A DNA stretch of 64,000 nucleotides from an uncultured Bacteroidota bacterium (GCA_902582405.1 CACHSA010000005.1:1-64000), one strand, 5' to 3'. Shown: positions 1 to 64,000, counted from the first letter of the stretch. The notes: generated by a model from the sequence alone, not told the origin. Translations and numbers: made by a program.

Positions 1-3000
1 GGAAACAGTGTGAGGAGTATAGCAATATAATACAAATAGCTATCCAGGATCCACCCTTAACGGGTCTACAGGTTGGTGCAATTTCTGCACCTGACACAGT
101 TTCAATATGTTCAGGGCAGTTAGTAACTTTTAATGCAACCGGTGGAGGTCAATCTTTTCAATTTTATATTGATGATAATCCTGTTGGTGTGAGGTCAGAT
201 TCAAGTTCGTTATCTTCCAGTACACTAATTGATGGCTCGAGAGTTAAGGTTAAGTCGTGGACCACAAATACTGCTACAGGAGGAGGGTGCTCATCATTCT
301 CTCCAGAAATACTAATAAGTACAAGTCTAGACCCTACAATAAGTTTAACTTCAGACGCGTATTCACTTACTTCTACTAATTCTATTTTTTGTGAAGGAGA
401 TTCAATAACTTTTACAGCTAGTTCAACTTCCGCTATAGCAACTTACACTTTTTCTGTTGGAGGAATAACTTATCAGAACAGTTCAACAAATATTTTTCGT
501 CCAGCAAATTTAACTCCACCAATTTTAATTCCAAATGGATCAAACGTTGTTGTTATTGCATCAACCGCTCTTGGTTGTACATCGTCTGCTACAATATTGA
601 TGACAGAAAATGTAGTTTCTGCAGGGTCAATTGATACTGTTAGTCCAACTATATGTTACGGTGAGGAAGCTTCCGCAATTTTTAATGTTGTAGAAGCAAA
701 TGTGTCAGGTGTACTTGAGTATGCGTGGGAAGCCTCAATCGATAATGGTGCAACATTTACCCCTTATCCATCTTCTTCGAATACCCACACCTTAGTTGAT
801 CCTGGAAATTTATATCAAACCACTTTGTTTAGAAGAAGTGCGAAAAGTACAATAGCTACATTAACTTCATGTACAGAGTACAGTAATACAATTACCATTA
901 CTGTTTTACCTCAGGTAGTTGGAGGAACTATAACTCCAACAACATTAACTATTTGCTCAGGAGAGGTTCCTCCACAATTATCTGTTGTAAGTGGAACTAT
1001 TGGCCCAGGGGTCTCATATAATTGGGAAATCTCTTCAGATGGAGTGCTTTTTACGAGTATTTCTACAGCAACAGGACAAAATTATTCACCATCAGCTTTA
1101 AACTCCACAACATTTTATAGAAGGGTTACCACAGCTGGTAGTGGAGCTGCGAGCACATGTATAGCGGAAAGTACTATTGTTGAAATTAAAGTTTTTGATC
1201 TTGATGCTGGAGCATTGGATCCCTCTCTAAATATGGCTTATTGCTATGGAGTAGACCCACCAACTATTGTAAGTTCAATAACTGGAGGTGTCCCCGATGA
1301 TGCGACAACTAGTATGGGTACTCTAACATACCAATGGGAGATATCTACTAATGGATCTGCTTGGACAGAAATAGCGTCAGCTACAAATGTTGACTATGAC
1401 CCCCCTTCTTTAACCCAAACAACTTGGTTTAGAAGAGTAGCTAAAGCGAGTAATAGTGCATCAGAGTTTTGTGAAGATACTACTGACCCTGTAAGAATAG
1501 AGATATTACCTTCATTAAATGAAGGGTTTATTCTTGATGATCAAGTAATTTGTCAAATTGTTGGCGGAGCTGGGTTACCATCTGATTTGCTTCTTAATGG
1601 CGCCCAAGCTTTAACAAATTCCGTTACTTTTCAATGGCAAAGATCAGTTGATCAATTGAATTGGTACGATATTCAGGGTCAAAGATCTGCTGCTCTTGCA
1701 TTTAATCTTGGAGATGCATGGTTACCAAGTTCATCAGATCCTGCCACTTACTATAGAGGAATAATTACTTATGTTGGAGATCCACAGCCACAAGCCGTTG
1801 AACAAACTATGATAGAAATAGTAGATACTGGGGGTTTTGTTGGTGGTAAATTATACTCCATAGTTGTAAATGGGAATAGATATGATGTAACTTCAAATGC
1901 AACCAATACTTCTGATTCAATAGGCAACTATTTTGCTAGTTATATTAGTTCAACAGATCCTACAGTTAACGCTTCTTATAATTCAGTATCAAACATATTA
2001 ACCCTCAAATCAATTTTACCAGGGAATTTCAACATTGCTGCTTCAACCGGTTTACCATCTCCAACAGTTGCAGTAATTATTGAAAAAGTGAATCCTGAAG
2101 TAAATTTAAGGATTTTAGTTTCAGGCAATACAGGAGGTAGACTTCCTAATGTATTAATGGAAAGTTGTCAAGTTTATACAGAGGTTGTAGCCATTGAGGT
2201 TTTGCCCCCCCCTAGTATTACTCAAGTGAGTGGTGACACATCTCCACAAATCAAATGCGTTGGTAGTGCAATTGATCCTGTAACTTTCACTTTCGGTGGT
2301 GGAGCAACTGGAGTCGAAGTAAGAGATTTAGATCCTGGTTTAAATATTAGCGCACCTGGAGGAGTAGTTACAAATCCATTTGCTGGTTTGAATAACTGGT
2401 ATGAAATAGGTGGTACGTCAACATTTACAATATCTGGAAACGTATCTGGAGACACAACTTTTACGATAGTTACAAGAGGTAGTAGTTGTCCTGAAACAAG
2501 TTTACCTTACTCAATAGTCGTTGAACCGGACCCAGAAACTCCTGACTTCATTAGAATGGGTCAAAATTCTGCTGGTTATGAAATTCTTGAAAGTGCTCCC
2601 GGCTCAGGAATTTGGTACAATAATACAGTTTGCCAAGATAATCTTCCTGCTCCCACAACTCCTGATATTGAATTCTACGCTTGCTACGAAAACGATGCAC
2701 TAACTAGGGTCTTTAACAATCTTGAATGGGACTGGTCACCCTTTGAAGCTGGAAGTATTATAAACAATAATCATCAGGAAACATCTATTAAAATACTACA
2801 GAATCCGTCTGGTCCTACTACAGGAGTTTCTTATCAGATTACTGTGACAATCGGAGGTGTTTCAAGTTTATACTCAGACACCACAGAAACAGGATTAGAA
2901 ACCATTGATCAATTAGGCTTAAGAATTGCCACCTTGGCTAACGCTAACCCTGGAATTGATGCAATTTATAATGATTCAACTAACGATATAGTTTTAGAAT

Positions 3001-6000
3001 CAATTCAAAAAAATACTGCTTTCACTGTTCAGGTTAGTCCAACTGGTCTTGCTCAAGCACTTAGATTGCAAGCTCCAAGTACAGTTCAAATTGTTAGAAG
3101 CGCAACTATGGACTGGACACCTAGTTTTAGTGGTACAGCTACAATAAGAGTAAGATCTATTGGATGTGACGATCAAAGATCAGGTTGGCATGAAGTTGAG
3201 GTATCGGTTGTTCCCCAAGCGATTGTTACACCAACCTTAGCCCCTCTACTGAGTCCAGTAGCTCCCAATTTTCAAATTTGTGGGGGAACTTTTACAGGAG
3301 ATCTTCCAGAGTGTCAAATTCAAGCAACTGACGAACCAGTACAATTTTTTACAGCTAGTGATAACGGAGATTTGCCAAATGATTTTGGATCTTTAGAATG
3401 GAGAATTCATGATGTTTTCCCAGGGTTAGGTTCTTCAGTGAGCTCGCCAGGTATTATTGACGTTAATAGAGGTATCATAACATGGAATGTTGGATGGTAC
3501 GGAAGTTTTGATTTAGAGGTTAGACCTGTAACATGTGAATTTGGCGCTGATGAAAATGATTGGATTACTAGGACTATAGTAATTGGACCAACTGATGGTC
3601 CTATAACTTCGATAACTCCTTCTGGAGCATTACCAGAATGTCCAATTCCTGATGCCGGTTTTTCAACTACTCTCATTACCGGTGGAGAGTCAGTAAGATG
3701 GTTTGTAAATAGTCCAATAGGTTTAACAACGGATACATCTTATCTTACTTCAGCTACTTTTTACGAATTGACACCGACTAACTCCAGTAGCAGTGCTGTT
3801 GAACTAAATTTTAGACCTGGGTTTTCAGGAAATATAATTATTAGTGCAGAACCTGTTCCGTGCCCCGGAGATAGGGTAAATTATGTTATAAATGTACCTG
3901 AGTCTCCCCAGATAAATCTTACATCAGGGTTTAATTCAAATAATATATCTGTTTGTAATGGTAGTGCTATTAATACAATTACATATGACATAATTGGGGC
4001 TGCTAATCTTGTTCTTGCCAAAAATCTTCCCTCTGGTGTTTTACCTATGTTAGACATCACTTCCCAAGTAAGTACAATTACTCTTATAACAGTTAGCCCA
4101 ACGATTGTAGGAAGAACCTATACCTTAATTATAGATAATAAGAGATTCGATTTTCTAACCAATGCTGCTGTAGCTAACGCGGCAGACCACATTGGAAACG
4201 GGCTGGCTGCTAAACTTAACTCAGAAACTAATGATTTTGTTGCAACTTATGCTGGTGGAAACCTTGTTTTAACACCAGGACCAACCGGTACGCCTGGTAA
4301 CTCCTTCATTATTGGAACTGAAGTTCCTGTAAACAGTTCTGTTAATATCGGAGCACCTGTTACCCAACCTTTATCAAAAACATTCAGTATTTATGGAACC
4401 CCATCTATTGTTGGAACAGGAGTATTTACCTACACTGTTGAAACTCAGGCTCCTACTCCAGGTTGTGAAACAGCTGTTTCCACTGGCACAATAACTGTTG
4501 AGGAAAGCGCAAGTATCTCATTTGTTGGTCCAGCAGGAAAAGATCCTAATGCTCCTGGTACAACTATTTGTAACGGAGAAGATTATAATGGAGCCAACGC
4601 TTTAATTTATGAGTTCACAAATGCTGCAGGTTTACAAATCAATCCTTCAACCCCTTTACCAGGTGGACTTTCTTTTGGACTGCAAGGTGGTTTCTTTAAT
4701 AGATATGCTATAACCGGATCTTTAAACTCTCCAACTTTAGTTCAAACCACTTTGGGAGTTGAAATACAAACCTTTGGTGGACAATGTGCCGAAGCTTCAT
4801 ATGTGGTATCATTTACTTTAATTCCTACACCTGAAGCTACGTTAACCTCAAGTGCTTCTTTGGGAACTGATAGAACTGTTTGTACTTCTGAAACACTGAT
4901 TCCTATAAGGTTTGAGATTGCTAACCCTGCATTTACTCTATCTGAGGCTGCAACTTCAACATTCCCTCCAGGAATTGAAGGAACATCTTATGCTCAAAAG
5001 CAAATGAATAGACTTAGCATAATACAAGTTGGGCCAAGCAACCAGACTCAATTTGGAGATACTTTTACAGTAACTATTAATGGAACTCCTTATACTGCTG
5101 CAACTGGAACTGCACAAATGGCAACGGGAACCGCAAATCGAAACCAGTTACATTCTGAATTTTCTGCATTTTTAAGTGCACAACTTTCTCCAACGTATAC
5201 AGTTTCATCGACTGTATTCCCCTTCATTGAGATTGAAGCCACCAACCCAGGTGTCGGGTTTACATTATCTGCGACTTCATCTTCAAGTCTTGGATTTGGT
5301 ACAACTGAAAGAGTGACTGCACCTGCATATTATGAAATTGCTGGAACTGCATCTTCAGCTGCTAGTGGTACATATATATATAGCTTAATATCTGTAGGTG
5401 CAGCAGGTTGTACAGGAGACGGAGTTGCTTCCGGAACTATAACTGTAAATCCAAGTACAAGTGCTTCATATTTTTCTGGCGCGGGTCAAAACCCAACTTT
5501 CTGCGACACAGGTGTATCAAGCTCTTCCATTTTTAGAACTACAGGTAGTCCGATTGCAATTAGCGTTGTAACTCCCACAACTCCGAATTGGATTACAGCA
5601 TCATTAAATGCTGCGGCGAATGAGGTTACTATTAACTTTAACCCACCAACTTTAGGTGTAACAGTAACTACTTCATATAATTATGAATTTAATTTAATTG
5701 GGAATAATTTTGGTTGTACTACAACGCCTTCACCGTTATCTGGTACAGTGTCAATTTCTCCAACGGACAAAATAACCTTATTGACTGGTAATGACAGCCA
5801 AATAGTTTGTGTCAACAATACTCCAACACCTACCTTTGCATTTACTACAATAGAATACGAGTTAGGGGGTGGTGCAAACGCGGTTGGCACAATAACTTAC
5901 TCTCAAGATGGTGCTCCAGCACAGTCTGGATTACCTCCCGGTTTTGGATATAGTTTAACTGCATCCAATACAATTAGAATTCAAGGAGCTGCTGATCCAG

Positions 6001-9000
6001 CTGCTGCAAATTTAGCCTCCTCAACAACGAGATATGAATATAGAATAGAAACGAGTCCAGGTGCTTGTGAAACTGCAATTGCTACTGGTACTATAGAAGT
6101 TAGGACTGCTCCAACATTAGCACTAGTTAGTTCACCAACATCTAGTTCCCAAAATATTTGTGATGACACTGACTTGGAAACTATAATCTATGAATTTGGT
6201 GGAGGTGCTAAAGGAGTAAACTTTACTTGGACAGGATCAAATACATTATTTGGTAAAGGTGTAACTGCTATAGCTTCTGGATCAAATCAATTTAGAATTT
6301 TTGGAAAACCAACTGTAAATGTTACTGAAACAAGGACATATAATTATCAAATCGAAACAGTGGGAAGTGATTGTACTCCTGAAATTGTTTTAACTGGTAG
6401 CTTAATAATTAATCCTACAGACTCTATTACATTAATTTCTGCTGCGAATACAGCTAGCCAAAGTGTTTGTTATAATGATACTGACAATGCTTCTAATACT
6501 ATTGCATTGCCAATTGAAGATGTAATTTATGAAATAGGAGGAGGCGCAATAGGTAAATCATTAACCGTTACCTACTCAGCTAACGGTGGTCCTTCAATAA
6601 ATAATTTACCCACAGGTTTGGGTATATCAGTTACAGGAACTCAAGTTTTAATTTCAGGCTCTATAGTTGCTTCCACTACGTTTACAACACCAACTGTTCA
6701 ATATAAATATCAGATTGTTACTGGTGGAAGTTGCGTTAGTAGTACAATTACTGGAAACTTTACTGTGCATTCACCCCCTATTCTTAACTTAACAAGTGCG
6801 GCAACAACAACCAATCAAGTAGGAGTATTTGCATTATGTACAAATTTAGAATCTATAGCAGACATTACATATGAATACTTCGGTGGAGCTACTGATGTTG
6901 TACTTGAGTGGACAGCAGGAACTTTAACTGGAGTTAATGGAGCAATTACCCCAGGGACGAATCAATTTGTTATTTCAGGGGATCCATCTGTTAATATTAC
7001 CTCTACAACTAATTATCCGTTTGAAGTTAAAACAAATGGAAGTGCTTGTGCGCCTGAAGTAGTTTTAACTGGAACAATTCAAGTTAAACCTCTTGAAACA
7101 ATTACTTTAGCCTCTGACCCTGCAACTGAAAATCAAACCATTTGTGCTGGAACTGGAACAAATACACTAGATCCAATAATTTATAACTTTGGACAGGGTG
7201 CTAATTCAGCGGTTGTGTCTTTTACTCCGAATTTACCTGGTGTTGGAATAACATCAATGAGTAGTACACAGGTGATTATTGGTGGTATCGCCTCTGCTGC
7301 AGCTCAAGCTTCAACTACAATTTTGACTTATAATTACGAAATAACTACTTCAGGTTGTGGACCTGCAACAGATAGTGGAGTAATTACAGTACTTCCTACA
7401 CCTGTTATGCAGTTGTACGCTGGAAATCCAAATCAACCCTCTGTTTGTAATAACGATCCAATATCAGAAATTGATTACATTTTTAATACCCAATCTAATG
7501 CTTCTTATAGTATTTCTTGGGATGTAACTCCAACAGGAATAACGCCTATTTTAGTTTCTGCAGCCGGTGGAACTAACAATGTTGTAAGAATTCAAGGAAC
7601 ACCCTCTGTAAACGTATCTGTAACCACTACTTATAATTATGTATTGACTTTGTCAGGGACTTGCGACCCAGACGTTGTTGAAACTGGTTCTATACAAGTA
7701 GACCCAGGACCGGATATTGACGAAGATTATATTCAGAACTTCCTTGTTAAAGATGTTGAGTGTTACAATGATAACACCGGGTCAATAGTGCTAGGTGATA
7801 CATCTTCACCAGATTTCTTAAATGCTATTAAAAATATAAAACTGGGAACCGTTCAAATTTCCGAAATTAATTTTGGTGGAGGAGCCTTAACTCATACTGA
7901 TATTTTAAGGGTAACAATTAATGGAACTGAATACATTGGTAGAGGAGGGGAAGTGCTTTTAGGAGTTCCCCAAGTATATACTCAAGCTCAAGTGATCAAT
8001 AATTTTATGACTGCAATCAATAATGATCCATCACAATCAGATTTAAGTGTTTCTCAAACTGGTTTTGGTTTAAGATTAGTAGGCGAAGTTGAAGGTGTAA
8101 GTTTCACATTTAGTGCTAATACCTCCGATACTAATGCCATAACAAATACTGTTACTACAACTCAAGTAGCTCAAGCTTATACTCCAGTAGTTACTTGGTA
8201 TTACCCTGACAGTACAGTAGTTCCAGCGAATAATATATATAATCTTTATTCAGGATCGTACGCATTAAATGTAACTGTTGGAGGTTGTACAACTTCAGCG
8301 ACTTTCTTTGTGGATCAACCAGACGAATTATCATTTGAAGTCGATTTCTGTGGTGGTGTAACTGGTGCAATATCTGTTCAAGCTTCTGGAGGGATTGCCC
8401 CCTACACTTACACAGTTGAGTACGATGGCACAAGACTACCCGGTGCAAGTGGAATTAAGGTTAGCAATGGACAAGTAAATTTCACTGGATTGACTCCAGG
8501 GAGACTATATGTTGTTGAGGTTTCTGATTCAAGCTCATGTACTTATGGATTGACAAGAGCAGTAAGAATTCCTACCGCTTTGGATTATGATCCAGCAGTA
8601 GTCGAAAAAACTAATAGTTATTGTGTAACAGGGACTATTGGAAATGGAAGTATTGTTACTACTCCCCTTGATGGAGCAGGAAATCAATTAAATGCATTCT
8701 CTGGTGGGTCTGGAGTTTATACATATAGATGGGTTAGATCTGATACAGGTTCAACCGTAGTATATGGAGTAGGTGCGAATCTTTATAATATTGCTCCTGG
8801 TGACTATTACGTTACTGTAACTGACGCGATTTTAGGTTGTGAATATCCACCACAATTGATTGTTTTAGGAGGCTACAACCCAGTCAGACTTAATGGAGTT
8901 GAAACTGCAAACTTTGAAAATTTGAGAGGTGCAAACCCTGCTACAAGTACTGCAACAGCAGATTATCAATTTACTTTAAATTGTAATGGGGGATCTGACG

Positions 9001-12000
9001 GAGCTTTTGATCTATTTGCAACAGGCGGTTCTGGAAATTTAGATATAACATCTTTATCTCCTGTAGGGCTTGTTCCTGCTGGAAGTGGAGCTGCAGTTAG
9101 CTTATCAAATGTTACAGCTGGAGATTATGTATTCCAGGTTACTGATCTAAGTCCTCCATTAGATCCAAATGGTAACCCTCAATCCGCATGTACTGATATT
9201 ATTACTGTGAGGGTTGTTGAACCTAATCCTCTCTCACTCACATTGATTGATAGTCACAACCCACTCTGCCCAGATGATTTAGTTATTGGAGGTAGATTAG
9301 AATTCGGTGTCAGTGGAGGTAACGCCTTAGCTTTACCGTACACAATAAACTTAAATGGCGGGGTGCTTTCAGCTAACTCAGGGGCGTCTTCTAAAGTAAT
9401 TTTTAGTAACATAAATATTTCTAATCCACTTCAAAGAAGTATTTCCTCAGCAGAAATAGTAGACAATTTTGGTTGTTCACAACAGGTAACATTCACTTAT
9501 GAATTTCCTGAAGTTTACACATACACAGTGGATGTTGACAGTAAGGATATAGATTGTTCAGCTAATACTTCAGGTGAGGTCACATTTACCGTAAATCCAA
9601 GCGATGTGGCTGGTGATTTATCTTCTGGTAACCCAGCTCAATTATATATCAAAGCAAATGGCAGGCCATATGAATACTACGAAACATTAAACACTAACGG
9701 TCCTATTACTGTAACTAACATTACTCAAGCTGATACATATCAATATATAATTTCAGTTAATAATACAACAACTTGTGAAATTGCGAACGGAACTTTTACA
9801 ATTGAGGAAAAAAACAACGAACAATTAGTTCTAGATATTGAAGTTATCCAGGCTGGATGTGGGAATAGTGAAAGTCAAATTTCACTGAATATAACAAATG
9901 CCATCCCTCCTTTAGAAATTAGATGGTACGAAAATCAAAACATAACCACTTCAGCAGTTTATTCATCTACCGCTTCTGGTACTACTGTCCAAACAGCAAC
10001 TTCTACGACACAGAGTTGGGTTGAAATTACAGCACAGCGTGGAAATGCAGTAGTTACTGGATTACCAACAGGAATATACAAAGCTATTGCAACAGATGGA
10101 AGAGTTTCAACTTGTGATGGAAATGAATTTATAACTAGAAACATAGTCATTGCAGAAAGTAGCCTTTCTGTATCTGGTTTCAGAACTACTGACAATATCC
10201 CTTCTGTTGCTGAAGGTGTATGTAAGAATTATCCCGAGCCTTCTGGATCTATAGACTGGCTTTCTACGTCAGGAGGATATACTAATGATATTTTCTTTAG
10301 TATTTCATCTAGTGTGAGAAGAACAACAGCTTACAACGGATTTAATATTTCATTGATTGGACCAGACGGTTCAAATGTTGATCTGTCCGGTAACTCAAAT
10401 ATATTTGGATTACCAACCCAACCTTCACTTCAAAGACCTGGATATACTTACAGATTTAGAAACCTTCCCTCGGGTGAGTATACACTAACAATTACTGAAA
10501 ATGTAACTGGAACTCTTGTTCCTTGTCAGGAAGTCTTTTACTTTACTATTGAAGAATTTTTACCAATCCAATACGACGGTGAAACAATTTTTGAAACTGA
10601 TATATGTACAGGTGCAGTTGACGGTGGTATAACAGCTTCAGCAATAGGCGGAGTTCCTTATATTGTAGATGGAGTTCCTACATATGAATTTGAATGGACA
10701 TACACTCCAACTGATCCATCTGCAAACACTCAAGTTTTTTATGGAGCAAAAGTTGACCCGGCCTATCCAGGAACATATTGTTTGAGAATTATAGATCAAA
10801 ATGCTCACTCTTATTGCTCTTGTGATGCCGCAGAAGCAAATAAGGTAACCATAGAGGTAGAGGATATAGTTGAACCTATTGTGGTTGAAGGAACTTTAGC
10901 TGACCCTAGTAATGTTGGAAATTACCTTAAATCTCTTCCTCCCGACTGTACTAGTGGCGGATTAAATGGTAAAATTGGTATTCAAGTTTCTGGAGGTCAA
11001 TTGCCAAGATCGATTAATTGGTATTTGGAGGATCCTCGTTATCTAAATGACCCTGCAAATCCAGGATATAGACCTTTAACTGAGTTCGATAACAGAACAT
11101 CATTAGATGATCTTCTTCCTGGAAATTATAAAGTGATCATAAGTTCCCAATCTTTAACTGGTTGTGCTAACACAACAAATTATACATACTATGAAGAAAT
11201 AATTCAGGTTTCTCCAAATAGAGAACTCTATATAATGAGTGGTCCTTTTGTAGATGAAGATTTATGTGTTGGTCAACAGGGTAGATTAACAATAGATATT
11301 TTTGATAATAATGAAGGTAATTTAAGTTTTTACTACAACGATATTTTGATTCCTTCTTCAGATGTAGTTAGGTTAAGCGATAGGTCTTGGTCTGTTGCAA
11401 TTGTAAATGCAATTGAAACTGCAGACTTTAGAATCGTAAATGAGGAAGGGTGTTGGATTACAACTGAGGTTAACAGGGGAATAGGAGAACCAAACTTTGA
11501 TTACACTTCTCCAAATTATGAAGCTTCGTCTGTAATTCTAGCAAGAGAAGAAGTTACTTTTAAAAATACATCTACAGATCCATATGTCAAATCCGAATGG
11601 ATATTTGGAGATAATACCACTCCAGAAATTGTTCCTACCTTAGTTGATAGTGTTATTACGGTTAGACATACTTATGGAATTTCAGGAACTTATTTTGCAA
11701 CGTTGAGGATTTACAACGACATAGAGTGTTCAGAGGAAATTACAATACCTATTTCGGTTGGTAAAGGCTATAATATAATGGTTCCAAATGTGTTTACTCC
11801 TAATAAAGATCTTGTAAACGACTACTTTAGACCATTATTTAGTGGATTTAGTAACATGACATTTACAGTTTATGATTTTAGAGGAAATGTAATTTATAAT
11901 GAATACAAAGAGGAAGGTGACATTAATAATATAAAAGGTTTTTCAATTGATGGGTGGGACGGTAATTTTGCTCCATATTCTCCATATTATATTTATACTG

Positions 12001-12068
12001 CTAAAGGTTTACTTTTAGATGGTGAAACAGAAATTGAAAAAAGTGGAACATTTATTTTAATAAAATGA
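1..12068 (+). CDS. Giant T9SS-secreted adhesin (Ig-like, SprB-like, PKD and gliding-motility C-terminal domains), 5' partial
   Basis: The frame is open from position 3 without any stop, so the gene begins left of the window; about 4,021 residues are visible and no signal peptide can be judged. The GTG at 189 is internal. Order seen: Ig-like domains with FYRR/FRRV motifs (about 1-2200), tandem PKD-like modules of about 100-115 residues with GGGA and ISGxP-type motifs (about 2220-7712), SprB-like repeats with C-x-G-x-x-x-G-x-I patterns (about 7720-11210), a PKD domain with GDNTTPE (about 11520-11765), then the CHU_C/type B sorting domain starting PNVFTPN. Five insertion modules interrupt these domains. 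Proteins of this type are exported by the type IX system and act in surface adhesion or gliding; which one applies here is inference. The stop overlaps the start of a PorP/SprF gene by 4 bases. GC is visibly higher than in neighbouring genes, fitting its Ser/Thr/Gly/Ala-rich product. Confidence 0.93.
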   Translation, partial: KQCEEYSNIIQIAIQDPPLTGLQVGAISAPDTVSICSGQLVTFNATGGGQSFQFYIDDNPVGVRSDSSSLSSSTLIDGSRVKVKSWTTNTATGGGCSSFSPEILISTSLDPTISLTSDAYSLTSTNSIFCEGDSITFTASSTSAIATYTFSVGGITYQNSSTNIFRPANLTPPILIPNGSNVVVIASTALGCTSSATILMTENVVSAGSIDTVSPTICYGEEASAIFNVVEANVSGVLEYAWEASIDNGATFTPYPSSSNTHTLVDPGNLYQTTLFRRSAKSTIATLTSCTEYSNTITITVLPQVVGGTITPTTLTICSGEVPPQLSVVSGTIGPGVSYNWEISSDGVLFTSISTATGQNYSPSALNSTTFYRRVTTAGSGAASTCIAESTIVEIKVFDLDAGALDPSLNMAYCYGVDPPTIVSSITGGVPDDATTSMGTLTYQWEISTNGSAWTEIASATNVDYDPPSLTQTTWFRRVAKASNSASEFCEDTTDPVRIEILPSLNEGFILDDQVICQIVGGAGLPSDLLLNGAQALTNSVTFQWQRSVDQLNWYDIQGQRSAALAFNLGDAWLPSSSDPATYYRGIITYVGDPQPQAVEQTMIEIVDTGGFVGGKLYSIVVNGNRYDVTSNATNTSDSIGNYFASYISSTDPTVNASYNSVSNILTLKSILPGNFNIAASTGLPSPTVAVIIEKVNPEVNLRILVSGNTGGRLPNVLMESCQVYTEVVAIEVLPPPSITQVSGDTSPQIKCVGSAIDPVTFTFGGGATGVEVRDLDPGLNISAPGGVVTNPFAGLNNWYEIGGTSTFTISGNVSGDTTFTIVTRGSSCPETSLPYSIVVEPDPETPDFIRMGQNSAGYEILESAPGSGIWYNNTVCQDNLPAPTTPDIEFYACYENDALTRVFNNLEWDWSPFEAGSIINNNHQETSIKILQNPSGPTTGVSYQITVTIGGVSSLYSDTTETGLETIDQLGLRIATLANANPGIDAIYNDSTNDIVLESIQKNTAFTVQVSPTGLAQALRLQAPSTVQIVRSATMDWTPSFSGTATIRVRSIGCDDQRSGWHEVEVSVVPQAIVTPTLAPLLSPVAPNFQICGGTFTGDLPECQIQATDEPVQFFTASDNGDLPNDFGSLEWRIHDVFPGLGSSVSSPGIIDVNRGIITWNVGWYGSFDLEVRPVTCEFGADENDWITRTIVIGPTDGPITSITPSGALPECPIPDAGFSTTLITGGESVRWFVNSPIGLTTDTSYLTSATFYELTPTNSSSSAVELNFRPGFSGNIIISAEPVPCPGDRVNYVINVPESPQINLTSGFNSNNISVCNGSAINTITYDIIGAANLVLAKNLPSGVLPMLDITSQVSTITLITVSPTIVGRTYTLIIDNKRFDFLTNAAVANAADHIGNGLAAKLNSETNDFVATYAGGNLVLTPGPTGTPGNSFIIGTEVPVNSSVNIGAPVTQPLSKTFSIYGTPSIVGTGVFTYTVETQAPTPGCETAVSTGTITVEESASISFVGPAGKDPNAPGTTICNGEDYNGANALIYEFTNAAGLQINPSTPLPGGLSFGLQGGFFNRYAITGSLNSPTLVQTTLGVEIQTFGGQCAEASYVVSFTLIPTPEATLTSSASLGTDRTVCTSETLIPIRFEIANPAFTLSEAATSTFPPGIEGTSYAQKQMNRLSIIQVGPSNQTQFGDTFTVTINGTPYTAATGTAQMATGTANRNQLHSEFSAFLSAQLSPTYTVSSTVFPFIEIEATNPGVGFTLSATSSSSLGFGTTERVTAPAYYEIAGTASSAASGTYIYSLISVGAAGCTGDGVASGTITVNPSTSASYFSGAGQNPTFCDTGVSSSSIFRTTGSPIAISVVTPTTPNWITASLNAAANEVTINFNPPTLGVTVTTSYNYEFNLIGNNFGCTTTPSPLSGTVSISPTDKITLLTGNDSQIVCVNNTPTPTFAFTTIEYELGGGANAVGTITYSQDGAPAQSGLPPGFGYSLTASNTIRIQGAADPAAANLASSTTRYEYRIETSPGACETAIATGTIEVRTAPTLALVSSPTSSSQNICDDTDLETIIYEFGGGAKGVNFTWTGSNTLFGKGVTAIASGSNQFRIFGKPTVNVTETRTYNYQIETVGSDCTPEIVLTGSLIINPTDSITLISAANTASQSVCYNDTDNASNTIALPIEDVIYEIGGGAIGKSLTVTYSANGGPSINNLPTGLGISVTGTQVLISGSIVASTTFTTPTVQYKYQIVTGGSCVSSTITGNFTVHSPPILNLTSAATTTNQVGVFALCTNLESIADITYEYFGGATDVVLEWTAGTLTGVNGAITPGTNQFVISGDPSVNITSTTNYPFEVKTNGSACAPEVVLTGTIQVKPLETITLASDPATENQTICAGTGTNTLDPIIYNFGQGANSAVVSFTPNLPGVGITSMSSTQVIIGGIASAAAQASTTILTYNYEITTSGCGPATDSGVITVLPTPVMQLYAGNPNQPSVCNNDPISEIDYIFNTQSNASYSISWDVTPTGITPILVSAAGGTNNVVRIQGTPSVNVSVTTTYNYVLTLSGTCDPDVVETGSIQVDPGPDIDEDYIQNFLVKDVECYNDNTGSIVLGDTSSPDFLNAIKNIKLGTVQISEINFGGGALTHTDILRVTINGTEYIGRGGEVLLGVPQVYTQAQVINNFMTAINNDPSQSDLSVSQTGFGLRLVGEVEGVSFTFSANTSDTNAITNTVTTTQVAQAYTPVVTWYYPDSTVVPANNIYNLYSGSYALNVTVGGCTTSATFFVDQPDELSFEVDFCGGVTGAISVQASGGIAPYTYTVEYDGTRLPGASGIKVSNGQVNFTGLTPGRLYVVEVSDSSSCTYGLTRAVRIPTALDYDPAVVEKTNSYCVTGTIGNGSIVTTPLDGAGNQLNAFSGGSGVYTYRWVRSDTGSTVVYGVGANLYNIAPGDYYVTVTDAILGCEYPPQLIVLGGYNPVRLNGVETANFENLRGANPATSTATADYQFTLNCNGGSDGAFDLFATGGSGNLDITSLSPVGLVPAGSGAAVSLSNVTAGDYVFQVTDLSPPLDPNGNPQSACTDIITVRVVEPNPLSLTLIDSHNPLCPDDLVIGGRLEFGVSGGNALALPYTINLNGGVLSANSGASSKVIFSNINISNPLQRSISSAEIVDNFGCSQQVTFTYEFPEVYTYTVDVDSKDIDCSANTSGEVTFTVNPSDVAGDLSSGNPAQLYIKANGRPYEYYETLNTNGPITVTNITQADTYQYIISVNNTTTCEIANGTFTIEEKNNEQLVLDIEVIQAGCGNSESQISLNITNAIPPLEIRWYENQNITTSAVYSSTASGTTVQTATSTTQSWVEITAQRGNAVVTGLPTGIYKAIATDGRVSTCDGNEFITRNIVIAESSLSVSGFRTTDNIPSVAEGVCKNYPEPSGSIDWLSTSGGYTNDIFFSISSSVRRTTAYNGFNISLIGPDGSNVDLSGNSNIFGLPTQPSLQRPGYTYRFRNLPSGEYTLTITENVTGTLVPCQEVFYFTIEEFLPIQYDGETIFETDICTGAVDGGITASAIGGVPYIVDGVPTYEFEWTYTPTDPSANTQVFYGAKVDPAYPGTYCLRIIDQNAHSYCSCDAAEANKVTIEVEDIVEPIVVEGTLADPSNVGNYLKSLPPDCTSGGLNGKIGIQVSGGQLPRSINWYLEDPRYLNDPANPGYRPLTEFDNRTSLDDLLPGNYKVIISSQSLTGCANTTNYTYYEEIIQVSPNRELYIMSGPFVDEDLCVGQQGRLTIDIFDNNEGNLSFYYNDILIPSSDVVRLSDRSWSVAIVNAIETADFRIVNEEGCWITTEVNRGIGEPNFDYTSPNYEASSVILAREEVTFKNTSTDPYVKSEWIFGDNTTPEIVPTLVDSVITVRHTYGISGTYFATLRIYNDIECSEEITIPISVGKGYNIMVPNVFTPNKDLVNDYFRPLFSGFSNMTFTVYDFRGNVIYNEYKEEGDINNIKGFSIDGWDGNFAPYSPYYIYTAKGLLLDGETEIEKSGTFILIK
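1842..2070 (+). repeat. Insertion module, copy A (in giant adhesin)
   Basis: The encoded stretch begins GKLYSIVVNGNRYDV and ends near NFNIAASTG. The pattern is a beta-like start with an NG turn, a helix-like I-x-x-x-F/L stretch, then a strand containing LTL and a final F-x-I strand. It lies after an Ig-like domain region ending in YYRGIITYV, and the cysteine strand ESCQVYTEVV follows it. Boundaries are approximate. Confidence 0.6.
2823..3050 (+). repeat. Insertion module, copy B (in giant adhesin)
   Basis: The encoded stretch begins GVSYQITVTIGG and ends near AFTVQVSPTG, matching copy A in the order of its hydrophobic positions (ITV strand, IDQLGLRIATL helix-like stretch, IVLES strand, FTV strand). 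It separates WDWSP from MDWTPSFSGTATI, which look like halves of one host domain. Boundaries are approximate. Confidence 0.6.
4110..4326 (+). repeat. Insertion module, copy C (in giant adhesin)
   Basis: The encoded stretch begins GRTYTLIIDNKRFDF and ends near NSFIIGTE, with the helix-like part HIGNGLAAKL and the strand LVLTPG. It sits in a PKD-like module between LPSGVLP and FSIYGTPS, elements that are only a short linker apart in uninterrupted modules. Boundaries are approximate. Confidence 0.65.
5055..5280 (+). repeat. Insertion module, copy D (in giant adhesin)
   Basis: The encoded stretch begins GDTFTVTINGTPYTA and ends near GFTLSATS, with the helix-like part LHSEFSAFLS. It occupies the same host position as copy C, between FPPGIEG and YYEIAGTAS. 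Boundaries are approximate. Confidence 0.65.
5766..7712 (+). repeat. Six tandem PKD-like modules alternating between two subtypes
   Basis: Six modules of about 100-118 residues start near 5766, 6117, 6423, 6783, 7098 and 7407. Each opens with a (I/L)(T/A)L-type strand, has a cysteine about 15 residues in, then usually a GGGA/GGA or similar element, and closes with YxYxxxT...C...G-x-(I/L)-x-V. Modules 2, 4 and 6 end in C-x-P-(E/D)-(I/V)-V-x-T-G and carry (K/D/T)P(T/S)VN; modules 1, 3 and 5 end in other ways and carry an Ala/Ser-rich loop instead. The alternation suggests growth by duplication of a two-module unit. Confidence 0.65.
7896..8130 (+). repeat. Insertion module, copy E (in giant adhesin)
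   Basis: The encoded stretch begins TDILRVTINGTEYIG and ends near VSFTFSAN, with the helix-like part VINNFMTAINN. It interrupts a SprB-like repeat between its opening (CYNDNTGSIVLG) and the TWYYPDS strand that normally follows soon after. Boundaries are approximate. Confidence 0.65.
11769..12065 (+). other. CHU_C / type B sorting domain of the giant adhesin
   Basis: The last 99 codons or so encode the gliding motility-associated C-terminal domain: VPNVFTPNKD, then FRPLF, a YDFRGNVIY strand, GWDG, YYIYTAKG and a final GTFILIK. In known family members this domain directs export by the type IX secretion system and is associated with PorP/SprF-type partners. Confidence 0.9.
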
Positions 12069-13090
12069 GAAAGCTCAGTCAAATCAAGTACTCTTTGTTT
12101 ATTTTTATATTATACTTAAATGTATTTTACATCAACGGTCAAGAAGATTATATTGTTAACCACTCAAGATTTATGCAAAAAACAAATCCAAGTTACTTCG
12201 GATTTAATAGCTTAAATAAAGTTGGAGTTTTATATAATCAGATGAAGTTAAACGAATTTGATAAAATGGATAATAAATATGTATTTGGTGCAATTTCGTT
12301 TGATAATTTAGATTTTAGCATAGGTTTAGATGTTAATTCATTTAAAATCCAAAATACAGGATTAACTATTAATCTCGCAAACCTAACATATGTTTATAAA
12401 TTACAATTCGATAATGATCTCTTTTTTCTTCCTGCTGTTTCATTAGGTTTTGGAAGTTCAGCAGTGAACCCAGGGAATCTAATTTTCGAAGACCAGTTAA
12501 ATACAACTACAGGATTTATTAATACAGAGTCAATTGATAGGCTTGCACCTGTAATAAGTAATGTAAACTATCTTGACCTGGGGGCATCATTTATGTTGCA
12601 TTCTGAGAAATTTATGGCAGGATTAACATTAAAACACTTAAATAAGCCGAATACATCATTTAATAAAGAAATCCCTTTTGAAAAACCAATTCAACTATCA
12701 GTTCAAGGTGCATATGAATTTGATATCAATCCATATGAAAGAAGATATTTGCCTAGGTATTCTTATCTTTTCGCTTATGGGTCATTTACAAAATTTGGGG
12801 ATTCTGTTTTAATTTATTTATCTCAAGATTTTCAGTTAGGTGAGTTTTCTTTAGGGCTTAGCCAGCAAGCTTCGTCTTTAAACACTTTTGCTCTTAATAA
12901 TATTGGGGTTTCTATTGGTCTAGCTGTTGAGAATTTTGATTTTGGAATTTTATATAATTTTCCCTTCCAATCTCCAGGAGCAGTTTTTTCACCTAGTATT
13001 TTTGAACTTTTTGTCACATTCGACTTCAGTATATATAGAAGAAACAGAAGGGGTCAATATAATAGATTACAAACTGATAATTACTTTTAG
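12065..13090 (+). CDS. PorP/SprF family type IX secretion membrane protein
   Basis: This 341-residue protein has a signal peptide (residues 1-25, hydrophobic core followed by YING, probable cleavage before Q26). It then shows the family opening with HSRFMQKTNPSYFGF and alternating polar/aromatic segments fitting an outer-membrane beta-barrel. PorP/SprF proteins are associated with the T9SS; SprF in Flavobacterium johnsoniae is needed for surface delivery of SprB. The ATG overlaps the stop of the giant adhesin gene (ATGA), implying coupled translation and a dedicated partner. It ends 6 bases from the convergent acyl-CoA dehydrogenase gene. The family call is firm; the pairing is inferred from position. 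Confidence 0.9.
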   Translation: MRKLSQIKYSLFIFILYLNVFYINGQEDYIVNHSRFMQKTNPSYFGFNSLNKVGVLYNQMKLNEFDKMDNKYVFGAISFDNLDFSIGLDVNSFKIQNTGLTINLANLTYVYKLQFDNDLFFLPAVSLGFGSSAVNPGNLIFEDQLNTTTGFINTESIDRLAPVISNVNYLDLGASFMLHSEKFMAGLTLKHLNKPNTSFNKEIPFEKPIQLSVQGAYEFDINPYERRYLPRYSYLFAYGSFTKFGDSVLIYLSQDFQLGEFSLGLSQQASSLNTFALNNIGVSIGLAVENFDFGILYNFPFQSPGAVFSPSIFELFVTFDFSIYRRNRRGQYNRLQTDNYF

Positions 13091-13096
13091 ATAATA

Positions 13097-14905
13097 TTAA
13101 AATGGATATTCATTTTTTAGTATTGCATTTTTTGCAATAACTCTTCTTAATTGAATCACATCTGGGTTATCTTTGTAAGACAAAAGCTTATTAACTGTTT
13201 CTATCATATCTTTGTGTTCTCCTTCTTTTGTTATGTTTAAGACTACTTCTTTAAATGATGTAATTGCCCTCTGAGCAGACTCATATGTGTAGAGTTTAAC
13301 AAGACTTTCTCTAACATTTATTTCATCGGTTCCATAGTTCTTTAAGTTTTTAGAAACTCTCAAGTAAATTGATTCAGCAAGATAGATGTCATTGAGAATA
13401 TCTGCCATATTCATAAGTACCTGTTGCTGATATTCTAGCTTTGTGCCATATTTTTGAAAACTTAAATTTATTAATATAAGAAATACCTTTTTCAAATTTC
13501 TAATTAAATGCTGCTCTTGACCTAGATTATTTTCATGAGATGAATTAAAGTCATATAAATTGATATTTTTTTTAATTTGGCTTAAAATTTCAGTAGAATG
13601 TGTAATTAAATCTATTTCTCCTTTTGATGCTTTTTTTAAAAGCATTCCAATAGAAAGCATCTTATTAATTTCGTTTGTACCTTCATAAATTCTCGCGATT
13701 CTAGAATCTCTCCATGCCATTTCCATAGGTGAATCACAAGAGTATCCCATTCCGCCAAAAATTTGAATTCCATGATCTGCGCAATTTTGACCGTTATCAG
13801 AACCAGCCACCTTCAATATAGAACATTCTACAGCAAAATCTTCGAAACCCTTCAATTCAGATTCTTGAGATGAACTTCCACTACTTTTAAGCTCATTGAT
13901 TCTGTTTTCAATATCGTTTGCAGCTCTATAAGTAGCTGATTCAGTTGCAAAGCAATAAGTTGCCATTGTAGCTATTTTGCTTTGAATAGCACCAAAGCTT
14001 GAGATAGGAGACTTAAATTGTATCCTTTGGTTTGCATATTGAACTGCCAGCGTGGTTACATGTCTTTGTCCTTCAATTGTTGCTGCAGCGAGCTTGATTC
14101 TGCCAACATTTAATGAATTAATTGCTATTTTAAACCCTTCGCCTCTTTCACCAAGCATATTTTGGATTGGAATTTTGGTTTCATTAAAGAAAACCTGTCT
14201 AGTTGAAGACGCCCTTATACCTAACTTTTCTTCTTCTTCACCTAAAGTAATACCATTTGTTAAATCAACTGGAACTATAAATGCGGTAATATTTTTATCG
14301 TCTCCTATTCTTGCAAAAACGATAAAAAGATCAGCAAACCCCGCATTTGATATCCATATTTTTTGACCAGATATTAGATAATACTTTTTGTCATTAGACA
14401 ATTTAGCTACTGTTTTCCCTGAATTAGCATCAGAGCCAGCACCAGGTTCAGTCAAACAATATGAACCAAACCATTCTCCCGATGCTAATTTTGGGACATA
14501 TTTTGATTTCTGTTCTTCGTTTCCATACAAAACTATTGGCATTGTTCCAATGCCGGTATGAGCGCCAAATGCTGTCGAGAAAGATCCGTTAGCACCAGAT
14601 ATATACTCACATACGAGCATTGTAGAAGTAAAAGACATACCCATTCCACCATATTCTTCTGGAACCCCTACACTTAAAAATCCCAGCTCACCTGCTTTTT
14701 GCATAACTTCTTTGGTATATTCGTAATCTTTATTTTCAAATCTTGATCTTTCTGCAATTATTTCTCTGTCTACAAAATCTTTGACTGAATCTCTCATTAA
14801 GATTTGTTCTTCACTAAAATCCTCAGGTGTAAAAATTTTTTCAGGAATCAATTCTTTCACAATAAATTCAGCTCCTTTGATCGAGTTTTGAGATACTGTT
14901 TTCAT
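13097..14905 (-). CDS. Acyl-CoA dehydrogenase
   Basis: This FAD-dependent enzyme would carry out the first oxidation of fatty acyl-CoA in beta-oxidation. At 602 residues it is longer than the classic family of about 380 residues, having a C-terminal helical extension like very-long-chain types. Visible motifs are GVPEEYGGMGMSF (about 80-92), CLTEPGAGSDANSGKT (about 150-166), KIWISNAGFADLFIVFARI (about 181-199), GMGYSCDSPMEMAWRD (about 385-400) and RIYEGTNEINK, whose Glu is the likely catalytic base. It starts 4 bases after the MarR stop, so the two are co-transcribed and probably under that regulator. The preferred acyl chain length cannot be read from the sequence. Confidence 0.93.
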   Translation of the reverse strand: MKTVSQNSIKGAEFIVKELIPEKIFTPEDFSEEQILMRDSVKDFVDREIIAERSRFENKDYEYTKEVMQKAGELGFLSVGVPEEYGGMGMSFTSTMLVCEYISGANGSFSTAFGAHTGIGTMPIVLYGNEEQKSKYVPKLASGEWFGSYCLTEPGAGSDANSGKTVAKLSNDKKYYLISGQKIWISNAGFADLFIVFARIGDDKNITAFIVPVDLTNGITLGEEEEKLGIRASSTRQVFFNETKIPIQNMLGERGEGFKIAINSLNVGRIKLAAATIEGQRHVTTLAVQYANQRIQFKSPISSFGAIQSKIATMATYCFATESATYRAANDIENRINELKSSGSSSQESELKGFEDFAVECSILKVAGSDNGQNCADHGIQIFGGMGYSCDSPMEMAWRDSRIARIYEGTNEINKMLSIGMLLKKASKGEIDLITHSTEILSQIKKNINLYDFNSSHENNLGQEQHLIRNLKKVFLILINLSFQKYGTKLEYQQQVLMNMADILNDIYLAESIYLRVSKNLKNYGTDEINVRESLVKLYTYESAQRAITSFKEVVLNITKEGEHKDMIETVNKLLSYKDNPDVIQLRRVIAKNAILKNEYPF

Positions 14906-14909
14906 AATT

Positions 14910-15347
14910 TTAAAAATAGTTTATGGCTTGTTCTTCTTCAATTTGATTTTTTATGGCTGCTATAACTTCATAAAAATTATCTATTTTTTTCTTGTCAATT
15001 TTTTTTTCTAGACCGCTATTGAATTCCAAAACAATCTTTTTTGAAAGATCTCTTTTTTGTTTCCCTTTTTTGGTTAAAAAGATCAATACACCTCTACCAT
15101 CTTCAGGGTTAGGTTTTCTTGATATAAGTTCTCTCTCCTCCATTGTGTTAAGTAGTCTTGATAAACTTGTACTTTCCATACCCATTTTGGGCCCTAGAGT
15201 TGTTGATGGGGTTCCTTCAGCATCAATGCTTAATAAAGTAAATGCCATAGTCATCGTTCCACCATATTTTAGTGCCTTCTCATTGTACATGTTTGTTATT
15301 TGCTGCCATGTTGTTCTTAACGCGAACTCTATAGTCTCTTTTTTCAA
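14910..15347 (-). CDS. MarR-family transcriptional regulator (TTG start)
   Basis: This 145-residue winged-helix regulator has a recognition-helix region at GPKMGMESTSLSRLLNTMEE (about residues 58-77) and a wing at NPEDGRGVLIFLT. The first codon must be TTG: an in-frame stop lies at 15357-15359 and the next ATG would remove about 20 N-terminal residues, including conserved FALRTTWQ. MarR proteins of this type in Bacteroidota usually precede fatty-acid oxidation genes. Here it lies directly before the acyl-CoA dehydrogenase gene and 80 bases after the acyl-CoA ligase gene on the same strand. A role as a fatty-acid-responsive repressor is inference. Confidence 0.88.
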   Translation of the reverse strand: MKKETIEFALRTTWQQITNMYNEKALKYGGTMTMAFTLLSIDAEGTPSTTLGPKMGMESTSLSRLLNTMEERELISRKPNPEDGRGVLIFLTKKGKQKRDLSKKIVLEFNSGLEKKIDKKKIDNFYEVIAAIKNQIEEEQAINYF

Positions 15348-15427
15348 AAAAATTTTTTAATAAATATAGTAAAAATATTATGCAAGAATATTATTCTTGA
15401 ATAATTAATCTATAAAAATTATAAATC

Positions 15428-17191
15428 TTATTTGTAAATCTTTTCTTTTAAATGGAAGAATTTTTCAATAATTGATTTTCTTTTTATTTTCATGGTTGGT
15501 GTTAATAAACCATTTTCTATTGACCAGATTTCAGGAGTAAGTTCAAACTTTTTAATTTTTTCCCAATCACCAAATTGTTCATTGATTTTGTTTATTTCCA
15601 GATTAATCTTAGTTAATAATTCGTTGTTTGAACAAATTTTATTTAAATCATCAGAAAACTGAAATTCATTTTTTAAAAACCAATTTTTTACGTAAATGAA
15701 ATCTGGTTGAATTAGTGCGCTAGGCATTTTTTCCCCTTCACCAATAACCATTACTTGCTCTATAAAAGGTGATCTTTTCATTTTATTTTCAATAACTTGA
15801 GGAGCTATATATTTACCACCAGAAGTTTTAAAAAGTTGTTTTTTTCTATCTGTTATTTTTAGGAATCCGTCTTTGTCAATTTCTCCTAAATCGCCTGTAT
15901 GAAGAAAGCCATTTTTTATTGTTTTTCTAGTTAACTTTAAATCTTTGAAATATCCCTTCATTACGTTTGGTCCTTTACATAAAATCTCTCCATCTTTTGC
16001 AATTTTTACTTCTATGCCCTCAATTATTTTTCCTACGTACCCAAATTTTGTACCTCCCTTTTTAGCTTCACTAATAGATATTACTGGTGATGATTCAGTA
16101 AGCCCGTAGCCTTCAATAATTTGGATTCCTGCTGCTGTGAAAATTTTTGCAAGACGTGGTTGAAGAGGAGCACTCCCAGAACAAATTAATTCAAGCTTTC
16201 CCCCCAAGGCACTTTTCCACTTTGAGAAAACTAAAAATCTAGCTATTTTAAGTTTAAAGTTGTAAAAAACCTTGTTTTGTTTCTCAATATTAAATCGATC
16301 AGCAATTGAAATAGACCATCTATATAAACTTTTTTTTATTCCTTTGAGTTCTTCAGCTTTACTTTCTATTTTATCAAATATTTTTTCAATTAGTCTTGGA
16401 ACTGCTGTCATATAAAAAGGTTTTACTTCACTTAGATTTTCTGAAATAGTTTCTAATGATTCTGCAAAATAAATTTCAACTCTACTGTAATAATACATGT
16501 AGATGATTATTCTCTCAAAAATATGACATAAGGGTAAAAAACTAAGTGCCTTATTTTTGTTTTCCATAGGAGGTAATCTTTTAGATGCCGATAAGATATT
16601 TGAAACTATATTTTTATGGGTAAGCATTACTCCTTTTGGTATTCCAGTAGTTCCAGATGTATATATTATGGTAGCTAAATCATCAGGTACAACATTCTTC
16701 ATTCTAAAATTCAGTTCATTATCTATGAATTTGTTGTCATTTTCAAATAACAGATTCCAATTTGAACAATTTTCAAATTCCTCGAATGAATAAATTTTTT
16801 CCAATCTGGTTTTCTTTATTATTTGATTAACCTTATCAAATATATCTTTGTCAGAAACGAAGCATATTTTACTTTCAGAATGATTTAAAACATATTGAAA
16901 TTCATTTTTCGAAATTGTTGGATATATAGGCACTGTTACTGCTCCAATTTGTAAAACTGAATTGTCAATTATACACCATTCAGTTCTGTTTTGAGTGGAG
17001 ATTAAAGCTATTTTGTCTCCTTTTTTTATACCAATCTCAATTAATTTTCTTGATATTATCTGAACTTTTTCATAAAAATCATTGGTGCTCAAGGACTCCC
17101 ATTCGCCATTATATTTTGTGTTTATTGATTTATTAAGTGGATTTTCTAACTGATACTTTAAAAAATCAAAGAGTCGTTTTGGTTTTTTCAC
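15428..17191 (-). CDS. Long-chain fatty-acid--CoA ligase (AMP-forming; GTG start)
   Basis: This 587-residue member of the ANL superfamily activates fatty acids with ATP and CoA. The phosphate-binding motif TIIYTSGTTGIPKGVMLTHK lies near residues 174-193, the A5 motif GYGLTESSP near 360, and the hinge HTGDLGEIDKDGFLKITDRK near 432-451. The length and order fit the FadD15/long-chain branch. The start is GTG at 17191; the upstream in-frame stop is at 17216-17218 with no ATG between. Downstream on the same strand are MarR and acyl-CoA dehydrogenase, so the product probably feeds that pathway. Substrate chain length is not determined. Confidence 0.92.
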   Translation of the reverse strand: MKKPKRLFDFLKYQLENPLNKSINTKYNGEWESLSTNDFYEKVQIISRKLIEIGIKKGDKIALISTQNRTEWCIIDNSVLQIGAVTVPIYPTISKNEFQYVLNHSESKICFVSDKDIFDKVNQIIKKTRLEKIYSFEEFENCSNWNLLFENDNKFIDNELNFRMKNVVPDDLATIIYTSGTTGIPKGVMLTHKNIVSNILSASKRLPPMENKNKALSFLPLCHIFERIIIYMYYYSRVEIYFAESLETISENLSEVKPFYMTAVPRLIEKIFDKIESKAEELKGIKKSLYRWSISIADRFNIEKQNKVFYNFKLKIARFLVFSKWKSALGGKLELICSGSAPLQPRLAKIFTAAGIQIIEGYGLTESSPVISISEAKKGGTKFGYVGKIIEGIEVKIAKDGEILCKGPNVMKGYFKDLKLTRKTIKNGFLHTGDLGEIDKDGFLKITDRKKQLFKTSGGKYIAPQVIENKMKRSPFIEQVMVIGEGEKMPSALIQPDFIYVKNWFLKNEFQFSDDLNKICSNNELLTKINLEINKINEQFGDWEKIKKFELTPEIWSIENGLLTPTMKIKRKSIIEKFFHLKEKIYK

Positions 17192-17226
17192 AATACAATT
17201 TAAAAATATTAATTTTTAAATTAAGT

Positions 17227-20200
17227 TTATTTATGATTGATTAACCAATTGTAAGCATTTTGAAATGCTATTACCCAAGGACTTACAGTATCATTTTTTC
17301 TATTTTCTGGATAGTGTGCCCAATTCCATGGAAACGTAGATCTTTCTAGATGAGGCATCATTACTAAGTGTCTTCCATCTTTACTGCACAGCATGGCAGT
17401 ATTAAAATCTGAACCATTAGGATTTGAAGGATATTTTCCATAATAATATTTCCCTGATATTTCATATTTTTCCTCTTCGTATGGAAAAGAAAACTTTCCC
17501 TCCCCATGCGCAGACCAAATGCCAAGGGTAGTCCCCTCAAGGTTTTTCATCATTATAGAGTTACTTTCTTTAATTCTTACTGGAGAGAATATACACTCAA
17601 ATTTACCTGAGTTGTTAAATTCCATTTTAGGTTTTTTTTCATCATTAGGGTTAATCATCCCCAATTCAATAAATAGTTGACACCCATTACATACGCCCAG
17701 AGTCAAAGTGTCACTGCGATCAAAGAAGTCAGTTATAATCTTTTTTGCGTTAGGATTGTATTTAAATGCACCTGCCCATCCTTTAGCTGAACCTAAAACA
17801 TCAGAATTAGAAAACCCACCAACTGCAACCAGAAAATGAATATCTTTTAAATTTTCTCTTCCTTCAATTATATCTGTCATATGAACATCTCTCACTTTAA
17901 ATCCACACATGTCCATTACATAGGCCATCTCCCTCTCAGAGTTACTACCTTTTTCCCTTAAAACCGCAGCATTAATGGTATATTTTTTTTTCTTTGGGTA
18001 AATACCACTAAACCCAGAAGGAAATTTAAATTTTAGTGGTTGTTTTACAATATTTTCTGCCCTTATCCTAGCAAATTTTTTCTTAGTTTGAAATTTTTCC
18101 ATTTTGGAAGAAATTTTCATCCATTTGTTTCTGTATTTAGAAATTTGAAGTTCTAATAAATGAGAGTGATTTTTTACTTTTAAAATAGGTTTTTTCACTA
18201 TACTACCTATTCTTATGCATTTGATTTTTTCTTTTTTTAATATTGATTTAATATCAAATTTTGATTGGAGTATCAATCCTATTTTTTCTGAAAAGAATAC
18301 TTTTGAAGTGTCTTGCTCTTTTAACTCATCTAAATCTATATGCATACCTATTTCTAAGCTAGAGAAACACATTTCCATGAGAGTAGTTATTAATCCTCCG
18401 GAACCAATATCGTGTCCTGATGATATTTTTTTATCATTAATTAGTTTTTGAATTATATTAAATGCCTTTTTGAAATATGAATAATCTTTTATTGTTGGTG
18501 CTTTTTTACCTATTGATTTATGAATTTGAGCAAATGCAGATCCTCCTAAATAAAAGTTGTCGTTAGACATATCAATATAATATATATCTCCTCCTTTTTC
18601 ATTTAAAACAGGAGATATGATATTAGTAATATCAGAACAGTTTCCAGCTGCGGTAATAATAACAGTTCCTGGACACAAAACATTCATTTTATCATATTTT
18701 TGTGTCATTGATAATGAATCTTTTCCGGTAGGTATGTTGATTCCTAAATTGATTGCAAAAGTTGAACATGCCTCAACTGCCTGGTAGAGTCTATGGTCTT
18801 CACCTTTATTTTTACAAGGCCACATCCAATTGGCTGACAAAGAAACACTTTCTAGTCCTTTTTCCAGAGGTGCCCAAATTATGTTTGTAAGTGATTTAGC
18901 GATTGAATTAATACTTCCAATTTTTGGATCAATTAAACCAGTAAGTGGGGAATGACCAACAGAAGTAGCAACTCCACTTTTTCCTTTATAGTCCAATGCC
19001 ATAACTCCGCAATTACTTAGTGGTAGTTGAAGTTCACCAACACATTGCTGCTGAGCAACTTTTCCTGTAACACATCTATCAACTTTATTTGTTAGCCAGT
19101 CTTTTGAGCCTACTGATTCAAGTTGAAATATTTTTTCAATGTTTTCTTCAATTTTATTTTTATCATAAACAATTTCTTTAAAGGTATCATTACTCGTTTG
19201 ATCTTTAATTATAGTTTTTGGAGAATTGCCAATTAAGTCTCCTATCTTCATATTTAAAGGAGTATCGTTGTTTTTTTTTGAAAAAAAAGAAAAATTATTG
19301 TCTCCGGTAACTTCTCCTACAACATAAAAAGGCGCCCTTTCTCTTTTTGCAATTTTTGATGCTAATTCTATATCTTTTGAAGAAATTATAAGACCCATTC
19401 TCTCTTGAGATTCATTCCCGATAATTTCCTTGTAAGAAAGTGTTGAGTCTCCGATAGGTAAATTATCAATATTTACTTTACCACCACATTCTTCAAGTAG
19501 TTCAGATAGGCAGTTAAGATGTCCTCCAGCTCCATGATCATGAATAGAAACTATTGGGTTATTTGAGCTTTCAACCATTGACCTAATTGCATTTGAAGCT
19601 CTTTTTTGCATTTCTGGATTAGACCTCTGAACTGCATTTAGTTCAAGTTGTGTTTTAAATTTTCCAGTATCTGATGAAGATACTGCAGCTCCACCCATAC
19701 CTATCCTGTAATTGTCACCACCAATAATTACAACTTTATCACCTTTTTTAGGTTTAAATTTTTTTGACTGATCGGATTTACCGAACCCAATCCCTCCAGC
19801 TAGCATAATTACTTTATCGTATCCATAAAAAGTCATATTCTCTTTATGCTCGAAAGTTAAAATAGATCCATTGATTAAAGGTTGACCAAATTTGTTACCA
19901 AAATCAGAAGCTCCATTAGAAGCTTTGGTTAAAATTTCCCTTGGAGACTGATAAAGCCATTTTCTTTTAAATATTGAATTAAACAAATTTTTATGCTGTA
20001 ATCCAGTGTAGGAGGTCATATATACAGCACTTCCAGACAGAGGTAAGGAACCTCTTCCCCCAGCCAATCTATCCCTAATTTCACCTCCACTCCCAGTTGC
20101 TGAGCCATTAAATGCTTCGACAGTTGTGGGAAAATTATGTGTTTCTGCTTTTATTGAAATAACTGATTTAAAGGGTTTCTTTACATATTCACTTGGTGAG

Positions 20201-20880
20201 TTTCCTTTTGAAGGTGCAAATTGTTCTATTTTAGGTCCTTCTATAAAAGCAACGTTATCTTTATATGCCGAAATAATTGTATTGGGATTAATTCTAGACG
20301 TTTTCTTTATCATTTCAAATAAACTTAATTTTTTGACCTTATCATCTATCGAAAACTGACCATTAAATATTTTGTGCCTGCAGTGCTCAGAATTGACCTG
20401 TGAAAAACCAAAAACCTCAGAATCTGTTAGTTTCCTTTTCAGTTTCTTAGAAAGACCCTCTAAATATTCTATTTCTTCTACACTAAGTGCAAGGCCCTCC
20501 TCAATATTAAAAAGATTGATATCACTAATTTCCTTTATTTTTTCTGGAGCTATGCTATTTTCAAAAATATTTTGATCAAGTTTTTCATATTTTTTAAATA
20601 GCATTGGATCAAAATTTTTATTGTGCTGAAAACTAAAAAACTCTTCAATTCTTAAAATTTTTTCAATTCCCATTATTCTGGTAATTTCAACAGCATTAGT
20701 ACTCCAGGGTGACACCATCGAAGATTTTGGGCCGTAAAAAATTCCTTTAATTTCAAACACTTCAATTTTAGGTTCATTATTGAACAACCAGCGAAGTTTA
20801 TCTAAATCATATGTTTGGAGTTTTGAAGTTGATTGAACTACATATACCTTTTTTTTCTTATTACCGAAAAATTCAATCAT
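17227..20880 (-). CDS. purL: Phosphoribosylformylglycinamidine synthase (FGAR amidotransferase)
   Basis: This enzyme catalyses the glutamine- and ATP-dependent conversion of FGAR to FGAM in purine synthesis. The 1,217 residues match the large single-chain type: a PurS-like N-terminus (1-140), a linker with SQVNSEHCRHK (about 161-171), two AIRS-like synthase halves with AETHNFPTTVEAFNG (about 245-259) and HDHGAGGHL (about 455), and a C-terminal class I glutaminase with nucleophile Cys in GVCNGCQLF and His in MPHLERST near the end. It stands alone, 35 bases before the ligase gene on the same strand. A TAnnTTTG box lies 17 bases upstream of its ATG. Confidence 0.97.
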   Translation of the reverse strand: MIEFFGNKKKKVYVVQSTSKLQTYDLDKLRWLFNNEPKIEVFEIKGIFYGPKSSMVSPWSTNAVEITRIMGIEKILRIEEFFSFQHNKNFDPMLFKKYEKLDQNIFENSIAPEKIKEISDINLFNIEEGLALSVEEIEYLEGLSKKLKRKLTDSEVFGFSQVNSEHCRHKIFNGQFSIDDKVKKLSLFEMIKKTSRINPNTIISAYKDNVAFIEGPKIEQFAPSKGNSPSEYVKKPFKSVISIKAETHNFPTTVEAFNGSATGSGGEIRDRLAGGRGSLPLSGSAVYMTSYTGLQHKNLFNSIFKRKWLYQSPREILTKASNGASDFGNKFGQPLINGSILTFEHKENMTFYGYDKVIMLAGGIGFGKSDQSKKFKPKKGDKVVIIGGDNYRIGMGGAAVSSSDTGKFKTQLELNAVQRSNPEMQKRASNAIRSMVESSNNPIVSIHDHGAGGHLNCLSELLEECGGKVNIDNLPIGDSTLSYKEIIGNESQERMGLIISSKDIELASKIAKRERAPFYVVGEVTGDNNFSFFSKKNNDTPLNMKIGDLIGNSPKTIIKDQTSNDTFKEIVYDKNKIEENIEKIFQLESVGSKDWLTNKVDRCVTGKVAQQQCVGELQLPLSNCGVMALDYKGKSGVATSVGHSPLTGLIDPKIGSINSIAKSLTNIIWAPLEKGLESVSLSANWMWPCKNKGEDHRLYQAVEACSTFAINLGINIPTGKDSLSMTQKYDKMNVLCPGTVIITAAGNCSDITNIISPVLNEKGGDIYYIDMSNDNFYLGGSAFAQIHKSIGKKAPTIKDYSYFKKAFNIIQKLINDKKISSGHDIGSGGLITTLMEMCFSSLEIGMHIDLDELKEQDTSKVFFSEKIGLILQSKFDIKSILKKEKIKCIRIGSIVKKPILKVKNHSHLLELQISKYRNKWMKISSKMEKFQTKKKFARIRAENIVKQPLKFKFPSGFSGIYPKKKKYTINAAVLREKGSNSEREMAYVMDMCGFKVRDVHMTDIIEGRENLKDIHFLVAVGGFSNSDVLGSAKGWAGAFKYNPNAKKIITDFFDRSDTLTLGVCNGCQLFIELGMINPNDEKKPKMEFNNSGKFECIFSPVRIKESNSIMMKNLEGTTLGIWSAHGEGKFSFPYEEEKYEISGKYYYGKYPSNPNGSDFNTAMLCSKDGRHLVMMPHLERSTFPWNWAHYPENRKNDTVSPWVIAFQNAYNWLINHK

Positions 20881-20897
20881 TAAATTTTGTTTACAAC

Positions 20898-20905
20898 CAA
20901 AAATA
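20898..20905 (-). promoter_or_regulatory. Candidate -7 promoter box of purL
   Basis: On the minus strand this reads TATTTTTG, matching the Bacteroidota TAnnTTTG box, with the ATG of purL 17 bases downstream. No clear -33 TTG was found at the expected distance. Confidence 0.4.
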
Positions 20906-20975
20906 CATTTTATCTAATTTATTTTAGCTCATGAAGGGGACTAAATAATTTTTTTTCTCTTATGGTTATTCACAT

Positions 20976-22802
20976 TTATTTTTGAAATGTTTGCATTTCC
21001 ACAAGTTGTTTATATTTACCATTAATTGATATTAGCTTTTTATGCGTACCAGTTTGAATTATTGTTCCATTTTCCATAACAACTATCAAATCAGCCTTTT
21101 GAATTGTATTTAGTCTGTGTGCAACAATAATAGTAGTTCTATTTTTGGATAACTTTTCAATAGCATCTTGTACCATTTTTTCAGAGACTGAATCAAGAGA
21201 AGAGGTAGCCTCATCCATTAATAAAATTTGGGGGTCTTTTAGAACTGCTCTAGCAATTGAAATTCTCTGTTTTTGCCCACCTGATAGTTTTCCTCCACCG
21301 TCACCAATATTAGTATTATATTTTTCTTTTAGTTTTACAATGAAGTTGTGGGCGTTTGATGTTTTAGCTGCAGATATTATTTCATCAAAATTATGTTTTT
21401 CTTTGCCCAAACTGATATTATTGATTACTGTGTCATTGAATAAAACTGGTTCTTGGGTAACAAGTCCAATAGAATTACGTAAAGACTGTTTGCTTATTTT
21501 TTTTATGTTTACTCCATCGATTAAAATTTCACCACTTTCAACATCATAAAATCTATTTAATAAATTTATTAATGTTGTTTTACCACTTCCTGACTCACCC
21601 ACAATAGCAACTTTACTACCTTTTTTTATTTTTAGTTCAATTTTGTTGATAACCTTTTTTTCACCAAACGAAAATGAAATATTTTTTAAATGTATTTCGT
21701 TTTTAAGTTGGTCTAATTCAATGTTAGAGGTTTTATCAGAAATATAATTAGGAGCATTCATTAAACTTAGAATTCTCTCAGCAGCAGAATTACCTTTACT
21801 AATGGCATAAGATGCTTTACTTATCGCTTTTGCAGGAGTAAGTATATTGTAGGCTAAAAGCATAAAAGACATAAAAACAGATGCCTGTAGTGTATTTTCT
21901 ATTAATACTAGTTTACCACCGTACCATAATAGAAAACCAATAACAATGATACCTAAAAATTCACTCAAAGGAGAGGCCAAGTTTTGCCTGTTTATTAAAT
22001 TATTATTGAAATAAAAAAATCTGTCTGTAGAATTCGAGAATTTGTTAAAAAATTGTTTTTCCGCAAAAAATGCCTTAATAATATTTAAACCACTTAAAGT
22101 TTCTTCTACAATTGAAAGAAACTCTCCCTGTTCTTTTTGAACTCGATCTGAACGTTTTTTTAAAGATTTTCCAATGATGGATATTAATAACCCTGATGCT
22201 GGGATAAAAGCTAGAGCAAACAATGTCAGATCAATATTAACTTTAATCATCATTATCAGAGTAAAAATGATTGTCAAGGGCTCCCTAACTAATACTTCTA
22301 AAATAGATAAGAAAGAAGTCTGAATTTCTAAAACATCTGCAGATAGTTTTGAAATTATATCCCCTTTTTTTCTTTTTTTAAAGTAGCCTATTGGTAACTC
22401 TAAGATCTTTGAATAAAGATCATTTCTTAAATCTTTTAAAACTCCATTTCTTAAGAATGTTATGAAGAAAAGAGCAAGGTAATTGAATAAATTTTTCAGA
22501 AAAAATAAACTAAGGATTAAGAAAATGGAAAAAATTAGTGCATCCAAGGGGTTTTCATCTAGTGCAATATTTAATTCATAATTAATCGTATTTGTTAAAT
22601 AATTTTCTATTGAAGAAAATCCTTGGTAAACAGGCCTAGTTGTAATCTTTGGTGTTGTTCCGAAAAGAATATTTAGCATTGGTATCATCGAAACAAACGA
22701 TAAGGCGCTAAAGAAAGCATAGAGAATATTAAAGAAAACATTTAGAAAAATATATGATTTATAAGGAATCGCATATTTTAAAATTTCTTTAAAGTATTTC
22801 AT
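20976..22802 (-). CDS. ABC transporter, fused permease/ATPase (MsbA-like exporter)
   Basis: This 608-residue half-transporter has an N-terminal six-helix ABC exporter domain (about 1-330) and a nucleotide-binding domain (about 360-605). The latter has Walker A GESGSGKTTL, Q-loop VTQEPVLF, signature LSGGQKQR, Walker B ILLMDEATSSLD and switch VAHRL. Such proteins homodimerise and export lipids, lipid A precursors, drugs or peptides. Its start directly abuts the stop of the phosphohexomutase gene and the upstream glycosyltransferase overlaps that gene, suggesting one operon for envelope glycan or glycolipid assembly. The actual cargo cannot be read from the sequence. Confidence 0.93.
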   Translation of the reverse strand: MKYFKEILKYAIPYKSYIFLNVFFNILYAFFSALSFVSMIPMLNILFGTTPKITTRPVYQGFSSIENYLTNTINYELNIALDENPLDALIFSIFLILSLFFLKNLFNYLALFFITFLRNGVLKDLRNDLYSKILELPIGYFKKRKKGDIISKLSADVLEIQTSFLSILEVLVREPLTIIFTLIMMIKVNIDLTLFALAFIPASGLLISIIGKSLKKRSDRVQKEQGEFLSIVEETLSGLNIIKAFFAEKQFFNKFSNSTDRFFYFNNNLINRQNLASPLSEFLGIIVIGFLLWYGGKLVLIENTLQASVFMSFMLLAYNILTPAKAISKASYAISKGNSAAERILSLMNAPNYISDKTSNIELDQLKNEIHLKNISFSFGEKKVINKIELKIKKGSKVAIVGESGSGKTTLINLLNRFYDVESGEILIDGVNIKKISKQSLRNSIGLVTQEPVLFNDTVINNISLGKEKHNFDEIISAAKTSNAHNFIVKLKEKYNTNIGDGGGKLSGGQKQRISIARAVLKDPQILLMDEATSSLDSVSEKMVQDAIEKLSKNRTTIIVAHRLNTIQKADLIVVMENGTIIQTGTHKKLISINGKYKQLVEMQTFQK

Positions 22803-24491
22803 TTAACTAAAATGTTTTATTATTTGTTTTGCTCTTTTTTCTAAATTATTCGATTCTTTCTTCAATCCAAAAGTCTGTTTAAATTTAGAATATAAATTAA
22901 TGTAAAATTTTATTTTGGGCTCTGTGCCACTCGGCCTTATTGAGATTCTTGAATTATCTTCTAAGTAATAAATAATTAAATTAGTTTTTGGTAAATCTAA
23001 TTTTTCTGTTTTTCCAGTTTTAAAATACGACAAACCTGTTTTATAATCATCAATTTTTGAGATATTTGTACCGGCAACTTTTTTGGGAGGATTTAATCTT
23101 AAAGATTCAATTTGTTTTTTAATTTCAGCAGTCCCTTTTTCCCCTTTTTTTGTTATGGTATGAAGATGATCATAGTAAAATCCAAACTCTTTGTAAATCT
23201 CTATAAGATAACTAATAACAGTGTGCCCTTTTGATTTTAAAAAAGAAAACATATCACAAAAAAGGAGACTTGTGCCTGCGGCATCCTTATCTCTGACCTC
23301 ATTTCCATATAAAAAACCAAAACTTTCTTCACCACCGCATAAAAATTTTTTATTCTTTTCTTTTTCAATAATGTCCGCAATCCATTTAAAACCAGTATGA
23401 CATACTTTGAATTCAATATTGTTTTTTCTTGCTATTTTTTCAAATAGTGGTGTAGATACCAATGTAGTTGATACGAAAAAATCTTCATTTTTGATTTCTT
23501 TTCTTTCTATTAAAAATGAAAATAATAATACCATCAATTGATTTCCATTTAACAAGATCCAATTCCTTTTAAAATCCCTTACTCCAACTCCAAGTCTGTC
23601 AGCATCGGGATCAGTTGTAATGATAAGTTCTCCATTAATTTTATCAGCTAATATAATAGTCTGTTCAAAGGCACTTTTATCTTCTGGATTAGATGAATTT
23701 GTATTTAAAAAATTTTCATCAACAAAACACTGATTCTCGACCAAATTAATATCCTTATATCCTGCTTCATTTAGTAACGGAGGGACACTCTTTATCCCAG
23801 TCCCATGGAGTGAAGAATAAACTATTTTTAAATTTTTTCTATTATTTTTTTTCAAAACACTTTTTGAAATAATCTTTTGGAAATAAATTTTGTCAATGTC
23901 GTTATCTATTATCTTTACATTACTATTCTTATTGTCCCATTTTATTTCGTTAAAATTTAATTCTTTAATTGACTCCGATATTTTTTTATCATCGGGAGGA
24001 ACAATTTGCCCCCCAAATCTGTTATAAACCTTATATCCATTGTACTCTGGAGGGTTGTGAGAAGCTGTTATCATGATTCCACCGTCAGCATTGAAATGTC
24101 TGATTGAAAAGGAAAGTAAGGGGGTTGGTCTAACATCATCAAAGATTAAAACATTAAAATGATTTGCAGAAAAAACTTTCGCTACTTCATTTGAAAAAAA
24201 CTTACTATTTTTTCGATTATCGTACGCGATAATTATCGTTTTATTTTTTTTTTTAGAATTTTTATTTAGATAATTTGCTATTCCTTGAGTGAATTTGGAT
24301 ATGGTATATTTATTAACCCTATTGCTTCCCACTCCCATAAGTCCTCTAATACCACCAGTACCGAATTCAAGATCAGAATGGAATCTCTCATTTAATTCAT
24401 CTCCATTCTCTTCAAGTTCAATTACCCTATTGATTGTCTCCTTATCGAATGGTTTATTTTTCCAAATACTTATCTTATCTGCTATTTTCAT
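22803..24491 (-). CDS. Phosphoglucomutase/phosphomannomutase family protein
   Basis: This 562-residue alpha-D-phosphohexomutase interconverts 1- and 6-phosphates of glucose or mannose. The four family signatures are present in order: serine loop TASHNPPEYNGYKVY, metal loop DPDADRLG, sugar loop GEESFGF and phosphate loop RPSGTEPKIKFY near the C-terminus. I place the start at ATG 24491 (MKIADK). A longer frame to 24545 would overlap the glycosyltransferase by 71 bases and adds an uncharacteristic leader, whereas 24491 leaves a 17-base overlap typical of coupling. It probably supplies sugar phosphates for the adjacent glycosyltransferase and exporter group or for storage; glucose versus mannose preference is unknown. 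Confidence 0.92.
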   Translation of the reverse strand: MKIADKISIWKNKPFDKETINRVIELEENGDELNERFHSDLEFGTGGIRGLMGVGSNRVNKYTISKFTQGIANYLNKNSKKKNKTIIIAYDNRKNSKFFSNEVAKVFSANHFNVLIFDDVRPTPLLSFSIRHFNADGGIMITASHNPPEYNGYKVYNRFGGQIVPPDDKKISESIKELNFNEIKWDNKNSNVKIIDNDIDKIYFQKIISKSVLKKNNRKNLKIVYSSLHGTGIKSVPPLLNEAGYKDINLVENQCFVDENFLNTNSSNPEDKSAFEQTIILADKINGELIITTDPDADRLGVGVRDFKRNWILLNGNQLMVLLFSFLIERKEIKNEDFFVSTTLVSTPLFEKIARKNNIEFKVCHTGFKWIADIIEKEKNKKFLCGGEESFGFLYGNEVRDKDAAGTSLLFCDMFSFLKSKGHTVISYLIEIYKEFGFYYDHLHTITKKGEKGTAEIKKQIESLRLNPPKKVAGTNISKIDDYKTGLSYFKTGKTEKLDLPKTNLIIYYLEDNSRISIRPSGTEPKIKFYINLYSKFKQTFGLKKESNNLEKRAKQIIKHFS

Positions 24492-25437
24492 CTGTATTAA
24501 TTGACTCCGATATGGAATATTGATTGCTATTTTTATGCCTACCATTAATCAGTTCGCCGAGAAAACCAGCTACAAAAAGTTGCCCTCCTAAAATCATTGT
24601 GGCTAAAGCAATGTAAAATTCTGGTCTTTGTGCAATCATTCTACTGTCCTTATTTAAAAACAATTTATCAAAACCTATGTATGCTGAAAAAAATAGTCCA
24701 ATAAAAACAAGGATTATTCCCCATAAGCCAAAAAAATGCATTGGTCTCCTTCCAAATTTTTTTAAAAAAATTAAAGTTATCAAATCTAATAAACCATTAA
24801 TAAACCTACTAAAACCAAATTTTGAATATCCAAATTTTCTTTTTTGATGTTTGACAACCTGCTCACCTATCCTAGTAAAACCTTTATTAGCAGCAAGCAA
24901 AGGGATATATCTGTGCATCTCGCCATATAACTCTATTGATTTGATAACCTCTTTTTTATATGCTTTCAAGCCTGAATTGAAATCGTTTAAATTTATACCA
25001 GATGCTTTTCTCGCGGCAAAGTTGAATATTTTTGAGGGAATATTTTTAAAAATTAAGGAGTCATATCTTCTTTTTTTCCATCCTGAAATTATATCTAATT
25101 CTTCATTAATAATTCTATTGTAGAGATTGGGAATTTCATCAGGACTATCTTGTAAATCAGCATCTAATGTAATTATCACTTCACCTTTTGACAAACTAAA
25201 ACCTGCGTGTAATGCTTGAGATTTACCAAAATTTCTAGAAAACCTAATTGCAATAGTTTGTTCGTCTTCTTTTGTAATTGTTTTAATTTTTGACCAAGAA
25301 TCATCATTACTACCGTCGTCTATGATTAAGATTTCGTAAATAATATTCATTCTTTTTACAACTTTTGAAATCCATACGTGCAGCTCATTTAAGGATTCAC
25401 TTTCATTAAAAGCAGGAATAATTATACTAAGATTCAT
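24475..25437 (-). CDS. GT2-family glycosyltransferase (membrane, DPM/GtrB-like)
   Basis: This 320-residue protein opens with the GT-A fold start LSIIIPAFNESESLNEL. It then has LIIDDGSNDDSW and the DxD-type motif DADLQDSPDE, as in dolichyl-phosphate-mannose or polyprenyl-phosphate sugar synthases. Two C-terminal hydrophobic segments (about 228-252 and 275-300) fit the membrane anchor of the GtrB branch. It would transfer a sugar from a nucleotide donor to a polyprenyl phosphate at the inner membrane. The 3' end overlaps the phosphohexomutase gene by 17 bases, and a DUF4199 gene lies 37 bases upstream. Donor sugar is unknown. Confidence 0.92.
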   Translation of the reverse strand: MNLSIIIPAFNESESLNELHVWISKVVKRMNIIYEILIIDDGSNDDSWSKIKTITKEDEQTIAIRFSRNFGKSQALHAGFSLSKGEVIITLDADLQDSPDEIPNLYNRIINEELDIISGWKKRRYDSLIFKNIPSKIFNFAARKASGINLNDFNSGLKAYKKEVIKSIELYGEMHRYIPLLAANKGFTRIGEQVVKHQKRKFGYSKFGFSRFINGLLDLITLIFLKKFGRRPMHFFGLWGIILVFIGLFFSAYIGFDKLFLNKDSRMIAQRPEFYIALATMILGGQLFVAGFLGELINGRHKNSNQYSISESINTDENSR

Positions 25438-25474
25438 TATATGTAATGATTTATGTTAAGTTACAAATAACCAA

Positions 25475-25996
25475 TCACCTTGATTTTTTAAAAATTAGGC
25501 CCAATACCAGTGAGGAGAAAAAACCACTTATCAATGAAAAAATAATTAGTACAGTAACTATTGTAAATGGGGTGGAAAATTTTTCTTGAAAAGATAGAAT
25601 TTGGTCAAGTTGATCGTCAGAAATTTCTGGATTTTGCTCTAAAATTTTCATTTCAGTAACCTCAAGAGATTTGGCTAATGTCTCTGGGTCTAAAAAATTT
25701 AAAAGTATAAAAGTATATATGGAAACATATAGAGCACTAATTAAAAAAATTCCCATTCCTAATTTTATAGAATCACCAAGAGATAAAAACCCTTTACTAG
25801 TTTTTCTGTAGTCTAAAAGGGCCATAATTAAAACGATGATTGAAATCCCATAATTAACTAAGTTTATGCTGTTCTCCTGTGCGTAGTGAAGATCAAGGAA
25901 AAATATCATTAATGCAAATACAATTGATATAAGCCCTAAGATAGAACCGTAATGTAGTATAAAATCTCTAACAGATTTCCTAGTTTTAATAAACAT
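25475..25996 (-). CDS. DUF4199-like membrane protein
   Basis: This 173-residue protein has about four hydrophobic segments (roughly 16-33, 42-60, 80-101 and 136-165), with a hydrophilic loop containing SLEVTEMKILEQNPEISDDQ between the last two. The opening FILHYGSILGLISI and this topology resemble DUF4199, a Bacteroidota membrane family of unknown function often found upstream of a GT2 glycosyltransferase as here. No catalytic motif is seen. It probably heads the glycosyltransferase, mutase and exporter unit; a helper role in glycolipid processing would be speculation. Confidence 0.75.
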   Translation of the reverse strand: MFIKTRKSVRDFILHYGSILGLISIVFALMIFFLDLHYAQENSINLVNYGISIIVLIMALLDYRKTSKGFLSLGDSIKLGMGIFLISALYVSIYTFILLNFLDPETLAKSLEVTEMKILEQNPEISDDQLDQILSFQEKFSTPFTIVTVLIIFSLISGFFSSLVLGLIFKKSR

Positions 25997-26010
25997 GAAT
26001 TAATTTTTTG

Positions 26011-26042
26011 TTGTATAAATTTAGAAAAAACAATTACATTTG
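26011..26042 (+). promoter_or_regulatory. Candidate promoter of rpmE2
   Basis: A TTG (26011-26013) is followed after 21 bases by TACATTTG (26035-26042), matching the Bacteroidota -33/-7 pattern. The start codon of the L31 gene is 22 bases downstream. Confidence 0.6.
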
Positions 26043-26064
26043 TTTGAATTTTAATAAATAAAGA

Positions 26065-26331
26065 ATGAAAAAGGATATTCACCCAGAAAACTACAGATTA
26101 GTAGCATTCAAAGATATGTCCAATAGTGATGTGTTTATCACAAAATCTACTGCTCCTTCTAAAGAAAATATAAAAGTTGACGGTGTTGAGTATCCGTTAG
26201 TCAAGCTGGAGATCTCAAGAACCTCCCACCCGTATTACACAGGAAAGTCGAACCTTGTAGACACTGCTGGAAGAATCGATAAGTTTAAAACAAAATATGG
26301 TAAAAAGCAAACTCAAACTAAGAGTGAATAA
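26065..26331 (+). CDS. rpmE2: 50S ribosomal protein L31, type B
   Basis: This 88-residue protein of the large ribosomal subunit starts MKKDIHPENYRLVAFKDMS and contains the L31 element SRTSHPYYTGK. It has no cysteine at all, so it is the zinc-independent (C-minus, type B) form. The gene has its own promoter and is followed after 30 bases by mtaB on the same strand. The C-terminal tail is Lys/Gln/Thr-rich. The assignment is firm. Confidence 0.95.
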   Translation: MKKDIHPENYRLVAFKDMSNSDVFITKSTAPSKENIKVDGVEYPLVKLEISRTSHPYYTGKSNLVDTAGRIDKFKTKYGKKQTQTKSE

Positions 26332-26361
26332 AATTCTATAACTATTTTTTAATTTTTTGTT

Positions 26362-27693
26362 TTGAATCCTCTCAAAACCTTTCCTTTAACTAAAGTTGCT
26401 TTCAAAACCCATGGATGTAAATTGAACTTTACAGAAACGGAACAAATTGCAAAGAAGTTTGATCCCGACACTTATGTAAGAGTTGATCCAAATGATGTGG
26501 CTGATATATACGTTTTTAATACCTGTTCAGTAACCGAAAATGCAGACAAAAAGTTTAAAGATTCAGTTAGAAAGGCAAATAAATTAAATAAAAATGCCTT
26601 TATAGCAGTTATAGGTTGTTACGCACAGCTAAAAACCCATGAAATATCTAAAATTAATGGAGTTAACTTGGTTTTAGGAGCTTCAGAAAAGTTCAATATA
26701 GACCTATTTATTAAAAAAAAAAATAAAGAAAAAATTTCCAAAACTTACTCATGTGAAATTGAATCTTTTAAAGATTTCAATTCTAGTTATTCTGACACCA
26801 ATTCATCAAGAACTCGTTCATTTTTAAAAATTCAAGATGGCTGTGATTACAAATGCTCTTATTGCACAATTCCACTCGCCAGGGGACAATCCAGAAGTGA
26901 TAGTATTGAAAACGTCGTTAAAAATGTAAAAAAAATAGTTTCAAAGGGATTCAAAGAAATTGTATTAACAGGAATTAACTTAGGGGATTATGGTAACGTG
27001 AACGGAAAGTTAAAAGAGAAAAATTCTGGGCTAATTAATCTGTTAAACGAATTGGAAAACATCTCAGGTGTAAGTAGATATCGAATTTCTTCAATTGAAC
27101 CTAATTTATTGACTGATGAAATAATAAAAATTGTTTCATGCAGCCAAAAATTTGTACCACATTTTCATATTCCATTGCAAAGTGGCAGTGATCAAGTGTT
27201 AAGAGATATGAAAAGACGTTATAATTCAAATTTTTATTCAAACCTTGTCTCCAAGATAAAAACAGCTATGCCTAACGCAAGTATAGGTGTAGATGTAATT
27301 GTTGGTTTTCCTACTGAAACACATGATATGTTTCTTGACACTTACAATTTTTTAAATAATTTAAACGTTTCCTATTTCCATGTATTCAAATACTCCGATA
27401 GAGAAAACACTCTTTCGTTTGATATTATTGACAAGGTGTCAGAGAAAAATAAAATTAAAAGAAGTAGAGTTCTAAGAGATTTATCACTAAAAAAGAAAAA
27501 CGAGTTTTATAAAAATAATCTCAACAAACTTCATAGTATTTTATGGGAATCTGAAAATAAGAAGGGTTATATTCATGGACTTTCTTCAAACTACATAAAG
27601 GTCAGACAATTCTGGAATCCTTCACTTATTAATACAATAGAAAAAAGGGAATTGACTAATATTGATGAAGAAGGTTTTGCAAGAATTAGTTAA
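26362..27693 (+). CDS. mtaB: tRNA threonylcarbamoyladenosine (37) methylthiotransferase (TTG start)
   Basis: This 443-residue radical-SAM enzyme adds a methylthio group to t6A37 of tRNA. The N-terminal UPF0004 domain has KTHGCKLNFTE, NTCSVTE and VIGCYAQ, whose three cysteines bind the auxiliary cluster. The radical-SAM motif is DGCDYKCSYCTIP (C-x3-C-x2-C). GCKLNFTE rather than GCSKN separates it from RimO, which is also in this window. The start is TTG: an in-frame stop lies at 26350-26352 and no ATG precedes the conserved N-terminus. The stop codon shares the tetranucleotide TTAA with the stop of the convergent GNAT gene. Confidence 0.93.
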   Translation: MNPLKTFPLTKVAFKTHGCKLNFTETEQIAKKFDPDTYVRVDPNDVADIYVFNTCSVTENADKKFKDSVRKANKLNKNAFIAVIGCYAQLKTHEISKINGVNLVLGASEKFNIDLFIKKKNKEKISKTYSCEIESFKDFNSSYSDTNSSRTRSFLKIQDGCDYKCSYCTIPLARGQSRSDSIENVVKNVKKIVSKGFKEIVLTGINLGDYGNVNGKLKEKNSGLINLLNELENISGVSRYRISSIEPNLLTDEIIKIVSCSQKFVPHFHIPLQSGSDQVLRDMKRRYNSNFYSNLVSKIKTAMPNASIGVDVIVGFPTETHDMFLDTYNFLNNLNVSYFHVFKYSDRENTLSFDIIDKVSEKNKIKRSRVLRDLSLKKKNEFYKNNLNKLHSILWESENKKGYIHGLSSNYIKVRQFWNPSLINTIEKRELTNIDEEGFARIS

Positions 27694-27983
27694 AGTTTAA
27701 TCCCTACTGGTAATAAATGTTTGTAAGATTTATTTTTTCTTAGAAAACTAGCAATATGTGGACTGGTAGGAACAACTTTCATATTTTTTTCAGAAACATA
27801 GTCAAGAACTAAAGAAATAAATTTATTTTTAAAATCTAACGAATCAATTTCTTTTGGAACAATTAGTTTTGTTAAGAAAATTTTTCTTTCTTGTTCCGCA
27901 TATTCTATTCTAGCCATTACATTTCCTTTGCTAAGCTCAAACTGTCTCAAAAATTTGTTGTTGTCAAGATCTTTAACTTCCAT
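27690..27983 (-). CDS. Small GNAT-family N-acetyltransferase (YidJ/COG2388-like)
   Basis: This 97-residue protein has the layout of the short GNAT group: a strand pair NKFLRQFELSKGNVMARIEYAEQERKI split by a turn, then LTKLIVP, a helix ending LVLDYVSEKNMKVVPTSPHI, and a C-terminal FLRKNKSYKHLLP. The V-P-x-x-P-x-I-A-x-F-L element is characteristic of this acyl-CoA-binding group. The substrate is unknown. Its stop overlaps that of mtaB by 4 bases, and its start is 100 bases from a divergent hydrolase gene. Confidence 0.75.
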   Translation of the reverse strand: MEVKDLDNNKFLRQFELSKGNVMARIEYAEQERKIFLTKLIVPKEIDSLDFKNKFISLVLDYVSEKNMKVVPTSPHIASFLRKNKSYKHLLPVGIKL

Positions 27984-28083
27984 GTATTGTTTTGGTCTAT
28001 GAATATATCTAATTAAAAATTATATTTGAATTTAAAAATTAGAACTTTAAATATACAAAATTTTAATATACGTTTTTAAAAAA

Positions 28084-28758
28084 ATGGACAATAAAATTCA
28101 AACTTCTATTTATTTGATGCCAGGTATGGCGGCCTCCCCTAAAATATTTGAATTAATTGAATTTCCTCCTCAGTATAAAATCGTTTATTTGAAATGGATA
28201 AAACCAAATCTTAATGAAACTATAAATTCTTACGCCAAAAGAATGTCAGCATTTATATGTGATGACAAGCCTGTTTTAATTGGAGTCTCATTTGGTGGAA
28301 TTTTAGTACAGGAAATGTCAAAGCACCTTAAAGTAAAAAAAATTATAATTATCTCAAGTGTGAAATCCAGAGTTGAATTGTCATTATCGATGAGATTTGC
28401 AAAAAAAACAGGGATACATCACTTACTGCCTTTAAATCTTATAAACGATTTAGAAAAAATTCTACTATTTGTTTTTGGTCCATCTATAAAGGCCAGGGTT
28501 AATGCTTACAAAAAGTATCTTTCTGAGAGGGATCCTGATTATTTAAAATGGTCAATTAACCAAATAGTAAATTGGAAACAAATTAAATATGATGAAAATA
28601 TCGTCCACATACATGGTGAAAAAGATAAAGTATTCCCATTGAAATATTTGGATCGAAATAAAAACTTCATTATAGTTAAAAACGGCACACATGCAACCAT
28701 ATTAAGAGATAACAAATGGTTTTCAAAGAACTTACCTCAAATTATTAATAAAAATTAA
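28084..28758 (+). CDS. Alpha/beta hydrolase
   Basis: This 224-residue soluble protein carries a GxSxG nucleophile elbow in IGVSFGGIL (about residues 61-69), an acid in HGEKDKVFP (about 180) and a C-terminal His in NGTHATIL. These give a plausible Ser-Asp-His triad. The opening LMPGMAASPKIFE resembles the oxyanion-hole region. It has no signal peptide. A TATATTTG box at 28021-28028 lies 55 bases upstream. The stop codon overlaps that of alkB in the tetranucleotide TTAA. The substrate cannot be inferred. Confidence 0.82.
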   Translation: MDNKIQTSIYLMPGMAASPKIFELIEFPPQYKIVYLKWIKPNLNETINSYAKRMSAFICDDKPVLIGVSFGGILVQEMSKHLKVKKIIIISSVKSRVELSLSMRFAKKTGIHHLLPLNLINDLEKILLFVFGPSIKARVNAYKKYLSERDPDYLKWSINQIVNWKQIKYDENIVHIHGEKDKVFPLKYLDRNKNFIIVKNGTHATILRDNKWFSKNLPQIINKN

Positions 28759-29375
28759 TATATATATCTGTAAGTCAAGTTGATTCGGGGATCAATTTTT
28801 TTCTTCGTTTTTGGTATTTGGTGAACCCATTCAGTTTGCGATTTTTCGCCCATTAATAGTAAACTACCGTGTTTTAAAAGTATTTTATATCGTAAGTGTT
28901 TTATCTTCTTATGCTTTATATGGAAAAACCTCTCTTGACCAAGTGTAATAGATGCTATTTTAGGATCCTCTCCCAACTCTGTTTCATTATCGCTGTGCCA
29001 TCCATTACTGTCCATACCATCTCTATATAGATTAAGTAAAACAGAATTAAACCTGTAATCAGTCTTATCATGAATTTTATTCAATAAACTGCTTAAATCT
29101 TTAGTCATTATATTGTTTTTTATACCTATTTGAGAATAATTATACTTTTTATTTCCTATTGAATGAAAAGAGGTAAGTCTTGGTTGGTCATATGTTTTAC
29201 CAAATATTTTGATTTTATAATTCTGCCATGGAATGTTATCAAGAAATTTCTTGTAAAGAAGATCAGATTTACCCTTACTTAGAAAATCAGGGAAGTAAGA
29301 AATGTTAAGGCCAGTCGTACCTTTTAAAGCTTCTAATTTATTTTTAAAAGGTAATTCAATCATAACTACTATCAT
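28755..29375 (-). CDS. alkB: AlkB-like 2-oxoglutarate/Fe(II) dioxygenase
   Basis: This protein of about 206 residues fits oxidative demethylation of alkylated DNA or RNA bases. It shows NGWHSDNE (iron-binding H-x-D), KIASITLGQERFFHIKHK (core strand), GSLLLMG, the distal His in EWVHQIPK and the RINLTYR motif whose arginines bind 2-oxoglutarate. The two candidate starts are ATG 29375 and ATG 29363, four codons apart; the shorter form (MIELPFK) may be real. It is the last gene before htpG on the same strand, 34 bases from it. The family is firm but the substrate class is inferred. Confidence 0.88.
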   Translation of the reverse strand: MIVVMIELPFKNKLEALKGTTGLNISYFPDFLSKGKSDLLYKKFLDNIPWQNYKIKIFGKTYDQPRLTSFHSIGNKKYNYSQIGIKNNIMTKDLSSLLNKIHDKTDYRFNSVLLNLYRDGMDSNGWHSDNETELGEDPKIASITLGQERFFHIKHKKIKHLRYKILLKHGSLLLMGEKSQTEWVHQIPKTKKKIDPRINLTYRYIY

Positions 29376-29409
29376 TAATTTTAAACAAATTCGAAGACCC
29401 AGTCAAACC

Positions 29410-31290
29410 TTATTTAATCATATTTAAACTTCTATTTATAAACTTATTGAGATCTGCTCCCTTTAGCAGATTTTGAGACAATTTAGCTAAATCAAGAGTT
29501 TGATTAATTAAATTTTCTTGTTTTTTGGAAGTCTTAGTTTTAAGTATTAGTGTAATTAGAGGATGATTTACATTAACAATCAAATTGAACATTTCAGGCA
29601 TACTGCCAAACATAGAATTACCTCCAGTATTTTGCATCTCTTTCATTCTTCTCATAAATTCTGGTTGAGTAAGAACAAATGGAAACTGGGAACTATCAAG
29701 GGCTTCAAGTTTAATAGTATATTTTTCTTTTGGGATAATTTTTGTAATTATATCTTCAAGAGACTTTTTTTCTTTATCTGATATCTTCGAAGTATTTTCA
29801 TCTTCTTTTTTGATTAAATTTTCAATTGCATCACTGTCGACTCTTGTAAAAGTGATTTTATCATTTGATGTTTCTATTTTTTGGATAAGATGAGAAACTA
29901 TTGGAGAGTCTAAAATTATAACTTTATAACCTTTTTCTTTAGCGGCTTGAATGTATGAAAATTGTTCTTCTGTATTAGATGAGTAAAGTACAACCATTTT
30001 TCCATCCTTGTCGGTTTGTATCTCTTGGATTTCTTTTTTAAGCTCTTCCATCGTTAAATAAGTTCCCTCATCTGTCGGATATAGAAAATAGTCTTGATAT
30101 TTCTCAAAAAACTTCTCCTCTGATAACATTCCGTATTCTATAATTACTTTTATATCGTTCCATTTCGACTCAAAAGCTTTTCTGTCTTTTTTGTGCAGAC
30201 TTATTAACTTATCTGCCACTTTCCTGGTAATATAATTACTAATTTTCTTAACTGAACTGTCAGCTTGCAAATAACTCCTTGACACGTTTAGTGGAATATC
30301 AGGAGAATCTATCACACCTCTTAATAAGGTTAAAAATTCAGGAACTATTCCTTCGACGTTGTCAGTTACAAAAACCTGATTCTGGTAAAGTTGTATTTTA
30401 TCTTTTTGAATATTTAAATCGTTGTTAACCTTTGGGAAATATAATATACCTGTAAGGTTAAATGGATAATCTACGTTTAAATGAATATTGAAAAGAGGTT
30501 CTTCAAACTGCATGGGATAAAGCTCCCTGTAGAATTCACTATAATCTTTGTCCTTTAAGTCTTTAGGCTTTTTAGTCCATGCTGGGTTGGGATTATTAAC
30601 AATATTGTCTACTTGTATTGTTTTTGGTTTAGCATCCTTTTTTGCATTTTTTGGTAAGGGCAGAGTTTCATCTTTCATTCCAAACTTAATTGGAATTGGC
30701 ATAAATTTATTATACTTTTCTAAAAGTGTTTTAATTCTACTTTCCTCAAGAAATTCACTAGAATCTTTGTCTATATGCAATATTATTTCTGTACCCCTAT
30801 CTTTCTTGTCAGATTTTGCTAAACTGTATTCGGGAGAGCCGTCACAAGACCACTTAGCAGCTGGATCTTTTTTGTACGACTTAGTTATGATTTCAACTTT
30901 TTTAGCAACCATAAAAGAAGAATAAAATCCAAGGCCAAAATGCCCAATTATATTTGACTGGTTGTCTTTATCTTTATATTTTTCTAGGAATTCCTCAGCT
31001 CCTGAAAATGCAACTTCATTAATATATTTTTTAACCTCTTCTTGTGTCATTCCAATTCCTTGGTCCATGACAGATAATGTTTTTTTAGATTTATCAACTT
31101 TAATTTCAATTTTAGGATCGCCAATACTTCCTTTTACTTCACCTATACTACTTAAATGTTTTAACTTTAAAGTAGCATCTGTTGCGTTTGATATTAATTC
31201 TCTTAAAAAGATTTCATGATCACTATATAAGAATTTTTTAATTAGAGGGAATATATTTTCTACAGATACATTAATTTTTCCTTTAGACAT
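29410..31290 (-). CDS. htpG: Chaperone HtpG (Hsp90)
   Basis: This 626-residue ATP-dependent chaperone has the GHKL ATPase N-domain with LRELISNATDA, VMDQGIGMTQEE and IGHFGLGFYSSFMVA, then GTEIILHI. The middle domain has the segment starting LYFPKVNND and SRSYLQADSSVKKI, and a dimerisation domain follows. The length is normal for bacterial Hsp90. It is divergent from fabH across 108 bases that hold a 13-base palindrome. No CIRCE-type heat-shock operator was seen. Confidence 0.97.
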   Translation of the reverse strand: MSKGKINVSVENIFPLIKKFLYSDHEIFLRELISNATDATLKLKHLSSIGEVKGSIGDPKIEIKVDKSKKTLSVMDQGIGMTQEEVKKYINEVAFSGAEEFLEKYKDKDNQSNIIGHFGLGFYSSFMVAKKVEIITKSYKKDPAAKWSCDGSPEYSLAKSDKKDRGTEIILHIDKDSSEFLEESRIKTLLEKYNKFMPIPIKFGMKDETLPLPKNAKKDAKPKTIQVDNIVNNPNPAWTKKPKDLKDKDYSEFYRELYPMQFEEPLFNIHLNVDYPFNLTGILYFPKVNNDLNIQKDKIQLYQNQVFVTDNVEGIVPEFLTLLRGVIDSPDIPLNVSRSYLQADSSVKKISNYITRKVADKLISLHKKDRKAFESKWNDIKVIIEYGMLSEEKFFEKYQDYFLYPTDEGTYLTMEELKKEIQEIQTDKDGKMVVLYSSNTEEQFSYIQAAKEKGYKVIILDSPIVSHLIQKIETSNDKITFTRVDSDAIENLIKKEDENTSKISDKEKKSLEDIITKIIPKEKYTIKLEALDSSQFPFVLTQPEFMRRMKEMQNTGGNSMFGSMPEMFNLIVNVNHPLITLILKTKTSKKQENLINQTLDLAKLSQNLLKGADLNKFINRSLNMIK

Positions 31291-31339
31291 AATTTTTTTT
31301 TTTTATATAATTATCAAAAACCATCCCAAATATTTTTTC

Positions 31340-31352
31340 TGCCAAATTGGCA
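31340..31352. promoter_or_regulatory. 13-base palindrome between htpG and fabH
   Basis: TGCCAA-A-TTGGCA is a perfect inverted repeat with one central base, about 50 bases from each divergent start codon. It is conspicuously GC-containing in an otherwise AT-rich gap. It may be an operator; the binding protein is unknown. Confidence 0.4.
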
Positions 31353-31398
31353 TTTTATAAAAATTTTATATTTAGATTTAGATAATTTTACTTTATAA

Positions 31399-32406
31399 GT
31401 GTTCAATTCAAGAATAATAGGTTTAGGAAAATATTTGCCTGACAATGTTGTAACAAATGATGATCTTGCAAAGATCATGGATACATCCAACGAATGGATA
31501 GTAGAAAGAACAGGAATAAATGAAAGAAGACATATTGTTAAAGGGAGTGATGACTCTCCATCTACTATGGCTTTCAAGGCCTCAAAAATAGCATTAAATA
31601 GGGCTGGTATAAAAGCAAGTGAATTGGATATGATTTTATTCGCAACTCTTAGCCCTGATCTTTATTTTCCTGGCTCAGGAGTTTTACTTCAAGAACTGCT
31701 TGGAATTTCAACTTGTCCATCAATGGATATTAGAATGCAATGCTCTGGATTCATCTATTCTATTGCAACTGCAGATCAATTCATTAAATCAGGTATGTAT
31801 AAAAAAATATTGGTAGTTGGTGCGGAAAATCATTCTGGAGGTTTAGATATGTCTTCAAGAGGAAGGGCCGTTTCTGTTATATTCGGTGATGGTGCAGGTG
31901 CTGCAGTTTTAACTCGAGAGAATGATAAAAATTTTGGTATTAAATCCTCTCATCTTCATTCTCAAGGAAAATATGCAAAAGAATTGTCCTTGATAGGACC
32001 AAGTACACAAAGATGGGTCCCTGAAATTATGGATGCAAATGACCCAAGTGATGAAAGTTATTTTCCATTTATGAATGGTCAAATGGTTTTTAAACATGCA
32101 ATAACTAGGTTTACAGAAGTTATAAATGAGGGACTCAAATTTAATAACTGGGAAAGCAAAGACATTGATCTTTTAATACCACATCAGGCAAATCTTAGAA
32201 TTTCTCAATTTGTTCAAAAAAAATTTGGCTTGTCAGACAGCCAAGTTTATAATAATATTATGAATTATGGGAATACAACTGCTGCTTCCATTCCGATCGC
32301 GCTTACTGAAGCTTGGGAGAAAGATAGGGTAAAACCTGGAGACAAAATTATATTGGCAGCTTTCGGGAGTGGTTTTACTTGGGGAAGCACTATGATTGTT
32401 TGGTAA
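31399..32406 (+). CDS. fabH: 3-oxoacyl-ACP synthase III (FabH; GTG start)
   Basis: This 335-residue ketoacyl-ACP synthase III would start fatty-acid synthesis by condensing an acyl-CoA with malonyl-ACP. The catalytic triad is visible: Cys in MQCSGFIYS (about 112-116), His in LIPHQANLRI and Asn in NYGNTTAAS. SNEWIVERTGINERR is the family N-terminal signature. The start is GTG at 31399, immediately after an in-frame stop at 31396-31398, and the next ATG would delete the N-terminal core. The product's stop overlaps the ATG of the next gene by one base (TAATG). Bacteroidota may carry several KAS III paralogues, so a specialised role remains possible. Confidence 0.93.
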   Translation: MFNSRIIGLGKYLPDNVVTNDDLAKIMDTSNEWIVERTGINERRHIVKGSDDSPSTMAFKASKIALNRAGIKASELDMILFATLSPDLYFPGSGVLLQELLGISTCPSMDIRMQCSGFIYSIATADQFIKSGMYKKILVVGAENHSGGLDMSSRGRAVSVIFGDGAGAAVLTRENDKNFGIKSSHLHSQGKYAKELSLIGPSTQRWVPEIMDANDPSDESYFPFMNGQMVFKHAITRFTEVINEGLKFNNWESKDIDLLIPHQANLRISQFVQKKFGLSDSQVYNNIMNYGNTTAASIPIALTEAWEKDRVKPGDKIILAAFGSGFTWGSTMIVW

Positions 32407-32762
32407 TGAGAACTCTTGTTATTGGCGCTTCAACAAATAAGGATAGATACTCATACAAAGCGATTCAAGAATTAAGAAAATTAAACTTTGATGTTTGTGC
32501 TTTAGGCTTATATAAGGGCGAAATAATGGATGTAAAAATTGAAACGAAACCAACAAACTGTAAAAAAATTCATACTGTCTCGATATATTTAAAACCCCAA
32601 AACCAATTTCAATATTTGAATTATCTCACAAAACTAACCCCTAAAAGAGTTATTTTTAATCCTGGAAGCGAGAATGAATTTTTAATGAATAAGCTCAAAG
32701 AAAAGAAAATAAGCTGTGAAAACAGCTGCACTTTAGTTTTGCTTTCTACTAATCAATATTAA
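32406..32762 (+). CDS. CoA-binding (YccU-like) protein
   Basis: This 118-residue Rossmann-type protein starts MRTLVIGASTNKDRYSYKA and contains VSIYLKPQNQ and RVIFNPGSEN, matching the small CoA-binding domain family related to the succinyl-CoA ligase alpha N-domain. I start it at ATG 32406, coupled to the fabH stop, rather than at an upstream TTG inside fabH. Its last 30 bases overlap the convergent symporter gene. Biological role is unknown. Confidence 0.85.
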   Translation: MRTLVIGASTNKDRYSYKAIQELRKLNFDVCALGLYKGEIMDVKIETKPTNCKKIHTVSIYLKPQNQFQYLNYLTKLTPKRVIFNPGSENEFLMNKLKEKKISCENSCTLVLLSTNQY

Positions 32763-34199
32763 GCCTGTAAAAGTAATCATACCATTAATTGGGAGAAGTT
32801 CATATCCAACTTTATATCCACCCAAATAATCCGAATTTAAATTTCCAATTATTAACGTAAGTATAACTGAGATTAAAACAATTAACCAAACCCATTTATC
32901 CAAAATTCTTTTTTTTGTGAAAATACCGAATGCAAATAAACCTAATAATGGTCCATAAGTATATCCAGCAACTGTTAAAAGACCATCAATTACATTTTTG
33001 CTTAAGAAATACTTAAATGATACAACAATTAATACAATCAAGAGACCCATTAAAAAATGAACTTTTTTTCTAATATTTTTCTGCATTTTAGCTTCTAGTT
33101 TCTGAGTATTTAAAAAATCAATACAGAAAGATGTCGTTAAAGAAGCAAGTGCACTATCTGCACTGCTATATGCAGCTGCAATTAGTCCTAAGATAAAGGT
33201 TACTGCAACTCCGCTTCCAAGTCCTCCATCGAGGGCTATTCTGGGAAACAAAAGGTCTGTATTTGTACTTCCATCCATTATGGGGACACTAATATTTTCC
33301 TTTTCGGCGTATGCATATAAAAGAGCTCCTAAAAACATAAAAAGAAACGTTACTATAAAAAGGATAAAACTAAAAACAATCATATTTTTTTTTGCATCTT
33401 TTTCATTTTTGCATGTTAAGTTTTTTTGCATCATATCTTGGTCCATCCCTGTCATACATATTGTAATAAAAAACCCTCCTATGATGGACTTTAAAAAATA
33501 ATTTCTTTCTAAAGGAGAATCAAAAACAAAAACTTTTGTGTATTTATTTATTTCATTAAATTCTGTAAATCTGAAGACATCTATTTCTAGATTTCTAGCT
33601 ATTGCGGATATAGTTAAAAAAACTGCTCCAATCATAAGAGCAGTTTGAAGGGTGTCAGTCCAAATAATGGTTTTTATTCCCCCTCTTTTTGTATAAATCC
33701 AAATTAAAAAAACTGAAAAAACAACCGTTAATTCAAAAGGAACAGCCCATTTTTTAAAAATAAATTCTTGTAAAACAATTGCAACTAAATAAAGTCTAAA
33801 TGATGCGCCTAAAACCCTAGAAATGAAGAAAAAAAGCGCTCCTACCTTATGACTGTTTTGACCAAATCTTTTTCCTAAGTATTCATAGATGGAGGTTACA
33901 TTATTCTTATAGTAAATCGGTAAGAGGACTAAAGCCACAACAAAATATCCAAATAAATATCCAATCACAACTTGTAAGTATGTAAAGTTAGATTCTTGGA
34001 TCCACCCAGGTACAGATATAAATGTTACTCCCGATAATGAAGTTCCAACCATTCCAAATGCAACAATATACCATTTGGAATTTCTATTACCAGTAAAAAA
34101 GTTTTTATCACTATCGTCCTTTCCTGTTATATATGAAACGATTAATAAAATTATGAAGTAAGAAATTACAAGTAAGAAAATATTTATTGGATCATTCAC
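32733..34199 (-). CDS. Sodium:solute symporter (SSS family)
   Basis: This 488-residue inner-membrane protein has about 13 hydrophobic segments. Family motifs include the opening DDSDKNFFTGNRNSKWY after helix 1, GVTFISVPGW, KRGGIKTIIWTDTLQT, and AAYSSADSALASLTTSF in the region that forms the sodium site in characterised members. It would couple sodium entry to uptake of a sugar, amino acid or related solute, suiting a marine organism; the solute is not identifiable. The 3' end overlaps the CoA-binding protein gene by 30 bases in the convergent direction. Confidence 0.9.
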   Translation of the reverse strand: MNDPINIFLLVISYFIILLIVSYITGKDDSDKNFFTGNRNSKWYIVAFGMVGTSLSGVTFISVPGWIQESNFTYLQVVIGYLFGYFVVALVLLPIYYKNNVTSIYEYLGKRFGQNSHKVGALFFFISRVLGASFRLYLVAIVLQEFIFKKWAVPFELTVVFSVFLIWIYTKRGGIKTIIWTDTLQTALMIGAVFLTISAIARNLEIDVFRFTEFNEINKYTKVFVFDSPLERNYFLKSIIGGFFITICMTGMDQDMMQKNLTCKNEKDAKKNMIVFSFILFIVTFLFMFLGALLYAYAEKENISVPIMDGSTNTDLLFPRIALDGGLGSGVAVTFILGLIAAAYSSADSALASLTTSFCIDFLNTQKLEAKMQKNIRKKVHFLMGLLIVLIVVSFKYFLSKNVIDGLLTVAGYTYGPLLGLFAFGIFTKKRILDKWVWLIVLISVILTLIIGNLNSDYLGGYKVGYELLPINGMITFTGLILISRKQN

Positions 34200-34250
34200 T
34201 TAATCAAAATTAAAATATTTATATAAATTGTTCTTGTAAAAATTTTATAT

Positions 34251-34862
34251 ATGGATTTTCCATCGAAAATTTTAGAAAATACAGTAAATGAGATTTCTAA
34301 ACTTCCTGGCATTGGAAAAAGAACTGCACTAAGATTGGCTTTGCATATTTTAAAACAACCTGAAAATCATATAGATGCACTTGCTGACTCTATCAAAACT
34401 CTCAGAAAAAAAATCAATTTTTGCAGTGAATGTTATAATTTATCAGATAATGAAATTTGTGAGATATGTTCAAATCCCAATAGGCAAAACGGAGAATTAT
34501 GCGTGGTGGAAGATATAAGAGATGTAATGGCCATTGAAAATACCTCTCAATTCAAAGGTAGATATCATGTTCTTAATGGTTTAATTTCACCAATCGATGG
34601 TGTTGGTCCTGCAGATCTAAAAATTGATTCATTAATAGAAAAGATAAGAGGGGGTAAAATCAAAGAGGTTATTTTTGCACTTAGCACGACTATGGAAGGT
34701 GATACTACAATTTTTTATATTAATAAAAATTTATCAAGCTTCAAGATAAAAATTTCAACTATAGCCAGGGGTATTCCCGTAGGTGACGAGCTTGAGTATA
34801 CTGACGAGATAACTCTGGGAAGAAGTATTTTGAAAAGAATACCATATACTGGTTCAGCATAG
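34251..34862 (+). CDS. recR: Recombination protein RecR
   Basis: This 203-residue protein of the RecFOR gap-repair pathway contains the helix-hairpin-helix [13 protein letters not shown], a four-cysteine zinc finger ([16 protein letters not shown]), and a Toprim domain with [16 protein letters not shown]-terminal [18 protein letters not shown] follows. Length is normal. It is divergent from the symporter and 52 bases upstream of the E2 gene. Confidence 0.96.
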
Positions 34863-34879
34863 AACTTATCAATATTTTG

Positions 34880-34887
34880 TAAATTTG
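34880..34887 (+). promoter_or_regulatory. Candidate -7 promoter box of the E2 gene
   Basis: TAAATTTG matches the Bacteroidota -7 box and lies 27 bases before the ATG of the E2 acyltransferase gene. No convincing -33 TTG was seen, since that region falls in the end of recR. Confidence 0.35.
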
Positions 34888-34914
34888 CCGTAAATATAAT
34901 TCTTCACAAAAATA

Positions 34915-36282
34915 ATGGGTAAATTCTTTGTAACGTTACCATCGATGGGTGAGAGTATTAATGAGGCAACTTTGACCTCATGGCTTAAGGATGTTGGTGA
35001 TAAAATAGAAATCGATGAATCAATTGTTGAGGTTTCTACCGATAAAGTTGATTCAGATGTTCCTTCAGAGGTTTCAGGAATTTTAGTCGAGAAAAAGTTT
35101 AAAGTTAATGATGTAATAAAGGTTGGAGAGGTAATTGCGGTAATTGATTCGGAAAATAATCAGGCTGCTGGTGATGAGGATCTAGAAGTAAATAAAACCG
35201 AATTAACTAAAGAAGCTATCTTAGAAGATAAAACAGAAACTGTCCATCTTAGTAAACCTGAAGAAATTATTGTACCCAAAGAAATCCTAGATGTTGTAGA
35301 GGAACCGATTTTTAAGGAAAAAGTTGATACACATAAAAATAAAATTGATGACACACTTTCATCAAAATACCTGTCACCGTTAGTTAGAAGCATAGCAAAA
35401 AAAGAGAATGTTTCAGACGATGAATTGCTTCTTATAAATGGGACTGGAGAGAAGGGTAGAATTACAAAAAATGATATTCTGAGTTTTATTTCCTCTAGAA
35501 ATGAAAATAAAAATAAAATCTCTAAAAACGAGATAAATCAACTCAAGAAAGTAAATGAAGTTGGTCCAGAGAATGAAATAATCTCAGAAATGACCAGGAT
35601 TCAAAAAATCACTTCTGAACATATGGTTGAGAGTTACAAAAAATCTGTTCACGTTCAGTCTTTTGTTGAGGCCGATGTCACTGAATTGTGGAACTGGTAC
35701 TCTAAAAATAAAAATGAATTTTTAGACACATATAATACCAAGTTAACTTTAACCCCTATTTTTATATCTGCCGTGATAAGAGCATTATCGGATTTTCCTA
35801 TTTTAAATAGTAGTGTTGAAAATGATAAAATAATCACAAAAAAAAGAATAAATATAGGAATGGCGACTGCATTAAAAGGAGGGAATTTAATCGTCCCAGT
35901 TATTAAGGATGCAAACCATTTAAATTTGGCAGGTTTAGCAAAATCTGTAAATGATCTTTCAACGAGAGCGAGACAAAATCAACTTCAACCCGATGACACA
36001 AAGGATGGAACGTATACAGTAACTAATATTGGTAATTTTGGTTCAATTATGGGTACGCCAATAATTAATCAACCTCAAGTAGGTATTATTGCTTTTGGGG
36101 TAATAAGAAAAATGCCTTCTGTAATTGAAACCTCAAATGGAGATTTTTTAGGGATAAGGAGAAAAATTATCCTAACCCATAGCTATGATCACAGAATAAT
36201 AAACGGAGCAGTTGGAGGTAATTTTGTCAAGCATGTATCGGATTATCTTGAAAACTGGGAAGCAAATACTAATTTAAGTTGA
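34915..36282 (+). CDS. 2-oxo acid dehydrogenase E2 component (lipoyl acyltransferase)
   Basis: This 455-residue protein has one N-terminal lipoyl domain (1-78) with lipoyl-lysine K44 in STDKVDSDVP. A charged linker follows, then an E3-binding domain around 152-190 (SPLVRSIAKKENVSDDELL) and a catalytic acyltransferase domain (about 225-452). It belongs to a pyruvate, branched-chain or 2-oxoglutarate dehydrogenase complex. Its single lipoyl domain and isolated position favour the branched-chain-like E2 group common in Flavobacteriia. The catalytic motif reads DHRIING instead of the usual DHRxxDG (Asn430 in place of Asp). No E1 gene is adjacent. Confidence 0.88.
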   Translation: MGKFFVTLPSMGESINEATLTSWLKDVGDKIEIDESIVEVSTDKVDSDVPSEVSGILVEKKFKVNDVIKVGEVIAVIDSENNQAAGDEDLEVNKTELTKEAILEDKTETVHLSKPEEIIVPKEILDVVEEPIFKEKVDTHKNKIDDTLSSKYLSPLVRSIAKKENVSDDELLLINGTGEKGRITKNDILSFISSRNENKNKISKNEINQLKKVNEVGPENEIISEMTRIQKITSEHMVESYKKSVHVQSFVEADVTELWNWYSKNKNEFLDTYNTKLTLTPIFISAVIRALSDFPILNSSVENDKIITKKRINIGMATALKGGNLIVPVIKDANHLNLAGLAKSVNDLSTRARQNQLQPDDTKDGTYTVTNIGNFGSIMGTPIINQPQVGIIAFGVIRKMPSVIETSNGDFLGIRRKIILTHSYDHRIINGAVGGNFVKHVSDYLENWEANTNLS

Positions 36283-36288
36283 TCTTTG

Positions 36289-37062
36289 ATGAATCTCGCA
36301 TTAGGTAAACCATTATGTTTTTTTGATCTTGAAACTACTGGAGTTAATATAGTTAAGGATAGAATTGTGGAGATTGGGATAGTAAAATTATATCCTGAAG
36401 GAAAAAGAGAAAGTAAGTCTTGGCGTGTTAACCCTCAAGTAAAAATACCTTCAGAGGCTTCAGAGGTCCACGGTATAACTGATGCTATGGTGGAAAAATC
36501 CCCAATTTTCAAGGAGATAGCACCGGAGGTAAAAAATTTTTTACAAAACTGTGATTTGGCTGGATTTAATTCTGATAGATTTGATATTCCTCTTTTGGCA
36601 GAAGAATTTTTAAGATCAGAAGTTGAATTTGATATTGGAAAATTTAAAACAATTGATGTTCAGACTATTTTTCACAAAATGGAGAAAAGAACTTTAGAGG
36701 CAGCATATAAATTTTATTGTAATCAAGAAATGAAAAATGCTCATTCAGCTTTATCAGACGCTGAAGCTACTTGTGACATTCTTTTAGCTCAATTAGATTT
36801 CTATAAAGACCTTGAAAACTCCGTTAAATTTTTAAGCGAATTTTCGACTCATAAAAAATTTGTAGATCTTGCTGGGTTTATTGTTAGCGACAAAAACAAC
36901 GTTCCTTCATTTTCATTTGGAAAACATAAAGGTAAATCAGTTGAAGAGGTACTTAAAAACGAGCCTGGCTATTTTGGCTGGATTTTAAATGCAGATTTCC
37001 CACTTTACACGAAAAAGGTTCTTACTTCATTGAAATTAAAAAAAATGAATAATAGGCAATGA
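36289..37062 (+). CDS. 3'-5' exonuclease (DnaQ-like, with DUF3820)
   Basis: This 257-residue DEDDh exonuclease has Exo I FFDLETTGV (Asp, Glu), Exo II LAGFNSDRFDIPLL and Exo III NAHSALSDAEAT. A C-terminal DUF3820-like segment reads FSFGKHKGKSVEEV, then GYFGWILNADFP. It resembles the proofreading epsilon fold, but the added domain and separation from dnaE suggest a repair or RNA-processing role. I start at ATG 36289; the codon before it is TTG. It overlaps the following FAH-family gene by 4 bases (ATGA). Confidence 0.9.
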   Translation: MNLALGKPLCFFDLETTGVNIVKDRIVEIGIVKLYPEGKRESKSWRVNPQVKIPSEASEVHGITDAMVEKSPIFKEIAPEVKNFLQNCDLAGFNSDRFDIPLLAEEFLRSEVEFDIGKFKTIDVQTIFHKMEKRTLEAAYKFYCNQEMKNAHSALSDAEATCDILLAQLDFYKDLENSVKFLSEFSTHKKFVDLAGFIVSDKNNVPSFSFGKHKGKSVEEVLKNEPGYFGWILNADFPLYTKKVLTSLKLKKMNNRQ

Positions 37063-37670
37063 AAATTATCTGTGTTGGACAAAATTATTTAGAACACATA
37101 AAAGAACTTTCTAATGTTAAGTCCAAAGAACCTCTAGTTTTTTTAAAACCCGATACTGCTTTGATTTCAAAAGGTAGATCTTTTTTTATTCCAAACTTTT
37201 CAAAGGAGATTCATTATGAATTAGAATTGGTAATAAAAATTAAAAAACCAGGTAGGTATATTGAACGAAAATATTCAAATCAGTACTATGATGAAATTAC
37301 TGTAGGAATTGATTTCACAGCTAGAGATCTTCAAAAAAAGTTAAGAGAAAAGGGACATCCATGGGAGAAAAGCAAGGGTTTTGATGGTTCTACACTTGTT
37401 GGAAATTTTTTGAACAAAAATGACTTGCCACCAATTTCAAATTTGAATTTTCACCTCTTAAAAAATGACAACATTGTACAAAAAGACAATACTAAGAATA
37501 TGATTTGGCCAATTGATGAATTAATCGAACATATATCAAAGTTTTTCACACTCAAAATTGGGGATTTAATTTTTACAGGAACCCCTTCTGGGGTTGGACA
37601 AGTTAGTTTTGAGGACAATTTGAAAGGATTTTTGGAGGGTGAAGAATTATTTGAAATTAATGTAAGTTAA
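37059..37670 (+). CDS. Fumarylacetoacetate hydrolase (FAH) family protein
   Basis: This 203-residue protein carries ICVGQNYLEHIKEL, the metal-ligand stretch HYELELVIKI, GIDFTARDLQ, KSKGFDGSTLVG and LIFTGTPSGVGQV. These are the signatures of the compact FAH fold seen in acylpyruvases and oxaloacetate decarboxylases. It probably cleaves or decarboxylates a small 2-oxo acid using a divalent metal. It is translationally coupled to the exonuclease gene and 6 bases upstream of cinA. Exact substrate is unknown. Confidence 0.9.
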   Translation: MKIICVGQNYLEHIKELSNVKSKEPLVFLKPDTALISKGRSFFIPNFSKEIHYELELVIKIKKPGRYIERKYSNQYYDEITVGIDFTARDLQKKLREKGHPWEKSKGFDGSTLVGNFLNKNDLPPISNLNFHLLKNDNIVQKDNTKNMIWPIDELIEHISKFFTLKIGDLIFTGTPSGVGQVSFEDNLKGFLEGEELFEINVS

Positions 37671-37676
37671 ATTTTA

Positions 37677-38915
37677 ATGCTAGCTGAAATTATTTGTATA
37701 GGGGATGAGATTTTAATTGGTCAAGTTGTGAATACCAATGCGACATTCCTATCAAAAGAATTAAGTAAAATCGGGATTGAGGTTTTACGAGTAACATCTA
37801 TTTCAGATAATATTGAAAAAATCAAAAACTCACTTAACAGTGCTATGGAAAAATCGGACTTAGTAGTTATAACTGGAGGTTTAGGCCCAACTAATGATGA
37901 TAAAACAAAAATCGCACTATGTGAATTCTTCAATGATAAACTAATTACAAATCCTGATGTATTAGAACATATAATAAAAATATTTAAAGATTACGTTAAA
38001 AAACCTATTAATGAATTAAATAAAAATCAAGCTTTACTCCCTTCTAAAGCCAAAATTTTAATTAATGATTATGGCACAGCATCAGGAATGTGGTTTAGGA
38101 AAAACAAAAAAAATGTGATTTCACTTCCGGGAGTTCCTTTTGAAATGAAACATTTGATGGAAAAAAAAGTTATACCTAAACTTAAAAAACATTCTAAATT
38201 CCATATAGTAAATAAAACATTATTAACTTATGGCCTCGGTGAAAGTCATATTGCTAAAAGAATTGAATCTTGGGAAAAAGAATTACCTAAAAATATAAAT
38301 TTTGCTTATTTACCCAACTTAGGAAGAGTTAGATTGAGGCTATCCTCAAAAGGAATAAATGAAAAGCAAATTCATGCAAAGATTGATAAATACATCGCAA
38401 AATTATTACCTCTGATAAAAGATATATTTGTTGGCTATGAAGAAGATGCACCTGTTGAAAAGCAAATTCAAAATTTATTTAAAAAAAACAATATTACTTT
38501 GGCAGTTGCAGAAAGTTGCACGGGAGGTGAAATTGCATCAAGACTAACCAAAATTCCTGGATCGTCAGACTATTTTTTGGGAAGTATTACAGCGTACAAC
38601 AGTTCTGTCAAAAAAGAAATTTTAGGGGTTGATGAACAACTTATCAAAACTCATTCTGTTGTTAGCAAAGAGGTGTCGAAAGAAATGGCGTTAAAAGTAC
38701 GAGAAAAATTTAGCTCTACCTATGGTGTTTCAACAACTGGTACTGCAGGTCCTTCTCTAGGAGATTCAAAAGAAAAAATTGGCACTGTTTATATTACAAT
38801 ATCCAAAGAAGATAATATCATAACTGAAAAATTCTATTTTGGGAATCACAGAGAAAGAATCATTTTAAAAACTGTAAATAAAGTTTTTGAGATGCTAATT
38901 AAGGTCATTCAATAA
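37677..38915 (+). CDS. cinA: CinA (NMN deamidase / molybdopterin-binding-like)
   Basis: This 412-residue protein has both CinA halves. The N-terminal MoaB-like domain has CIGDEILIGQVVNTN and VVITGGLGPTNDDKT, with LPGVPFEMKHL after it. The C-terminal PncC amidohydrolase domain has AVAESCTGGEIASRL, GSITAYNSSVK and VSTTGTAGP. The latter hydrolyses nicotinamide mononucleotide to the acid in pyridine nucleotide recycling; the N-domain has ADP-ribose pyrophosphatase activity in some members. Full length, nothing missing. It ends the recR-to-cinA run and faces the SnoaL-like gene. Confidence 0.93.
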   Translation: MLAEIICIGDEILIGQVVNTNATFLSKELSKIGIEVLRVTSISDNIEKIKNSLNSAMEKSDLVVITGGLGPTNDDKTKIALCEFFNDKLITNPDVLEHIIKIFKDYVKKPINELNKNQALLPSKAKILINDYGTASGMWFRKNKKNVISLPGVPFEMKHLMEKKVIPKLKKHSKFHIVNKTLLTYGLGESHIAKRIESWEKELPKNINFAYLPNLGRVRLRLSSKGINEKQIHAKIDKYIAKLLPLIKDIFVGYEEDAPVEKQIQNLFKKNNITLAVAESCTGGEIASRLTKIPGSSDYFLGSITAYNSSVKKEILGVDEQLIKTHSVVSKEVSKEMALKVREKFSSTYGVSTTGTAGPSLGDSKEKIGTVYITISKEDNIITEKFYFGNHRERIILKTVNKVFEMLIKVIQ

Positions 38916-38954
38916 TGCAAATCAGTGTTAATCAACAATCAAATCTGTAAATTG

Positions 38955-38980
38955 ACTTTTAATCAAATATTGTTAAAAGT
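38955..38980. terminator. Possible bidirectional hairpin between cinA and the SnoaL-like gene
   Basis: ACTTTTAA (38955-38962) and TTAAAAGT (38973-38980) are perfect inverted arms of 8 bases with a 10-base loop in the 93-base convergent gap. The stem is AT-rich and weak, and there is no long T tract, so a terminator role is tentative. Confidence 0.35.
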
Positions 38981-39008
38981 TTAGCAATTAAATAATTTAA
39001 ACTAAAAG

Positions 39009-39470
39009 TTAGCCACTATACGGAAACGATGAGTGATGCAAATCAATTTTCAAAGCACCATCAATTAGTTTATACCCGAAAGTATATTCAACTTTAGCTT
39101 CGTTGCCATCAAGATCTGTAAAAAAATAATTCCCCATAGAAATCGCTCGATTTTCTTCAAGTATCATTCCTGCATTTTCAAATCTAACATTGGTCCAAGG
39201 GTTAATTGCGAAACCTTTGTCCTCATCGCATGCTCTATCTTCACCTGAAATGAAATAAGATAAAGCTTCTGCCTTGGAAGGTCTAAATTGCTGAGTAGCA
39301 CATTTAGTTGGTTTAAATAACACATCGCTTGAATCAAATGCGTAAAGCTTGTCAAGAAAATCACTAGTATATTCTTCGCATTCTGATCGATTATCTCGAA
39401 GAGAACCAATTTTGACTACACCAGAGCCCCAGGTCTGTTGTGCCTCAAGTACTTGTTGTTTTGTTATCAT
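39009..39470 (-). CDS. SnoaL/NTF2-like protein
   Basis: This 153-residue protein opens MITKQQVLEAQQTWGSG and contains LYAFDSSDVLFKPTKC, EALSYFISGEDRA, GFAINPWTNVRFENAG, MGNYFFTDLDGNE and ends KIDLHHSSFPYSG. The strand and aromatic pattern fits a cone-shaped NTF2/SnoaL fold like the CaMKII association domain. To my recollection close homologues have been labelled phosphoribosyl-AMP cyclohydrolase, but I see none of the HisI metal-binding motifs, so that name is probably wrong. No signal peptide. It is a lone gene, divergent from rpmB. Function unknown. Confidence 0.75.
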   Translation of the reverse strand: MITKQQVLEAQQTWGSGVVKIGSLRDNRSECEEYTSDFLDKLYAFDSSDVLFKPTKCATQQFRPSKAEALSYFISGEDRACDEDKGFAINPWTNVRFENAGMILEENRAISMGNYFFTDLDGNEAKVEYTFGYKLIDGALKIDLHHSSFPYSG

Positions 39471-39556
39471 TTTTTTATATATCTTAAATTATAAATCTAA
39501 AATAAATATTTTTACTTTTTTTTTCCATAAAACACACAATATTTAACAAATAAATA

Positions 39557-39571
39557 ATTTGGTTACCAAAT
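39557..39571. promoter_or_regulatory. 15-base palindrome upstream of the SnoaL-like gene and rpmB
   Basis: ATTTGGT-T-ACCAAAT is a perfect inverted repeat with one central base, in the 218-base divergent gap (39471-39688), the longest in the window. It may be an operator for one or both genes. The rest of that gap holds the rpmB promoter and a second palindrome. Confidence 0.35.
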
Positions 39572-39634
39572 AAATTCCAAACAATTAGAAATTTATAGTC
39601 TAATTTTTAAATCAAATTAAAATCTAAATAAGCT

Positions 39635-39652
39635 ACAAGTTTTGAAACTTGT
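39635..39652. promoter_or_regulatory. 18-base palindrome over the rpmB -33 element
   Basis: ACAAGTTT-TG-AAACTTGT has perfect arms of 8 bases around a 2-base centre, and its centre contains the TTG of the proposed -33 element. A protein bound here would block or modulate the rpmB promoter. Confidence 0.4.
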
Positions 39653-39670
39653 TAAAAAAACTTAAATTTG
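39642..39670 (+). promoter_or_regulatory. Candidate promoter of rpmB-rpmG-DUF4295
   Basis: TTG at 39642-39644 and TAAATTTG at 39663-39670 are separated by 18 bases, matching the Bacteroidota -33/-7 pattern. The rpmB ATG is 18 bases downstream of the box. Confidence 0.6.
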
Positions 39671-39688
39671 CAAATCTAATAGATAAAA

Positions 39689-39922
39689 ATGTCTAAAATT
39701 TGTCAAATTTCGGGAAAGAGAGTTATGTTTGGAAACAATGTTTCCAAGGCGATAAACAAGACTAGAAGAAGGTTTGATATCAACTTAGTTAAAAAGAGGT
39801 TTTTTATCCCTGAGCAAAACAAGTGGGTTACTTTGAAAGTGACTGCATCAGTTTTAAAAACAATTAATAAAAATGGTATATCTGAGGTATTAAGAAAAAA
39901 TAAAAATCTAATTAAAGATTAG
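39689..39922 (+). CDS. rpmB: 50S ribosomal protein L28
   Basis: This 77-residue large-subunit protein has the L28 signature [20 protein letters not shown] followed by TRRRFDINL and a C-terminal [15 protein letters not shown]. Only one cysteine is present, so it is the form without a zinc ribbon. It heads a tight cluster, with rpmG starting 2 bases after its stop. Confidence 0.97.
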
Positions 39923-39924
39923 TA

Positions 39925-40107
39925 ATGGCAAAAAAAGGGAATAGAATTCAGGTTATATTAGAATGTACTGAACATAAAGACTCAGGTTTACCCGGTACAT
40001 CTAGATATGTAACAACCAAGAATAAGAAAAATTCACCTGATCGTTTAGAGATTAAAAAATTTAATCCTATTCTTAAGAAAATGACTTTACATAAAGAAAT
40101 CAAATAA
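39925..40107 (+). CDS. rpmG: 50S ribosomal protein L33
   Basis: This 60-residue large-subunit protein reads [18 protein letters not shown] at the start, then [20 protein letters not shown] and LHKEIK at the end. It has a single cysteine, so it lacks the two CxxC pairs of zinc-binding L33. It lies 2 bases after rpmB and 2 bases before the DUF4295 gene. Confidence 0.97.
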
Positions 40108-40109
40108 TT

Positions 40110-40262
40110 ATGGCAAAAAAAGCGGTAGCATCATTACAAACAGGTTCAAAAAAGCTTACTAAAGTCATAAAAATGACCAAAAAAGACGATTCCAACTCCT
40201 ATACTTTTTCTGAAAGTATTATATCTCCTGATTTGGCCAACGAATGGTTTAACAAAAAATAA
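40110..40262 (+). CDS. DUF4295 small basic protein
   Basis: This 50-residue protein starts MAKKAVASLQTGSKKLTKVI and ends LANEWFNKK. It is Lys-rich with an acidic/aromatic C-terminal end. DUF4295 is a short Bacteroidota-specific family found immediately after rpmG, as here, which suggests a ribosome-associated or assembly role; that role is inference from position. The start ATG is 2 bases after the rpmG stop. Confidence 0.85.
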   Translation: MAKKAVASLQTGSKKLTKVIKMTKKDDSNSYTFSESIISPDLANEWFNKK

Positions 40263-40314
40263 TCTTTTTTACTTATAATTATTAAGCTTAATTTTACAAG
40301 AAGTTTTATATGCA

Positions 40315-41262
40315 ATGAACTTCTTTAAAAAATTATTTTCAAGTCAAAGTGAGAAAAAAATTGACAAAGGGCTTGATAAGTCCAAAAAGTCTTTTTTTTC
40401 GAATATTAAAAAATCAATTGCAGGTAAATCAAAAGTTGATGCTAGTTTTCTTGATCAATTAGAAGAAATTTTTATTGGCGCTGATGTTGGAGTTTCAACT
40501 ACAATTAAGATAATTGATAAACTTGAAGAAAGAGTTGCTAGAGATAAGTATATCAATACTGAAGACTTAAATAAAATCTTAAAAGATGAAATTACCAAAA
40601 TTCTAGACGTAGATAATCATGACTTTAAGGAAGTTGAAATTTCAAATAAAGGTCCATACGTAATTATGATTGTTGGAGTTAATGGAGTTGGAAAAACTAC
40701 AACCATCGGGAAATTGGCTAATAAATTTAGAAATGCAGGCAAATCGGTCATAATAGGTGCTGCTGATACGTTTAGAGCCGGAGCAATTGATCAACTTGAA
40801 GTTTGGGCCAAAAGAGCGAAAGTTGACATTGTAAAACAACAAATGGGTAGTGATCCTGCATCTGTAGTACACGACACATTAAATTCTTCTATTTCAAAAA
40901 AATCTGACATAGTATTAATAGATACTGCGGGAAGATTGCACAATAAAGTGAATTTAATGAATGAACTATCAAAAATAAAAAGGGTTATGAATAAAGTCAT
41001 TCCAGAAGCACCTCACGAAATTCTCCTAGTTTTAGACGGCTCAACAGGACAAAATGCCTTTGAACAAGCAAAAAAATTTATTGAATCTACTGATGTAAAT
41101 TCTTTAGCTATTACAAAGCTAGATGGAACTGCTAGAGGAGGAGTTGTGATCGGAATTTGTGATCAATTTCAAATCCCAATTAAATATATAGGAATAGGAG
41201 AGGGTATTGATGATATGAAGATATTTGATAGCAAAAACTTTATTAATTCATTTTTCAATTAA
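40315..41262 (+). CDS. ftsY: Signal recognition particle receptor FtsY
   Basis: This 315-residue SRP receptor GTPase delivers ribosome-nascent chain complexes to the membrane. A short Lys-rich N-terminal segment precedes the N domain (about 30-100). The G domain shows GVNGVGKTTTIGKLA (P-loop), DTFRAGA, IDTAGRLHNK, TKLDGTARGG and IGIGEGIDDM. It lacks the long acidic A domain of the E. coli protein, as is common in Bacteroidota. The next gene's ATG begins immediately after its stop. Confidence 0.97.
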   Translation: MNFFKKLFSSQSEKKIDKGLDKSKKSFFSNIKKSIAGKSKVDASFLDQLEEIFIGADVGVSTTIKIIDKLEERVARDKYINTEDLNKILKDEITKILDVDNHDFKEVEISNKGPYVIMIVGVNGVGKTTTIGKLANKFRNAGKSVIIGAADTFRAGAIDQLEVWAKRAKVDIVKQQMGSDPASVVHDTLNSSISKKSDIVLIDTAGRLHNKVNLMNELSKIKRVMNKVIPEAPHEILLVLDGSTGQNAFEQAKKFIESTDVNSLAITKLDGTARGGVVIGICDQFQIPIKYIGIGEGIDDMKIFDSKNFINSFFN

Positions 41263-42249
41263 ATGAAAAGGGTAATTTTAATTATTAGTTTTTTTGTTCT
41301 GGTATTTCTTCTTGGTCCCAAAATTGAAAAACCATTAATTTTTAAAGCCTTGCCCAAAATTAATTTAAGAATTAATGAAGTTGAGTCATGGATTGATCAA
41401 AAAGAATCAAAATTTAAAAATATTAAAGAAGGGAACGAATCTAGAATTATATTTTATGATTCAGTACCAAAAAAAACAAACATAAGTATAGTTTATCTTC
41501 ATGGATTTTCAGGTTCTTCACAAGATGGATACCCAGTGCATATAAATGTCGCTGAAAAATTAAATTCTAATATTTATCTACCCAGACTTTATGCACATGG
41601 ATTAAATTCAGATGAGCCTTTAATTGAATACACAGGAGAAAAATACTTAGATAGTGCCCGTGAAGCTTTAGCTCTTGGTAAAATAATTGGTGAGAAAGTT
41701 ATTTTAATGTGTACTTCTACTGGTTGCAGTGCTGCTCTTACACTTGCTGCAAACCACCCTGAAGTTGCCGCCCTTGTCATGTATGCCCCAAATATAAGGA
41801 TTACCCATCCTCTTGATTTTGTAGCTACTTTACCATGGGGACTTTATATTGTTAGACTTGTCGAGGGGGGAAAGTATCATTACATTACCGATATTTGGAA
41901 AGATAAAGAAAAGTTTTGGACAACTAAATATCGTCTTGAGGCTCCTATTGAAATGCAAAAGTTTTTAGAAACAGCCATGAACGAAGACATATTTAGAAAA
42001 GTTAAGGTGCCGACTTTTTCTGGATTTTATTATAAAAATGAATTAGAACAAGATAATGTTGTATCCGTTCAGGCTATGAGAAGGATGTTTAAACAATTAG
42101 GAACAGAAGATTCCTTAAAGCTACAAATCGCTTTTGATGATGCTGGGGGCCACGAGATAGCTTACAAACTTGTAAATAAAAATTATGTTAATGTCCAGGA
42201 ATCAACATTAAGTTTTTTACAGAACGTATTTAATCTAAATGAGAACTAA
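41263..42249 (+). CDS. Alpha/beta hydrolase, membrane-anchored or exported
   Basis: This 328-residue protein has an N-terminal hydrophobic segment (residues 4-18) after a Lys-Arg start, acting as a signal or anchor. The fold motifs are YLHGFSGSSQDG (oxyanion region), the elbow MCTSTGCSAAL with Ser152, and a C-terminal His in AGGHEIAYK. The elbow reads C-T-S-T-G, so the first Gly of GxSxG is Cys150. It sits between ftsY and rimO and overlaps the rimO start by 11 bases. Substrate unknown; esterase or lipase-like activity is a guess from the fold. Confidence 0.8.
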   Translation: MKRVILIISFFVLVFLLGPKIEKPLIFKALPKINLRINEVESWIDQKESKFKNIKEGNESRIIFYDSVPKKTNISIVYLHGFSGSSQDGYPVHINVAEKLNSNIYLPRLYAHGLNSDEPLIEYTGEKYLDSAREALALGKIIGEKVILMCTSTGCSAALTLAANHPEVAALVMYAPNIRITHPLDFVATLPWGLYIVRLVEGGKYHYITDIWKDKEKFWTTKYRLEAPIEMQKFLETAMNEDIFRKVKVPTFSGFYYKNELEQDNVVSVQAMRRMFKQLGTEDSLKLQIAFDDAGGHEIAYKLVNKNYVNVQESTLSFLQNVFNLNEN

Positions 42250-43543
42250 AGCGATTAAAAATAAAATTAACGTAATAACTTTAGGATGTTCAAAAAACAT
42301 TTACGATTCTGAAGTGCTAATTAGTCATCTTAAAAATGGTGGAAAAGATGTGTCTAGTGAGAAAGATGGTAACATTGTAGTAATAAATACTTGTGGCTTC
42401 ATTAATAAAGCTAAAGAAGAATCTATAAATACAATTTTAAAAAATGTAAGGAGAAAACAAATTGGTGAAATAGATAAAGTATTTGTAACAGGCTGTTTAA
42501 GCGAAAGGTATAAAGAAGACTTGATAAAGAATATTCCAGAGGTGGATCAATATTTTGGAACTAATGATTTACCTCAATTATTAGAAAGACTTAAGGTTGA
42601 CTACAAATATAGTTTGCTTGGAGAAAAACAGAGAATTACACCCAGGCATTATAGCTACTTAAAAATTTCTGAAGGATGTGACAGACCTTGTTCTTTTTGT
42701 GCAATTCCTTTAATGCGAGGTAGTCATAAATCAAAAACTATAGAAGAGTTGATTTTTGAGGCTAAAAATTTAGCTCAAAATGGAGTTAAAGAAATAATTT
42801 TAATTGCTCAGGATTTAACTTATTATGGGATTGATATTTACAAAAGACGAGTGCTTGACGTTCTTTTGTCTAAATTATGTCAAGTGGATGGAATAGAATG
42901 GATTAGACTTCATTATGCATTCCCTACTGGTTTCCCCGAGGAAATTTTAGATGTTATGTCTAAGGAGAAAAAAATTTGCAAATACCTTGATATGCCAATT
43001 CAACACATATCTAATCATATCCTGAAGTCAATGAAAAGAGGTGCTAGTAAAGAAAAAATTAATGATTTAATAAAAAAAATAAGAGACAAAGTACCAGGAA
43101 TTGCATTGAGGACTACTGTTATGGTTGGATATCCTGGAGAAAAAGAAGAGGATTTTATTGAATTAAAAGATTGGCTTCAAGAAACTAGATTCGAGCGTTT
43201 AGGTTGTTTTACCTATTCTCATGAAGAAAATACAAGCGCTTTTGCTTTAATTGACAACGTGTCTGAGGCAGAAAAAGAAAAAAGAGCCGGAGAAATTATG
43301 TCTCAGCAGGCAGAGATATCTCTCAATATGAATAACAAAAAAATTGATAAAATTTTTAAATGCATGGTAGACAGGGTTGAAGGCAAAAACTTTATTTGCA
43401 GAACTGAAATGGATTCTCCAGATGTTGATAATGAAATTCTAGTAGATGCATCAAAATTTTATCTAAGGCTGGGAGATTTTTGTAAAATTAAAATCATGAA
43501 AGTCAACGAGTTTGATTTATTTGGCGAACCAGTAAGTAGTTAA
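42239..43543 (+). CDS. rimO: Ribosomal protein S12 methylthiotransferase RimO
   Basis: This 434-residue radical-SAM enzyme methylthiolates an Asp of ribosomal protein S12. The N-terminal UPF0004 domain has VITLGCSKNIYDSEV, NTCGFI and VTGCLSERY. The radical-SAM motif EGCDRPCSFCAIPLMRG gives C-x3-C-x2-C. A C-terminal TRAM region ends with FDLFGEPV. GCSKN and PLMRG identify RimO rather than MiaB or MtaB. It is coupled to the hydrolase gene by an 11-base overlap. Confidence 0.96.
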   Translation: MRTKAIKNKINVITLGCSKNIYDSEVLISHLKNGGKDVSSEKDGNIVVINTCGFINKAKEESINTILKNVRRKQIGEIDKVFVTGCLSERYKEDLIKNIPEVDQYFGTNDLPQLLERLKVDYKYSLLGEKQRITPRHYSYLKISEGCDRPCSFCAIPLMRGSHKSKTIEELIFEAKNLAQNGVKEIILIAQDLTYYGIDIYKRRVLDVLLSKLCQVDGIEWIRLHYAFPTGFPEEILDVMSKEKKICKYLDMPIQHISNHILKSMKRGASKEKINDLIKKIRDKVPGIALRTTVMVGYPGEKEEDFIELKDWLQETRFERLGCFTYSHEENTSAFALIDNVSEAEKEKRAGEIMSQQAEISLNMNNKKIDKIFKCMVDRVEGKNFICRTEMDSPDVDNEILVDASKFYLRLGDFCKIKIMKVNEFDLFGEPVSS

Positions 43544-43596
43544 AAATTAATTTAATTAATACTTTGTTAATTTACACTTAAATTAAATTTAAATAA

Positions 43597-45189
43597 TTGA
43601 AAAAAAACATTGATTTAAATAAAACTAGAATTTATTCAGATTTTGTATTTGATTTTTTAAATGGAAATAAGGCCTTAAAAAAATTTTATAATTCAAGTTT
43701 TGATGTTAAAAACTTTAAAAAACAGTTAGAGATGAAGAAAAGTTTTTCTTCCTCGAAGAGAAATGTTTTGGTAAAGGAATTATTGTCTCAATACTCGGAT
43801 ATAAAGGACAAAAAAGTCTTAGAAAATATTAATCTTTTGTCAAAAGAGTCAACTTTTACAATAACTACTGGACACCAGCTTAGTATTTTAACTGGTCCGA
43901 TATTTTTTATATACAAAATAATTAGTGTTATAAACATGTGCGTAAAACTGAAAAGAGAATATCCTAAAAATAATTTTATCCCTGTTTTTTGGTTAGCTTC
44001 TGAAGACCATGATTTTGAAGAAATATCCGAGGTTTATTTTAGAGATAAAAAAATAAATTATTTGACAAAACTTAATGGCTCCGTGGGTAGAATGAAGTTA
44101 GATGAATTTAGTGTCTTTTTAGATCAAATATTTAGTTTTTTTCCTACAAATCACCTAGCTAATAAAATTAAAAAAATCATAACATTTGCGTATAAAGATG
44201 AATTTACGTTTGCTAAAGCGACTAGAAATTTAGTTCATCAATTATTTGGAGATAAAGGACTTATCATAATTGATCCAGATTCTCATAAACTTAAAAAAGT
44301 ATTTGCTTCCTACATGGAAGACGAGTTGATAAATAATACGTGTCAAGAGTTTGTTAATAAAACGGTAAAGAGTATTAAAGAGGTTTACTCTGAAAAATAC
44401 ATTCCTCAAGTTAATCCAAGAGAAATTAATTTATTTCATTTAAATGTTAATTCAAGACAAAGAATTATTAGAAAAGGATTAAAATACATTCTTTCTGATA
44501 AAAACGTTTCTCAACAAGAAATGTTAAATGAGCTTGATAAAAGACCAGAAAATTTTTCTCCAAATGTTTTGATGCGGCCCTTATATCAAGAAGTTATTCT
44601 ACCAAATCTTTGTTACATAGGAGGGCCAAGTGAAATGGCTTATTGGCTACAGCTAAAAAGTTTTTTTGACTATCATGGCGTTGTATTTCCAATTATAAAC
44701 CCTCGAGCATCTGTTTTACTTTTAACTCAAAAAACGAGGAGAAAAATCAATAAATATTTAATAAATGAGAATGAAATTTTTCTTAAAAAAAACGAATTTA
44801 TCAATCTAAATATTAAAAAGCATAGTGAAATTGATATAAATTTAAATCACTTAAAAGATGCCTTAAAAAAACAATTTAAAGTTTTGGACGGTATAGTTAA
44901 AATAACTGACCCTTCATTTTTGGGAGCTGTAAACGCACAAATGAAAAAACAATTTAATGGAATTGATAAACTAGAAAAAAGATTATTGAAGGCTCAAAAA
45001 AGAAAAATGAGTTCCATTGAAAACGATTTAATATATATATTTAAAGAAATCAATCCTGACAATATTTTTCAAGAAAGAAAAATAAATTTTATTGATTTTT
45101 ACCTTCTTTATGGTGATACTTTCTTTGAAAATTTATTTAGCAACATTGATTTATTTGAAAAAAAGTTTTTGGTTCTCGATATAAAATAA
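43597..45189 (+). CDS. bshC: Bacillithiol biosynthesis cysteine-adding enzyme BshC (TTG start)
   Basis: This 530-residue protein would join cysteine to GlcN-malate in the last step of bacillithiol synthesis. Family motifs include TTGHQLSILTGPIFFIYK (about 93-110), PVFWLASEDHDFEE (about 129-142) and RPLYQEVILPNLCYIGGPSE (about 327-346). A C-terminal coiled-coil-like segment around 460-480 fits the dimerisation helices of the family. The start is TTG at 43597, next to an in-frame stop at 43594-43596, with no ATG before the conserved core. The other bsh genes are not in the window. Confidence 0.9.
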   Translation: MKKNIDLNKTRIYSDFVFDFLNGNKALKKFYNSSFDVKNFKKQLEMKKSFSSSKRNVLVKELLSQYSDIKDKKVLENINLLSKESTFTITTGHQLSILTGPIFFIYKIISVINMCVKLKREYPKNNFIPVFWLASEDHDFEEISEVYFRDKKINYLTKLNGSVGRMKLDEFSVFLDQIFSFFPTNHLANKIKKIITFAYKDEFTFAKATRNLVHQLFGDKGLIIIDPDSHKLKKVFASYMEDELINNTCQEFVNKTVKSIKEVYSEKYIPQVNPREINLFHLNVNSRQRIIRKGLKYILSDKNVSQQEMLNELDKRPENFSPNVLMRPLYQEVILPNLCYIGGPSEMAYWLQLKSFFDYHGVVFPIINPRASVLLLTQKTRRKINKYLINENEIFLKKNEFINLNIKKHSEIDINLNHLKDALKKQFKVLDGIVKITDPSFLGAVNAQMKKQFNGIDKLEKRLLKAQKRKMSSIENDLIYIFKEINPDNIFQERKINFIDFYLLYGDTFFENLFSNIDLFEKKFLVLDIK

Positions 45190-45228
45190 TTTAATTACTT
45201 AATCTCTATTTTGAAGAAAGATTAATTG

Positions 45229-45236
45229 TATTTTTG
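45229..45236 (+). promoter_or_regulatory. Candidate -7 box directly before guaA
   Basis: TATTTTTG matches the Bacteroidota -7 box and ends only 3 bases before the guaA ATG, so transcription would begin at about the start codon. A TTG at 45211-45213 is 15 bases upstream, shorter than usual. Confidence 0.4.
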
Positions 45237-45239
45237 AGA

Positions 45240-46766
45240 ATGGAATTCAAGGTGTTAATTATAGATTTCGGATCTCAATATACCCAATTAATTGCTAGAA
45301 GAGTTAGAGAGCTGAATATTTACTGTGAAATTTTTAGTTTTAATAATCTCCCAAAAAATATATTAGAATATAGTGCTGTAATTTTATCGGGTTCCCCTTT
45401 TTCTGTGCATTCTAAAAATGCTCCTAAAATTGACATAACAAAAATCAAGGGAAAAGTTCCTATTCTGGGAATATGCTATGGTGCACAATATTTAGCCGAC
45501 TATTACGGAGGTCAGGTAGGAAAATCCTCCACTAGAGAATATGGAAGAGCGAAATTAAATATTCATGATACTAAAAATTTGTTATATGGGTTTAAAAACA
45601 ACACTCAAGTTTGGATGAGTCATGCAGATACAATAATCAAATTACCTACAAACACAAAAAATTTAGCTAGTACTGAGGACGTAAAAAATGCTGCTTTTAA
45701 ATTCAAGTCTGAATCCACTTTCGCTATTCAATTTCATCCTGAGGTTTATCACACTACTTATGGTATTAAACTTTTAGAAAATTTCTTAGTTAAAATATCT
45801 AAAATAAAACAAACATGGACTCCCGACTCATTCGTTAAAATGACAGTTCAAAAAATTAAAGACAAGATAAAAAAAGATAAAGTTATTTTGGGATTGTCAG
45901 GTGGGGTTGATTCTTCGGTTGCTGCTATCCTAATCAAAAATGCTATTGGAGATAATCTGATATGTATTTTTGTTAATAATGGTCTTTTAAGAAAAGGCGA
46001 GTTTGAAAGTGTTTTAAATCAGTATGAAAATATGGGGCTGAATATTATAGGCGTTGATAGGTCAAAACAATTTTTAGATAATTTAAAAGGTGTTACCGAT
46101 CCAGAGGAAAAAAGAAAAGTTATTGGTAATACCTTCATTGATGTTTTTGACGAAGAAGCTAAAAAAATTAAGAATGCGAAATGGCTAGCCCAGGGAACCA
46201 TATATCCAGATGTAATAGAATCAAAATCAATAAAAGGCCCCTCTGCCACAATAAAATCTCATCACAATGTTGGTGGTTTACCCGACTTTATGAAATTGAA
46301 AATCGTAGAGCCCCTTAGAATGCTTTTTAAAGATGAGGTGAGAAGAGTAGGTAAAACATTAAAAATAGATGATTCTGTCTTGGGTCGTCATCCTTTTCCT
46401 GGTCCAGGACTTGGAATCCGAATATTGGGAGACATAACTTCTGAAAAAGTAAGTTTGTTACAAGAGGTAGATTCGATTTTTATAAATAGTTTGAAAGAGG
46501 AGGGACTATATAATTCAATTTGGCAAGCTGGTGCAATTTTACTACCAGTACAGAGTGTTGGTGTTATGGGTGATGAAAGAACATATGAAAGATGCATTGT
46601 TTTAAGAGCAGTAAGCTCTACTGACGGTATGACCGCCGATTGGATTAATTTGCCTTATGAATTTCTTCAAAAAGTTTCAAACAAAATAATTAATAACGTT
46701 GTAGGGGTAAATAGGGTTGTTTATGATATTAGTTCTAAACCACCATCTACAATAGAATGGGAGTAG
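45240..46766 (+). CDS. guaA: GMP synthase (glutamine-hydrolysing)
   Basis: This 508-residue enzyme converts XMP to GMP. It has an N-terminal class I glutaminase with Cys in [12 protein letters not shown] and His-x-Glu in IQFHPEVYH. The ATP-pyrophosphatase domain has the P-loop [11 protein letters not shown], and a dimerisation domain contains [14 protein letters not shown] use ATG 45240 (MEFKVL); a TTG two codons upstream overlaps a probable promoter box. One base separates it from the LysM-protein gene. Confidence 0.97.
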
Positions 46767-46767
46767 T

Positions 46768-48495
46768 ATGAAACTGAGATTATTTTTTTTCTTTTTTTTG
46801 ATATTAGGGTTTCTTTCATTTTCTCAAATCACTCCGGATAGATTTATTGTTCATAAAGTAAAGAAAAAAGAGACTTTATATTCTTTATCCAAAATTTATA
46901 ATATTTCAATTGAAACTATCAAAGAGTATAACCCTTTAATTGATAAGATTGGTCTAAAAAGAAAAATGAAATTGCAAATACCATTTTTTAAAAATAAGCC
47001 AACTATAGAGGATGAGCCATTGTTGGTTAATTATAAAAGTCATGTTGTAAAACCAAAGGAAACCAAGTGGAGAATAGCCTATGAATATGGACTTAAAATT
47101 AGTGAATTAGAAAAAATTAATCCTGAAATAGTTACTGGACTAAAAATAGGGCAACAAATATTGTTACCTTCAGGAAAAGACACTGTTATTAATAATTTTC
47201 AAAATGAATTGAATTATTACCAAGTTAAGTCAAATGAAAATTTATTATCAATAAGTAAAAAGATTGGAATTTCAACTGACAGTTTAATTGCATACAATCC
47301 CATTTTCAATAACTCTCAACCCGAAGAAGAAACGATATTAAAAATACCCAGTCAATTTAATGGTAATTTTGATGTAAAAGATGGTTTATTATATGAGAGA
47401 ATTTCCCTTAAGGATTCTTTTTTTTCAAATAACTATTTACAATTAGTATGCTTTTTACCTTTTAAAATGAGGGAAATAGAATTTGATTCCATTGAAAAAA
47501 CCAACACTAAGCTTTCTAGAAGAAATTTACATACAATTTCATCAGACTTCTATTTTGGAATGGAAATGGCAAAGGAATATTGCGACTCACTTGGAATAAA
47601 AACAAAAATTAAAGTAATTGACACTCAAAATGATTTAAGTGTAATTAATGAAAAGATATCTTTAGTGAATTGGAATGGAATTAACGCAATCATTGGGCCC
47701 TTGATTCCCAAGAATTTTAATTTTATTTCAAAAAATAGTCAAATATCTGGAATACCGATTATTTCTCCATTATCGACAAAAGAAATCGGAGGAGGTGTAA
47801 ACGTATTTCAATCTGTGGGTCGACTTAAAAGGTTAAGAAAAGTAATGATAAGCTACATTAAAAATGAAATTGATTCAACCCAAAATGTACTTATTATTAC
47901 GGATAGTATAAATTTCAAAGTCGCTGATGAATTTAAAAAATTATTTTCAAAAGCTCATTTTGTGGAATCAGAAAAGGGTGGATTTGTAATACCGGAATTA
48001 ATAGATTCTCTTCTTGTTGATTCGCTAAAAAATCAAGTCATTTTTGAATCACAAAACTTAGGTTTGGCAGCAAACGTAACTTCACTATTGAATTCACAGG
48101 TTGGTAAAGAAAGAGAAGTTCAACTCTTTTCAAGCCTAAGGACATCAATTTATGATAATGTGAATATTTCGAGAAAGCACTTAGGAAATATAAAGTTCAC
48201 TTATTTAAATGATAATTTTCCAAGGGAAACTACAGAGAGACAGGAATTTAAAAATAAATTTTTAAAAAAATACGGAAATTACCCCTCAAAAGAAAGTTAT
48301 CGTGCTTTTGATGTTGTCTTGGATGTTATATTAAGACTAGCGTATCAAAATAAAATCCACAGTGATAAAGTAGAAGAAACAAATTATGTTGAAAATAAAT
48401 TCAAATATTTACCTGATAAAGGGGGCGGTTTTTCTAATTATGGATTTTATATTCTTCAAAACAAAGACTACGACATAATTGAAATCAAGAAATAA
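46768..48495 (+). CDS. Triple-LysM protein with periplasmic-binding-protein-like domain
   Basis: This 575-residue protein has a signal peptide (1-20, ending FLSFSQ). Three LysM repeats follow: about 28-72 (VHKVKKKETLYSLSKIYNIS), about 90-135 (HVVKPKETKWRIAYEYGL) and about 150-195 (YQVKSNENLLSISKKIGIS). The C-terminal part (about 235-575) has the type I periplasmic-binding-protein layout, with FGMEMAKEYCDSLGIKTKIK, NAIIGPLIPKN and SGIPIISPLST. LysM binds peptidoglycan, so the ligand-binding fold is probably tethered to the wall in the periplasm. It is co-oriented with guaA, 1 base away. The ligand is unknown. Confidence 0.87.
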   Translation: MKLRLFFFFFLILGFLSFSQITPDRFIVHKVKKKETLYSLSKIYNISIETIKEYNPLIDKIGLKRKMKLQIPFFKNKPTIEDEPLLVNYKSHVVKPKETKWRIAYEYGLKISELEKINPEIVTGLKIGQQILLPSGKDTVINNFQNELNYYQVKSNENLLSISKKIGISTDSLIAYNPIFNNSQPEEETILKIPSQFNGNFDVKDGLLYERISLKDSFFSNNYLQLVCFLPFKMREIEFDSIEKTNTKLSRRNLHTISSDFYFGMEMAKEYCDSLGIKTKIKVIDTQNDLSVINEKISLVNWNGINAIIGPLIPKNFNFISKNSQISGIPIISPLSTKEIGGGVNVFQSVGRLKRLRKVMISYIKNEIDSTQNVLIITDSINFKVADEFKKLFSKAHFVESEKGGFVIPELIDSLLVDSLKNQVIFESQNLGLAANVTSLLNSQVGKEREVQLFSSLRTSIYDNVNISRKHLGNIKFTYLNDNFPRETTERQEFKNKFLKKYGNYPSKESYRAFDVVLDVILRLAYQNKIHSDKVEETNYVENKFKYLPDKGGGFSNYGFYILQNKDYDIIEIKK

Positions 48496-50187
<1,692 letters not shown>

Positions 50188-50188
50188 T

Positions 50189-52003
50189 ATGGAAGAAAAA
50201 AAATTAGATCCATATCAACTAATTGGATTTGTTTTAATTGCCTTGATTATGACTTGGATGCTTATGCGTCAACAAGAACAAAATTTAAATAATCAGGCTA
50301 AGGTTAAATCAGAAAGTGAAAGTATTAGAGAATCTGAAAATAAGTTACTTAGACAAAACTCTAAACAATCCAACAAAGAATCTGTTGGTCCTGAAAATTT
50401 AAACTATTCAAGTTTAAAAGAGGAAGAGTTTTATCAATTAGAAAACAATTTCATTAAAATAGTAATTTCTAGCAAGGGAGGGCAGATTACTAAAGCTAAT
50501 CTTAAAAAGTTTGACAATTACCTAAAAGAACCTCTTAATTTGGTAGACAACAATCAAACCACAGATTTAGTTTTTAGACTAATTGACGGAAGACAAATCA
50601 ATACATCTAAATTGAACTTTCAAATAAATAAAAACAAATCTAAAAAAGGTAGACTTTCAATTCAAGCCTTTTTTGCCGAAGATACATGGATAGAATTTCA
50701 ATACTCTTTGTTACCTGACTCTTACTTGTTAAATTACAGTATAACTTCATCAAACTTACAAGGTATAATGGATGTTTCTGAGCAAAATAGACTCGAATGG
50801 AGTTTGAAATCATTTAGAAACTCTAAAAGTGTGGAATATGAAAATAGATATACTGAACTTACTTACGGATACGAAAATGATAAAGTAAATGAGCTTAGTA
50901 TTTCAGGAATTGATGAGGAAAAAGTTGATGAAATACAATGGATAAGTTATAAACAACATTTTTTTAATTCCATTTTAATTCCTGAAGAAAAAATAAATAA
51001 TGTAGTCCTGAAATCTGAAAATCTAGTTCAGTCGGAGGATAAAAAAGAAAAATATACAAAGTTTTATAGTTCTGTCATTCCACTTAATGGTAGCGGAGAT
51101 TTTAATTTTAAATTTAAATGGTATTTTGGCCCCTCACAGTACTCTACACTTTCAAACTACAATATTGGAATTGAGAAAAGTGTAAACTATGGTTGGGGTA
51201 TTTTTGGATGGATTAATAAATATATATTTATCCCTCTATTTAACTTTATTAGCTCTTTTATGCCATTTGGTATTTCAATAATCATTATGACTATTATAGT
51301 AAGACTAGCAATGTCACCTGTAACATATAGGTCTTATGTTTCTCAAGTCAAGATGAAAATATTAAGACCCGAAATAGAGGAGATAAATAAAAAGTTTTCC
51401 AAAGATGCTGTTAAAAGGCAACAAGAAACAATGTCCCTTTATTCAAGAGCTGGTGCAAATCCAATGTCAGGTTGTTTGCCAGCTTTAGTTCAGCTACCAG
51501 TATTTTATGCATTATTTAGTTTTTTCCCGGTTGCATTCGCGTTAAGGCAAAAAAGCTTCTTATGGGCTGACGACCTATCATCGTATGATTCTATTTTAGA
51601 ATTACCGTTCAATATACCTTTTTACGGAGATCATATTAGTTTGTTTCCGATTTTAGCTTCTATTGCAATTTTTATTTATACGATGATGACAATGGGGCAA
51701 CAACAACCACCACCACAGCCAGGAATGCCAAACATGAAGTTCATTATGTATTTAATGCCTTTGATGATGCTTTTTTTCTTTAACAATTACTCAAGCGGAC
51801 TTAGTTTGTATTATTTTGTATCTAATTTGTTAACTATTCTTTTGATGGTTGTTATAAAAAATTTTGTTGTTAATGAGAGTAAGATTTTGCTTCAAATCGA
51901 AGAAAATAAAAAGAAACCAAGAAGAGTATCAGGATTTAGTGCTAGACTTCAAAAAGCAATGGAGCAGGCTGAAAAGCAAAAACGTTTAAATAGCAAAAGA
52001 TAA
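50189..52003 (+). CDS. yidC: Membrane protein insertase YidC
   Basis: This 604-residue insertase places proteins in the inner membrane with or after SecYEG. TM1 lies at about 10-25 (LIGFVLIALIMTWML), followed by a large periplasmic beta domain (about 80-330). The conserved core then has the segment starting FGISIIIMTIIVRLAMSP, the cytoplasmic helical hairpin, GCLPALVQLPVFYALFSFF, and two C-terminal TM segments with MKFIMYLMPLMMLFFFNNY. The C-terminal tail is Lys/Arg-rich, which suits ribosome contact. It lies between pyrG and mnmA on the same strand. Confidence 0.97.
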   Translation: MEEKKLDPYQLIGFVLIALIMTWMLMRQQEQNLNNQAKVKSESESIRESENKLLRQNSKQSNKESVGPENLNYSSLKEEEFYQLENNFIKIVISSKGGQITKANLKKFDNYLKEPLNLVDNNQTTDLVFRLIDGRQINTSKLNFQINKNKSKKGRLSIQAFFAEDTWIEFQYSLLPDSYLLNYSITSSNLQGIMDVSEQNRLEWSLKSFRNSKSVEYENRYTELTYGYENDKVNELSISGIDEEKVDEIQWISYKQHFFNSILIPEEKINNVVLKSENLVQSEDKKEKYTKFYSSVIPLNGSGDFNFKFKWYFGPSQYSTLSNYNIGIEKSVNYGWGIFGWINKYIFIPLFNFISSFMPFGISIIIMTIIVRLAMSPVTYRSYVSQVKMKILRPEIEEINKKFSKDAVKRQQETMSLYSRAGANPMSGCLPALVQLPVFYALFSFFPVAFALRQKSFLWADDLSSYDSILELPFNIPFYGDHISLFPILASIAIFIYTMMTMGQQQPPPQPGMPNMKFIMYLMPLMMLFFFNNYSSGLSLYYFVSNLLTILLMVVIKNFVVNESKILLQIEENKKKPRRVSGFSARLQKAMEQAEKQKRLNSKR

Positions 52004-52015
52004 GCTTATATTAAA

Positions 52016-53203
52016 ATGAGCAAAAAAGTTATTGTAGCTCTTTCCGGCGGAGTTGATTCAAGTGTTGCAGCTCTAATATTAAAACAACAGGGGTATCATG
52101 TTATTGGAATTTTTATGAAAAATTGGCATGATGAATCTGTCACCATTTCAAACGAATGTCCATGGCTAGAAGACAGTAACGATGCTTTGATTATAAGTGA
52201 AAAATTAGGAATCCCATTTCAAGTTATTGACTTAAGTAAAGAGTACAAAAAAAGAATTGTCGATTATATGTTTCAAGAATATAAGGATGGTAGAACACCT
52301 AACCCTGATATTCTGTGTAATAAAGAAATCAAGTTTGATATATTCCTTTCAAAAGCTGAATCGCTTGGAGTGGACTACATTGCAACTGGCCACTATTGTA
52401 GAAAAAAAGAATCAAAAAAAGGGAATAAAATAATTTATAAATTATTAGAGGGAAAAGATAAGACCAAGGACCAGTCCTATTTTTTATGTCAGTTGAATCA
52501 AATTCAATTATCAAAGGTTTTGTTCCCTATTGGGGATTTAAAAAAAACAGATGTTAGGAAAATAGCAAATGAAAACAGCCTTATAACTGCAAATAAAAAA
52601 GACTCTCAAGGTTTATGTTTTGTTGGTAAAATAAAATTACCTGAATTTCTTCAGCAAAAATTAAAAATTAAAAAAGGTAAAATTATCAAAGTAGCACCGG
52701 AAAAAAAGTTTTTCAAGAAAGTTCTGAAGAATAATAAAGTTGAAAATTCCCTGAAAAGTTTTGTTGAAAAGTATAAATATTCTGAATCAGATGGTGAAAT
52801 GATTGGGTATCATAATGGAGCTCATTTCTTTACTATTGGTCAAAGAAAAGGATTACAAATTGGAGGATTTAAAAACCCTTTATTTGTTATTGAAATAGAC
52901 ATAAAAAAAAATATTATTTATGTAGGTGAAGGAAAAAATCATCCAGGATTGTATAGACAAGGTCTTCTGATTAAACACAATGACATTCATTGGGTAAGGC
53001 CTGATTTAAAAATTGATTTGAACTCGTCTGAAAAAATATTAGCCCGAATAAGATATAGACAGCCTTTGCAAAAAGCAGAAATTTTTAGGGTTCAAGAAGG
53101 GATTTTGTTGATTTTTAATAAAAAACAAATGGCTATATCAAGTGGTCAATTTGCTGCTTGGTACAAAGGAAAAGAATTGATTGGTTCAGGCGTTATTCAC
53201 TGA
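52016..53203 (+). CDS. mnmA: tRNA-specific 2-thiouridylase MnmA
   Basis: This 395-residue enzyme thiolates U34 of Glu, Gln and Lys tRNAs. The N-terminal PP-loop reads [14 protein letters not shown]; one catalytic Cys lies in RTPNPDILCNKEIKF and the partner in DSQGLCFVGKI. TGHYCRKK, KDQSYFLCQL and the C-terminal FTIGQRKGLQIGG also match. It is somewhat longer than the E. coli protein, with a Lys-rich insertion around 210-250. The last 18 bases overlap the convergent lysA gene. Confidence 0.96.
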   Translation: MSKKVIVALSGGVDSSVAALILKQQGYHVIGIFMKNWHDESVTISNECPWLEDSNDALIISEKLGIPFQVIDLSKEYKKRIVDYMFQEYKDGRTPNPDILCNKEIKFDIFLSKAESLGVDYIATGHYCRKKESKKGNKIIYKLLEGKDKTKDQSYFLCQLNQIQLSKVLFPIGDLKKTDVRKIANENSLITANKKDSQGLCFVGKIKLPEFLQQKLKIKKGKIIKVAPEKKFFKKVLKNNKVENSLKSFVEKYKYSESDGEMIGYHNGAHFFTIGQRKGLQIGGFKNPLFVIEIDIKKNIIYVGEGKNHPGLYRQGLLIKHNDIHWVRPDLKIDLNSSEKILARIRYRQPLQKAEIFRVQEGILLIFNKKQMAISSGQFAAWYKGKELIGSGVIH

Positions 53204-54421
53204 TTTTGCCAATAAATCTTTTTTCAACAATACTTGATTACGAATTAAATCATCAAACTTTTCTTCTCTTCTGATTAGGTGGGCCTCACCCCCTATCCAA
53301 AAAATCTCTTTTGGTCTATATCTAGAATTATAGTTGCTAGACATAGAAAAACAATATGCTCCAGCATTTTTGAAAACAAGATAATCTCCTTCTTTAATTT
53401 CGCTTATTTTACGATTGCTTCCAAATGTGTCAGTTTCACATATATATCCAACCACAGAATAAAACCTTTTTTCTCCAGAAGGATTAGAGAGGTTCTCAAT
53501 TTCATGATAGGATCCATAAAACATTGGTCTAATAAGATGATTAAAGCCACTTTCTATTTGTGCAAAAACCGTAGAAGTAGTCTGTTTTACAGAATTGACT
53601 TTACTCACAAAATACCCTGCCTCACTTACTAAAAACTTCCCAGGCTCAAAAACTAGAGTTAATTCATTACCATAATCTCTACAAAACTCATTAAATCTAA
53701 CACTTAATTTTTCTCCGAGTTCATCAATGTTGGTTTCGATATCTCCTTTTTTGTATGGGACCTTGAATCCGGAACCAAAATCTATAAACGATAATTTTTT
53801 AAATTTTTTAGCAGTACTAAATAGAATTTCAGATGCATGTAAGAAAACTTCTATATCTAAAATATCGCTTCCTGTGTGCATATGAATGCCATTTATATTC
53901 ATTTTAGTATTTTCAACAATTCTAAGTAAATGAGGTATTTGGTGTATTGATATTCCAAACTTCGAATCAATATGGCCTACTGAAATGTTATTATTACCTC
54001 CTGCCATAACATGAGGATTTATTCTTATACAAACTGGGACGGAGGGGTGTTTATTACCAAATTGTTCCAACATTGAAAGGTTGTCTATATTTATTTGAGC
54101 TCCATATGAAACAACTTTTTCTATCTCATCTATGGAAACACCGTTTGGTGTGTAAATGATATTTTTAGGGTTAAAGCCTGCTTTAAGTCCAAGCTCCACC
54201 TCTTGCAAAGATACTGTATCAAGACCTGCTCCAAGATTATTCAGGTATTTTAAAATATTTACATTGCTAAGCGCTTTTGCTGCATAATTAATACTCAAAT
54301 TTTTAACGTTTTTAAAAGCTAACTCAAGTTTTTTATATTGATTTTGTATTTTCTCAGAGTCATAAATATATATAGGACCTCCAAATTTTTTCGCAATATC
54401 TAATAATTGATTATTCTTCAT
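53186..54421 (-). CDS. lysA: Diaminopimelate decarboxylase
   Basis: This 411-residue PLP enzyme makes lysine from meso-diaminopimelate. The PLP lysine is in NYAAKALSNVNIL (about 46-58), the segment HMHTGSDI follows, then IDFGSGFKVPYKKGD, FEPGKFLVSEAG, and the catalytic Cys in ICETDTFG near residue 322. NAGAYCFSMSSNYN closes the family pattern. The gene stands alone. Its promoter lies in the 165-base gap shared with sucC, and its 3' end overlaps mnmA by 18 bases. Confidence 0.95.
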   Translation of the reverse strand: MKNNQLLDIAKKFGGPIYIYDSEKIQNQYKKLELAFKNVKNLSINYAAKALSNVNILKYLNNLGAGLDTVSLQEVELGLKAGFNPKNIIYTPNGVSIDEIEKVVSYGAQINIDNLSMLEQFGNKHPSVPVCIRINPHVMAGGNNNISVGHIDSKFGISIHQIPHLLRIVENTKMNINGIHMHTGSDILDIEVFLHASEILFSTAKKFKKLSFIDFGSGFKVPYKKGDIETNIDELGEKLSVRFNEFCRDYGNELTLVFEPGKFLVSEAGYFVSKVNSVKQTTSTVFAQIESGFNHLIRPMFYGSYHEIENLSNPSGEKRFYSVVGYICETDTFGSNRKISEIKEGDYLVFKNAGAYCFSMSSNYNSRYRPKEIFWIGGEAHLIRREEKFDDLIRNQVLLKKDLLAKSVNNA

Positions 54422-54438
54422 TTTGCTATTTTAAAATG

Positions 54439-54470
54439 CAAAAGTAACATCTTATAGAAATTTGTAACAA
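54439..54470 (-). promoter_or_regulatory. Candidate promoter of lysA
   Basis: Read on the minus strand, TTG (54470-54468) is followed after 21 bases by TACTTTTG (54446-54439), a match to the Bacteroidota promoter. The lysA ATG lies 17 bases further on. A 13-base palindrome (54460-54472, ATTTGT-A-ACAAAT) covers the -33 element. Confidence 0.55.
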
Positions 54471-54537
54471 ATACTTTTTGTAAAATATTAAAATTTCAAA
54501 TTATTGTTACATTTAAAACATTATTCTAAAGTAAATT

Positions 54538-54570
54538 TTGTAGCAAGGGCAATAGATTTTTATATTTTTG
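54538..54570 (+). promoter_or_regulatory. Candidate promoter of sucC
   Basis: TTG at 54538-54540 and TATTTTTG at 54563-54570, 22 bases apart, match the -33/-7 pattern. The sucC start codon is 16 bases downstream. Confidence 0.55.
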
Positions 54571-54586
54571 TACGAAAGAGTTTATT

Positions 54587-55777
54587 ATGAATTTGCACGA
54601 GTACCAAGGAAAAGAAATTTTAGCAAGCTATGGCGTTTCTACCCAAAAAGGAATAGTTGTCAGCAATGCAGACGATGCCTTTATAGCTGCCCAAAAATTG
54701 AATAAAGAAACTGGTACTAATATATATGTAATTAAGGCGCAAATTCACGCTGGAGGTAGAGGTAAGGGAGGTGGAGTTAAAATCGCAAAATCATTGGATG
54801 AAGTAAAGGAAATTGCTAAAAAAATGATCGGAATGATGTTGATAACCCCTCAAACTCCTCCTCATGGAAAAAAAGTAAAAAAAATTCTCATAGCTGAGGA
54901 TGTTTATTATCCAGGTGAATCGGAAACTAAAGAATTCTATATGTCAATTTTGTTGGATAGAAAAAATTGTAAAAATATTATAATGTACTCCACTGAAGGG
55001 GGAATGGACATCGAAAAGGTTGCTGAAACAACTCCTGAATTGATTTTTAAAGAAACTGTAAATCCTACAATTGGTTTGCAAAAATTTCAAGCCAGGCAGA
55101 TTGCTTTCAATTTAGGTCTTAAGGGAGAAGCTTTTAAAGATATGACAAAATTTATCTTTTCGTTATATAAGGCATATGTCAAGTCAGATTCATCATTGTT
55201 TGAAATAAATCCACTTCTTAAAACATCTGATGACAAAATAATTGTGGTTGACTCTAAAGTAACTATTGACAACAACGCTTTATTTCGGCACCCAGATTAC
55301 TCAGATTTAAGAGATTTAACGGAAGAAAACCCCATAGAGGTTGAGGCTGATAACGCAGGCCTTAATTATATTGACCTAGATGGAAATGTCGGTTGCATGG
55401 TAAATGGAGCCGGTCTTGCAATGGCTACTATGGATTTAATCAAACAAGCAGGAGGTTCACCTTCTAATTTTCTTGACGTTGGTGGTACAGCAGACGCGGA
55501 AAGAGTTGAAAAAGGATTTAGAATTATTCTTAAAGATCCAAGCGTCAAAGCAATTCTTATAAATATTTTTGGTGGAATAGTTCGGTGTGATAGAGTTGCT
55601 AATGGCATAGTTGAGGCATATAAAAATATTAAAAATATAAATGTCCCAATTATAGTCCGACTTCAAGGTACAAATTCAGATATAGCTAAAGAAATTATTG
55701 ATAATTCAAATTTAAATGTACTTTCAGCAATTGATTTTAAAGAGGCAGCTGATAAAGTTCAAGAAGTCATAAAATAA
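54587..55777 (+). CDS. sucC: Succinyl-CoA ligase (ADP-forming), beta subunit
   Basis: This 396-residue subunit works with SucD in the citric acid cycle step making ATP from succinyl-CoA. It opens MNLHEYQGKEILASYGV. The ATP-grasp domain has IKAQIHAGGRGKGGGVK and FEINPLLKT, and the CoA-ligase domain has CMVNGAGLAMATMD, the segment starting GGSPSNFLDVGGTADAERV, and INIFGGIVRCD. The length is typical. The sucD gene does not follow, as often in Flavobacteriia. An inverted repeat begins directly after its stop codon. Confidence 0.97.
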   Translation: MNLHEYQGKEILASYGVSTQKGIVVSNADDAFIAAQKLNKETGTNIYVIKAQIHAGGRGKGGGVKIAKSLDEVKEIAKKMIGMMLITPQTPPHGKKVKKILIAEDVYYPGESETKEFYMSILLDRKNCKNIIMYSTEGGMDIEKVAETTPELIFKETVNPTIGLQKFQARQIAFNLGLKGEAFKDMTKFIFSLYKAYVKSDSSLFEINPLLKTSDDKIIVVDSKVTIDNNALFRHPDYSDLRDLTEENPIEVEADNAGLNYIDLDGNVGCMVNGAGLAMATMDLIKQAGGSPSNFLDVGGTADAERVEKGFRIILKDPSVKAILINIFGGIVRCDRVANGIVEAYKNIKNINVPIIVRLQGTNSDIAKEIIDNSNLNVLSAIDFKEAADKVQEVIK

Positions 55778-55820
55778 GACATTTTGTCACTAATTTTAGT
55801 GAATATAATGTCAAAATGTC
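55778..55820. promoter_or_regulatory. Nested inverted repeats between sucC and hsp20
   Basis: Outer arms GACATTTTG (55778-55786) and CAAAATGTC (55812-55820) enclose a perfect inner repeat TCACTAA-TT-TTAGTGA (55787-55802). It starts immediately after the sucC stop and ends 60 bases before hsp20. It could end sucC transcription or serve as an operator for the heat-shock gene. Confidence 0.45.
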
Positions 55821-55880
55821 ACTTGAATACGCATGGTATGTGTTTTGCTAATATATAGTTGAACTTAAAAATTTAATATT

Positions 55881-56309
55881 ATGAATTTAATTACAACAAA
55901 TTTAAATAGATGGAAACCTACATTATTGGATGAATTATTTGATGATAGATGGTTTAACTTCGAAACTTATAACAACACTTTTCCAGCCGTGAATTCAATT
56001 GAAAAAGATAATCAATATCTACTTGAAATTGCTGTCCCTGGAATGGATAAAAAAGATTTTGAAATTGAAATTGATAATGATTTAATTTCAGTTTCCTCAA
56101 CTTCTAAGCGAGAAAAAGAACTAAAAGATAGTTTCAATTACAATAGGCAAGAATTTAATTATAATTCGTTTCATAGAACTTTTTCATTGCCTAAAGAGGT
56201 AGATCAAAGTAAAATAAAGGCTATTTATACTAACGGTATTTTAACCATATCTTTACCCAAATTAAAAGAAGTAATTTCAAAATCTAGAAAATTAATTGAA
56301 GTAAAGTAA
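55881..56309 (+). CDS. Small heat-shock protein (Hsp20 family)
   Basis: This 142-residue ATP-independent holdase has the alpha-crystallin domain at about 37-130. It begins NQYLLEIAVPGMDKKDFEIE and ends at NGILTISLPK, the conserved G-x-L region; a short Lys-rich tail follows. The N-terminal part has WKPTLLDELFDDRWF, typical of Bacteroidota members. It is followed by a strong terminator, so it is a single-gene unit, and an inverted repeat upstream may regulate it. Confidence 0.94.
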   Translation: MNLITTNLNRWKPTLLDELFDDRWFNFETYNNTFPAVNSIEKDNQYLLEIAVPGMDKKDFEIEIDNDLISVSSTSKREKELKDSFNYNRQEFNYNSFHRTFSLPKEVDQSKIKAIYTNGILTISLPKLKEVISKSRKLIEVK

Positions 56310-56332
56310 TTTATTTTAATTAAATAATTATA

Positions 56333-56361
56333 GCGGCTTAACTTAAAGCCGCTTTTTTTTT
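56333..56361 (+). terminator. Rho-independent terminator of hsp20
   Basis: GCGGCTT (56333-56339) pairs perfectly with AAGCCGC (56346-56352) around a 6-base loop, followed by nine T residues (56353-56361). This is the clearest intrinsic terminator in the window. Confidence 0.88.
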
Positions 56362-56368
56362 AAATTTG
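56361..56368 (+). promoter_or_regulatory. Candidate -7 box of the S10 peptidase gene
   Basis: TAAATTTG begins at the last T of the hsp20 terminator tract and lies 10 bases before the peptidase ATG. Terminator and promoter would share a base; no clear -33 TTG is seen. Confidence 0.4.
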
Positions 56369-56378
56369 AAAAAAAAGC

Positions 56379-57866
56379 ATGATTAATCAAAAACACTTAT
56401 TTATCATAATTTCTATTTTATTTTTGAATATTTCGTTTTCACAAAATAGATCTTTGCCAATAGATACAATTGTAAAAACAAATCACCAGACTTATATAAA
56501 TGGCAAGAAAATTAGTTACGTTGCTGAGACTGGAACACAACCAGTTTGGAATAAGGATGGGGTTGCAGAGGCTTCTCTATTCTACACCTTTTATAGAAGG
56601 ACCGATGTTAGTGATAATTATAGACCAATTATTTTTTCATTCAATGGAGGGCCCGGCTCAGCATCTGTATGGATGCATTTAGCTTACACTGGACCAAGAA
56701 TCTTAAAAATTGACGATGAAGGATATCCTATTCAGCCATATGGTTATAAAAATAACCCCTATTCTATATTAGATACAGCAGATATAGTTTTTATCAATCC
56801 AGTAAATACTTCTTATTCTAGAATGCACAAAGTAAATGGAGAATATCCTAAAAGAGAAAAGTTTTTTGGTATAAGTGCAGATATCTCTTATTTATCAGAT
56901 TGGCTAAATACATTTGTCACAAGAAAAAATTTATGGGATGCTCCAAAATATCTAATTGGGGAAAGTTATGGAGGTACAAGAGTCATGGGACTGTCTCTCG
57001 CATTACAAAATAAACAGTGGATGTATTTGAATGGTGTAATTCTTGTATCACCAGCAGATTATAGAACCCTTAGGGTAGGGGGCCCAGTTTCATCGGCACT
57101 AAATTTACCTTATTATACAGCTGCTTCGTGGTATCATAACAAATTAACAAAAGACTTGCAAAACTTAGATCTTTTGGATGTTCTACCTTTTTCTGAGGAT
57201 TATGCTATCAATAAATTGATTCCAGCTATTGCAAAAGGGGGATCATTATCTTTAAATGAAAAAAAAGAAATTGCTAAAAAAATGTCCTACTTTTCTGGAA
57301 TTTCTGAAAAGGTTATTCTTCAACATAATCTTGATTTGCCTGAAAGTTTTTTTTGGAAGGAACTATTAAGAGATGAGGGATTCACCGTCGGTAGACTTGA
57401 TTCAAGGTACAAAGGAATAGATAAAAAGCAATCTGGTGATAATCCAGATTATAATTCAGAATTAGATTCTTGGGAACATTCATTTACTCCTGCGATTAAC
57501 CAATATATTTTAAATGAACTAAAATTTAAAACAGATATAAAGTATAATATTTTTGGACCAGTTCATCCTTGGGAAGATGACAATTTAAATACGAGAGAAG
57601 ATCTAAGACAGGCTATGGCTCAAAACCCGTATTTAAATATTTTAACTCAGTCAGGTTATTATGATGGGGCAACGACATATTTTGCTGCCAAATATACTCA
57701 ATGGCAAATTGATCCTAGCGGTAAGCTAAGAGACAGAATGCATTTTAAAGGTTATCGAAGTGGTCATATGATGTATCTTCGAAAGGAGGACTTGAAAAAA
57801 GCGAATGACGATCTAAGAGAATTTATTTTAAAAACTCTACCAGGGAAAAAACCCGCCAAGTATTAA
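56379..57866 (+). CDS. S10-family serine carboxypeptidase, exported
   Basis: This 495-residue protein has a signal peptide (1-22, ending NISFSQ). Serine carboxypeptidase motifs follow: FNGGPGSASVWMHL (about 89-102) for the oxyanion hole, nucleophile Ser in LIGESYGGTR (about 192-201), an Asp in SGYYDGATTYF and His in RSGHMMYLRK near the C-terminus. It probably acts in the periplasm or outside, trimming C-terminal residues from peptides, in keeping with a protein-degrading lifestyle. It ends 1 base from the convergent carboxypeptidase-regulatory-like gene. Confidence 0.93.
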   Translation: MINQKHLFIIISILFLNISFSQNRSLPIDTIVKTNHQTYINGKKISYVAETGTQPVWNKDGVAEASLFYTFYRRTDVSDNYRPIIFSFNGGPGSASVWMHLAYTGPRILKIDDEGYPIQPYGYKNNPYSILDTADIVFINPVNTSYSRMHKVNGEYPKREKFFGISADISYLSDWLNTFVTRKNLWDAPKYLIGESYGGTRVMGLSLALQNKQWMYLNGVILVSPADYRTLRVGGPVSSALNLPYYTAASWYHNKLTKDLQNLDLLDVLPFSEDYAINKLIPAIAKGGSLSLNEKKEIAKKMSYFSGISEKVILQHNLDLPESFFWKELLRDEGFTVGRLDSRYKGIDKKQSGDNPDYNSELDSWEHSFTPAINQYILNELKFKTDIKYNIFGPVHPWEDDNLNTREDLRQAMAQNPYLNILTQSGYYDGATTYFAAKYTQWQIDPSGKLRDRMHFKGYRSGHMMYLRKEDLKKANDDLREFILKTLPGKKPAKY

Positions 57867-57867
57867 G

Positions 57868-59376
57868 TCAGTTAGAATTAACTTTAAACGATTTAATCGC
57901 CTGATTTGGTTCTATTACAGAATAATCTTTCCAGTATTTTGGATCATAAGAGTGAAGTTTATCTTGTTTAAATCTTTTTTGTTCCTCTATTTTACTGTAC
58001 TCTTCTTCATTAATTGGTATATCATCAAAGACAATCAAAGTAGTTTTTGAACTTTGGTCTAAGTTGAAATTAATTCTTGCTAATAGCTCATTTTGTTTCC
58101 TTCTTCCTCGAACATATTTATTTTTTTCTACAATCTTTATTGGTCTATTGATTCCAGATTTAAACTTAAATTCTGATTCTAAGAATTGAAGTTGGTATTT
58201 TTCAGTAGAAAAATGGCTAAAAACAACACTAGCCCTGTGATAGTACAATTCAAAAGATATCCCAAACAATGAAAAATCTCTTAAAACTTTATTATTTTGC
58301 TGCTCGATCTTTATGATAGAAAAATTTTCAGAGTCAATCCAGATATCACCATTATATTTTCCTTTTGAGGATTTAGGCTTAAATTTTATTCTATAAACTG
58401 GTATCTCTCCTTCGTAAGAATAGGAAATGATTTTAAAATCATATAAATAAGATTTTTTTAAAAATTCAAACTTTAGTCCTTTTTTATAGATGCCGTCGTA
58501 TATTCTTGATATTTGACTTTTTCTATTTTTATAAAAATTTTCATTTTCAATATTCTTTTTTTCTAGTTGTTTTTTAATAATTGTTGAGTCTTGTTTAATA
58601 CTATCTATGCTTTCTTCAATCAGTTCTTCCCTGTCAACCTTAGTGCTGAAAATTCCTGATTTAAATTTGAAATAAGAATTTTCTTTTGTTCTCTTATTTA
58701 AAATTTCAGCAATCTTTTTTTCAATTTGTTCATATCCTCTTTCGTTAACAGTGTCGGCAAGATCCACAGCTCTAATAATTTCGAGTTTTTGATTTTCCTT
58801 GCTCCAATCACCGTAAATTTGACCGAGTGATTCTGTATGCCATGAGTCTTTTCTGGGAATTGATTTAAATATTGAATCCCAAAATTTCCTATTTAATTCA
58901 CTTATTGATGATTTTTCGATTTCCATCTTCATTTTGTCCCATTTTTGAAAAAAAGATTCTCTCATAAAGAATCTTTTTTTAGAATAACTAGTTAAATATT
59001 TATCATCTATTTTCTCCTTAACCTTTTTAATTATTTCATTTGCATCTAAATTTTGAGACGTTAGAATGATTGAATTAAGTTTTATAGTCTTTTCAGTTAG
59101 CTTAATTACAGGTTGTTTTAAATCAGCAATTGCGGCCTTATACTCGTTGAAACCCATACAACTTATAAATAAAGAATCTTGGTTTGAAAAATTAGTTGAT
59201 TTTATGATGCGAAAAAAACCTTCTTCATTGGAAATTGTATTGTAATTAAAGTTTGTTAAAATGGTTGTAAATGGTAAAGGATCCTTTGTAATGCTGTCTG
59301 TAACCTGTAAATGTATTTCCTGGCCCTGCAACTCAATTATTTTTAAAAAAATCAAATAAAATAAAATCCTTTTCAT
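57868..59376 (-). CDS. Carboxypeptidase-regulatory-like domain protein, exported
   Basis: This 502-residue protein has a signal peptide (1-18, ending ELQGQ). An N-terminal beta-sandwich CarboxypepD_reg-like domain (about 20-105) has VTDSITKDPLPFTTILTNF and the SNEEGFFRI turn, as seen at the start of many Bacteroidota surface proteins. The remainder is charged, with Lys/Glu-rich stretches around 240-290, then a strand-rich region (about 310-450) containing YNGDIWIDSENFSIIKIE. This resembles DUF5686-type proteins without the barrel. Its function is unknown, probably in the envelope. It lies 5 bases downstream of uvrB. Confidence 0.75.
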   Translation of the reverse strand: MKRILFYLIFLKIIELQGQEIHLQVTDSITKDPLPFTTILTNFNYNTISNEEGFFRIIKSTNFSNQDSLFISCMGFNEYKAAIADLKQPVIKLTEKTIKLNSIILTSQNLDANEIIKKVKEKIDDKYLTSYSKKRFFMRESFFQKWDKMKMEIEKSSISELNRKFWDSIFKSIPRKDSWHTESLGQIYGDWSKENQKLEIIRAVDLADTVNERGYEQIEKKIAEILNKRTKENSYFKFKSGIFSTKVDREELIEESIDSIKQDSTIIKKQLEKKNIENENFYKNRKSQISRIYDGIYKKGLKFEFLKKSYLYDFKIISYSYEGEIPVYRIKFKPKSSKGKYNGDIWIDSENFSIIKIEQQNNKVLRDFSLFGISFELYYHRASVVFSHFSTEKYQLQFLESEFKFKSGINRPIKIVEKNKYVRGRRKQNELLARINFNLDQSSKTTLIVFDDIPINEEEYSKIEEQKRFKQDKLHSYDPKYWKDYSVIEPNQAIKSFKVNSN

Positions 59377-59381
59377 TGCTG

Positions 59382-61361
59382 TTATATATTTTTTTTAAGT
59401 TTTTTAAGTTCATCCCTCAACCTGGCCGCTTCCATGAAATCTAGTTCTTTAGCAGCCTTTTCCATTTTTTTTCTTGTTTCTCTAATTTTTTCTTCAATCT
59501 TTTTCTTAGGGAGCAAATTTATCGATTCCTCATCAGATTTTATTTTTTTTTCAATTTCCAAATCAACTTTTTTTGCAAGAGCGTTATCTAAAGTTTTTTC
59601 TATTTGTCTTGGAACAATATTATTATTTTTGTTGTAATCTTGTTGTTTTTCCCTTCTGTAATTTGTTTCTTCAATTGTTTTTTTCATTGAATCTGTAATT
59701 CTATCGGCATAAAGTATAGCCATACCATTTACATTTCTAGCTGCTCTTCCTACTGTTTGTGTTAAAGATCGATTAGACCTTAAAAATCCTTCTTTGTCTG
59801 CATCCAAAATTACAACTAAAGAAACCTCTGGTAAATCCAGTCCTTCTCTTAAAAGATTAACTCCAATGAGAACATCGAAATCGCCCTTTCGTAATCCCTG
59901 CATGATTTCAACCCTCTCGAGCGTTTCTACATCGCTATGAATATACCTAGACTTTATTCTTATTTTTGTGAGATAATTTGTGAGTTCTTCTGCCATTCTC
60001 TTTGTCAATGTTGTAACTAGAGTCCTTTCCTTTAACTCAACTCGTTTTTGAATCTCTTCAATAAGATCATCAATTTGATTTTTACTTTTTCTCACATCTA
60101 TAACAGGATCTAATAACCCAGTTGGTCTTATAATTTGTTCAATGAAAACACCACTTGATTTTTTAAATTCATAATCAGAGGGGGTTGCGCTTACATAAAG
60201 AACCTGACATTGTAATTGTTCAAATTCCTCGAATTTAAGGGGTCTGTTGTCAAGAGCTGCTGGAAGTCTAAAACCGTATTCTACTAGATTTTCTTTTCTG
60301 CTTCTATCCCCTCCATACATTGCATGTACCTGTGATATTGTTACGTGACTTTCGTCAACCACCATAATATAGTCATTTGGGAAATAATCCAATAAACAAA
60401 ATGGTCGTGTTCCAGGACTTCTTCCGTCTAGATATCTTGAGTAGTTTTCTATACCTGAACAGTATCCAAGTTCTTTGATCATTTCTAAGTCGAAATTAGT
60501 TCTTTCCTCTATTCTTTTTGCTTCCAAATTTCTACCCATATTTTTAAAAAAATCTATTTGATCTTTTAAATCGAATTGGATATTTTTTATCGCATTTTCC
60601 AATTGATTTTCTGAAGTAACAAATATGTTAGCTGGGAAAATTCTTAAATTTTCTACTTTTCCCAGATTTGAATTATCAATAGGATTAAAAACTTCAATTT
60701 CTTCAATTTCATCTCCAAAAAAATATATTTTGTATGCTACATCAGAGTAACCAGGAAAAACGTCGACTATGTCTCCCTTTACCCTGAAATTACCTCTTGA
60801 AAACACACCTGTTGTTCTAGAATAAAGTCCTTTGACCAGATCTCTTAGTAGTTTCATTTTTGGAATAAGTTGTTTTTCCCTTATTTGTATCATGTTATTT
60901 TTAAATTCATTTGGATTTCCAATTCCGTAAAGACATGAGACAGATGCCACAACTATTATATCTCTTCTACCAGATAGAAGTGAAGATGTTGTACTTAGCC
61001 TTAATTTTTCTATTTCATCATTGATCGATAAGTCTTTTTCAATATAGAGTCCAGAACTTGGTATGTAAGCTTCCGGCTGATAATAATCATAGTAAGAGAC
61101 AAAATATTCAACTGCATTATCTGGGAAAAAAGACTTAAATTCAGAATATAGTTGGGCTGCCAATGTTTTATTATGTGCTAGAACAAGTGTTGGTTTTTGA
61201 AGTCTCTCAACTACATTTGCTACTGTAAATGTTTTCCCAGAACCTGTGACTCCCTGAAGGGTTTGGTAATTGAATTTGTTTTTAAAACCCTCACAGATTT
61301 GGTCGATAGCTTCAGGTTGGTCTCCAGTAGGTTTAAAACTTGATGTTATTTTGAATTTCAT
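59382..61361 (-). CDS. uvrB: Excinuclease ABC subunit B
   Basis: This 659-residue nucleotide-excision-repair helicase verifies damage delivered by UvrA and recruits UvrC. It has Walker A in GVTGSGKTFTVANV, the beta-hairpin YYDYYQPEAYIP, DEsH box VVDESHVT, helicase motif V region GVNLLREGLDLPE, motif VI QTVGRAARN and a C-terminal UVR motif (AKELDFMEAARLRDELKKL). I start at ATG 61361 (MKFKITSSFKPTGDQPEA). A TTG three codons upstream is part of a probable -7 promoter box. Confidence 0.97.
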   Translation of the reverse strand: MKFKITSSFKPTGDQPEAIDQICEGFKNKFNYQTLQGVTGSGKTFTVANVVERLQKPTLVLAHNKTLAAQLYSEFKSFFPDNAVEYFVSYYDYYQPEAYIPSSGLYIEKDLSINDEIEKLRLSTTSSLLSGRRDIIVVASVSCLYGIGNPNEFKNNMIQIREKQLIPKMKLLRDLVKGLYSRTTGVFSRGNFRVKGDIVDVFPGYSDVAYKIYFFGDEIEEIEVFNPIDNSNLGKVENLRIFPANIFVTSENQLENAIKNIQFDLKDQIDFFKNMGRNLEAKRIEERTNFDLEMIKELGYCSGIENYSRYLDGRSPGTRPFCLLDYFPNDYIMVVDESHVTISQVHAMYGGDRSRKENLVEYGFRLPAALDNRPLKFEEFEQLQCQVLYVSATPSDYEFKKSSGVFIEQIIRPTGLLDPVIDVRKSKNQIDDLIEEIQKRVELKERTLVTTLTKRMAEELTNYLTKIRIKSRYIHSDVETLERVEIMQGLRKGDFDVLIGVNLLREGLDLPEVSLVVILDADKEGFLRSNRSLTQTVGRAARNVNGMAILYADRITDSMKKTIEETNYRREKQQDYNKNNNIVPRQIEKTLDNALAKKVDLEIEKKIKSDEESINLLPKKKIEEKIRETRKKMEKAAKELDFMEAARLRDELKKLKKNI

Positions 61362-61367
61362 TTGGGA

Positions 61368-61375
61368 CAAAATTA
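61368..61375 (-). promoter_or_regulatory. Candidate -7 box directly before uvrB
   Basis: On the minus strand this reads TAATTTTG, a match to TAnnTTTG, six bases before the uvrB ATG. The mRNA would have almost no leader. No good -33 TTG was found. Confidence 0.35.
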
Positions 61376-61394
61376 TTGAATATTTGACTTATAA

Positions 61395-61428
61395 TTGCTC
61401 GTTTTCTTTTGAAAAGAAGCTAAATTTG
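61395..61428 (+). promoter_or_regulatory. Candidate promoter of the 358-residue unknown gene
   Basis: TTG (61395-61397) and TAAATTTG (61421-61428), 23 bases apart, fit the Bacteroidota pattern at its upper spacing limit. The start codon is 8 bases after the box, implying a very short leader. Confidence 0.4.
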
Positions 61429-61436
61429 AAAGTTAT

Positions 61437-62513
61437 ATGGAAGAGAAACTTATTTCAAAAAAAAAACCTTTTTTCCCTATTATAGAAAATTTAAGTATTT
61501 ATCTTAAAAAGTATAATCGGTGGGTTTATACTCCAATTTCATATCATGACCTTCTTAGATTTGCTGGCTCAGTTGCAGTATATGACGAAAAAGATAAAGA
61601 TACATTGTGGGTAAGGGTGTATTATAGTGATACTGAAAGAAGAGACATAGATCACAACTTAAAAAAAGTATACACTCTTCTTCACTCGGATGGTAATGAG
61701 TCTTCTTTACCCTACTTAACTATAGATGCTATTGATTACTGTACATTCGGAAATTCTAAGCCATTTAGAATTAAAGTCAGGAACATCCTTAATGACAACT
61801 TTACATATTTTTATATCAAATGTACAGATGCTTCAAGGGTTTATGGATTGGAGTTTGAGCATATGTTATCCCCATACAATTTAAATTTTTTAGTTAACGA
61901 CAAAACCCTGATTGAAGAACATATTTCGGGTATTCCAGGTGACTTTTTTATTGACAATTTATTAAAAAAGTGTTCAATTAGTCAGCAAGCACAAATAGCC
62001 AAGGAATATGTTAAATTTAATGAAAGATGCATGATAAGACTATTGGGAGATATGAGGTCATACAACTACGTTGTTATACCGATCCATGATTTTGATCAAG
62101 TAGTATACAAAATTAGAGCAATTGACTTTGATCAACAATGTTATGAAGGAAGCTTTAAAGTTTACAGGCCACAGTTTTTTAAAGAAAATTTTCCGATGAT
62201 TAAACTTGTAAAAAATAGATTAAATCATGATTCCTTAATCCAGTATAAAATTGAGGAAAGATCTATAGTTGCAAAAAGAATAATTAGTTCTGGTTCCAGA
62301 CTGGAAACCCTAGTCGAAATTATGAGAAAAGATAATTTGACAAAACCAGAGTATCTTAAAAATTTATCTAAAGAGATTTACAAATTCACAAAAGATACAG
62401 CCTTTCAAAAGGTTAATAGTATGGGAGATGTTATGTCGGCATCATTTTCATACGTTAGAGATAATTATGAAAATTTAAATATGTTTAATCTAATAAATAA
62501 AAGTAATTTTTGA
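61437..62513 (+). CDS. Conserved-looking protein of unknown function (358 aa)
   Basis: I do not recognise this family. The 358 residues have no signal peptide and no clear membrane segment. The N-terminal half is rich in Tyr, Asp and Lys with strand-like segments (KDTLWVRVYYSDTERRDID, FRIKVRNILNDNFTYFYIKC). The middle has MLSPYNLNFLVNDKTLIEEH and IPGDFFIDNLLK, followed by IRAIDFDQQCYEGSFKVYRP. A D-x-R-x-Y-N-Y-V-V-I-P-x-H-D-F-D stretch and the nearby IDFDQQ loosely recall kinase-like metal-binding loops, but this is too weak to assign. It is divergent from uvrB with its own promoter. Lack of stops, normal codon pattern and promoter support a real gene. Confidence 0.75.
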   Translation: MEEKLISKKKPFFPIIENLSIYLKKYNRWVYTPISYHDLLRFAGSVAVYDEKDKDTLWVRVYYSDTERRDIDHNLKKVYTLLHSDGNESSLPYLTIDAIDYCTFGNSKPFRIKVRNILNDNFTYFYIKCTDASRVYGLEFEHMLSPYNLNFLVNDKTLIEEHISGIPGDFFIDNLLKKCSISQQAQIAKEYVKFNERCMIRLLGDMRSYNYVVIPIHDFDQVVYKIRAIDFDQQCYEGSFKVYRPQFFKENFPMIKLVKNRLNHDSLIQYKIEERSIVAKRIISSGSRLETLVEIMRKDNLTKPEYLKNLSKEIYKFTKDTAFQKVNSMGDVMSASFSYVRDNYENLNMFNLINKSNF

Positions 62514-62553
62514 CTCTTCAAATTCTTGTTACTTTATTTTATTAAAATTTTAA

Positions 62554-63597
62554 TCACTCTTGAATAATTTCATATTTATTTTGATTTATATTCCTAATTG
62601 ATAAGTAGAAAAAAAATTGCACTCCAAAAAGTATTGTTGCCAATAATAAATGGAGGGGCTGAGAACTGAATGGAAAGTGCAAATAATACATTGCTATGCC
62701 TAAAATAATCTCTATTGCAATAATTCCTAAAATCCAAAAAATAATCTTTGAATTCAAGTTTATCTTCCTAGATAAATAAATGATAAAAAAATTGACTGTT
62801 AAAATTAAAAGTGAAAAACTCCTGTGAGTTAAGAAAATGGAAGGGAGGACAAGCAGCCATAAATTTTTCTTTGTTTCACCTACCATTATTATTTGTTCAT
62901 CAATAAATTCTCTTACTTGTGTTCCAATTACAATTTGAGTTATTGTAAAAATAAGTGATAGTAAAATAATATTTTTTAATGCTATATTTTTAACGTTGTT
63001 TTTTTTAAAATCACCATTTTGGAAGTATATAAAAATTAAAATTGAAATTATTAAAAGTGCCATAAGCATATGTATGGTTATGCTATAAGGACTTAAATTT
63101 GAGTCAACCACAATTTTACCAAGCCATGCTTGGAATCCAACTGCTATTATTGTCAATAGGCTTAAAAGGGTTATGATGGGTTTATTCCTATAGAATTGTA
63201 TAGAATATAAACCCAAGATAAGAACGGATATACCACAAATCACACCAATTAATCTATTTATAAATTCAACCCATGTATGAAGTGGATTAAATATTGAATA
63301 GTCGTGTTTTGTGTAATCTTGCCAGTTTTTAGGATTAAAATCTGACCCACTTATAAAGTCTTTTTTCGATATTTTAAGCTCATCATTATAAATAATAATT
63401 TGCCCTTTTTTAAAAATTTTTTGTGTCACCCAACTTAATTCGGAAATGTCTAAAGGGGGTATGTAATATCCAAAGCATTTAGGCCAATCAGGACAACCCA
63501 TACCGCTTCCTGTCATTCTAACAATTCCCCCAGTTGCAATTACCAAGTAAACAATTAAAATGGACGTTTTAGTCCAAAAATTAAACCTTTTCTTCAT
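62554..63597 (-). CDS. ctaA: Heme A synthase (CtaA/Cox15 family)
   Basis: This 347-residue inner-membrane enzyme oxidises heme O to heme A for aa3-type cytochrome oxidase. It has about eight hydrophobic segments. Family motifs are VRMTGSGMGCPDWPKCFGYY after TM1, a long loop (about 45-100) ending FNPLHTWVEFINRLIGV with heme-ligand-type His, SITIHMLMALLII, THRSFSLLIL and FSSQPLHLLLATI. The Cys in GCPDWPKC is typical of Bacteroidota members. The gene overlaps the upstream CCA-adding enzyme gene by 17 bases. It indicates aerobic respiration. Confidence 0.93.
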   Translation of the reverse strand: MKKRFNFWTKTSILIVYLVIATGGIVRMTGSGMGCPDWPKCFGYYIPPLDISELSWVTQKIFKKGQIIIYNDELKISKKDFISGSDFNPKNWQDYTKHDYSIFNPLHTWVEFINRLIGVICGISVLILGLYSIQFYRNKPIITLLSLLTIIAVGFQAWLGKIVVDSNLSPYSITIHMLMALLIISILIFIYFQNGDFKKNNVKNIALKNIILLSLIFTITQIVIGTQVREFIDEQIIMVGETKKNLWLLVLPSIFLTHRSFSLLILTVNFFIIYLSRKINLNSKIIFWILGIIAIEIILGIAMYYLHFPFSSQPLHLLLATILFGVQFFFYLSIRNINQNKYEIIQE

Positions 63598-64000
63598 TAA
63601 TTTTTCGTTTTAATCCCATCCTTGTACCCTCTTTAAGTAAAAGTTCAAAAGCAGAGTCGTATTCGTTTGGAATTTTTCCATCTAAAATTGCATCTTTAAT
63701 TTTTTCTTTTAATATCCCAACTTCTTTAGAGGGCTTTAGATTAAAAACACTCATAATAAATCTTCCAGATATAGGAGGTTGAAAATTTCTGATTTTATCT
63801 CTCTGTTCAACTATTTTAATTTTTTGTCTTACAATTTTAAAATTATTTAAATATTTCTCGTGTCTTTTTTTGTTTTTGGTCGTTATATCTGCCTCACACA
63901 ACAACAGTAAATCCTCAATTTCTTCTCCAGCATCATAAATTAGTCTTCTAACTGCACTATCTGTGACGATATTTTCAGATAAAATTATAGGCCTGGAACT
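63581..64000 (-). CDS. cca: CCA tRNA nucleotidyltransferase, C-terminal part (5' partial)
   Basis: The minus-strand frame is open to the window edge, giving the last 139 residues; the start is outside. The segment contains VRRLIYDAGEEIEDLLLLCE followed by ADITTKN, then YLNNFKIVRQKIKIVEQ, a PPISGRFIM element and LKPSKEVGILKEKIKDAILD. This is the C-terminal body and tail region following the HD domain in Bacteroidota CCA-adding enzymes. The catalytic nucleotidyltransferase head is not visible. It overlaps ctaA by 17 bases, so they are likely co-transcribed. Confidence 0.88.
   Translation of the reverse strand, partial: SSRPIILSENIVTDSAVRRLIYDAGEEIEDLLLLCEADITTKNKKRHEKYLNNFKIVRQKIKIVEQRDKIRNFQPPISGRFIMSVFNLKPSKEVGILKEKIKDAILDGKIPNEYDSAFELLLKEGTRMGLKRKINEEKV

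Follow-up and report, generated by a model that had tools for sequence, protein, structure and literature searches.

The window analysed here, that is the whole stretch of 64,000 nucleotides from an uncultured Bacteroidota bacterium, presumably a marine flavobacterium of small genome (G000:C5, in an assembly of 1.36 Mb that is 70.5% complete), opens with a single open frame at 3..12068 on the plus strand, the strand of all features described below. It encodes 4021 aa of a giant adhesin, a putative T9SS cargo, and its 5' end is missing, since the contig starts at position 1 of the window. The evidence base as a whole consists of MAG/SAG assemblies and of an adhesin gene lacking its 5' end. The giant protein is mostly without Pfam match. 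A putative CHU_C / type B T9SS sorting domain lies at 11778..11975 (PF13585, E 1.7e-4, under the curated cut-off); the matches of the C-terminus are weak, with PF13585 reaching 22.1 bits where the cut-off is 27 and TIGR04131 giving an E-value of 0.065. Directly 3' of the adhesin gene, and overlapping its 3' end by 4 bases, lies a gene for a PorP/SprF outer-membrane carrier (12065..13090, PF11751, E 8.4e-18). GldJ (834 bits) and SprA are encoded in the source genome. We regard the giant protein, a probable type B T9SS cargo with a PorP/SprF gene behind it, as SprB-like. It resembles the SprB/SprF gliding adhesin system in its SprB-like repeats, the putative, weakly matching type B sorting domain, the adjoining PorP/SprF gene and the gliding genes of the genome. 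In the open-access literature, in a search that was not exhaustive, we came across neither split repeats nor sheath-type inserts described for adhesins of the SprB type.

Orthologues from the same genus are about 80% identical and come from single-cell and metagenome assemblies labelled Bacteroidetes, Flavobacteriales or Flavobacteriaceae, the names of which presumably indicate marine surveys. The contig end cuts the giant gene at window position 3, and likewise in several of these assemblies (L007, L009, L010). The N-terminal repeats of L007 are near-identical, and this is likely an assembly break point. The G+C content is 0.35-0.40 over the giant gene (window 1-12000), compared to 0.27-0.32 in the remaining window. 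An ORF of 462 aa elsewhere in the source genome (G000:C25:7212-8477) matches pieces of the GldJ model and is probably a GldK-type paralogue.

Within the giant protein, five segments had been proposed to be diverged copies of one domain of about 75 residues. With a profile built from the copies they were located at 1800..2096 (A, in the loop following the TYYR strand of its host), 2775..3077 (B), 4065..4370 (C), 5001..5324 (D) and 7842..8168 (E). The predicted positions were thus right but the length was too short, as the module comprises 92-100 aa (about 95) and has an extra first strand (QxxxIxI), so that it starts about 15 aa upstream of the limits first given. The pattern of the module reads QxxxIxIxG...GxxYxVxINGxxYxxT...LxxxIN...IxLTAxxxGxxF. 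Leave-one-out profiles confined to the own protein and its same-genus orthologues give a modest similarity, too weak for D and E to serve as a homology test: A reaches 15, B 7.1, C 6.5 and D 4.3 bits, and E -1.9 bits, though correctly placed, against a null of 201 sequences with a maximum of 5-8 bits. A model built from other genera only gives 28.5 bits for A, 40 for B, 62 for C, 76 for D and 9 for E, with a null maximum of 5.0; this model takes in host flanks, and as the own copies had served to find its members in the first place, it is not fully independent. Judged by these profile scores, the five segments are homologous copies of one domain family.

The original prediction further stated that the modules split their host domains instead of sitting between them. 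Host models were made from uninserted domains only, and the test was whether both flanks of a module match complementary parts of one host. The score gain obtained on joining the flanks was rejected as a test of splitting since random excisions in tandem arrays gain equally, and complementary host positions were used in its place. Copy A lies in an Ig-like host of the YxWQxSxD...TTYYRR type, the N-terminal part of which (approximately 1536..1796) covers host positions 3-62 of 97 with 33.9 bits; the last strand (SCQVYTEVVAIEVL, 2139..2205, positions 82-96 of 97), one short strand after the module, scores 2.3 bits, and the joined flanks 45 bits. The parts of host B (approximately 2655..2753 and 3096..3209) match positions 3-33 and 46-83 of 85 with 12.1 and 26.9 bits, and an intact host of this type lies 3' of the split one (3321..3590, aa 1107-1196, 118 bits). 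The placing of A and B in Ig-like regions was therefore correct, their flanks being complementary parts of Ig-like hosts. Host C consists of a Cys...LPxGV half (approximately 3879..4058, positions 3-68 of 124, 40.7 bits) and a FSIYGTPS...GTITV half (approximately 4371..4526, positions 62-112, 27.6 bits), and host D correspondingly of an N-terminal half (approximately 4803..4997, positions 2-65, 34.2 bits) and a C-terminal half (approximately 5316..5475, positions 64-116, 21.7 bits). Uninserted hosts of the C/D type are found in tandem at 5427..7721, with copies starting at aa 1809, 1913, 2027, 2249 and 2355. As predicted, C and D interrupt their host at nearly one point (positions 61 and 66). 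The SprB-like host E is the weakest of the five: its N-terminal part (approximately 7740..7817, positions 6-20 of 79), weak alone, scores 3.4 bits and its C-terminal part (TWYYPD...GSYALNVTVGGC, 8187..8333, positions 32-78 of 79) 11.6 bits. By its sequence the SprB-like repeat of the own protein is weakly split, but at the E site of seven related proteins the flanks reach 7-14 and 17-31 bits.

The same sites recur in other proteins. Thirty units from several genera share the C/D host (Cys-GLPxGV-ISGTPS-Cys); their junctions lie at positions 55-67 of 124 with a median of 61, and the restored host scores 50-97 bits with a model of 43 copies, initially selected as uninserted, although a few of them proved afterwards to be parts of split hosts. 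The A-host junction (model of 93 uninserted copies) falls at 74-82 of 97 in the own protein, G026, G279, G082 (two) and G327, the B-host junction (model of 10 copies) at 28-37 of 85 in the own protein, G128 and G279, and the E-host junction (SprB-like, model of 43 copies) at 26-28 of 79 in five proteins. Four host types are therefore split, each at a fixed loop. They belong to different families, all of them Ig-like, PKD-like or SprB-like beta-sandwich repeats, and for that reason the earlier wording of an insertion into different folds was too strong. Going by the complementary host positions, the splitting is strong for C and D, is seen for A with one short strand after the module, and holds for B and, mainly by way of its relatives, for E. 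Near-tandem copies of the module in unrelated giant proteins would fit ordinary tandem domains between complete neighbours. We consider such an arrangement of the five copies very improbable, because the two flanks of a module complement each other within one host and uninserted orthologous hosts exist; it is contradicted already for copies A-D, and the contradiction is weakest for E.

A discrete domain is also obtained in structure prediction. AlphaFold2 modelled host D together with its module from 26 sequences with a pLDDT of 85.6 and a pTM of 0.76, and module A alone with values of 84.7 and 0.78. In the numbering of the modelled fragment, host strands 54-60 and 171-178 enclose the module, which itself consists of strands 64-71, 83-88 and 91-96, a helix at 109-123 and strands 128-131, 137-142 and 151-155. 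Two invariant host cysteines flank the insert, one on each side. The module is thus predicted to be a discrete alpha/beta domain that emerges between two host strands, as had been anticipated, and the topology of the model suggests that it would project sideways from its host. A Foldseek search with host and module together says little, as its matches, for the most part Ig-like or other beta-sandwich proteins, superposed poorly.

Scanning the protein and the modules against Pfam and NCBIfam gave no family for the module. At a threshold of 0.001 none of 61 modules matched a Pfam family among the matches listed, which were ordered by number of members, and among these PF17481 gave no hit above its curated cut-off. 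The original prediction named relatives in phage tails, and this likeness is borne out. Of the 61 modules, 27 match PHROG 165 'tail sheath' at E-values up to 1 (best 3.6e-9), those of the 27 that were examined individually mapping to profile positions 103-177, and in the PDB residues 96-167 of the Milano sheath (8fop) match with an E-value of 4.7e-6. In phage Mu gpL the matching region is PF17481 (Phage_sheath_domII). The FliD middle region of flagellated members of the phylum sample (L066-L082) also matches the module profile; Pfam Flagellin_IN gave no match in the eight FliD proteins scanned. Compared by hhalign, module and sheath reach 96.6%, module and FliD 95.9% and sheath and FliD 94.8%, where the FliD set was chosen by the module profile and the sheath set, apart from its seed phage, was not. 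The best Foldseek match of the module model is the sheath of cyanophage A-1(L) (8kee, E 6.3e-5, TM 0.74, rmsd 2.6), followed by flagellins, the Mu and Milano sheaths and tail proteins; the viral library likewise returned phage proteins. The fold is accordingly not new, and profile and model comparisons assign the module to a superfamily of phage-sheath insertion domains, FliD and flagellin outer domains.

Such a relation has precedents. In the sheath of Vibrio phage XM1 the corresponding part is described as an insertion domain (InD) with Dali similarity to FliD D3 (PMC10457771), and FliD D3 is nested within D2 (PMC8306008). The module shares with phage sheath domain II (PF17481, PHROG 165, XM1 InD) the fold and a recognisable sequence with the succession of ING-type hairpin, helix and hairpin; in the sheath subunit it is an outward or inserted domain. 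A sheath subunit of a contractile tail, however, carries one copy, whereas here many copies sit in Ig-like repeats of a cell-surface fibre; the subtilisin-like and C-terminal sheath domains (PF04984, PF17482) are absent from the giant protein, and only the inserted domain is common to both. To FliD D3 and the flagellin outer domains it is alike in the hhalign match with the FliD middle region, in the flagellin Foldseek matches and in the nesting of D3 in D2. There, in contrast, the proteins form a flagellar cap or filament and the hosts are the flagellar domains D1/D2.

With a profile of all copies, 14 of the family's 301 genomes gave matches, often several within one protein of 4,400-6,800 aa, and an iterated search gave 19 matches in G082 and 16 in G319 (those of G257, repeats of another Ig-like family, were left out). 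As the proposed profile search of giant proteins reveals, the module occurs in several other Flavobacteriaceae genera, with copy numbers from 1 to about 18 per protein. A SprB-type site of G082 (L047, aa 3471-3654) holds two modules in succession. Proteins of 15,320 and 10,321 aa from another family (L103-L107 in G509 and G598) contain partly degenerate modules 24-46 aa apart, some far apart. The 15,320-aa protein of this set starts with LEPRILLSADP. The module had been suggested to be adapted for loop insertion, which agrees with its fixed loops in the adhesin; given the near-tandem copies in another family of giant proteins, insertion is a habit of the module and not an obligation.

Sites were compared via targeted pairs, all-against-all BLAST of the flanks being too noisy. 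The B site is filled in the own protein, G128 and G279, and is empty with an uninterrupted host in G319 (2841-2932), G110 (1321-1425) and G082 (1052-1146), with E-values of about 1e-4 to 1e-5. The reverse holds for a further site, F (3210..3330), which is empty here and filled in G319 and G110; the G319 flanks without their module align across it (own aa 1033-1173, E 3.5e-15). These aligned pairs show that insertion or loss occurred in both directions between lineages. Further downstream, after a xxxxEWR strand, a second SprB-like site is occupied by a module in G319, G110 and G082 (L043 aa 5910, L052 1392, L047 4304/4735); near aa 3180-3260 of the window protein this site is apparently empty.

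Modules that share a site in different genera are often orthologues, as are own B, C and D and those of G128. In a tree of C/D hosts with 30 split and 45 intact members, in which halves of split hosts were excluded from the uninserted set, the split state needs 5 changes compared to 24 in shuffles, and a single origin of split hosts is not rejected (AU p = 0.31) by this poorly resolved alignment of 80 columns. Because the tree is compatible with one origin, C and D are best read as putative descendants of one or few composites that were duplicated as units of host and module. C and D need not be two insertion events, and the better evidence for repeated insertion comes from the variety of hosts (A, B, C/D, E and also F) and from the filled and empty orthologous sites. 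The module tree (89 columns) contains groups across host types, namely A/B/C (91/90) and G082 A with C/D (99/95), which suggests that modules have passed from one host type to another as well.

That modules of different host types cluster in one lineage (G082 A with C/D, A/B/C) could also reflect neutral accretion, in which insertions are tolerated because the module begins and ends at adjacent points, are spread by recombination inside giant genes or from one such gene to another, and have no selected function. We regard this as quite unlikely, as the same sites remain filled across genera and the dN/dS of the modules is around 0.1. Within the genus dN/dS amounts to about 0.10 for modules, 0.08 for split hosts and 0.05 for uninserted hosts, with dS saturated. 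The modules are thus under purifying selection and evolve at a rate little above that of their hosts, contrary to what diversifying recognition would predict; a hypervariable recognition by the modules is unsupported at about 0.10 with saturated dS.

We are moderately inclined to see here inserted sheath/FliD-type domains which bud from Ig-like loops of a SprF-anchored T9SS giant adhesin as lateral contact surfaces. The module both leaves and re-enters its host at one loop, and for this reason the fibre would remain continuous and the module would bud sideways. Several copies along a fibre, SprF-anchored and possibly gliding, would then form a row of lateral surfaces making contact with glycans, particles, cells or neighbouring fibres, and new copies may have arisen via few insertions into different host types and duplication of host and module units. 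Lateral projection and a contact or binding role are what we infer by analogy. RTX adhesins carry their ligand-binding domains off axis, as outgrowths of Ig-like split domains (PMC12077191). As in these giant fibrillar adhesins, an Ig-like host of the window protein is interrupted and then completed past the insert, which is the architecture of split-domain adhesins. RTX adhesins are however exported by type I secretion and have their CBM, RTX-type or vWFA domains in a distal region that binds ligands, whereas the window protein is probably a T9SS cargo, has a different module fold and bears several copies along its length. FliD was reported to mediate adhesion to mucin (PMC4009794), which is only a hint for the modules as direct binding was not demonstrated there.

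The main rival to a contact surface is a structural role, by which the modules would bind nothing and serve to stiffen, widen or protect the fibre, or to brace the fibres next to it. Sheaths and flagellins have their related domains as outer structural parts, and in phage sheaths and FliD the domain may be structural, which counts against contact surfaces; purifying selection and the conservation of sites across genera also fit a spacer. Orthologous sites can, on the other hand, be empty without loss of the host, and proteins carry between 1 and about 18 copies; neither the folding of the host nor the continuity of the fibre thus depends on any one copy. We take a structural spacer to be rather unlikely.

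Fold and architecture are each known, and it is the combination and the family that are new. The known similarity between sheath insertion domains and FliD, explained earlier by a phage acquiring a host flagellar domain, gains a third setting. The split-domain criterion picks ligand-binding domains in type I secreted adhesins, and this architecture is now extended to T9SS adhesins. Among the giant adhesins of marine flavobacteria, which are long and poorly annotated, about 100 candidate heads were obtained, and the filled and empty orthologous pairs provide natural built-in controls. Reading the lateral surfaces of this adhesin more widely, we tentatively suggest that a loop-insertion domain common to phage tails, flagellar caps and flagellins may serve T9SS adhesins of marine Bacteroidota as an exchangeable lateral ligand-binding head. 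Such a head would move between hosts and be gained or lost per site, and the set of modules may then define the grip of the cell or of its gliding machinery.
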